A stretch of 32,710 nucleotides of DNA from an uncultured Clostridia bacterium (GTDB taxonomy: Bacteria; Bacillota; Clostridia; Christensenellales; UBA1750), in NCBI GenBank assembly GCA_944381265.1, contig CALWKN010000214.1, forward strand, positions 1 through 32,710, in the 5' to 3' direction. How positions within the stretch are numbered: the stretch's first letter is position 1; the number at the start of each line of letters is the position of its first letter. A program made the translations under genes and the position numbers. Below are positions 1 through 32,710 of this stretch, one piece after another. The notes under the pieces are model-generated. The model had not been told where the DNA came from, searched no databases, and saw only the letters and a program-made list of their open reading frames with translations.

Positions 1-54
1 TGTGGCCCCTTCATGCATCCCCAAGAGAGTGACCCTACTTTTTCGACAGTTTGC

Positions 55-83
55 GCGCGGGACGGGTCCCGCGCTTTCTTTTT
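55..83 (+). terminator. Rho-independent terminator of an upstream gene
   Basis: An 8-bp perfect GC stem (55-62 with 67-74, loop CGGG) is followed by TTTCTTTTT (75-83). It ends transcription entering from left of the window. Bases 1-54 contain no gene I can recognise. Confidence 0.8.
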
Positions 84-128
84 GTAGAGAAGTGGAAGAA
101 GCTTCCGCCCGGCGGGGCGGGGAGTTGT

Positions 129-150
129 AAACGATTTGTATATATCGTTT
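129..150. repeat. Perfect inverted repeat upstream of the SpoIID-like gene
   Basis: AAACGAT (129-135) and ATCGTTT (144-150) form a perfect 7-bp inverted repeat with an 8-base AT-rich centre. It ends 8 bases before the -35 box at 159. It lacks a T-run and is AT-rich, so it looks more like an operator or activator site than a terminator. The protein that would bind is unknown. Confidence 0.45.
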
Positions 151-158
151 CTGAAGGT

Positions 159-187
159 TTGACGCTGACTTTGCGGTATGCTACACT
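159..187 (+). promoter_or_regulatory. SigA-type promoter of the SpoIID/SH3 gene
   Basis: TTGACG (159-164), a 17-base spacer and TACACT (182-187) with an extended -10 TGC just before it. The predicted start near 194 gives a leader of about 137 bases before the ATG at 331. The rest of the leader (194-314) shows no structure I can name. Confidence 0.75.
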
Positions 188-330
188 CGTAAACGTAGAT
201 TCATGCGCCCCTTTTTGCGAAAAATCAAACGGACACGGCGCATTTGGCAGCCCCTCGCCCGCGTTTCCCCCAAAGAGAAAGAATGAGAGCGGCAGGCGTC
301 GGCGGACAGATTTTAGGAGGATAAACGCTT

Positions 331-3300
331 ATGAAACGTGGTCTTGCGATCCTGTGCAGCCTGGCGCTGCTGTGCGCGGCGCTGCTGACGGGGATGCCCA
401 CAGCGCGGGCGGCCGTGGACGGCACGGTGCGCGTGTGGCTGGAATCCATGAACGAGTACGGGCCGATCCAGTCCGTTTCCATCACATTGGACGGTTCCTA
501 TTCCATCCCCGCCGCGCCCGAGGTGGCCCTCTCCACCCGCGGCACCTACTACATCGAGAACGTCGGCGGCACGCTCATGCTCTCCGGCTCCGGCCTGGAC
601 GGCCAGGTGGCCCTGGGAGAAAAGTTCACCATCAAGCAGCACAAGAACGACGACGGCACGATCGGCACCATCTCCCTGTACAACAACCGCTACGGCAACC
701 GCTCCTACCGGGGCGATATGCTCTTTGAGGTCTACAACGGGGCGCTGCGCCTGATCAACTACGTCTACATCGAGGACTATCTCTACGGCGTTCTGGCAGG
801 CGAATTGTCCAACACCTTCCCCCTTGAGACGCTCAAGGCCCAGGCCATCATCGCCCGCTCCTACGTCTACAACCGCATGCTGACGAACGAGCCGAACTAC
901 GAGATCGGCGACACCTCCAGCGACCAGGTCTACAAGGGCTACAATTCCGCCAATACCAACATCATCCGCGCCGTGGACGAGACGGCGGGCATACTGCTCA
1001 AATACGGCTCCAAGTACGTCAACGCCTATTTCGGCGCCTCCAACGGCGGCCAGGTGGAGCTGCCGGGCAACGCCTGGTCCTCCTCCTCGTCGGAGAAGTG
1101 CTACGTCATGAAGGATGACCCCTACGACGTGCGCAACCCCTCCTCGCGCTCGGTGACCTACACATTCACCACCAACCCCGACTCGCTGGACACCTCCTTC
1201 TACGTCCTCATCCAGGACAAGGTGCAGCAGGAGCTGGGCTACTACCCCAACATCGCCGGCATACAGGCGGTGTGGCTGAGCGACCCGGTGGAGACGGACG
1301 AGCGCTCCCGCGGCATCAGCCGCAACTACCAGACGATGAACATGACCGTCACGGTGCGCGAGACCGGCTGGAGCGGCGACGACACCAACGTCTACGACCC
1401 AACGGACCACGGCTACAGCGACGGCCCCACGGAGACCGTGGACATACGCATCGATCTGCATAGTGAACTTAAATGGATCCTCTTTAGCGCCGACTCCGAC
1501 CTGCGCTTCTTCTCCCTTGAGGAGGACAACGGCTACTACTACCTGACGCTGGCCCGCTACGGCCACGGCGTGGGCATGTCCCAGCGCGGCGCGCAGCAGA
1601 TGGCCAACGAGGGCTACGACTACCAGGACATCATCCACTTCTACTTTGACGACGTGGAGCTGCCCAAGCTCGACTTCACCCGCGAAGAGCTCACCACCAA
1701 CGTGCCCATCAGCGACACGCCCATTGCCACCGGCACGGTCACGGCTTCCAGCCTCACCGTGCGCGCCGACGCCTCGACCTCGGCCTCCAAGCTCGGATCC
1801 CTGTCCCGCGGCGCGGTGGTCAACGTCTACGCGGATCTGGGCGGCTGGCTGTGCATCGTCTACAACGGCTCCATCGGCTATATCAGCGCCGATTACGTCG
1901 AGCTTTCCGGCTACAACGGCGGCATCTGGGAGACGGAGTCGCCGGACGGCGGCACGAGCCTCTACCGCGCGCAGGTGACGCTCTCTTCCGCCTCCTCGAC
2001 GCTGAAGCTGCGCCAGGAGGGCTCTTCCTCCGGCAAGGTGCTCAGCTACATGTCCCACGGCACCATCGTCGAGGTGCTCTCCGACGGCGGCGAGTGGGTG
2101 CGCGTGCGCACGCCCGGCGGCACGGAGGGCTACTGCTCGGCGCAGTACCTGACCCGCCTGGACGACGGCGGCGCGTCCACCTCTACGCCCACCCCCGCGC
2201 CGAGCGAGGACGTCGTGGCCACGGGCGAGATCACGGGCGGCAGCGTCAACGTGCGCTCCGGCCCCTCCACCTCCGCCAGCGTCCTTGGCTCGGTGAAAAA
2301 AGGCGAGAGCGTGGAGATCCTCTCCCAGAACAACGGCTTTTATAAGATCGTCTACGGCGGCGGCACGGCCTACGTCTCCGCCTCCTATGTGCGCGTGACC
2401 GGCTCTGTGGCAACGCCGACGCCGGAACCCACGCCCACGCCCGACCCCAACGCGGTCACGGCCTATGGCGAGATCACCGGATCCAGCGTCAACGTGCGCT
2501 CCGGCGCCTCCACCTCCGCCGACGTCCTTGGCTCGGTGAAAAAAGGCGATAGCGTGGAGATCATCGCCCAAAACGGAGACTTCTACAAGATCGTCTACGG
2601 CGGCGGCACGGCCTACGTCTCCGCCTCCTATGTGCGCATAACGGACACGGTGGAGACTTCCACGCCGACGCCTGCGCCCACGCATGACTCGGGCGCGGAC
2701 CTGGAGGAGGGCGAGGCCATCGTCTCCGAGTCCGGCACGGCGCTCATGGGCGACCCCAGCGGCAGCGTGATCTACTCCTACCTCACCCGCGGCGACGTGG
2801 TGGAGATCCTGGAGCAGGACGGCGCCTACTGCCTGGTGCGCGCCGAGAACGGCGAGACGGGCTATGTGCGGTCCTCCGCCCTGCAGACAAAGACCGAGGA
2901 CGAAGAGCCGGAGGAGAGCGAGGAGCCGGAGGGGACACAGACGCGCCAGGGCACGATCCGCCTCTCCTCTTCCTCCTCCAACCTCAATCTGCGCCAGGGC
3001 CCCAGCACCAGCACCGAAGTCCTGGCCTCCCTGCGGCACGGGCAGAGCGTCACGGTCACGGGCGAGAGCGGCGACTGGTACGCCATCGAGGTCGGCGGCT
3101 ATTCCGGCTATGTGATGAAGACCTACGTCACGTTTGACAGCGCGCAGGGCGAGGACGAGGGCGGCTCTTCGCAGCTCTTCCCGGCCAAGATCCGCCTTGC
3201 GCACGAGGACTCCACCGTCAACGTCCGCTCCGGCGCCGGCACGAACTACAGCAAGATCGGCTCGCTGAGCAACGGCGCGGCGGTGAACGTCGTGGCGCAG

Positions 3301-3597
3301 AACGGCGACTGGTACCGCATCGAGTACGGCAACGGCTACGGCTATGTGATGAAGACCTATGTGCAGCTGGTGGCGGACGGCTCGTCCTCCTCCGATTCCG
3401 ACGGCGAGCGCCAGACCGCAACGACCACCACGGCCGTGAACCTGCGCTCCAAGGGCTCGACCAGCGGGGAAAAGCTCGGCACCTATCCCAAGGGCACGCG
3501 GGTGACGGTGCTGGAGCGCGGCTCTTCCTGGAGCCGGGTGGACATCTCCGGCAAGGAAGGCTACATGAAGAACGACTACCTGGATTTTGACGACTGA
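331..3597 (+). CDS. Secreted SpoIID/LytB-domain protein with about eight SH3 repeats
   Basis: The 1088-residue product has a signal peptide (about 1-27, cleavage after ARA). A SpoIID/LytB domain follows to about residue 455, containing LYGVLAGEL...FPLETLKAQA near 151-170 and HGVGMSQRGAQQMA near 412-425. In SpoIID the Glu of the GE(L/M) motif is catalytic for lytic transglycosylation of stem-peptide-free glycan. About eight bacterial SH3 repeats follow, starting near residues 465, 545, 626, 709, 796, 871, 950 and 1027. They are joined by Pro/Thr- or Glu-rich linkers; the fifth is the most divergent. The role is probably peptidoglycan cleavage or remodelling outside the membrane, with the SH3 repeats binding the wall. 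The start is set by AGGAGG (about 316-321). Sporulation SpoIID proteins are much shorter, so this is probably a vegetative relative rather than true SpoIID. Confidence 0.85.
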   Translation: MKRGLAILCSLALLCAALLTGMPTARAAVDGTVRVWLESMNEYGPIQSVSITLDGSYSIPAAPEVALSTRGTYYIENVGGTLMLSGSGLDGQVALGEKFTIKQHKNDDGTIGTISLYNNRYGNRSYRGDMLFEVYNGALRLINYVYIEDYLYGVLAGELSNTFPLETLKAQAIIARSYVYNRMLTNEPNYEIGDTSSDQVYKGYNSANTNIIRAVDETAGILLKYGSKYVNAYFGASNGGQVELPGNAWSSSSSEKCYVMKDDPYDVRNPSSRSVTYTFTTNPDSLDTSFYVLIQDKVQQELGYYPNIAGIQAVWLSDPVETDERSRGISRNYQTMNMTVTVRETGWSGDDTNVYDPTDHGYSDGPTETVDIRIDLHSELKWILFSADSDLRFFSLEEDNGYYYLTLARYGHGVGMSQRGAQQMANEGYDYQDIIHFYFDDVELPKLDFTREELTTNVPISDTPIATGTVTASSLTVRADASTSASKLGSLSRGAVVNVYADLGGWLCIVYNGSIGYISADYVELSGYNGGIWETESPDGGTSLYRAQVTLSSASSTLKLRQEGSSSGKVLSYMSHGTIVEVLSDGGEWVRVRTPGGTEGYCSAQYLTRLDDGGASTSTPTPAPSEDVVATGEITGGSVNVRSGPSTSASVLGSVKKGESVEILSQNNGFYKIVYGGGTAYVSASYVRVTGSVATPTPEPTPTPDPNAVTAYGEITGSSVNVRSGASTSADVLGSVKKGDSVEIIAQNGDFYKIVYGGGTAYVSASYVRITDTVETSTPTPAPTHDSGADLEEGEAIVSESGTALMGDPSGSVIYSYLTRGDVVEILEQDGAYCLVRAENGETGYVRSSALQTKTEDEEPEESEEPEGTQTRQGTIRLSSSSSNLNLRQGPSTSTEVLASLRHGQSVTVTGESGDWYAIEVGGYSGYVMKTYVTFDSAQGEDEGGSSQLFPAKIRLAHEDSTVNVRSGAGTNYSKIGSLSNGAAVNVVAQNGDWYRIEYGNGYGYVMKTYVQLVADGSSSSDSDGERQTATTTTAVNLRSKGSTSGEKLGTYPKGTRVTVLERGSSWSRVDISGKEGYMKNDYLDFDD
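2242..2637 (+). repeat. Tandem duplication of one SH3-coding unit, 243-bp period
   Basis: Blocks at 2242, 2281 and 2344 recur 243 bases (81 codons) downstream at 2485, 2524 and 2587. The last block is identical over 51 bases (2344-2394 and 2587-2637). The similarity at silent positions indicates a recent in-frame duplication of the third SH3 repeat to give the fourth, or gene conversion between them. Confidence 0.85.
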
Positions 3598-3606
3598 GGC
3601 AAGAGG

Positions 3607-3642
3607 GGAACCGCCGCGGGATCTGCGCTCCGCGGCGGTTCC
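3607..3642 (+). terminator. Terminator-like hairpin after the SpoIID/SH3 gene
   Basis: A 13-bp perfect stem (3607-3619 with 3630-3642) has a 10-base loop and starts just after the stop codon. Only a weak pyrimidine run (CCTTCC) follows, so termination may be partial, letting some transcripts continue into the methyltransferase gene. Confidence 0.65.
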
Positions 3643-3678
3643 TTCCTGCGCATGGAATTTCAGACGGAGGGAAGAGAA

Positions 3679-4431
3679 ATGCCGGATATTGCGCTGCGCG
3701 AGGGCGAGCGGATCGACGACCTGCAGGTGGCGGGCTATCGCATCATCCAGCACCCGGGGCGCTTTCGCTTCGGCACGGACGCGGTGCTGCTGCAAAACTT
3801 CGCCCGCCTGCCGCGGCGCGCCTACGCCGTGGACCTTGGCACGGGCACGGGGATATTGCCCATACTGCTCTGCGCCCGCGGCAAGGACCTGCGCTTTGAG
3901 GCGGTGGAGCTGCAGGGGCCGTGCGCGGACATGGCGCGGCGCTCCGTGGCGCTCAACGGCCTCTCCGACCGCGTGCGCGTGCACGAGATGGACCTAAAGG
4001 ACGCGCCGGAGCGCCTGGGGCGCGGCGCGTTCGACGCCGTGCTCTGCAACCCGCCCTACGGCAGGCGCGGCGGCGTGCTGCACAACCCCAGCCAGGAACT
4101 TGCCCTGGCCCGGCACGAGATCGCAACGGACCTGCAGACGGTCGTGCGCAGCGCCGCGCTGCTGCTCAAGAACGGCGGGCGCTTCTTCCTCATCCACCAG
4201 GCGGACCGCCTGCCGGAGATCGCCCGGCTCCTGCACGAGCAGGGCGCGCCGCTGAAGCGCCTGCGCCTTGTGTACACCGCGCCGGGGAAGCGGGCGCTGC
4301 TGGCGCTGTGCGAGGCGGTAAAGCAGGCCGGCGAGGGCTGCGAGGTGCTGCCGCCGCTCTTCCTCAAGGACGAGACGGGCGGAACGAGCGAAGAGCTGGC
4401 GCGCATCTACGCCGGGGAGCGCACAGTCTGA
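3679..4431 (+). CDS. tRNA1(Val) (adenine-N6)-methyltransferase family protein
   Basis: A 250-residue Rossmann-fold SAM methyltransferase. The SAM-binding motif VDLGTGTG starts near residue 51 and the NPPY motif of N6-adenine methyltransferases is at 124-127. The early RFxFGTDAVLL segment is typical of the TrmN6/YfiC-like family (Firmicutes YabB), which methylates A37 of tRNA1(Val). An in-frame ATG at 3652 exists but follows the hairpin without a ribosome site. The ATG at 3679 has GGAGGGAAGAG just upstream and is preferred. In B. subtilis yabB lies elsewhere in the region that holds yabN. The exact tRNA substrate is inferred from family only. Confidence 0.8.
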   Translation: MPDIALREGERIDDLQVAGYRIIQHPGRFRFGTDAVLLQNFARLPRRAYAVDLGTGTGILPILLCARGKDLRFEAVELQGPCADMARRSVALNGLSDRVRVHEMDLKDAPERLGRGAFDAVLCNPPYGRRGGVLHNPSQELALARHEIATDLQTVVRSAALLLKNGGRFFLIHQADRLPEIARLLHEQGAPLKRLRLVYTAPGKRALLALCEAVKQAGEGCEVLPPLFLKDETGGTSEELARIYAGERTV

Positions 4432-4441
4432 GGCGGCTTTG

Positions 4442-4470
4442 TTGACAAGCGCGGGGCTTTGGTGTATCTT
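4442..4470 (+). promoter_or_regulatory. SigA-type promoter of the SpoVB-like gene
   Basis: A perfect TTGACA (4442-4447), 17-base spacer and TATCTT (4465-4470). Transcription would start near 4477. This rules out the upstream in-frame TTG at 4459 as start and supports the ATG at 4513. Confidence 0.75.
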
Positions 4471-4512
4471 TTCTTTCAGGAAAAACTTGGGCAAGGATGG
4501 GATCTCTTTTTC

Positions 4513-6123
4513 ATGAGCAACGGCAAAAAATCCTTTGTGGGCGGAGCGGCGGTGCTGGCCGCGGCCGGGCTGATCGGCAAAGTCATCGGCATGTTCTACC
4601 GCGTCTGGCTGACGGGGCTGATCACGTCCGAGGGCATGGGCCTGTACGGCACGCCCTATTCGGTGTATAACTTCCTCCTGGTCGTGTCCTCGGCGGGCCT
4701 GCCCACGGCCATATCCAAGCTGGTGAGCGAGCGCCTGGTCAGCGGCGACCGCCTCGGCGCGCGGCAGATCCTGAAGAAGACGCGGCGCATACTGCTGTGC
4801 ACGGGCCTTGTCTGCACCGGCCTTATGGCGGCGCTGGCAGAGCCCTTGGCCGCTCTCATGGGCGACCCGCTCTCCGCCCCCGGCTTTGTGGCGCTGGCGC
4901 CCTCGATCTTCTTCGTCTGCCTGCTGTCCAGCTACCGCGGCTACTTCCAGGGCGCGCAGAACATGACCCCCACCGCCGTCTCGCAGATGATCGAGGTGGT
5001 GGGCAAGGTCGCCTTCGGCTTCGTTCTGGTCAAGCTCATGGCGCCGCAGGGGCTTATCTGGGGCGCGGTGGCGGCGATCCTGGGCGTCACGATCGCGGAG
5101 CTCCTGGCGCTGCTCTTCCTCATGCTGCGCTATCTGCTCGGCCCGGAGCACGCGCAGACCGCGGCGCCTGCCGCCGCCCCCGCGCCCCTTGGGCGCGCCT
5201 TCTACAAGCGGCTGTTCTCCATCGCCATACCGGTCACGATCGGCGCCTCGATGATGCCGATCGTAAACCTTGTGGACGCCTCCCTTGTCACCAACCGCCT
5301 CACCGCCATCGGCTACGCCCTCTCCGACGCCCGGGAAATGTACGGCGTGCTCACCGGCATGGTCAACACCATGGTCAACATGCCGGCGGTGATCACGCTC
5401 TCCTTCTCCATGTCGCTGGTGCCGGCGGTGTCGGCGGCGCAGCGGCGCGGGGACGAGACGGTCCTGCGCCGCACGGTGGGCACGAGCCTGAAGCTCGCCT
5501 TCATGATCGGCTCGGCCGCGGCGGTGGGCATGGGGATGCTGGCGCACCAGATCCTGCGCCTGCTCTACGCCTCGGAGCCGGAGAACTGCCTGCAGGTGGG
5601 CGGTGAGCTGCTCACCGTCATGGCGGCGGCGGTGCTCTTCATCGCCGTGGTGCAGACCACGACCGGCATACTGCAGGGCCTTGGCAAGCCGGGGTACCCG
5701 GTCAAGACGCTGGCCGTGGGCATCGTCTGCAAAATTCTGCTGAACATTCTGCTCATCGGCATACCGGAGGTGAACGTCCTTGGCGCGGCCTGGGCGTCCG
5801 TGATCTGCTACGGCGTTGCGGCGGTGGGCAATGTCTACATGGTGCTGCGCCTGTCCGGCGCGCGCCTGCGCTTTACCAGCGCGGTGCTGCGCCCGGCACT
5901 GGCCGCGGGCGGCATGGGCGCGGCGGTGTTCGCCTTTGTGAAGCTCGCCGGCCCGCGTCTTGGCAACACGACGGAGACGCTGGGCGCGGTGTGCGTGGGC
6001 GTGGCGGTCTACGCGCTGCTGGCGCTGCTGCTGCGGGCGCTGACGCCGGAGGAGCTGTCCATGATCCCCGGCGGCCGCAAGCTGCAGGCATTGGCGCATC
6101 GATTGGGAGGAAAGAAAGCATGA
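4513..6123 (+). CDS. SpoVB/MurJ-like polysaccharide flippase (MOP superfamily)
   Basis: A 536-residue polytopic membrane protein made of repeated hydrophobic segments, beginning with FVGGAAVLAAAGLIGKVIGMFYR, which is characteristic of SpoVB/YabM-type MOP exporters. Family members flip undecaprenyl-linked cell-wall precursors; SpoVB acts in spore cortex synthesis and YabM-like paralogues act in growing cells. Length and the 14-helix plan fit the family. AAGGATGG (4493-4500) serves the ATG at 4513. The stop overlaps the start of the next gene (ATGA), as in the B. subtilis yabM-yabN pair. Whether it serves lipid II or another lipid-linked glycan cannot be decided here. Confidence 0.85.
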   Translation: MSNGKKSFVGGAAVLAAAGLIGKVIGMFYRVWLTGLITSEGMGLYGTPYSVYNFLLVVSSAGLPTAISKLVSERLVSGDRLGARQILKKTRRILLCTGLVCTGLMAALAEPLAALMGDPLSAPGFVALAPSIFFVCLLSSYRGYFQGAQNMTPTAVSQMIEVVGKVAFGFVLVKLMAPQGLIWGAVAAILGVTIAELLALLFLMLRYLLGPEHAQTAAPAAAPAPLGRAFYKRLFSIAIPVTIGASMMPIVNLVDASLVTNRLTAIGYALSDAREMYGVLTGMVNTMVNMPAVITLSFSMSLVPAVSAAQRRGDETVLRRTVGTSLKLAFMIGSAAAVGMGMLAHQILRLLYASEPENCLQVGGELLTVMAAAVLFIAVVQTTTGILQGLGKPGYPVKTLAVGIVCKILLNILLIGIPEVNVLGAAWASVICYGVAAVGNVYMVLRLSGARLRFTSAVLRPALAAGGMGAAVFAFVKLAGPRLGNTTETLGAVCVGVAVYALLALLLRALTPEELSMIPGGRKLQALAHRLGGKKA

Positions 6124-7559
6124 TAACGATTGTCGGGCTGGGCATTGCGGCGGGAGACCTGACGCTGGACGCCGCGCAGGCGCTGACGAGCGGCGCGCGC
6201 GTGCTGCTGCGCACGGCGCGCGTGCCGGCGGCGGACTGGCTGCGGGCGCGCGGCGCGTCCTTTGAAGCGCTGGACGCGCTCTACGAGGAGACGGAGGACT
6301 TTGACGAGGTCAACGCCGCGCTGGCGGCGGCGGTGCTGGCGGCGGCGGAGGGCGGCGACGCGGTCTACGCCGTGCCGGGCGGCGGCGGGCTCCTGGACGA
6401 GAGCGTCTGCGCCGTGCGCGCGGCGGCGCAGGAGGCGGGCGTGCCGATGCGCTTCCTGCCGGGCGTAGGGCTGTACGAGCGGGCGGCCGGGGAGGCGGGC
6501 GGCCTGGCGGACGCCTGCGTGCTCTCCGGCATAGACGTGCCGGACGCGCAGATCGACGTGCGCCGGCCGCTCCTCGTCTGCGAGTTTGCCGACCGCGTCG
6601 CCGCCTCGGAGGCGAAGCTGACGCTGCTGGAGCACTATCCGGCGGAGTTCCAAGTCTGTTGGAACGGCAAGACCATCGCGCTGGAGGCGCTGGATCGGCA
6701 GAAGCGCTACGACCACCTCTGCACGCTGGTCGTGCCGCCGCTGCCGCTCACGCAGGCGGAGCGCTTCGACTTTGCCCACCTATTGGAGATCGTGCGGCGC
6801 CTGCGCGCGCCGGGCGGCTGCCCCTGGGACCGGGAGCAGACGCACGAGAGCCTGAAGCAGGACCTGCTGGAGGAGGCGTACGAGGTGCTGGACGCCGTAG
6901 ACAGCGGGGAAGCGGAGCGCCTTGCGGACGAGCTGGGCGACCTTTTGCTGCACATCGCCATGCAGGCCGAGATCGGGCGCGAGCACGGCGAGTTCAGCGC
7001 CGCGGACGTCACGTCCGCCATCTGCGAAAAGATGATCCGCCGCCACCCGCACGTCTTTGGCCAGGCGCGGGCGGAGAATTCCGAGGAGGTGCTGCGCCGC
7101 TGGGAGGAGATCAAGAAGGGCGAAAAGGGATTGCAGACGCAGGTCTCCGTCATGCGGGACGTGCCGCGCGCCCTGCCCGCCCTGGTCCGCGCCGCCAAGG
7201 TGCAGAAGAAGGCCCGCGACGTGGGCTTTGACTGGGACGATCCCCTGGACGCGCTGCAAAAGGTGCGCGAGGAGACGGAAGAAGTGCGGGAGGCCTTCTC
7301 CGACCCCGAAGCGCTGCCGGGAGAGCTGGGAGACCTGCTCTTTGCCGTGGTCAACGTCTGCCGCATGAAAAAGGCGCCGCCGGAGCTGGTTTTGAGCGCG
7401 GCGACGGAGAAGTTCATCCGCCGCTTTGCCTCTGTGGAGGCGGGCGCGGCGGCGCAGGGGCGGAAGCTGACGGACATGACGCTGGCGGAGATGGACCGCC
7501 TCTGGGACGAGGCCAAGGCGCGCGAGCGGGAAAAGACGCAGAATTCGCCGTTTCTTTAA
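6120..7559 (+). CDS. YabN-type protein: methylase-like domain plus MazG pyrophosphohydrolase
   Basis: The 479-residue product has an N-terminal tetrapyrrole-methylase-like domain (MITIVGLG start, about residues 1-220). Two MazG-type segments follow: LRAPGGCPWDREQTHESL followed by LLEEAYEVLDA near 235-260 with ELGDLLLHIAMQ, and a second EETEEVREAF...ELGDLLFAVVN near 385-415. The EExxE and ExxD-type residues that bind Mg2+ are visible in the first. MazG hydrolyses nucleoside triphosphates to monophosphates and is regarded as a house-cleaning enzyme; the YabN methylase-like domain has no assigned substrate. The ATG is read from the ATGA overlap with the flippase gene, with GGGAGGAAAG ahead of it. 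Confidence 0.88.
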   Translation: MITIVGLGIAAGDLTLDAAQALTSGARVLLRTARVPAADWLRARGASFEALDALYEETEDFDEVNAALAAAVLAAAEGGDAVYAVPGGGGLLDESVCAVRAAAQEAGVPMRFLPGVGLYERAAGEAGGLADACVLSGIDVPDAQIDVRRPLLVCEFADRVAASEAKLTLLEHYPAEFQVCWNGKTIALEALDRQKRYDHLCTLVVPPLPLTQAERFDFAHLLEIVRRLRAPGGCPWDREQTHESLKQDLLEEAYEVLDAVDSGEAERLADELGDLLLHIAMQAEIGREHGEFSAADVTSAICEKMIRRHPHVFGQARAENSEEVLRRWEEIKKGEKGLQTQVSVMRDVPRALPALVRAAKVQKKARDVGFDWDDPLDALQKVREETEEVREAFSDPEALPGELGDLLFAVVNVCRMKKAPPELVLSAATEKFIRRFASVEAGAAAQGRKLTDMTLAEMDRLWDEAKAREREKTQNSPFL

Positions 7560-7674
7560 GGAAAATTAATACTGCCGCGGCAGGATACAGGGAAAACCGC
7601 GGCGAAAAAAGAAGAGAAGGGCGGAGCCGCAGAAGGCCCCGCCAACCATCCAAATTCTTCAGGAGGCTTACCCC

Positions 7675-7950
7675 ATGAATAAAGCTGAGCTTATCACCGC
7701 CGTGGCCCAGAAGACCGGCCTGACCCGCAAGGACGCCGACAAGGTCGTCGCGTCCGTTCTCGAGAGCATCACCGAGACGCTCGCTTCCGGCGAGAAGGTT
7801 TCCCTCGTGGGCTTTGGCACCTTCGAGGTGAAGGAGCGCGCGGCGCATCAGGGCATCAACCCCTCTACCAAGGAGCCGATGCAGATCCCCGCCAGCAAGA
7901 GCCCGGTCTTCAAGTCCGGCAAGCAGCTCAAGGACGCGGTCAACAAATAA
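7675..7950 (+). CDS. hup: HU family DNA-binding protein
   Basis: A 91-residue protein matching HU over its full length: MNKAELI at the start, GFGTFEVKERAAHQGINP in the beta-arm region and a Lys-rich end. HU dimers bind and bend DNA non-specifically and compact the nucleoid. AGGAGG lies 8-13 bases before the ATG. The 115 bases separating it from yabN carry small GC palindromes (for example CTGCCGCGGCAG, 7572-7583) but neither a clear terminator nor a clear promoter, so the source of HU transcription is unresolved. HU also follows mazG/yabN in other Clostridia, as far as I recall. Confidence 0.95.
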   Translation: MNKAELITAVAQKTGLTRKDADKVVASVLESITETLASGEKVSLVGFGTFEVKERAAHQGINPSTKEPMQIPASKSPVFKSGKQLKDAVNK

Positions 7951-7983
7951 AGCGGAGCGCCCGCATCGGGCCGCCCGCTTCCG

Positions 7984-8030
7984 CGCCGCGCCGTCCCCCT
8001 CGCTTTCGGGGACGGCGCGGCGTTTTGTTT
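7984..8030 (+). terminator. Strong Rho-independent terminator after hup
   Basis: A 15-bp perfect stem (7984-7998 with 8008-8022), 9-base loop, followed by TTTTGTTT (8023-8030). Confidence 0.93.
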
Positions 8031-8042
8031 CCCCGAAAGATC

Positions 8043-8048
8043 TATAAT
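8043..8048 (+). promoter_or_regulatory. Possible -10 element for the small ORF at 8097
   Basis: A perfect TATAAT lies 49 bases before the ATG at 8097. No good -35 box sits at the right distance; the T-run of the hup terminator occupies that region. Position supports promoter function but the evidence is only one box. Confidence 0.4.
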
Positions 8049-8096
8049 TCTCCCTGGCCCGGCGCACACTAGGGCGGAAAGGAGGGGACATACGCC

Positions 8097-8303
8097 ATGT
8101 CAAACGAATTCCCCCTGTCCGACCGCTACGGCGACGAGATGCAGAACCCCGCTTTCTCCGCGCGCGAGTACGAGCGCGCCATGTCTCTCCTGCCGCAGGA
8201 GCGCGCCTATTTTGGGCAGGACGACGCCGCCTGGAGATGCGCCGAAGACCTGCGCGCGCTGCGTGACGAAAACGGCTTTCCCGAGGAGCCGGAGGAAAAT
8301 TAA
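8097..8303 (+). CDS. Small acidic protein of unknown function
   Basis: A 68-residue ORF with a very strong ribosome site (GGAAAGGAGGGG, 8077-8088) and its own candidate -10 box. The protein is rich in Glu, Asp and aromatic residues, has no signal peptide or membrane segment, and ends in an acidic EEPEEN tail. It contains a single Cys (WRCAEDL). I do not recognise a family. It is isolated: a strong terminator lies before it and a separate promoter and riboswitch follow. The ribosome site and the promoter spacing make it likely to be real. Confidence 0.65.
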   Translation: MSNEFPLSDRYGDEMQNPAFSAREYERAMSLLPQERAYFGQDDAAWRCAEDLRALRDENGFPEEPEEN

Positions 8304-8314
8304 CAGAGCCCCGC

Positions 8315-8343
8315 TTGACGAAAGCGGGAAAAGCCGCTACCAT
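8315..8343 (+). promoter_or_regulatory. SigA-type promoter of the pfl operon
   Basis: TTGACG (8315-8320), 17-base spacer and TACCAT (8338-8343) place the start near 8350, just before the riboswitch. The -35 box lies in a small hairpin (8310-8316 with 8322-8328) that could also weakly end transcripts from the preceding small gene. Confidence 0.6.
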
Positions 8344-8356
8344 GGAGCGTGTAAAG

Positions 8357-8441
8357 ACTTCCCAAGGACTGGCGGTTGAAACGTGGGGCACCACGGTGGA
8401 CTTGGGAAGAAGGACCCGTTTTTTCGCCGGCCGCCTGGGCA
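8357..8441 (+). promoter_or_regulatory. ZTP riboswitch (pfl motif) aptamer
   Basis: P1 is a perfect 9-bp helix CTTCCCAAG (8358-8366) with CTTGGGAAG (8401-8409). Inside it are the invariant GACTGGCG (8367-8374) and a P2 hairpin CGTGG-GGCA-CCACG (8382-8395). After a linker comes the second conserved domain GCCGCCTGGGCA (8430-8441). This order and these conserved bases match the ZTP/pfl riboswitch, which senses the purine intermediate AICAR and its triphosphate ZTP, signals of 10-formyl-tetrahydrofolate shortage. It lies in the leader of pflB, whose enzyme makes formate, the one-carbon donor for that cofactor, so ligand should switch the gene on. Confidence 0.92.
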
Positions 8442-8473
8442 GAGAGTTGTCCCGGGCGGCCGCGTTGTTTTTT
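8429..8473 (+). terminator. Riboswitch-controlled terminator before pflB
   Basis: GGCCGCCTGGGCA (8429-8441) pairs with 8448-8461, giving a stem of about 12-13 bp with one G-U pair and a small bulge, followed by TTGTTTTTT (8465-8473). The 5' arm is the conserved second domain of the ZTP aptamer, so ligand-bound folding and terminator formation exclude each other. Confidence 0.9.
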
Positions 8474-8509
8474 GGGCGTCCGGACGCGTGAAACGAGGAG
8501 GTTGTGAAC

Positions 8510-10750
8510 ATGGATCATCGGTGGAACGGTTTTGTCGGCGGCGCATGGACGGAGACGATCGACGTGCGCGACTTCATCCAGCGCAACTACACGCCTTACG
8601 AGGGCGGCGCGGACTTCCTCTGCGGCGCCACCGCCCGCACAAAGGCGCTCAACGAAAAGTACCTTGCGCTGCGCAAGGAGGAGCTGGAAAAGGGCGGCGT
8701 GCTGGACATAGACGTCGAGCACGTCTCCTCGCTCCTCAACTACGGCCCCGGGTACCTGGACAAGGACAACGAGCTCATCGTCGGCCTGCAGACGGAAAAG
8801 CCGCTCTGCCGCTCGGTCAACCCCTTCGGCGGCATGCGCATGGTGCTCTCCGCCTGCCGCGCCTACGGCTACGAGCTCTCCGACACCGTCAAGGAAGAGT
8901 TCAAGTACCGCACCACGCACAACGACGGCGTCTTTCGCGTCTACACCGAGCAGATGCGCAAGGCCCGCCACACCGGCATCATCACCGGCCTTCCCGACGC
9001 CTACGGCCGCGGCCGCATCATCGGCGACTACCGCCGCGTCGCGCTCTACGGCGTGGACCGGCTCATCGCGGAAAAGCAGAAGGACTTTGCCGGCCTGGGC
9101 CGCCGGCCGATGGAAGATGAGAACATCCGCCTCATGGAGGAGGTCAACCGCCAGATCGACTTCCTCGGCCGCTTAAAGAAGATGGCGGAGATGTACGGCT
9201 GCGACATCTCCTGTCCGGCGGCAAACGCCCGCGAGGCCATACAGTGGACCTACTTTGCCTACCTTGCCGCCATCAAGGAGCAGAACGGCGCGGCCATGTC
9301 CCTGGGCCGCACGAGCACGTTCCTGGACATCTACATCGAGCGCGACCTGCGCGCGGGGGTCCTCACCGAGGAGCAGGCCCAGGAGCTGATGGACCAGTTC
9401 GTGCTGAAACTGCGCATGTCGCGCCAGCTGCGCACGCCGGAGTACAACGAGCTCTTCGCCGGCGACCCCAACTGGGTGACCGAGTCCGTCGGCGGCATGG
9501 GCGAGGACGGGCGGACACTCGTCACCAAGAACAGCTACCGCGTGCTCAACACGCTCTACACGCTCCTGCCCGCGCCGGAGCCGAACCTGACGGTGCTCTG
9601 GAGCAAGGACCTGCCGGAGAACTTCCAGCGCTTCTGCGCCAAGGTCTCCATCGACACCGACAGCATACAGTACGAGAACGACGACCTGATGCGCCCGCGC
9701 TTTGGCGACGACTACGCCATCGCCTGCTGCGTCTCCGCCGCGCGCATCGGCAAGGAGATGCAGTTCTTCGGCGCGCGCTGCAATTTTGCCAAGCTCCTGC
9801 TGCTGGCGCTCAACGGCGGCCGCGACGAAAAGAGCGGCGACCAGGTCGGCCCCGAGGAGCCGGTCATCGGGCCGGGGCCGCTGGAGTATGCCGAGGTCAA
9901 GGCGCGCTTTGACCGCTACATGGCCTGGATCGCCGACCTGTACGTCAACACCATGAACGTCATCCACTATATGCACGACAAGTACGCCTACGAGAAGATC
10001 CAGATGGCGCTGCACGACACGGACGTGCACCGCTACATGTCCTTTGGCATGGCGGGGCTGTCGGTGACGGCGGACTCCCTGTCGGCGATCCGCTACGCGC
10101 GCGTGACGCCCATCTTCGACGAGCGCGGCCTGGTGACGGACTTCACCGTGGAGGGCGAGTTCCCCTGCTACGGCAACGACGACGACCGCGCCGACGACAT
10201 CGCCAAGGCCCTGTGCCACGACTTCATCACGGAACTGCGCAAGCACAAGACCTACCGCAACGCCGAGCACACGCTCTCGATCTTGACCATCACCTCCAAC
10301 GTGGTCTACGGCAAGAAGACCGGCAACACCCCGGACGGCCGCAGAGCCGGCGCGCCCTTCGCCCCCGGCGCCAACCCCATGCACGGCCGCGAGAAAAACG
10401 GCGCCCTGGCCTCGCTCAACTCCGTCTCCAAGCTCTCTTACGACGACTGCCGCGACGGCATCTCCAACACCTTCACCATCACCCCCGGCACTTTGGGCGG
10501 AAGCGAGCGGGAGCGCGTGGACAACCTCGTCGCCCTCCTCTCCGGCTACTTTGCCCTGGACGAGACGCACGCCGCGCACCACCTCAACGTCAACGTCCTC
10601 AACCGCGAGACGCTGCTGGATGCCATGGACCACCCGGAGAACTACCCCAAGCTCACCATCCGCGTCTCCGGCTACGCGGTGAACTTCGTGCGCCTCTCCC
10701 GCGCGCAGCAGCTGGAGGTGCTCTCCCGCACCTTCCACGAGGCGATGTAA
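8510..10750 (+). CDS. pflB: Pyruvate formate-lyase (formate acetyltransferase)
   Basis: A 746-residue glycyl-radical enzyme converting pyruvate and CoA to acetyl-CoA and formate in anaerobic cytoplasm. The adjacent catalytic cysteines of true PFL are C406-C407 (IACCVS), and the radical glycine is G721 in RVSGYAVNF near the C-terminus. The double Cys and the RVSGYAV sequence separate it from diol dehydratases and other glycyl-radical enzymes. GAGGAGG (8495-8501) fits the ATG at 8510 better than the in-frame GTG at 8504. The gene sits behind a ZTP riboswitch and one base before its activase. Formate from this enzyme can feed 10-formyl-tetrahydrofolate and purine synthesis. Confidence 0.97.
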
Positions 10751-10751
10751 G

Positions 10752-11444
10752 ATGGGGCGCGTGCATTCCATCGAGACGCTGGGCGCGCTGGACGGGCCGG
10801 GTCTGCGCATGGTGGTCTTCCTGCAGGGCTGCCCCCTGCGCTGCCGCTACTGCCACAACCCGGACACCTGGTGCGCGGGCGGCGGGCAGGAGCTCTCCGA
10901 GGCGGACATCGCCGCGCGCGCCGCAAGGTACAAGCGCTTTTTCGGCAAGACGGGCGGCGTCACATTCAGCGGCGGGGAACCGCTTTTGCAGGCGGACTTC
11001 GTCTTAAAGTGCGTGCGGGCGCTGCATGAAGAAGGCATACACTGCGCGCTGGACACGGGCGCGGGGCTCTGGAACGAGGCCTCCGCGCGCCTCTTTGACG
11101 CGGCGGACCTGGTGATACTGGACGTAAAGCACAGCGACCCGGCGGGCTTTCGCCGCCTGACGGGCGGGGACATCGGGACGCTGGAGCAGGCCCTTGCCCA
11201 CCTGCGCGCGGCGCAAAAGCCGACCTGGGTGCGCCAGGTGATCGTGGAGGGCTACACGCAGGACGAAGGGCAGGTGCGGGCCCTAAAGGAAAAGATCCGC
11301 GGCCTGAATCTCGAGCGGCTGGAGCTATTGCCCTACCACACGCTGGGCGTGCACAAGTGGAAGGCGCTCGGCCTGCCCTACGCGCTGGAGGGGGTCGCCC
11401 CGCCGGACGAAACGGTCATGGCGCGCCTGCGGGCGCTGCTGTAA
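10752..11444 (+). CDS. pflA: Pyruvate formate-lyase activating enzyme (radical SAM)
   Basis: A 230-residue radical SAM protein with the CX3CX2C cluster motif at C27, C31 and C34 (CPLRCRYC), followed by HNPDTW and the SAM-binding FSGGEPLL segment. It uses a 4Fe-4S cluster and S-adenosylmethionine to place the glycyl radical on PflB. Length is typical of the short PflA class without extra ferredoxin domains. It begins one base after the pflB stop, so translation is probably coupled. No promoter or terminator separates it from the next genes. Confidence 0.95.
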   Translation: MGRVHSIETLGALDGPGLRMVVFLQGCPLRCRYCHNPDTWCAGGGQELSEADIAARAARYKRFFGKTGGVTFSGGEPLLQADFVLKCVRALHEEGIHCALDTGAGLWNEASARLFDAADLVILDVKHSDPAGFRRLTGGDIGTLEQALAHLRAAQKPTWVRQVIVEGYTQDEGQVRALKEKIRGLNLERLELLPYHTLGVHKWKALGLPYALEGVAPPDETVMARLRALL

Positions 11445-11471
11445 AAACATACGACGAAATGGGGGAGAGCG

Positions 11472-12353
11472 ATGGCGGGCAAGCGCATTGCCGTCGTGGT
11501 GCCGGAACATTGGGACGGCGCCACGGTCAAGGAGGTGGCGCGCGGCCTGCTGCAGCTCTCCTCCACGCGCCTGAAAAAGGCCAAGCGCCTGCCGGACGGC
11601 ATATTGCTCGGCGGGCGCGGCGTCACGGTGGTCGAGCGCGTGCGCGCCGGGGAGGAGCTGTCCATCGCCCTGGAGGACCCGGCGGCGCTCACGGAGGTCG
11701 AGCCCGTGCCGGGGGCGCTGGACGTGGTCTACGAGGACAAGTACCTGCTGGTGCTGAACAAGCCCGCCGGCCTGCCCGTGCACCCGAGCCCGGGCCATGC
11801 GCGCGACACGCTGGCCAACCGCGCGGTGGCGCGCTACGGCGAGGCCTTCCGCCCGGTCAACCGCCTGGACGCCGGCACCTCCGGCCTGATGGCGGCGGCG
11901 CGAGATCCCCACGTGCACGCGCGCCTCTCCCGCGCGCTGCACACGCCGGACTTTTTCCGCGCCTATCTTGCGGTGACGGAAGGGCCGTGGGAACAGCGGG
12001 CGGGCACGATCGACCTGCCCATCGCCCGCGCGCCCGGCTCCGCGATCCGGCGCTGCGTGGACCCCGCCGGGCAGCGGGCCGTGACCCATTTTCGCGTTTT
12101 GACGAACAGAGGCGGCGTCTCCCTCGTTGAACTCGTGTTGGAGACGGGCCGCACCCATCAGATCCGCGTGCACCTTTCGCATCTGGGGCACCCGCTGATC
12201 GGGGACTTCCTCTACGGGAAGGAGGAGCCGGAGCGCATCGCCCGCCCGGCGCTGCACGCCTGGAAGCTGCATTTCGTCCACCCCATGAGCGGGGAGGAGC
12301 TGCGCTTCTGCGCCCCGCTGCCGGAGGATATGCGCGCGCTTCTGCGCAAGTGA
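11472..12353 (+). CDS. RluA-family pseudouridine synthase (first of two paralogues)
   Basis: A 293-residue RluA-type enzyme. The catalytic Asp is D133 in NRLDAGTSGLM, where the usual His of HRLD is Asn. Downstream motifs include LVELVLETGRTHQIRVHLSHLGHPLIGD, nearly invariant in the family. The N-terminal 80 residues resemble a diverged S4 RNA-binding domain. The family converts uridine to pseudouridine in rRNA or tRNA; the target here is unknown. It lies 27 bases after pflA with GGGGGAGAG ahead of its ATG, and overlaps the first codons of the next reading frame. The second paralogue at 19182 is closer to RluD. Confidence 0.9.
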   Translation: MAGKRIAVVVPEHWDGATVKEVARGLLQLSSTRLKKAKRLPDGILLGGRGVTVVERVRAGEELSIALEDPAALTEVEPVPGALDVVYEDKYLLVLNKPAGLPVHPSPGHARDTLANRAVARYGEAFRPVNRLDAGTSGLMAAARDPHVHARLSRALHTPDFFRAYLAVTEGPWEQRAGTIDLPIARAPGSAIRRCVDPAGQRAVTHFRVLTNRGGVSLVELVLETGRTHQIRVHLSHLGHPLIGDFLYGKEEPERIARPALHAWKLHFVHPMSGEELRFCAPLPEDMRALLRK

Positions 12354-12364
12354 GGAAAGACAAA

Positions 12365-13030
12365 ATGGAGACGATCCGCACATTCGAGGACCTGGAGCGC
12401 GCGGTGGAGGCGCTCGGCTTTCTGCCCTTTGGCGGAGCGGAAAAGGACCTGCTCTTTACGCTGGAGGGGCGCACGGACAACGTCTGGCACACGGGGCGCG
12501 CGGACGACCCCTGGCTCTGGCGCGCCCGCCTGGCGGAAAAGGGCGAGCAGGCCTACGGCAAGTTCTTCCTCGGCCGCGGCGGCTTTGTGGCGCGGGACTG
12601 CCTGCCCGCCTTCGCGGCGCTGCGCAGGGAGAACCGCTCCGCGGAAGCGCTCTACGAAGAGGGGCTGCTCTCGCGCGGGGCCAAGCGCGTCTACGACTGC
12701 TTTGTGCAGCGGCCGCGCTGGGACGCGCCGCATCTTAAAGCCGCCGCCGGCTTTTCCCGCGACAAGCGGGGCTTTGAGGCGGCGCTTGGCGAATTGCAGG
12801 GGCTGTTCCTGCTGTGCGTCTGCGGGCAGTCGCATAAGATCGACCGCAGCGGCGCGCCCTACGGCTGGCCGGGCAACGACTACGCGCTGCTGGAGGAGCG
12901 CTTTTCTGCGGCGCTGCATACGCGCATGACGCGCCAGGCAGGCGAGGCGTTCCTGCTTGCGCGCCTAAAGCGCGCTGGGGACTTTCCGGCGCGCGCCGCT
13001 TTGCGCCTGCTGCGCGGCGGCAGCGTGTAG
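12365..13030 (+). CDS. AlkZ-related protein of unknown activity
   Basis: The 221-residue product resembles clostridial proteins labelled AlkZ-related, recognised from YGKFF...F.R.C.PAFA and a later PYGWPGNDYALLEERF segment. That label relates it loosely to YcaQ/AlkZ DNA glycosylases that unhook alkylated bases and crosslinks. I could not place the glycosylase catalytic QxQ/QxD residues, so enzymatic activity is uncertain. A GTG at 12350 overlaps the upstream stop, but GAGGAAAG (12352-12359) fits the ATG at 12365. It is the last gene before a terminator and seems to be read with the pfl unit. No signal peptide or membrane segment is visible. Confidence 0.6.
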   Translation: METIRTFEDLERAVEALGFLPFGGAEKDLLFTLEGRTDNVWHTGRADDPWLWRARLAEKGEQAYGKFFLGRGGFVARDCLPAFAALRRENRSAEALYEEGLLSRGAKRVYDCFVQRPRWDAPHLKAAAGFSRDKRGFEAALGELQGLFLLCVCGQSHKIDRSGAPYGWPGNDYALLEERFSAALHTRMTRQAGEAFLLARLKRAGDFPARAALRLLRGGSV

Positions 13031-13044
13031 CGCGCGCAGTTTTT
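13010..13044 (+). terminator. Terminator overlapping the end of the AlkZ-related gene
   Basis: CTGCGCG (13010-13016) pairs with CGCGCAG (13033-13039), with a 16-base loop that contains the stop codon, followed by TTTTT (13040-13044). The stem is only 7 bp and the loop is large, so strength is uncertain. Confidence 0.5.
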
Positions 13045-13049
13045 ACGTC

Positions 13050-13078
13050 TTTTCAGGCGTTCCGCTTTGTGATATAAT
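13050..13078 (+). promoter_or_regulatory. SigA-type promoter of the sigma-factor/division operon
   Basis: TTTTCA (13050-13055), 17-base spacer and a perfect TATAAT (13073-13078). Start near 13085, a 36-base leader with TTGGAGGATGG before the ATG at 13121. No other intergenic promoter or terminator is clear until 20107. Confidence 0.75.
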
Positions 13079-13120
13079 GGACGGGAATGAAGATCTTTCG
13101 CACTGCTTGGAGGATGGCTT

Positions 13121-13486
13121 ATGGTTGACTGCATCACGCTCACCGTGCCCGCGAACGAAGGCGCGCTGATGGTCGTCCGCCTCACGGCCGCGGGCGTGGC
13201 CGCGCGCTCGGAGCTGGATCTGGAGACGATGGAAGACGTAAAGACCGCGGTCTATGAGGCCTGCTACGCCATGACGATGCAGAAATTCACCCCCGAATGG
13301 CTGGCCATCCGCTTTGCCCCCGGAAAGGACTTTGCCGTGGACATACGCGCCCTTGGCGCGTGGACGGAGACCGGCGGCCGCGAACCGGACCTGGCGCTCT
13401 GTCGCGCGGTGCTTTCCACCATGATCCCGCACGTGCGCGTGGACATGGACGGGCCGCGCATCTGCGGCATCGAACTGCGCCGCTGA
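13121..13486 (+). CDS. Degenerate RsbW/SpoIIAB-like (HATPase-fold) protein
   Basis: The 121-residue protein aligns by eye with anti-sigma kinases RsbW/SpoIIAB. ITLTVPAN starts the first strand, VVRLTAAGVA and EDVKTAVYEAC match the first two helices, and FAVDIRALG matches the G1 strand. LALCRAVLSTMIPHVRVD then matches the last helix and strand. The ATP-site residues are altered: the N-box EAxxNA is EACYAM, the G1 DxGxG is ALGAW, and the glycine-rich ATP lid is missing, which explains the short length (SpoIIAB and RsbW are about 145-160). It is encoded 34 bases before a SigB/F/G-type sigma gene, the normal place for its anti-sigma partner. It may bind the sigma factor without kinase activity. 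No SpoIIAA/RsbV gene is nearby. Confidence 0.6.
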   Translation: MVDCITLTVPANEGALMVVRLTAAGVAARSELDLETMEDVKTAVYEACYAMTMQKFTPEWLAIRFAPGKDFAVDIRALGAWTETGGREPDLALCRAVLSTMIPHVRVDMDGPRICGIELRR

Positions 13487-13520
13487 AGGGCGGGGCGGCA
13501 AAGGGGGGTGAGGGGCCGAA

Positions 13521-14255
13521 ATGGAGCAGGCAGAAAGAGAAAAGCTGCTCGCGGACTATTGCAGGACGCGCGATAGAGACCTTCGCAACGAGCTCGTGAC
13601 GGAATACATGTATCTGGCCGACATGGTGGCGCGCAAGTACGCCGGCCGCGGCGTGGAGTACGACGACCTGCGGCAGATCGCGGCCATGGCGCTGATCGGG
13701 GCGCTGGAGCGCTTCTCCTGCGACAAGGGACTGAAGTTCTCCACCTTTGCCGTGCCCTCGATCACGGGCGTGGTGAAGAACTACTTCCGCGACCGCTCGC
13801 GCATCATACGCATGCCGCGCACCATAGGCGAGAGGGTGCAGAAGATCACGCTGGCGCGCGAGGCTCTGACGCAGGAGCTGATGCGCGCTCCCACGCCGCG
13901 GGAGATCGCGGAGAAGTGCGGCTATTCCGAGGCCGACGTGCTGGAGGCGGCGGAGGCCATGCAGAGCCTTTCCATGACCTCGCTGGACGCGCACGTGGGC
14001 GAGGAGGAGGACACGGAGCTGAGCGAAATGCTCGGCGTGGAAGAGGCGGAGTTTGAGAACATCGCCCTGCGAGATCTTTTGGACAAGGTGATCGACAAGC
14101 TCTCCGAGGCGGAGAAGAAGATCCTTCGCATGCGCTATGTGGAAGAGCGCACGCAGCGCGACATCGCCCGGGAGATGGGCGTGTCCCAGATGTACGTCTC
14201 GCGCGTGGAGCGGCGCATGCTGGCGCGCTTCCGCGAGGCGCTGCGCGAAGCGTAA
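13521..14255 (+). CDS. SigB/SigF/SigG-type RNA polymerase sigma factor
   Basis: A 244-residue sigma-70 group 3 factor. Region 2 is seen in EYDDLRQIAAMALIGALERF...GLKFSTFAVPSI (about residues 45-80), region 3 around PTPREIAEKCGYSEADV, and the region 4 helix-turn-helix in TQRDIAREMGVSQMYVSRVERR near the end. The SigB/F/G type directs stress or forespore genes in Firmicutes, kept inactive by SpoIIAB/RsbW proteins; the gene before it encodes a degenerate one. The location, just ahead of the ylm/divIVA cluster, is where B. subtilis has sigE-sigG, but the sequence does not look like an obvious SigG, so I assign no symbol. GGGGGTGAGG precedes the ATG. Confidence 0.85.
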   Translation: MEQAEREKLLADYCRTRDRDLRNELVTEYMYLADMVARKYAGRGVEYDDLRQIAAMALIGALERFSCDKGLKFSTFAVPSITGVVKNYFRDRSRIIRMPRTIGERVQKITLAREALTQELMRAPTPREIAEKCGYSEADVLEAAEAMQSLSMTSLDAHVGEEEDTELSEMLGVEEAEFENIALRDLLDKVIDKLSEAEKKILRMRYVEERTQRDIAREMGVSQMYVSRVERRMLARFREALREA

Positions 14256-14315
14256 GACGCAGAAAAAACGACCTTTTTTCCAATACGCAGGGAGGCAACA
14301 CGGGGAGGGGAAGCT

Positions 14316-15611
14316 ATGCAGTACAACGGCGGATCGGGATACCGGGACGGCTCGCGCCCGCGCGCGCACCTGCCCCGGGAGCAGCAGCCCGCCCCCGTGC
14401 GCCCGCCGCGCCGGCCCCGCAGGCGGCGCCTGGTGGTAAAGCCGCGTTTCTTTGTCTTCCTCCTCGTGGTGGCGCTGCTCCTCACCGGCCTCGTCTATGG
14501 CGTGCGCACCCTGGTGCACGCGCTCGTGCAGACGGACGTGACGGTGACCTACGGCATGATCGAGGACGTCATCACCGTGGACGCGCTCATCGCCCGCAAC
14601 GAGGAGTGCGTCCGCGCCGAAGGCTACGGCCAGATCGAGTACCAGGTGCCGGACTTAAGCTATGTGGCGGCGGACACGCCGATCCTTGCGGTCTATTCCA
14701 GCGGCTATTCCGGCGACCGCGCGCAGGACCGCGCCGACTTGGAGCAGGACATCGTCAGCCGCCAGCAGGAGACGGTCCTGGGCGACATCGTAAACCCCAC
14801 GCTCCAGCAGTACGACGCGGACATAAGCGCCCAGGTGGAGGCCATCTCCGCCGCCATGCGCGACAATCCCGCGCAGCTGGACGCGCTCTCGACGCAGTTA
14901 AACGCGCTCCTCAGCGCGCGCCAGGCCTACATCGAGACCACCACCGAGGCCTCTTCCGACAGCACGCTCACCCAGTACTACGCCAGCCGCACCCAGCTCC
15001 TCTCCCAGATCGACGCCTGGAAGACGCAGTACCGGTCCGAGACGGACGGCATCGTCAGCTTCACATTCGACGGACTGGAGCCGTACCTCAATCTGGAGAC
15101 GATCGACGCGCTGGACGCCGCCACCGTCAAGGGCCTTTTGCAGGAGAGCAACCCCGCGGTGCCGGAGGAGCTGCGCTCGCGGCAGAATCTCTACCGCCTG
15201 GTGCAGCCCAACGACTGGTACGTGGTCTTCACCACCCAGGCCTCCCGCTGGAAGATCGGCAAGGGCGAGACCTGCGCCATCTACTTTGAGGGCTATGAGG
15301 ACATCACCTACACCGCCACGGTGCGCACGCTCTCCGGCACGGGCAACGACCTGCTCGTCGTGCTGCAGATGAGCGAGGACGTCTCGCCCCTCATCAACGC
15401 GCGCAAGGTTCGCGCCGTGATCGGCGGCAGGGTCGAGGGCATGACCGTGCCCCTGAGCTCCCTGCACACGGAGAACTCCCAGCAGGGCGTGTACCGGGCG
15501 GACGACAACACCTTCGTGCCGGTGCGCGTCGTGGGCCAGGACGCCAAGAACGCGCTGGTCATGCCCCTGGAAGAGGGGGCGCTCACGCGCGGAGACAGGA
15601 TCCGCAAGTAA
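14316..15611 (+). CDS. HlyD-like membrane-anchored protein of the ylm cluster
   Basis: The 431-residue product has a Pro/Arg-rich cytoplasmic head (1-43), one membrane helix (about 44-64) and a large extracytoplasmic part. This resembles HlyD/efflux adaptors: a lipoyl-like half near VTVTYGMIEDVITVDALIARNEE, a coiled-coil stretch (about 130-230) and a beta-rich C-terminal half (VVFTTQASRWKIGKGETCAIYFEG). Related proteins annotated as HlyD-family subunits sit at this position, next to yggS and sepF, in other Clostridia, as far as I recall. No transporter gene is adjacent, so an envelope or division role is as likely as export. The ribosome site is GGGGAGGGG. It starts 60 bases after the sigma gene with no clear promoter. 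Confidence 0.65.
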   Translation: MQYNGGSGYRDGSRPRAHLPREQQPAPVRPPRRPRRRRLVVKPRFFVFLLVVALLLTGLVYGVRTLVHALVQTDVTVTYGMIEDVITVDALIARNEECVRAEGYGQIEYQVPDLSYVAADTPILAVYSSGYSGDRAQDRADLEQDIVSRQQETVLGDIVNPTLQQYDADISAQVEAISAAMRDNPAQLDALSTQLNALLSARQAYIETTTEASSDSTLTQYYASRTQLLSQIDAWKTQYRSETDGIVSFTFDGLEPYLNLETIDALDAATVKGLLQESNPAVPEELRSRQNLYRLVQPNDWYVVFTTQASRWKIGKGETCAIYFEGYEDITYTATVRTLSGTGNDLLVVLQMSEDVSPLINARKVRAVIGGRVEGMTVPLSSLHTENSQQGVYRADDNTFVPVRVVGQDAKNALVMPLEEGALTRGDRIRK

Positions 15612-15638
15612 GATTTCGGAAAAGAGGGATCGCGTCAC

Positions 15639-16361
15639 ATGGAAGCGACGGAAAGGGAGATCGAAGCCTTCCGCGAGAGGGTGCAGGCGCTGCGCGAGAA
15701 GCTGGACCGCGCCGCCGGAGGCAGGGAGTACACGCTCCTTGCCGCCACAAAGACGCAGAGCGCCGAGGTCATCAACCTCCTGCCCAGCGTCGGGATCGCG
15801 GATTATGGCGAAAACCGCGTGCAGGAGTGGCTGGAAAAGCGCGAGAAAATTAACCAAAGTCTGCGTTTTCACCAAATCGGAAGGTTGCAAAGCAATAAGA
15901 TTAAGTATATAATAGACCATGTCGTCCTGATACACTCCGTGGACAAGCGGGAGCTCGCACAGGACATAGACAAGCAGGCGAAAAAGCACGGAAAATGCGT
16001 GGACATACTCCTGGAGGTCAACGCCGCGCGCGAGGCGCAAAAAGGCGGCGTGGCGCCGGAGGGTCTTCTGCCTTTGTACGAGGCGTGCGCGCAGATGGAA
16101 AATGTGCGCGTGCGCGGGCTGATGTGCATGGCGCAGAACACGCCGGAGGAGAGCGTCGTGCGCGCGACGTTCCGCAAGGCGCGCTCCCTCTTTGAGGAGC
16201 TGGCCGCGCAGGATCCGCAGTTCACCATCCTCTCCATGGGGATGAGCCAGGACGCCTGCATTGCCCTGGAGGAGGGCTCGACGCTCGTCCGCCTGGGAAC
16301 CTCCCTGTTTGGACGGCGGGCAGGGTACGACAACACGGTGACGGAGGGATATAAGGAGTGA
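15639..16361 (+). CDS. YggS-family pyridoxal-phosphate homeostasis protein
   Basis: A 240-residue alanine-racemase-fold protein of the YggS/YlmE/PLPBP family. The PLP lysine is K38 in AATKTQSAEVI, and the family motifs GENRVQEW, FHQIGRLQSNKIKYI and LSMGMSQDACIALEEGSTLVRLG are intact. It binds PLP and balances B6 vitamers and amino-acid pools rather than racemising. It stands immediately before sepF, as ylmE does in B. subtilis. Codons between about 15848 and 15920 are unusually AT-rich and contain a near-consensus promoter. The stop overlaps the possible GTG start of sepF. Confidence 0.92.
   Translation: MEATEREIEAFRERVQALREKLDRAAGGREYTLLAATKTQSAEVINLLPSVGIADYGENRVQEWLEKREKINQSLRFHQIGRLQSNKIKYIIDHVVLIHSVDKRELAQDIDKQAKKHGKCVDILLEVNAAREAQKGGVAPEGLLPLYEACAQMENVRVRGLMCMAQNTPEESVVRATFRKARSLFEELAAQDPQFTILSMGMSQDACIALEEGSTLVRLGTSLFGRRAGYDNTVTEGYKE
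15885..15913 (+). promoter_or_regulatory. Candidate internal promoter within yggS, upstream of sepF
   Basis: TTGCAA (15885-15890), a 17-base spacer and a perfect TATAAT (15908-15913) lie in an AT-rich patch inside the GC-rich yggS gene. Transcripts from near 15920 would cover sepF and the genes after it. The patch also encodes conserved YggS residues, so chance must be considered. Confidence 0.5.
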
Positions 16362-16957
16362 GCCAGTTGGCAAAGAAGACCGGTTTTGGCCGGAAGTTCA
16401 TGAACTTCATCGGCCTTGGCGCGGCTGAGGAGCCGATAGAAGACGAAGTGTATGACGAGGAGGAAGCCCCCGTGGTGAACAATAGACGCGACAACTACTC
16501 CACCGGCAGGAGCACAGGCTATACCCACAACGAGCCGCCCCGGCAGGAGCCGGCGGCGGACTACGGCTACGACAGCAGCAGCTATGAGGAGGACTACCGC
16601 GAGCCCGTCACCCAGGGCACCACGACCTACGGCTCCTCTTCCAAGATCATCAACCACCCGGCCGTGGCTGCGCGCCACCGCACGATGATCTACCAGCTCG
16701 ACTCCTACGAGGACAGCAAGGACGTCATCGACGATCTGCTCGAGGGCCACTCCGTGCTCATCAATCTCGAGGCGCTGGACCTGCCCGAGGCGCAGCGCAT
16801 CATCGACACGCTCATCGGCGCCTGCTACGCCATCAACGCCACCATCAAGAAGGCCGCCGCGCAGACCTACCTGCTCGCGCCCGAGACGGTGGAAGTGGCC
16901 GGCACCTACGCCGACGACGCCCGCACCAGCAAGATCTTCGAGGACGGCCACCACTAA
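16358..16957 (+). CDS. sepF: Cell division protein SepF
   Basis: A 199-residue SepF. It has an N-terminal amphipathic membrane-binding segment (KKTGFGRKFMNFIGLG), an acidic Tyr-rich linker (about 25-95), and the SepF core with IINHPAVAARHRTMIYQLDSYEDSKDVI...GHSVLINLEALD...RIIDTLIGACYA (about 103-170). SepF polymerises into rings that tether FtsZ to the membrane and shape the division septum. The start is either GTG 16358 (MSQLAKK), overlapping the yggS stop, or TTG 16367 (MAKK), which has AAGGAG at 9 bases; both are non-ATG. The linker is long compared with B. subtilis SepF (152 residues). Confidence 0.93.
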   Translation: MSQLAKKTGFGRKFMNFIGLGAAEEPIEDEVYDEEEAPVVNNRRDNYSTGRSTGYTHNEPPRQEPAADYGYDSSSYEEDYREPVTQGTTTYGSSSKIINHPAVAARHRTMIYQLDSYEDSKDVIDDLLEGHSVLINLEALDLPEAQRIIDTLIGACYAINATIKKAAAQTYLLAPETVEVAGTYADDARTSKIFEDGHH

Positions 16958-16984
16958 GGCGCAAGAGGGAGGACGGGAAAGCCG

Positions 16985-17272
16985 GTGCTCAACACCATAC
17001 TCTTCCAGGTCTTTCGCGGCGTGTACTGGGTGCTCAACCTCTGTTCCTGGGCCATCGTCCTGCGCGCGATACTCTCCTGGTTCCTGCGGCCGGACATGCC
17101 GGTGTACAACTTCCTTCTGCGGGTGACGGAGCCGCTGATCGCGCCCTTCCGCCCCCTGGCCTACAGGCTGACCAACGGGCGGCTGCCCATCGATCTTGCG
17201 CCGCTGTTTTCCTACATCGCCCTGATGATCCTGATGCGCCTTGTCACCTATGGCATGGTGTATCTTCTGTAG
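16985..17272 (+). CDS. YggT-family membrane protein (YlmG)
   Basis: A 95-residue protein with two hydrophobic segments and the family motif RAILSWFLRPDMPVYNFLLRVTEPLIAPFRPL. YggT/YlmG proteins are small membrane proteins linked to division and, in plastids, nucleoid distribution; biochemical function is unclear. It starts with GTG; GGGAGGA lies about 12 bases upstream. It lies between sepF and ylmH, the usual Firmicutes order, and stops 5 bases before the ylmH ATG. Confidence 0.9.
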   Translation: MLNTILFQVFRGVYWVLNLCSWAIVLRAILSWFLRPDMPVYNFLLRVTEPLIAPFRPLAYRLTNGRLPIDLAPLFSYIALMILMRLVTYGMVYLL

Positions 17273-17277
17273 CAAAA

Positions 17278-18030
17278 ATGCGAAATGAGACGGAAAGAGC
17301 CCTGGAGGCGGCGCGCTTTGCGGACCTGATCCGGCGTGCCCAGCGCATCTTCCGCCCGACTTTCTCCGCGTTTCTGACGCCGGACGCCCGCGCGCGCCTG
17401 ATGGCGCTGGCCCGGCGGGAGGGCCTGGAGTGCGCCGCCTTTGGCGGCTTTGCCGAAGCGGAGCGCGCCCTCGTCGGCCTGTGGCCGGACGGATGCGCGA
17501 CGGAAGAAGCGCCTGTGTCGGTCGTCGCCATCGCCTGGGACGGCCGCTTTGCCGCGCCGCAGCACCGGGATGTGCTGGGCGCGATACTGGCGCTGGGGCT
17601 GGAGCGGGAGACGATAGGCGACATCCGCCTGGAAGGCGAGACGGCCTACGCCGCCGCGACGCCCGCCATCGCCCGCTTCCTCTGCCAGAATCTGCAGGAG
17701 GTGGGCAGAAGCGGCGTGCGCGTTTCGCTCTACGACGGCCCGCTGCCGGAGGCGGAGCGCGGCGCCTCCGCCGTGGTCAACGTGCCCTCCCTGCGGCTGG
17801 ACGCCGTGCTCGCGCAGGTGCTGCGCCTTTCCCGCGCGCGGGCGCAGGCGCTCATCCGCGGCGGCAGCGTGCAGCGCAACTGGGAGGAGGAGGACCGCAC
17901 CGACGCCGAGGTCGCCCCGGGCGACGTGCTCTCCGTCCGCGGGCAGGGCCGCGTGCGCGTGCGGGCTGTGCAGGGAGAGAGCCGCAAGGGCCGGCTCTTC
18001 CTCGAGGTGGAGACGTTCCTAAAGCCCTGA
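17278..18030 (+). CDS. YlmH-type S4 RNA-binding protein
   Basis: The 250-residue product matches YlmH: an N-terminal alpha/beta domain and a C-terminal S4 domain (about 175-245) with LRLDAVLAQVLRLSRARAQALIRGGSVQRNW. In B. subtilis YlmH has been linked to ribosome-associated quality control, binding the large subunit alongside RqcH, and is partly redundant with RqcP. A rqcH gene lies 8 kb away in this window. The ATG has no good ribosome site and follows the yggT stop by 5 bases, so it probably depends on translational coupling. Confidence 0.88.
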   Translation: MRNETERALEAARFADLIRRAQRIFRPTFSAFLTPDARARLMALARREGLECAAFGGFAEAERALVGLWPDGCATEEAPVSVVAIAWDGRFAAPQHRDVLGAILALGLERETIGDIRLEGETAYAAATPAIARFLCQNLQEVGRSGVRVSLYDGPLPEAERGASAVVNVPSLRLDAVLAQVLRLSRARAQALIRGGSVQRNWEEEDRTDAEVAPGDVLSVRGQGRVRVRAVQGESRKGRLFLEVETFLKP

Positions 18031-18058
18031 ATACGGACGGAAAGGGGAGGCTGCGCGC

Positions 18059-18670
18059 ATGATCACATCGGACCAGATCCACGAAAAAGAGTTTTCCTAC
18101 AAGCTCCGCGGCTACAACGACGCGGAGGTGGACGCCTACCTCGACCAGCTCGCGGCCTTCATCGACAATCTGACCAAGGAAAACAAGGAACTGCGCGAGA
18201 GGCTGAAGTCCACCTCCGACCAGCTCACCTACATGAAGAACCTGGAGACGACGCTGCGCGACACGCTCGTCACCGCCCAGCGCAGCGCCGAGGAGACCAC
18301 CCGCAGCGCCGGCCTGCGCGCCGAGGAGATCCTCTCCAGCGCCAACGCCGAGGCCGACAAGATCGTCTCCGCGGCGCGGGAGGAGGCCGAGTCCATCCGC
18401 CGCCAGCTGGGCTCTTTGCGCCAGCAGGCCGCCACCTATCGCCAGAACTTCCGCATACTGCTGAATTCCCAGATGCAGCTGCTGGAGGAGTCGGGCCTTG
18501 GCCGCGAGCGCGCCGAAGACCTGCAGCCCACCCAGCGCCTTGCCGCCGTGCCCCGCCCCACGCGCCCGGGGCCTGACAGCGCCCCCGCCGAAGCGCGCAA
18601 GACGCTGCAGGACGCGCCCCTTGGCGGCGGCGCGCGCCGCATCGTGCCCATCCCGCAGGAGGAGAACTGA
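18059..18670 (+). CDS. divIVA: DivIVA-family division/polarity protein
   Basis: A 203-residue protein with the DivIVA N-terminal membrane-curvature domain (FSYKLRGYNDAEVDAYLDQLAAFIDNL, about residues 12-36) and long heptad-rich coiled coils to about residue 150. A Pro/Ala-rich low-complexity tail follows. DivIVA marks negatively curved membrane at poles and septa and recruits division-site proteins. GGAAAGGGGAGG precedes the ATG. It comes after ylmH and before lspA; the ileS gene found between divIVA and lspA in B. subtilis is absent here. Confidence 0.92.
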   Translation: MITSDQIHEKEFSYKLRGYNDAEVDAYLDQLAAFIDNLTKENKELRERLKSTSDQLTYMKNLETTLRDTLVTAQRSAEETTRSAGLRAEEILSSANAEADKIVSAAREEAESIRRQLGSLRQQAATYRQNFRILLNSQMQLLEESGLGRERAEDLQPTQRLAAVPRPTRPGPDSAPAEARKTLQDAPLGGGARRIVPIPQEEN

Positions 18671-19216
18671 ATGCCGCTGCTCTACATCGCGGTGATCGCC
18701 GCCGCCTTTTTGCTCGACCGCGTGGTGAAGATCTGGGCCGCCGGACCGCTCCTTGACGCGCACGGCGGCGTGCTGCCCCTGATCCCCGGCGTGTTCCAGC
18801 TCACCTACGCCGAAAACCGCGGCGCCGCCTTCAGCATGCTGCAGGGGCGCACGGATCTTCTGGTCGGGCTGACGGTGGTCATCTGCCTGATCGGGCTGTA
18901 CTTCCTCTTTTTCTCCCGCCGCCGCTACCCGCTGTGGCCGAGTCTGGCCCTGGCCCTGGCCCTGGGCGGCGCGCTGGGCAACCTCTATGACCGCCTGGTC
19001 TTCGGCTTTGTGATCGATATGTTCGACTTTTGCCTGATTAACTTCGCCATATTCAACGTCGCGGACAGCTTTGTCAACATCGGCGTGATCTTACTGGCAG
19101 TATGGATGATCTTCTTTGAGGAAAAGGACAAGCGCCGCGGCGACAGGCGCTGGGGCAGAAGCGAAAGAAAGGACCGCGCCCATGAAGAACTTTCTTTGGA
19201 CGGCGACGAAAGATGA
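18671..19216 (+). CDS. lspA: Lipoprotein signal peptidase (signal peptidase II)
   Basis: A 181-residue membrane protein with four hydrophobic segments. The family motifs are NRGAAFSML, NLYDRLVFGFVIDMFDF and FNVADSFVNIGVI, and the catalytic aspartates lie near D116 and D132. It cleaves signal peptides of diacylglyceryl-modified prolipoproteins; the lipoprotein at the right edge of this window is a possible substrate. AGGAGG lies 8 bases before the ATG. The C-terminus has an unusually long charged tail (KDKRRGDRRWGRSERK and beyond), partly because the frame runs 35 bases into rluD. Confidence 0.93.
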   Translation: MPLLYIAVIAAAFLLDRVVKIWAAGPLLDAHGGVLPLIPGVFQLTYAENRGAAFSMLQGRTDLLVGLTVVICLIGLYFLFFSRRRYPLWPSLALALALGGALGNLYDRLVFGFVIDMFDFCLINFAIFNVADSFVNIGVILLAVWMIFFEEKDKRRGDRRWGRSERKDRAHEELSLDGDER

Positions 19217-20099
19217 CGAAGGCATCCGCTTGGATGCCTTTTTGGCGCGGGAAAGCGGGGAGAGCCGCTCCCGCGTGCAGAACCTGATGCAGGAAGGCCG
19301 CGTCGCGGTCAACGGCGCGCCGCCGAAAAAAGCCGGGCAGGCCGTGAGCGCGGGCGACGCCATCGCCCTGACCATCCCCGACCCCGAACCCTTGACCGCG
19401 CTGCCGGTGGAGATGGACATCCCCATCGTCTACGAGGACGCGGACATCGTCGTGGTCAACAAGCCGCGCGACCTCGTCACGCACCCGGCCGCCGGCCACG
19501 CGCAGGACACGCTGGTCAACGCCCTGCTCTACGCCTGCGACGACCTGTCCGGCATCGGCGGCGTGCTGCGCCCCGGCATCGTACACCGCCTGGACAAGGA
19601 CACCACCGGCCTTATCGTCGTGGCCAAGAACGACCGCGCCCACCTGGACCTGGCCGAGCAGATCCGCGTCCACAGCGCCGGGCGCGTCTACTGGGCCCTG
19701 CTGGAGGGGCACCTTCGCGAGGAGTCGGGCCGGGTGGAGGCGCCGATCGGCCGGAACCCCCGCGACCGCAAGAAGATGGCCGTCGTCCCCGGCGGGCGTG
19801 ATGCTCTGACCAACTTCTGCGTGCGCGAGTCGCTGCCGCGCACGACGCTTGTGGAGTGCCGCCTGGTCACCGGGCGCACGCACCAGATCCGCGTGCACAT
19901 GGCCAGCCTCGGCCACCCGGTCTGCGGCGATCCGCTCTACGGCTTTCGCAAGTCCGCCGCCGCGCCCTGCCCGCTGATGCTCCACGCCCGCGAGCTGCAC
20001 ATCCGCCATCCGCGCACCGGGCAGGAGATGAACTTCATTGCTGAGCCGCCAGAGGACTTCCTGCGTGTGCTGGAAAGAGAGCGCGCGCGCAAAACTTAA
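19182..20099 (+). CDS. RluD-type 23S rRNA pseudouridine synthase
   Basis: A 305-residue RluA/RluD-family enzyme. An N-terminal S4 domain covers about residues 14-75 (RLDAFLARESGESRSRVQNLMQEGRVAVNG). The catalytic D138 is in HRLDKDTTGLIV, followed by VECRLVTGRTHQIRVHMASLGHPVCGDPLYG. In B. subtilis its counterpart YlyB also lies between lspA and pyrR; RluD proteins modify helix 69 of 23S rRNA, but the exact uridines here are inferred. AAAGGA at 19168-19173 selects ATG 19182, which lies inside lspA; a longer in-frame start at 19116 adds a non-homologous, basic stretch and is rejected. Confidence 0.92.
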   Translation: MKNFLWTATKDDEGIRLDAFLARESGESRSRVQNLMQEGRVAVNGAPPKKAGQAVSAGDAIALTIPDPEPLTALPVEMDIPIVYEDADIVVVNKPRDLVTHPAAGHAQDTLVNALLYACDDLSGIGGVLRPGIVHRLDKDTTGLIVVAKNDRAHLDLAEQIRVHSAGRVYWALLEGHLREESGRVEAPIGRNPRDRKKMAVVPGGRDALTNFCVRESLPRTTLVECRLVTGRTHQIRVHMASLGHPVCGDPLYGFRKSAAAPCPLMLHARELHIRHPRTGQEMNFIAEPPEDFLRVLERERARKT

Positions 20100-20106
20100 C
20101 GCATAC

Positions 20107-20140
20107 GCGCCCCCGCCTTTGTAGACAGGGGGCGCTTTTT
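20107..20140 (+). terminator. Terminator ending the division operon
   Basis: GCGCCCCC (20107-20114) pairs with GGGGGCGC (20128-20135), 13-base loop, followed by TTTTT (20136-20140). Its 3' half lies within the promoter of the pyr operon. Confidence 0.88.
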
Positions 20141-20150
20141 GTGCTATAGT
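20122..20150 (+). promoter_or_regulatory. SigA-type promoter of the pyr operon
   Basis: TAGACA (20122-20127), 17-base spacer and TATAGT (20145-20150), each one base from consensus. The -35 box lies in the loop and the spacer holds the 3' arm and T-run of the rluD terminator. Start near 20157. Confidence 0.8.
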
Positions 20151-20170
20151 GGGAGACGGATAAGAAGCGT

Positions 20171-20841
<671 letters not shown>

Positions 20842-20879
20842 CTTTGCCCCTTCCCCCGTGAACAAAAGGAGAATGCACC

Positions 20880-21812
20880 ATGGCTTTTAAACACAAGGAC
20901 CTGCTCTCCCTGCGCGACGTGGAGCGGGAAGAGATCGAGATGATCCTCTCCACCGCCGCCTCCATGCGGCCCCTGCTCGACAGCCCGACGAAGAAGACCG
21001 CGCACCTGCAGGGCAAGTCGATCGTCACGCTCTTTTACGAAAACTCCACCCGCACCCGCATGAGCTTTGAACTGGCCAGCAAGTACATGGGCGCGGCGGC
21101 GGCCAACATCTCCGCCTCCGCCTCCTCCGTGCAGAAGGGCGAGACGCTGCTGGACACCGGGCGCACGCTCGACCGCATGGGCACGGACGTCATCATCATC
21201 CGCCACCCGATGTCCGGCGCGCCGCACCTGCTGGCCCAGCACGTCAACGCCGCCGTCATCAACGCCGGCGACGGCATCAACGAGCACCCCACCCAGGCGC
21301 TGCTGGATATGTTCACCATCAAGCGCCACAAGGGGCATCTGGACGGGCTGAAGGTGGCCATCGTCGGCGACGTGCTGCACTCGCGCGTGGCGCGCTCCAA
21401 CGTCTTCGGCCTGCACACCATGGGCGCGGAGGTCGTGCTCTGCGCGCCGCCCACGCTCATGCCGGCGCAGATGGAGGAGCTGGGCGTAAAGACCTACACC
21501 CGCGTCGAGGAAGCCGTCGAGGGCGCGGACGTGGTCATGGGCCTGCGCATCCAGCGCGAGCGCCAGGAGGAGGGCAACTTCCCCTCCCTGCGCGAGTACG
21601 CCGACTTCTTCGGCATCAACGAGGCGCGCCTGAAGTACGCCAAGCCCGACGCCCTGATCATGCACCCCGGCCCCATCAACCGCGGGGTGGAGATCACCAG
21701 CGACGCGGCGGACTCCGACGCCTCCGTCATCAACGAACAGGTCACAAGCGGCGTGGCGGTGCGCATGGCGCTGCTCTACCTGCTGACCAGAAAGGGTGTG
21801 CAAAACGCATGA
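20880..21812 (+). CDS. pyrB: Aspartate carbamoyltransferase catalytic subunit
   Basis: A 310-residue enzyme joining carbamoyl phosphate and aspartate, the first committed step of pyrimidine synthesis. The carbamoyl-phosphate motif [11 protein letters not shown] begins at about residue 54 and HPTQALLDM is near 136; the LRIQRER aspartate-site segment lies near 222. No regulatory subunit pyrI follows, as in Bacillus, so control is probably through PyrR only. AAAAGGAG precedes the ATG. The stop overlaps the pyrC start (ATGA). Confidence 0.97.
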
Positions 21813-23086
21813 AGCTGCTCGTAAAGAATGGGATCGTCCCCGGCCGCGGCGCCTGTGACGTGCTGATTTCGGACGGGATCATCGAGGAAGTCGCGCCGGG
21901 GATCTCCGCCTCCGACGCCGAAGTCGTGGACGCGCACGGCCTCTACGTCCTGCCCGGCATGGTGGACCTGCACTGCCACCTGCGCGACCCCGGATTGGAG
22001 TACAAGGAGGACATCGTCTCCGGCACGCGCGCCGCGGCCGCCGGCGGCTTTACCTCCGTCTGCTGCATGGCCAATACCGAGCCTGTCAACGACAACGCGG
22101 TCGTCACTTCCTATATCATCCACAAGGCCGAGACCGAGGGCAGCGGCGTACACGTCTACCCCATCGGCGCGGTGTCCAAGGGCCTCAAAGGCGAGAACAT
22201 GGCCGAGATCGGCGAGATGGCCCGCGCCGGCATCGTCGCCATCTCCGACGACGGCAAGCCCGTGATGAACGCCCAGCTCATGCGCCGGGCCATGGAGTAC
22301 GGCGCGGCCTTTGGCATGACGGTGTTCGACCACTGCGAGGACATCCACCTGGTCAACAAGGGCGTGATGAACGAGGGCTACAACTCCACGCTCTTCGGCC
22401 TGCGCGGCATCACCCGCGCCGCCGAGGAGGTGCAGATCGCCCGCGACGCGATCCTTGCCGAGACGCTGGACCTGCCCATCCACATCTGCCACGTCTCCAC
22501 CGCCGGCGGCGTGCGCATCATCCGGGAGGCCAAGGCCCGCGGCGTTAAGATCACCGCCGAGACCGCGCCCCACTATCTGGCCGGCACCGACGACATGGTC
22601 GGCTCCTACAACGCCGTGACCAAGGTCAACCCGCCCCTGCGCCTGGAGGAGGACCAGGAGGCGCTGATCGAGGGCCTGCGCGACGGCACGATCGACGCCA
22701 TCGCCACCGACCACGCCCCGCACCACCGCGACGAGAAGGAGGTCGAGTACAACCTCGCCCTCTCCGGCATCTCCGGCTTTGAGACGGCCTTTGCCCTTGG
22801 CATGGAGACGCTGGTCCACGGCCACCACATGCCGCTGGAGGACTACGTCAAGCTCGTGAGCACCAACCCGGCCAGGATCCTCAAGAAGAACTGCGGCGAG
22901 ATCGCCCCCGGCAGGGACGCCGACTTCCTGCTCGCCGACCCCAACGAGGAGTGGTGCATCGACAAGAACAAGTTCCTCTCCAAGGGCAAGAACACCCCCT
23001 TCCACGGCACCATGGTACACGGCCGCGTCAAGGCCACGTTCGTCGGCGGCAAGTGCATCTACCGCGACGGGCAGGACGAAAAGTAA
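21809..23086 (+). CDS. pyrC: Dihydroorotase (class I)
   Basis: A 425-residue amidohydrolase closing carbamoyl aspartate to dihydroorotate. The metal ligands H55 and H57 are in [10 protein letters not shown], the ANTEPVND substrate motif is near 91, the DHCED and HICHVST segments carry further ligands, and ATDHAPHH holds the catalytic Asp. This pattern is the long class I form of Gram-positive bacteria rather than the E. coli form. It overlaps pyrB by four bases. Carbamoyl-phosphate synthase genes (carAB), which often follow, are not in the window. Confidence 0.97.
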
Positions 23087-23099
23087 GGAGGAGCAGAGC

Positions 23100-24005
23100 A
23101 TGAAACTCGCCATCGACGCGCTGATCGAGGGGATCGAGCGCCTGGGCAACCCCACGGCCGTGGGCCTGGACACGCAGCTTGCGCACCTGCCGGAAGGGTT
23201 TGCCGGCCGCGTGCAGAGCTTTGCCGACGCCGCGGACGCCATCCTTCGCTACAACAAGGCCATCGTCGACGCGCTGTGCGGCGTGGTCCCCTGCGCCAAG
23301 GTGCAGATCGCCTATTACGAGATGTACGGCGTGCCCGGCATGCAGGCCTTCCGCGAGACGCTCGCCTACGCCAAGGAAAAGGGCATGGTCGTCATCGCCG
23401 ACGCCAAGCGCAATGACATCGGCTCCACCGCCGGGGCCTACGCCAACGCCTTCCTCGGGGAGACGCCTTTGGGCGAAACGGCGGACAGCGCCTTCCCCGC
23501 GGACTTTGTCACCGTCAACGCCTACCTCGGCTGGGACGGCGTGGAGCCCTTCGTAAAGGCCTCCGCCGTGCGCGGCGGCGGGATCTTTGCGCTGGTCAAG
23601 ACCTCCAATCCCTCCGGCGTGCAGCTGCAGGACCTGAAGATCGGCGAGCGCACGGTCTATGAGGTCATGGGCGACCTCGTCTCCGAGTGGGGCAAGGACT
23701 CCATCGGCGAAAACGGCTATTCCTCCATCGGCGCGGTGGTGGGCGCGACGTATCCGGAGCAGGGCGCGTCCCTGCGCCGGCGCCTACCCCACACCTTCTT
23801 CCTCGTGCCCGGCTACGGCGCGCAGGGCGCCACCGGCAAGGACCTGCGCGGCTGCTTCGACGCGCAGGGGCGCGGCGCGGTGGTCAACGCCTCCCGCTCG
23901 ATCCTGACCGCCTGGCGCAAGCAGCCGGGCGTGGACTTTGCGCAGGCCGCCTATAACGAGGCCGTGCGCATGCGGGAGGACATCATGGAGGGCATCCGCG
24001 CATGA
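23100..24005 (+). CDS. pyrF: Orotidine-5'-phosphate decarboxylase (type 2)
   Basis: A 301-residue decarboxylase producing UMP from OMP. The catalytic set is in DAKRNDIG starting at D101, and the longer length with the PGYGAQGATGKDL phosphate-binding segment marks the type 2 family. AAGGAGGAG lies before the ATG at 23100. The final codons overlap the pyrK start (ATGA). The enzyme that supplies OMP, PyrE, is not encoded in the window. Confidence 0.95.
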   Translation: MKLAIDALIEGIERLGNPTAVGLDTQLAHLPEGFAGRVQSFADAADAILRYNKAIVDALCGVVPCAKVQIAYYEMYGVPGMQAFRETLAYAKEKGMVVIADAKRNDIGSTAGAYANAFLGETPLGETADSAFPADFVTVNAYLGWDGVEPFVKASAVRGGGIFALVKTSNPSGVQLQDLKIGERTVYEVMGDLVSEWGKDSIGENGYSSIGAVVGATYPEQGASLRRRLPHTFFLVPGYGAQGATGKDLRGCFDAQGRGAVVNASRSILTAWRKQPGVDFAQAAYNEAVRMREDIMEGIRA

Positions 24006-24775
24006 AGAGATTGACGGCAAAGGTCCTCTCCTGCGCGCCGCTGAACGCGGAGATGGGCCTGCTCACGCTCGCCCTTCCGGCCGGGGCGGAGGCCGCGGTC
24101 CCCGGGCAGTTTGCCCACATCGCGGTGCCCGGCGACCGCGCGCACCTGCTGCGCCGCCCCATCTCCCTCTATTCCGTGCACGACGGCATACTGGAGCTTG
24201 GCATCGCGGCAAAGGGCGAGGGCACAAGGCGCATCCTTCAGGCAAAGCCAGGCGAAGAGATCGACCTGCTCTACCCCCTGGGCCGCGGGTTTGACAAGGG
24301 GGCGATGCGGCGCATCGCCTTCGTCGGCGGCGGCATAGGCGTCGCGCCCCTGCGCTTTGCCATGGAGCGCTTCGCCGACGCGCAGTGCCGCGCGGTCTTC
24401 GGCTTCCGCAGCCGCGATCTGCTCTACGCGGTGGAGGAATGCGAAAAGACGGGCGCGAGCGTCACCGTCTGCACGGACGACGGCAGCGCCGGCTTCCACG
24501 GCCTGGTCACCGGCCCCTTGGAGGAGATGCTGCGCCGCGGCGAGGTGGACGGCGTCATGGCCTGCGGCCCGACGCCCATGCTGCGCGCGGTGCAGGCCCT
24601 CGCCCTGCGCTGCGGGGTCCCGGCGCAGCTCTCCCTGGAGGAGCACATGGGCTGCGGCCTTGGCGCGTGCCTAACCTGCAACTGCAAGGTCAAGGCGAAG
24701 GACGGGGAATTCGGCTACAAGCGCGTCTGCGCCGACGGCCCGGTGTTCCCGGCAGAGGAGGTCGTGTTCGGATGA
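24002..24775 (+). CDS. pyrK: Dihydroorotate dehydrogenase B electron-transfer subunit
   Basis: A 257-residue FAD and 2Fe-2S protein that passes electrons from dihydroorotate dehydrogenase to NAD+. The FAD motif RRPISLYSV lies near 56-64 and the nucleotide motif GGGIGVAPL near 108. The iron-sulfur cysteines are C218, C223, C226 and C243. The order with pyrD and the four-base overlaps at both ends indicate equal production of the two subunits. This NAD-linked form suits an anaerobe. Confidence 0.96.
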   Translation: MKRLTAKVLSCAPLNAEMGLLTLALPAGAEAAVPGQFAHIAVPGDRAHLLRRPISLYSVHDGILELGIAAKGEGTRRILQAKPGEEIDLLYPLGRGFDKGAMRRIAFVGGGIGVAPLRFAMERFADAQCRAVFGFRSRDLLYAVEECEKTGASVTVCTDDGSAGFHGLVTGPLEEMLRRGEVDGVMACGPTPMLRAVQALALRCGVPAQLSLEEHMGCGLGACLTCNCKVKAKDGEFGYKRVCADGPVFPAEEVVFG

Positions 24776-25680
24776 ATATGGGCGTGAATCTTTGCGGCGT
24801 GGAGCTGAAGAACCCGGTCATCGCCGCCTCCGGCACCTTCGGCTTTGGCCGGGAGTACGACGAGTTCTACGACGTGGGGAGCCTTGGCGGCATCTCGGTC
24901 AAGGGCCTGACGCGCCTGCCGCGCCTGGGCAACCCGCCCCACCGCATCACCGAGACGCCCTCCGGCGTGCTCAACAGCGTCGGCCTGCAGAACCCGGGCG
25001 TGGAGGCCTTCATCGAGAAGGACCTGCCCTGGCTGCTGGAAAAGGGCGCGGTGGTGGTGGCCAACGCCGCCGGCAGCACGGAGGACGACTACTGCTATAT
25101 GGCGGAGCGCCTCTCCAAGACCGGCATCCACATCCTTGAAATGAACATCTCCTGCCCCAACGTCAAGGAGGGCGGCGTGGCCTTTGGCACGAGGCCGGAG
25201 TCCGTCTACCACATCACCAAGGCCGTGCGCGCCCACTGCGCAAAGCCCCTGATGGTCAAGCTCTCGCCCAACGTCGCGGACATAGCCGAGGTGGCGCGGG
25301 CGGCGCAGGAGGGCGGCGCGGACGCGATCTCGCTGATCAACACGCTCACCGGCATGGCGGTGGACGTGCGCACCCGCCGCCCGGTGCTGGCCAACGTCGT
25401 GGGCGGGCTCTCCGGCCCGGCGGTGCGCCCGGTGGCGCTGCGCATGTGCTACCAGGCGGCAGAGGCCGTGTCCATTCCGGTGGTGGGCATGGGCGGCATC
25501 GAGACGGGCGAGGACGCGGCGGCCTTCCTGCTGGTGGGCTGCACGGCGGTGCAGGTGGGCACGGCCAATCTGCACAACCCCTACGCCTGCCCGGAGGTCG
25601 TGCGCGGGCTGGAAGCGGTCTGCGCGCAGCAGGGCGTGCAGGACGTGCGCGAGCTCATCGGCGCGCTGCGCCTGGACTAA
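24772..25680 (+). CDS. pyrD: Dihydroorotate dehydrogenase B catalytic subunit
   Basis: A 302-residue FMN enzyme oxidising dihydroorotate to orotate. The N-terminal VELKNPVIAASGTFG and the NSVGLQNPGVEAF segment are typical. The catalytic cysteine is C128 in MNISCPNVKEGG, which marks the class 1B enzyme that works with PyrK. GGIETGEDAAAFLLVG near the end holds the FMN phosphate site. AGAGGAGG (24754-24761) supports the ATG at 24772 overlapping the pyrK stop; a second ATG two codons later is possible. Confidence 0.96.
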   Translation: MNMGVNLCGVELKNPVIAASGTFGFGREYDEFYDVGSLGGISVKGLTRLPRLGNPPHRITETPSGVLNSVGLQNPGVEAFIEKDLPWLLEKGAVVVANAAGSTEDDYCYMAERLSKTGIHILEMNISCPNVKEGGVAFGTRPESVYHITKAVRAHCAKPLMVKLSPNVADIAEVARAAQEGGADAISLINTLTGMAVDVRTRRPVLANVVGGLSGPAVRPVALRMCYQAAEAVSIPVVGMGGIETGEDAAAFLLVGCTAVQVGTANLHNPYACPEVVRGLEAVCAQQGVQDVRELIGALRLD

Positions 25681-25693
25681 GGAGGGGCGCGCG

Positions 25694-25846
25694 ATGGACA
25701 TCGGCATCATCGGCGGGGCGGACGGCCCCACGCAGGTCTACGTCTCCGCAAGTCCGGCAAGTTGGGTCTGGCTGCTGCTCCTCCTTGCCGCGGCCGCGGC
25801 AGGCGCGCTGCTCTTTGTGATCTGGAAAAAGAAGCGGAAACGGTAA
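25694..25846 (+). CDS. 50-residue membrane protein with OadB-like GGADGPT motif
   Basis: The product is 50 residues. Residues 3-13 read IGIIGGADGPT, followed by QVYVSAS; a membrane helix spans about 24-44 and the end is strongly basic (KKKRKR, 45-50). That motif is the hallmark of the sodium-pump decarboxylase beta subunit (OadB/GcdB/MmdB), where its Asp is essential for Na+ translocation. OadB itself is a polytopic protein of around 400 residues, so this is not a working pump. It begins 13 bases after pyrD with GGAGGGG as ribosome site and ends 2 bases before the operon terminator, so it is co-transcribed with pyr genes. The basic tail suggests N-out, C-in topology. I know of small clostridial proteins of this look but no function. 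Confidence 0.75.
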   Translation: MDIGIIGGADGPTQVYVSASPASWVWLLLLLAAAAAGALLFVIWKKKRKR

Positions 25847-25848
25847 GG

Positions 25849-25895
25849 CGAACCCCCTTTGCAGAAAAATGCAAAGGGGGTTCGGCGTTATTTTT
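25849..25895 (+). terminator. Terminator of the pyr operon
   Basis: A 15-bp perfect stem (25849-25863 with 25870-25884), GAAAAA loop, then TTATTTTT (25888-25895). The T-run overlaps the 3' end of the convergent rqcH gene. On the minus strand no T-run follows, so it may end rqcH transcripts less well. Confidence 0.93.
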
Positions 25896-27648
25896 GGGCG
25901 CGGGGCGCGTCGTCCGGCGCGGAAAGGCGCGCGGCGAGCTTTGCGTCCGGGGAGACGAAGAGCGTCTGCTGGTGGGTGTAGATGACAAAGCCGGGCTTGG
26001 CGCCGCCGGGCTTTTTGACGTACTTGCGGCGCGTGTAGTCCACGGGCACCTTGTCCGCCTGGCTGCCCTTGGAGAAGGTCGCGGCCAGCTGCGCCGCCTG
26101 CAGCAGCGTCCGGTCGCTGGGGGCGGCGGACTTTACGATCACATGAGAGCCGGGCATGTCCTTGGCGTGCAGCCAGAACTCCTCGCCCAGGGCCGCGCCG
26201 GTCAGCCGGTCGTTCTGCACGTTGTTTTTGCCAACGAATATGTCCACGCCGTCGTCGGAGACGAAGTGGTGCGGCTTGGAGGCCGGGATCTTGGGCGGCT
26301 TCTTGCCGCGCGGCGTCGTGTCGCGCAGCAGGCCTACGCGGATCAGCTCCTGACGGATCTCGCCCAGCTCGTCAAACGTCGTGCACAGCTCCAGGTTCTC
26401 CAGCTGCCCCTCCAGGTAGGCGATCTCCGCCTCGTTGTCCGCCATCTGCCCCAGCACCAGGTCGGAAGCGGCCTTGAGCTTGTTGTACTGCTTGTAGTAG
26501 CGCTGGGCGTTCTCGGCCGGGGAGAGGGCGGGGTCCATGGGGATCTCCACCGTGGGCATGCCCTCGGCGAAGTAATCCGGCACCACGGCCTTGCTGGCGC
26601 CGCGCGCAAGGCTGTGCAGCGAGGAGGTGATCAGGTCCCCCTTCTTGCGCAGCTCGTCCATGTTCTCCGCGTCCAGCAGCGTCTGGCGCTGGATGGCGAG
26701 CTTCTTTTCGTCGCGCTCCAGGGCGTTTTGCAGGAAGCGGCGCAGATCGTGGGCGCGCTGGTTGATGCGCTCGCGCTGGTCGCGCTGCAGGAAGTAGGCG
26801 TCCATGGCCTCGGAGAGGGAGGCGCAGGCGCGCTGGCGGCCCGGGTCGCGCGAGAGGTAGGGGAAGGAGGTGACGTCCAGCGGCGCGCCGTCCTCGTCTA
26901 CGAGCAGCGTCGGCGCGTCGTCCAGGTGGGCAAAGAACGCCGCCAGGCGCCCGGCGACCGCGGGCAGGTTGTCCTCGGAGAGCGAGGCCGTCTCGCTGCC
27001 GGCGGCGCGGAAGGCCAGTTCCCGCGCCAGCTGCGCCGAAAGGCCGGAGACGCCCTGCTGGATCGCCTTGTCCAGGCGCAGGCCGAGCAGCGGGCGCAGC
27101 GCGGCGAGGAAGTCCGCCGCCGAGGCGGTGTAGGGGTTGCACTTGTCCTGGGCGGGCGGCGTCTCGTAGGGCAGGCCGGGCAGCACCTCACGCACGCGGC
27201 TGATGTCCGCGGTGACGTGGCGGGCGCTGTCGATGATGCGGCCGTTGCCGCCCACGAGTATGATGTTGGAGTGGCGGCCCATGATCTCGATGATCAGCCG
27301 CCGCTCCGCCACGTCGCCGAGCTCGTCCAGCCCCTCGAAGCGCAGCGTGAGCACGCGGTCCGCGCCCAGCTGCTCCGCGCCGAGGAAGCGGGCGTTGCCG
27401 AGGTTCTTGCGCAGCAGCATGCAGAACATGGGCGGCGTGTCCGGGCTGCGCTTCTGCGCCGCGGTCAAATGGATGCGCGCGTTGTTCGGGCTGGAGGAGA
27501 GCAGCAGGCGGCGGTTTCCGCCCTGGGCGCGCAGCGTCAGGATCAGTTCGTCGCGCTCGGTCTGCTGCACGCGGTCCACGCGGCCAAGGGCGAGCGCGGC
27601 GTTGAGCTCGCGCGCCATGGCGCCGAGCGTGATTCCATCCATGGGCAT
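25888..27648 (-). CDS. rqcH: Ribosome quality control factor RqcH (NFACT family)
   Basis: A 586-residue NFACT protein (YloA/FbpA/Rqc2 type). The N-terminal NFACT-N domain contains the D97-R98 pair needed for alanine tailing in B. subtilis RqcH, here at the same numbers. HhH and coiled-coil regions lie in the middle, and the NFACT-R domain is near the end (HHFVSDDGVDIFVGKNNVQND...EFWLHAKDMPGSHVIV). RqcH binds obstructed 50S subunits with peptidyl-tRNA and recruits tRNA-Ala to add C-terminal Ala tails for degradation. GGGGAGG is about 10 bases before the ATG; a second ATG two codons in is possible. Its position after the pyr genes matches yloA in B. subtilis. Confidence 0.93.
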   Translation of the reverse strand: MPMDGITLGAMARELNAALALGRVDRVQQTERDELILTLRAQGGNRRLLLSSSPNNARIHLTAAQKRSPDTPPMFCMLLRKNLGNARFLGAEQLGADRVLTLRFEGLDELGDVAERRLIIEIMGRHSNIILVGGNGRIIDSARHVTADISRVREVLPGLPYETPPAQDKCNPYTASAADFLAALRPLLGLRLDKAIQQGVSGLSAQLARELAFRAAGSETASLSEDNLPAVAGRLAAFFAHLDDAPTLLVDEDGAPLDVTSFPYLSRDPGRQRACASLSEAMDAYFLQRDQRERINQRAHDLRRFLQNALERDEKKLAIQRQTLLDAENMDELRKKGDLITSSLHSLARGASKAVVPDYFAEGMPTVEIPMDPALSPAENAQRYYKQYNKLKAASDLVLGQMADNEAEIAYLEGQLENLELCTTFDELGEIRQELIRVGLLRDTTPRGKKPPKIPASKPHHFVSDDGVDIFVGKNNVQNDRLTGAALGEEFWLHAKDMPGSHVIVKSAAPSDRTLLQAAQLAATFSKGSQADKVPVDYTRRKYVKKPGGAKPGFVIYTHQQTLFVSPDAKLAARLSAPDDAPRAQK

Positions 27649-27707
27649 GGGAATATCGACCTCCCCAAAGCGAAAGTGAGAAAGCGGGGCCGTAAGGCCG
27701 CTCTCTC

Positions 27708-27736
27708 AGTATAGCACAAAACGCGCCGGCGCAAAA
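27708..27736 (-). promoter_or_regulatory. Extended -10 promoter of rqcH
   Basis: On the minus strand TATACT (27713-27708) is preceded by TGC, an extended -10. The -35 region (27736-27731, TTTTGC) is poor. Start near 27701, about 50 bases before the ATG. Confidence 0.55.
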
Positions 27737-27742
27737 GCGCGC

Positions 27743-27770
27743 AAAAAAGGACGAGCCCTGGGGCTCGTCC
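27743..27770 (-). terminator. Terminator of the small SH3 gene
   Basis: On the minus strand GGACGAGCC (27770-27762) pairs with GGCTCGTCC (27757-27749), a 4-base loop, followed by six T (27748-27743). It stands just upstream of the rqcH promoter. Confidence 0.92.
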
Positions 27771-27789
27771 CACCGGTCGCATTTTCGGA

Positions 27790-28134
27790 TTAGGCCTTGA
27801 CGACCTTAGCGATGTACTTGGCGTACACGTAGGCGTAGGTGTCGTCCTCCAGAGCGATCTTGGCCCAGCCGTTCTCGTCGATCTCGACGACCTTCACGAC
27901 ATCGCCGCGATGGATGATGTCAAGGGCGTCCAGCTTGGTGGAAGCGGTGGCGCGGACGTTCAGGGCGCGGCAGATGACGACGTAGTCCACGGTCTCCTCT
28001 TCGGGAGTGATGTACTCGACGTCCTCGGTGTAATCCGCGTAGTAGGTGGGCTCGATGAAGTTGGAGTCAGCCAGGGCGGTCATGGGGATGATCATCATCG
28101 CAACGGCCAGGACAAGGGCAAGCAGTTTCTTCAT
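27790..28134 (-). CDS. Small secreted SH3-domain protein
   Basis: The 114-residue product has a clear signal peptide (MKKLLALVLAVAMM..., cleavage after ALA about residue 22), a Tyr/Asp/Glu-rich stretch (23-50) and one bacterial SH3 domain (about 52-112: VICRALNVRATASTKLDALDIIHRGDVV...YVYAKYIAKV). Such domains usually bind peptidoglycan or peptide ligands; no catalytic domain is present. It has AAGGAGGTC before the ATG, a perfect consensus promoter and its own terminator, so it should be abundantly made. The domain resembles the repeats of the SpoIID/SH3 protein at 331, suggesting a common wall target. Function unknown. Confidence 0.85.
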   Translation of the reverse strand: MKKLLALVLAVAMMIIPMTALADSNFIEPTYYADYTEDVEYITPEEETVDYVVICRALNVRATASTKLDALDIIHRGDVVKVVEIDENGWAKIALEDDTYAYVYAKYIAKVVKA

Positions 28135-28168
28135 GGAAGAAGACCTCCTTGATGAATTTTACGATTCT

Positions 28169-28197
28169 ATTATAGGACGCCTTGGATTATTTGTCAA
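28169..28197 (-). promoter_or_regulatory. Perfect consensus SigA promoter with AT-rich upstream region
   Basis: On the minus strand TTGACA (28197-28192), 17-base spacer and TATAAT (28174-28169): full consensus. Upstream, 28198-28240 is rich in A and T tracts in an otherwise GC-rich genome, as expected of an UP element. It drives the small SH3 gene. The rest of the divergent gap (28241-28289) shows nothing else. Confidence 0.92.
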
Positions 28198-28289
28198 TCC
28201 TGAAATGATTTAGAAATATATTTTCTTTGCGAAAAATTTTTGGGGTGAGATTGTGAAGAAAATAGCGCATTAAGTTTTGGCAAACGAGG

Positions 28290-28318
28290 GTGCAAAACCC
28301 GGAACGATATGGTATACT
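28290..28318 (+). promoter_or_regulatory. Extended -10 promoter of the ABC-F gene
   Basis: TATACT (28313-28318) preceded by TGG (extended -10); the -35 region GTGCAA (28290-28295) matches only in part. Start near 28325, 38 bases before the ATG. Confidence 0.6.
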
Positions 28319-28362
28319 CTTTCCCGAATGCACAGAAAAAGGAAGGCGGAAGGAAGCGGAAA

Positions 28363-29958
28363 ATGATACAGGCGAGCAATGTCTCTCTCCAGTTCGGCAA
28401 GCGGGTGCTCTTTGAGAACGTGAACATCCAGTTCGACAAGGGCAACTGCTACGGCATCATCGGCGCCAACGGCGCGGGCAAGAGCCAGTTTCTCAAGATC
28501 CTCTCCGGGGAATTGAGCCCCAACTCGGGCGAGGTGATCGTCACCCCGGGGGAGCGCATCTCGGTCCTAAAGCAGGACCACTTCCTCTACGACGACTACG
28601 CCGTGCGCGAGACGGTGATCCTGGGCAACCCGCGGCTCTACCAGGTCATGCAGGAAAAGGAGGCGCTCTACGCCAAGCCGGACTTCAGCGACGAGGACGG
28701 CCTGCGGGCGGCGGAGCTGGAGGGGGAGTTCGCGGAGATGGACGGCTGGAACGCCGAGAGCGACGCGGAGTCCCTGCTCAACCAGCTGGGCGTCGGGCAG
28801 GAGCTGCACGACAAGAAGATGGCGGAGCTCTCCGGCGACGACAAGGTGAAGGTGCTGCTGGCGCAGGCGCTGTTCGGCAACCCGGACATCCTGCTGCTGG
28901 ACGAGCCGACCAACCACCTGGACGTGCGCTCCATCCGCTGGCTGGAGCGGTTCCTTGGCGACTTTGAGAACACGGTCATCGTCGTCTCGCACGACCGCCA
29001 CTTCCTCAACGAGGTCTGCACCTACATCGCCGACATCGACTACCGCCGCATCCAGCTCTACGCCGGCAACTACGACTTCTGGTACGAGTCCAGCCAGCTG
29101 GCGCTGCGCCAGGCCAAGGAGACGAACAAGCGCAACGAGGCCAAGATCAAGGAGCTCAAGGAGTTCATCGCCCGCTTCTCGGCCAACGCCTCCAAGTCCA
29201 AGCAGGCCACCAGCCGCAAGAAGCTGCTGGAGAAGATCGAGCTTACGGACATACAGCCCTCGACGCGGCGCTATCCCTTCATCGAGTTCAAGCCCGACCG
29301 CGAGGCGGGCAACGACATACTCGTCGTCGAGGGCCTCCATAAGACCATCGACGGGGAAAAGGTGCTGGACAACTTCTCCCTGCGCGTGGAAAAGGGCGAC
29401 AAGATCGCCTTTGTCGGCGACGACGAGCGGGCAAAGACCGTCCTGTTCTCCATACTCATGGGCGAAATGGAGCCGGACGCGGGCTCCTACAAGTGGGGCG
29501 TCACCATCACCAGGGCCTACTTCCCCAAGGACAACAACCCCTATTTTGACGGCGTGGAGCTGAATCTGGTGGATTGGCTCCGCCAGTACTCCCGCGAGCA
29601 GGACGAGACCTTCCTGCGCGGATTCCTCGGGCGGATGCTCTTTTCCGGCGAGGAGGCCAAGAAGAAGGCCAGCGTGCTCTCCGGCGGCGAGCGCGTGCGC
29701 TGCATGCTCTCGCGCATGATGCTCTCCGGCGCGAACTTCCTCATACTGGACGAGCCGACCAACCACCTGGACCTGGAGGCCATCACTTCGCTCAACAACG
29801 GCATGCGCGCCTTCCCCGGCACGATGCTCTTTGCCTCCAAGGACCACCAGCTCGTCTCCACCGTGGCCAACCGCATCGTGGACATGAGCGTGGGCGAGAC
29901 GGTGGTGGACAAGCGCACCACCTACGAGGAGTACCTGCAGATGAAGCTCGGCGACTGA
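28363..29958 (+). CDS. ABC-F family ATPase (YkpA/YbiT-like)
   Basis: A 531-residue protein with two ABC domains and no membrane segments. The first Walker A is GANGAGKSQ (about residue 35) and its signature is LSGDDKVKV. LDEPTNHLD occurs in both halves, and the second signature is LSGGERVRC. The second P-loop (near 351, GDDERAKT) has AK in place of GK; a similar AKT form is seen in the YkpA/YbiT group. ABC-F proteins bind the ribosomal E site and ease stalled or slow translation, and some give antibiotic resistance. Nothing points to resistance here. The ATG at 28363 is chosen because the longer in-frame ATG at 28309 falls inside the promoter. Confidence 0.9.
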   Translation: MIQASNVSLQFGKRVLFENVNIQFDKGNCYGIIGANGAGKSQFLKILSGELSPNSGEVIVTPGERISVLKQDHFLYDDYAVRETVILGNPRLYQVMQEKEALYAKPDFSDEDGLRAAELEGEFAEMDGWNAESDAESLLNQLGVGQELHDKKMAELSGDDKVKVLLAQALFGNPDILLLDEPTNHLDVRSIRWLERFLGDFENTVIVVSHDRHFLNEVCTYIADIDYRRIQLYAGNYDFWYESSQLALRQAKETNKRNEAKIKELKEFIARFSANASKSKQATSRKKLLEKIELTDIQPSTRRYPFIEFKPDREAGNDILVVEGLHKTIDGEKVLDNFSLRVEKGDKIAFVGDDERAKTVLFSILMGEMEPDAGSYKWGVTITRAYFPKDNNPYFDGVELNLVDWLRQYSREQDETFLRGFLGRMLFSGEEAKKKASVLSGGERVRCMLSRMMLSGANFLILDEPTNHLDLEAITSLNNGMRAFPGTMLFASKDHQLVSTVANRIVDMSVGETVVDKRTTYEEYLQMKLGD

Positions 29959-29981
29959 CGATAGAGGCTGACGACGCGCTG

Positions 29982-30019
29982 GCCCCGCGCCCCCCTTTCA
30001 GGCGGCGCGGGGCTTTTTT
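29982..30019 (+). terminator. Terminator of the ABC-F gene
   Basis: GCCCCGCGCC (29982-29991) pairs with GGCGCGGGGC (30004-30013), 12-base loop, followed by six T (30014-30019). Confidence 0.93.
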
Positions 30020-30047
30020 ATCGCGCGGTTTGAATCCTTTTGCCCGT

Positions 30048-30075
30048 TTGAATCGTCATAAGATTATGGTATACT
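30048..30075 (+). promoter_or_regulatory. Extended -10 promoter of the two-component operon
   Basis: TTGAAT (30048-30053), 16-base spacer and TATACT (30070-30075) preceded by TGG. The core ATGGTATACT is identical to that of the ABC-F promoter. Confidence 0.65.
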
Positions 30076-30106
30076 GTCTACAAGGCTGAAACACGGAGAT
30101 GACGAT

Positions 30107-30805
30107 ATGCGCGCAAATAGGATCCTGATCGTGGAAGACGACACGCCCATCGCGGAGCTGCTGGCCTACCGGCTCAAGAAAGAGGGCTACGACGTGGGCA
30201 TCGCGGGGACCGGGGCGCGGGCGCTGCAGCTGGCGGCCAGCGCCCAGCCGGACCTGGTGCTGCTGGACTGGCAGCTGCCGGACATCTCCGGCCTGGAGGT
30301 CTGCCGCCGCATCACCAACAAGCTGCACATCCCCATCATCATGGTCACGGCCCGCAACATGGTGGAGGACAAGGTCCTGGGCCTGGAGGCGGGGGCGGAC
30401 GACTACATCACCAAGCCCTTTGACGTGCGCGAGGTGGTGGCGCGCATCAAGGCCACGTTCCGCCGCCTGGAGAAGACCAACGACGCGCCGCCCGCCCGCA
30501 GCGAATTGCAGCTGCACTTTGCCGGCCTTACGGTGACGCCCTCCACCATGACGGTGGAAAAGAACGGCCGCGCCGTGGACTTAACGCCCCTGGAGTACCA
30601 GCTGCTGATGTACTTCTACGAGAACCGCAACGTGGCCCTGTCGCGGGAAAAGATACTTGGCGCGGTGTGGGGCTACGATTACTTTGGCAACACGCGCACC
30701 GTGGACATACACGTCCTGCGCCTGCGCAAAAAACTCGGTCTGGACAACGAGATCCGCACGATCTTTAAGATCGGCTACATTTTTGAGATACAGGAGACGG
30801 TGTAG
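30107..30805 (+). CDS. OmpR/PhoB-family response regulator
   Basis: A 232-residue protein. The receiver domain (about 1-120) has the acidic pocket ILIVEDD near residue 4, phospho-acceptor D54 in LLDWQLPD, and the conserved lysine near 103 in ITKPF. The C-terminal winged-helix DNA-binding domain (about 135-230) has LTPLEYQLLMYF and RTVDIHVLRLRKKLG. It is phosphorylated by the kinase encoded 5 bases downstream. The target genes are unknown. GGAGATGACG precedes the ATG. Confidence 0.94.
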   Translation: MRANRILIVEDDTPIAELLAYRLKKEGYDVGIAGTGARALQLAASAQPDLVLLDWQLPDISGLEVCRRITNKLHIPIIMVTARNMVEDKVLGLEAGADDYITKPFDVREVVARIKATFRRLEKTNDAPPARSELQLHFAGLTVTPSTMTVEKNGRAVDLTPLEYQLLMYFYENRNVALSREKILGAVWGYDYFGNTRTVDIHVLRLRKKLGLDNEIRTIFKIGYIFEIQETV

Positions 30806-30810
30806 ACATC

Positions 30811-32379
30811 GTGAAGCAGAAGACGAAACGGAAGGCGGGCGGGTTTTCCCTTCGGCGGATCCTGGCGGGCGGGCCGGAAGTCCGCCTTTCCATCCGCGTC
30901 AAGATGGCGCTGTACATGCTGGCCATCTTCCTTTCCATGCTGCTGATCATGAACCTGTTTATCGCCAGCAACATTTCCCAGGGCAACGAGCGCTACATCA
31001 ACGACGACCTTGTCACGGTGAAGAACAACGGCCTCATCTACGTCAAGCAGATGCTGGTGCTGAACCAGCAGAACAACGACGTCGAGGGCTTTGCCGCCAT
31101 CGCCCGGGACCTCGTGGAGGAGATCTCCGGCGCCACCGGCTATCCCACCGCCGCCTTCACCATGGAGGGGGAGATGCTCGCCGCCACCAACTCCGCCCTG
31201 TTCATCGAGAACAGCTTTGGCGACGTCAGCCTTGCGCGCGGCGGCCTTTCCGCCTTTACGCTGGACACCGAGGGGCAGCGCACGCGCGCCTACTTCTCCT
31301 ACCCCGTCACCATCGAGGGCAACAGCATCGGCATGGTCCGCATCGTGGCGGACTACACCATACTCTACACGCAGGGGAACAACATCATGCGCTCCGTCTC
31401 GCTGATCACGGTGGTGATCTGCCTGATCTCCCTGCTCATCGCCGTGCTCTTTGCCTCCTCCATCGCCTCTCCCATCATGAAGCTGGCCCGCATCAGCGAG
31501 GCGCTGCAAAAGGACGTGGAGCAGAACAAGATCGACGTGGGCAAGGTCGTGCGCCTGGCCCGCTCCAAGCGGCGGGACGAGATCGGCACGCTCTCGCGCA
31601 ATTTCGCCGAGATGATCTACCGCATCGACCAGCAGATGAAGACCATCAACACCGACAAGTACGAGCTCAAGCGCCTGTCGGAATACCGCAAGGTCTTCTA
31701 CGACAACGTCACCCACGAGCTCAAGACCCCGCTGACCAGCATCCGCGGCTATGCCGAGGTGCTGCAGGAAAACGGCTTTACCGACAAGGAGTTCTTCGAC
31801 AAGGGGCTGAGCCACATACTCAGCGAGAGCGACAGAATGTACCACATGGTGGTCACGCTCCTGGAGCTTTCGCGCATGTCCGACGCGGTGAACGTGCCCA
31901 AGGAGCGGGTGAACCTCAACGACCTGCTGGCCTCCGTCTGCGAGGGCATGCAGTTCAAGGCCGAGAAGTACGGCGACGCCATCGAGCTGTCCGTGCGCCA
32001 GCGCGCCGTGGTCATGGGCAGCGAGACGCAGCTGAAGGAGGTCTTCATCAACATCATCGACAACGCCATCAAGTACGGCTACCCCAACTCCACCATACAG
32101 GTGCTGGTCAACTGCAACCGGGAGAACGTCAACGTCCAGGTGGTCAACGCCGGCGACGGCATCGAGGAAAAGGAGATCCCCAAGCTCTTCATCCCCTTCT
32201 ACCGCCGCAAGGACCGCGAGGGCAAGCGCGAGGAGGGCTCCTCGGGCCTGGGGCTTGGCATCGTCAAGCAGCTGGTCGAGCAGCACGGCGGCCGCATCGA
32301 GATCACCTCGCGCTTAAAGGGGCTGACCGTGGTCACCGTGGTGCTGCCCACGGCCCGCGCCAGGGAGGGACAGGCATGA
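30811..32379 (+). CDS. HAMP-domain sensor histidine kinase
   Basis: The 522-residue kinase has membrane helices at about 31-54 and 195-216 enclosing an extracytoplasmic sensor region of about 140 residues. A HAMP linker, a HisKA domain with H302 (NVTHELKTPLTS) and a HATPase domain follow. The HATPase N box has N418 (FINIIDNAIKYG) and the G2 box is SSGLGLGIVKQL. The G1 box reads NAGDGI, with Asn where Asp is usual; the NxG form occurs in other kinases such as VanS relatives. The start is GTG. It phosphorylates the partner regulator; the signal is unknown, though an envelope signal is likely from the extracytoplasmic sensor. It overlaps the next gene by four bases (ATGA). Confidence 0.93.
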   Translation: MKQKTKRKAGGFSLRRILAGGPEVRLSIRVKMALYMLAIFLSMLLIMNLFIASNISQGNERYINDDLVTVKNNGLIYVKQMLVLNQQNNDVEGFAAIARDLVEEISGATGYPTAAFTMEGEMLAATNSALFIENSFGDVSLARGGLSAFTLDTEGQRTRAYFSYPVTIEGNSIGMVRIVADYTILYTQGNNIMRSVSLITVVICLISLLIAVLFASSIASPIMKLARISEALQKDVEQNKIDVGKVVRLARSKRRDEIGTLSRNFAEMIYRIDQQMKTINTDKYELKRLSEYRKVFYDNVTHELKTPLTSIRGYAEVLQENGFTDKEFFDKGLSHILSESDRMYHMVVTLLELSRMSDAVNVPKERVNLNDLLASVCEGMQFKAEKYGDAIELSVRQRAVVMGSETQLKEVFINIIDNAIKYGYPNSTIQVLVNCNRENVNVQVVNAGDGIEEKEIPKLFIPFYRRKDREGKREEGSSGLGLGIVKQLVEQHGGRIEITSRLKGLTVVTVVLPTARAREGQA

Positions 32380-32710
32380 GAACATCGATCCAAAGGGCCG
32401 CGCGCGGGATGGCGCTAGCGCTCGTTTCGCTGCTGCTGCTCACGGGCTGCCGCGCCATCGCCCCGCGGGAAAAGACGCTGCTGCTCTCCGAGCCCGCCGC
32501 GACCCCCGCACCCACCAGCGAGCCGCAGTCCGCGCTGCGCTTTGAGGTGCGGCGCATCACCAACATCCCCCTGGAGCGCCTGGACCCGACCGGCGACCAC
32601 CCGGACCTGAGCGAGGCGGTGGTGGGCTGGCTGGATGAGAACAACCTCATCGCCATGAGCGTGCAGCGCGCGGTGCAGGAGACGGCCTCGCCCGAGGAAG
32701 CGGCGGAGCC
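32376..32710 (+). CDS. Lipoprotein, 3' end outside the window
   Basis: The open frame runs off the right edge after 111 codons. It begins MRTSIQRAARGMALAL and has a lipobox LLTGC with the modified Cys near residue 23. A Pro/Thr/Glu-rich linker follows (to about 55), then a segment with VVGWLDENNLIAM that resembles the first strand of a beta-propeller blade. It would be lipidated, cut by LspA and held on the outer face of the membrane. The four-base overlap with the kinase gene suggests it takes part in the same signalling system, as LpqB does with MtrA-MtrB in Actinobacteria; that parallel is inference. Too little is visible to assign a family. Confidence 0.75.
   Translation, partial: MRTSIQRAARGMALALVSLLLLTGCRAIAPREKTLLLSEPAATPAPTSEPQSALRFEVRRITNIPLERLDPTGDHPDLSEAVVGWLDENNLIAMSVQRAVQETASPEEAAE

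Follow-up and report, generated by a model that had tools for sequence, protein, structure and literature searches.

A GGADGPT block in a mini-protein gene behind pyrD, possibly a short recognition motif resembling the hairpin-1 tip of OadB

A mini-protein gene closing the pyr operon

What is a signature peptide of the Na+-pumping decarboxylase beta subunit (OadB) doing in a 50-residue protein encoded directly behind a pyrimidine gene? The window analyzed here, the whole stretch of 32,710 nucleotides, contains an open reading frame at 25694-25846 on the forward strand whose product, MDIGIIGGADGPTQVYVSASPASWVWLLLLLAAAAAGALLFVIWKKKRKR, is referred to below as the mini. An earlier sequence-only reading had described this ORF as a genuine small gene ending the pyr operon. 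Its existence as described was confirmed, and the claim is upheld by its own ribosome site, the 13-base gap separating it from pyrD (which ends at 25680), the terminator that follows it and the retention of the ORF in genome G002. The features of the locus are as follows.

20168..20271, + strand: PyrR-binding RNA element preceding pyrR (RF00515, 44.8 bits, E 1e-4; sub-threshold, the gathering score being 54)
20239..25680, + strand: pyrR-pyrB-pyrC-pyrF-pyrK-pyrD operon, gene identities confirmed by Pfam
24772..25680, + strand: pyrD, the gene upstream of the mini (Pfam DHO_dh, 5.5e-78)
25679..25685, + strand: ribosome-binding site AAGGAGG, overlapping the pyrD stop, seen in the sequence
25694..25846, + strand: mini-protein ORF, 50 aa, stop codon within the coordinates, conserved after pyrD in G002
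25700..25747, + strand: block-coding stretch IGIIGGADGPTQVYVS, mini residues 3-18, equivalent to OadB 196-211, with D10 at Asp203
25763..25825, + strand: predicted transmembrane helix, about residues 24-44, from AlphaFold2
25826..25843, + strand: basic tail KKKRKR, from the sequence, expected on the cytoplasmic side by the positive-inside rule (presumed topology)
25849..25895, + strand: intrinsic terminator, 15-bp stem and T-rich run, directly 3' of the mini stop

The AGGAGG of the mini ORF lies 8 bases upstream of its ATG, and the stem-loop behind its stop has a folding energy of -32.1 kcal/mol (z -6.4) with the T-rich run next to it. The convergent neighbor is NFACT. Third-position G+C is 0.82 in the mini vs. 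0.95 in pyrD, G+C-rich in both. Control of the operon by PyrR is plausible, judging from the RNA element. AlphaFold2 models the mini as a helix spanning residues 21-49, with a mean pLDDT of 85-94 across residues 21-50, preceded by a stretch without structure (residues 1-20, pLDDT 55-59).

Elsewhere in the window, a ZMP/ZTP riboswitch (8355-8447; RF01750, 58 bits) was found just upstream of a large ORF (8504-10750) that resembles a glycyl-radical enzyme, followed at 10752-11444 by what appears to be its activase; both names were given by eye. Positions 331-3597 encode a 1088-aa exported protein that, likewise judged by eye, resembles a SpoIID-type domain with many SH3-like repeats after it.

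A specific link to pyrimidine synthesis, raised by the sequence-only reading, was not supported by comparison with relatives. In G002, a genome of the same genus whose pyrD is 92% identical, a mini with 60% identity occupies the same place after pyrD. G001, also of the genus and with a pyrD 88% identical, has no mini after pyrD and instead carries a terminator-like repeat directly there, and none was found after pyrD in the remaining family genomes with a pyrD match. When 277 genomes of the order were searched with a mini profile, G000 and G002 alone had a pyrD-linked mini. Minis built to the same plan (M-D-[IL]-x-[IV]-I-GGAD[GS]PT-...-helix-basic tail) were identified in HGW-Firmicutes-9, G367, G401, and G624; those outside the pyr operon, of the type MDIGIIGGADGPT..-helix-basic tail, adjoin unrelated genes, and in the loci examined no neighboring gene is conserved around them. 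Given these unrelated neighbors elsewhere and the restriction of the pyrD-linked form to G000 and G002, the pyrimidine link is local and the position behind pyrD lineage-specific. It is thus very improbable that the mini is a dedicated pyrimidine-operon protein, such as a PyrR-regulated ion-binding or regulatory peptide: its place as the last operon gene with its own ribosome site, the PyrR element upstream, and its conservation in G002 would speak for that role, but G001 and more distant relatives have no mini behind pyrD, and minis in other genomes sit next to unrelated genes. The single usable pair for the window mini gave a dN/dS of about 1 (dN 0.316, dS 0.330), a value that speaks neither for nor against selection; the comparison is without power in the first 13 codons because no synonymous change occurs there.

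Comparison of the mini with OadB and with sorting signals

The identification of IGIIGGADGPT as an OadB motif was borne out. This stretch of the mini matches OadB 196-206, and in an alignment to 6iva_A 196-227 its D10 falls on Asp203, such that the hairpin-1 tip, IGGADGPT, is present. The resemblance exceeds chance by a reversed-pattern control, which returned 2 matches vs. 109 for the motif in 118 genomes. In OadB, Asp203 is a Na+ ligand at the tip of helical hairpin H1, the tip being located at the bottom of the inter-hairpin cavity, and D203A abolishes Na+ binding; Asp203 alone is insufficient, as S382A abolishes Na+ binding too (PMC7274780).

The mini shares with the OadB/MmdB/GcdB proteins (PF03977, TIGR01109) a SIGIIGGADGPTxI[FY]V block that contains the Asp203 of the H1 tip, but differs from them in nearly everything else. 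Its single helix ends in a tail that terminates at residue 50, vs. a length of about 400 aa, and the multi-helix scaffold or core domain of OAD_beta and the second hairpin, with Ser382 and Asn412, are absent. The flanks of the block are unrelated, and position +7 is free where OadB has Ala. The Pfam OAD_beta model (PF03977) scores the mini at 22.7 bits over residues 3-35, below its cut-off of 31.6, and the mini falls below the OadB cut-offs in Pfam and NCBIfam alike. Two full-length OadB genes are present elsewhere in the host genome, so the mini is no substitute for one.

Two other known systems resemble the mini or its relatives in part. LPXTG-type and other C-terminal tripartite sorting signals (TIGR01167 etc.) have a motif, helix and basic tail in the order in which helix-anchored block proteins carry them, the motif of the latter lying 35-50 residues from the C-terminus, and the mini scores 16.6 bits against TIGR01167 (cut-off 15.9), the match covering the helix and tail alone (residues 26-49). 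Unlike LPXTG or CTERM signals, however, the mini has no LPXTG or family motif before its helix, and the block also occurs after lipobox cysteines and in soluble proteins. The HAAS-domain membrane proteins (PF22564) paired with PadR offer a second likeness, as several block proteins have the order HAAS-helix-block-helix and lie by PadR-like regulators (PadR assigned by eye); here the block is located between two helices, outside the Pfam HAAS family, and the mini has no HAAS domain. Since the defining features of OadB and of the sorting signals were both looked for and found absent, the mini is placed in neither.

Occurrence of the block outside OadB

The suggestion of the sequence-only reading that the motif had been reused for another purpose was supported, as the block is widespread and was found in 67 non-OadB proteins. 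Outside OadB its consensus spans about 17 residues, S-[IV]-[GAS]-[IV]-I-GGADGPT-x-[IV]-[FYIL]-[VIL]-[STA]. After masking of the block the 67 proteins form 33 sequence clusters, some single-member ones being short and possibly related. They comprise 21 lipoproteins, 33 proteins with a membrane helix after the block, and 13 others, soluble ones included. Among the kinds represented are lipoproteins with the block just past the lipobox, rhodanese lipoproteins, HAAS-helix-block-helix proteins encoded beside PadR-like genes, helix-block-helix proteins of about 98 aa, proteins of about 260 aa with an ectodomain-block-helix order, proteins with the block at the extreme C-terminus or in a linker, and two soluble families.

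Even sampling of 118 Clostridia genomes yielded 109 GGADGPT sites; comparison of two coordinate lists puts 20 of them, in 19 genomes, outside OadB. Across the phylum (179 genomes), the 80 sites read consist of 75 in OadB, three in block proteins, and two chance matches. Most GGADGPT matches in IMG/VR were set aside as chance 7-mers in other frames or GC-rich DNA, and matches were retained only with an upstream hydrophobic context. The extended block was found on few viral contigs, which argues against a phage module as its main source. Pfam and NCBIfam model the block solely within OadB. A literature search for GGADGPT and its fragments returned no relevant match, GGADGPT itself occurring in none of 5.39 million papers; the block thus appears to have gone unnamed so far.

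Five small helix-block-helix proteins (L085, L103, L127, L078, and L365) share a "KH" on the N-terminal side and, close to their end, a "P[ILV]K", and are possibly one family across several bacterial families.

OadB was present in 19/19 block genomes that are >=90% complete in the first set tested and in 16/16 such genomes of the 118-genome sample, the class sample giving 74/96, figures uncorrected for phylogeny. Among the OadB-less genomes of the class sample (n=25), a block was found only in G194, which is 75% complete. This co-occurrence fits an origin from OadB, mimicry of OadB, or both, and would also be compatible with the regulator or assembly partner of a decarboxylase suggested by the sequence-only reading. 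A variant, GAADGPT, is the signature of a second OadB type and occurs at 53 sites in the 118 genomes; the one site outside OadB is in the block protein of G230, a genome whose only OadB is itself of the GAADGPT type. A strict co-variation of the block with the host's OadB type was considered and rejected: it is suggested by G230 and G233 but broken by G195 and G149, which have GGADGPT blocks although none of their OadB copies belongs to the GGADGPT type.

Anatomy and conservation of the block

Conservation around GGADGPT extends from -5 to +11 outside OadB and far further on both sides within it. An 8-residue core is near-invariant. Position +7 accepts A, S, Q, T, R, E, and others in the non-OadB proteins, whereas OadB has Ala there almost without exception. 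No other stretch is as conserved as the block in five unrelated families, where its identity is 70-84% vs. 23-51% in the adjacent, variable linker. The codons are freely synonymous, which indicates selection on the peptide; a DNA- or RNA-level element was ruled out, the codons being fully degenerate. The alternation of hydrophobic residues would be compatible with a hairpin or an extended strand, and AlphaFold2 leaves the block without structure in both the mini and a rhodanese lipoprotein.

The position of the block relative to the membrane anchor is fixed. The first G lies 9 or 10 residues after the lipobox Cys in 21/21 lipoproteins; the script allowed distances of 7-12, such that the tightness is a result and the rough range is not. 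In 31/33 of the helix-anchored proteins the chain runs on for 35-50 residues past the block and mostly finishes in a basic tail. The block is also modular, as in one lipoprotein family the homologs in G184, G280, and G320 and a paralog in G202 retain the lipobox and linker without the block. In a plasmid rhodanese homolog the match starts only at residue 43, past the block. On G202:C19 a lipoprotein gene that carries the block and a neighboring one that lacks it lie within about 1.5 kb of each other (L125, L380). A strictly extracytoplasmic motif was rejected because two families (7/67 proteins) show no visible signal peptide or helix near the block.

Discussion

The reading we prefer, tentatively and at a probability of roughly 0.4, is that the block is a short linear motif that copies the hairpin-1 tip of OadB and serves as a recognition tag displayed by the mini and by unrelated proteins. 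It is the shortness of the block, its invariant core, the flexible linker, the fixed anchor distance, and its modular gain and loss that argue for a short linear recognition motif. Under this proposal the mini would be a single-pass membrane peptide with its N-terminus out and its C-terminus in, a topology to which the basic tail alone points, and its role would be to present about 17 residues, SIGIIGGADGPTxIfVS, at the outer membrane surface by means of a flexible tail. The tip of the GGADGPT-type pump subunit would thereby have been reused as a tag, most likely read by a membrane-associated factor. The reader might be a membrane protease or transpeptidase that sheds or sorts the proteins, it might be the pump or one of its partners, or it might be some other factor at the surface. 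That a partner binds or processes the block, and which partner this might be, we infer, and a single extracytoplasmic reader would not cover all block proteins, given the two soluble families. The GGADGPT blocks of G195 and G149, the lack of a conserved neighbor gene in the loci examined, and the dN/dS near 1 of the window pair also count against the recognition-tag reading. A bolder version, in which the ion-binding tip of a primary Na+ pump has been copied into dozens of unrelated lipoproteins, sensors, and minis, and a dedicated membrane partner, possibly the pump itself, reads the tag and couples them to the state or location of the Na+ pump, seems to us doubtful.

More specific fates for the block can be weighed against the same observations. 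It could be a processing or shedding signal at which a membrane protease or transpeptidase cuts IGGADGPT near the anchor, freeing ectodomains and, from minis, a short extracellular peptide. The motif-helix-basic tail arrangement at the C-terminus in 31/33 helix-anchored cases, the fixed spacing after the lipobox, and the near-invariant 8-residue core are what such a signal would look like; the soluble families without an export signal do not fit it, and OadB has the same core at a membrane hairpin tip where it is evidently uncut, leaving this reading unlikely. Docking on the OadB pump or an OadB partner through mimicry of hairpin 1, by which block proteins would regulate or join the Na+ pump, is no better placed: the identity with the Asp203 tip, the co-occurrence of block genomes with OadB, and the GAADGPT shared by OadB and block protein in G230 are in its favor, but surface proteins on both sides would have difficulty reaching a tip at the cavity bottom, the match of types is broken by G195 and G149, and no block protein lies beside decarboxylase genes in the loci read.

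The block might instead be a remnant of oadB fragments captured by other genes and now functionless, as the dN/dS of about 1 for the window pair would allow and as is suggested by the helix-block-helix proteins and some HAAS proteins, which are OadB-like beyond the block (OAD_beta 37 bits, residues 18-77; NEAASIGIIGGADGPTSIFVTTTIAP). We regard this as improbable, because conservation peaks in the block in five unrelated families, its limits differ from those in OadB, and its distance from the lipobox is constant in unrelated lipoproteins.

Returning to the recognition-tag reading, the recurrence of the block as a tag in dozens of unrelated proteins of related bacteria points to a recognition motif not described before, and not to a role connected with pyrimidines. 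If real, it would mean that strong selection acts on a single short peptide shared by tens of unrelated proteins from Clostridia and neighboring classes, at fixed distances from the anchor; it would also reveal a new reader and connect rhodanese lipoproteins with HAAS/PadR sensors and orphan micro-proteins. The block also bears on annotation. Pfam OAD_beta scores above its gathering cut-off on proteins that are not pumps, namely a 97-aa membrane protein (L068 1360-1650, 37.0 bits) and a block lipoprotein (L108, 34.6 bits), and such proteins are therefore probably mislabeled as "decarboxylase subunit beta".
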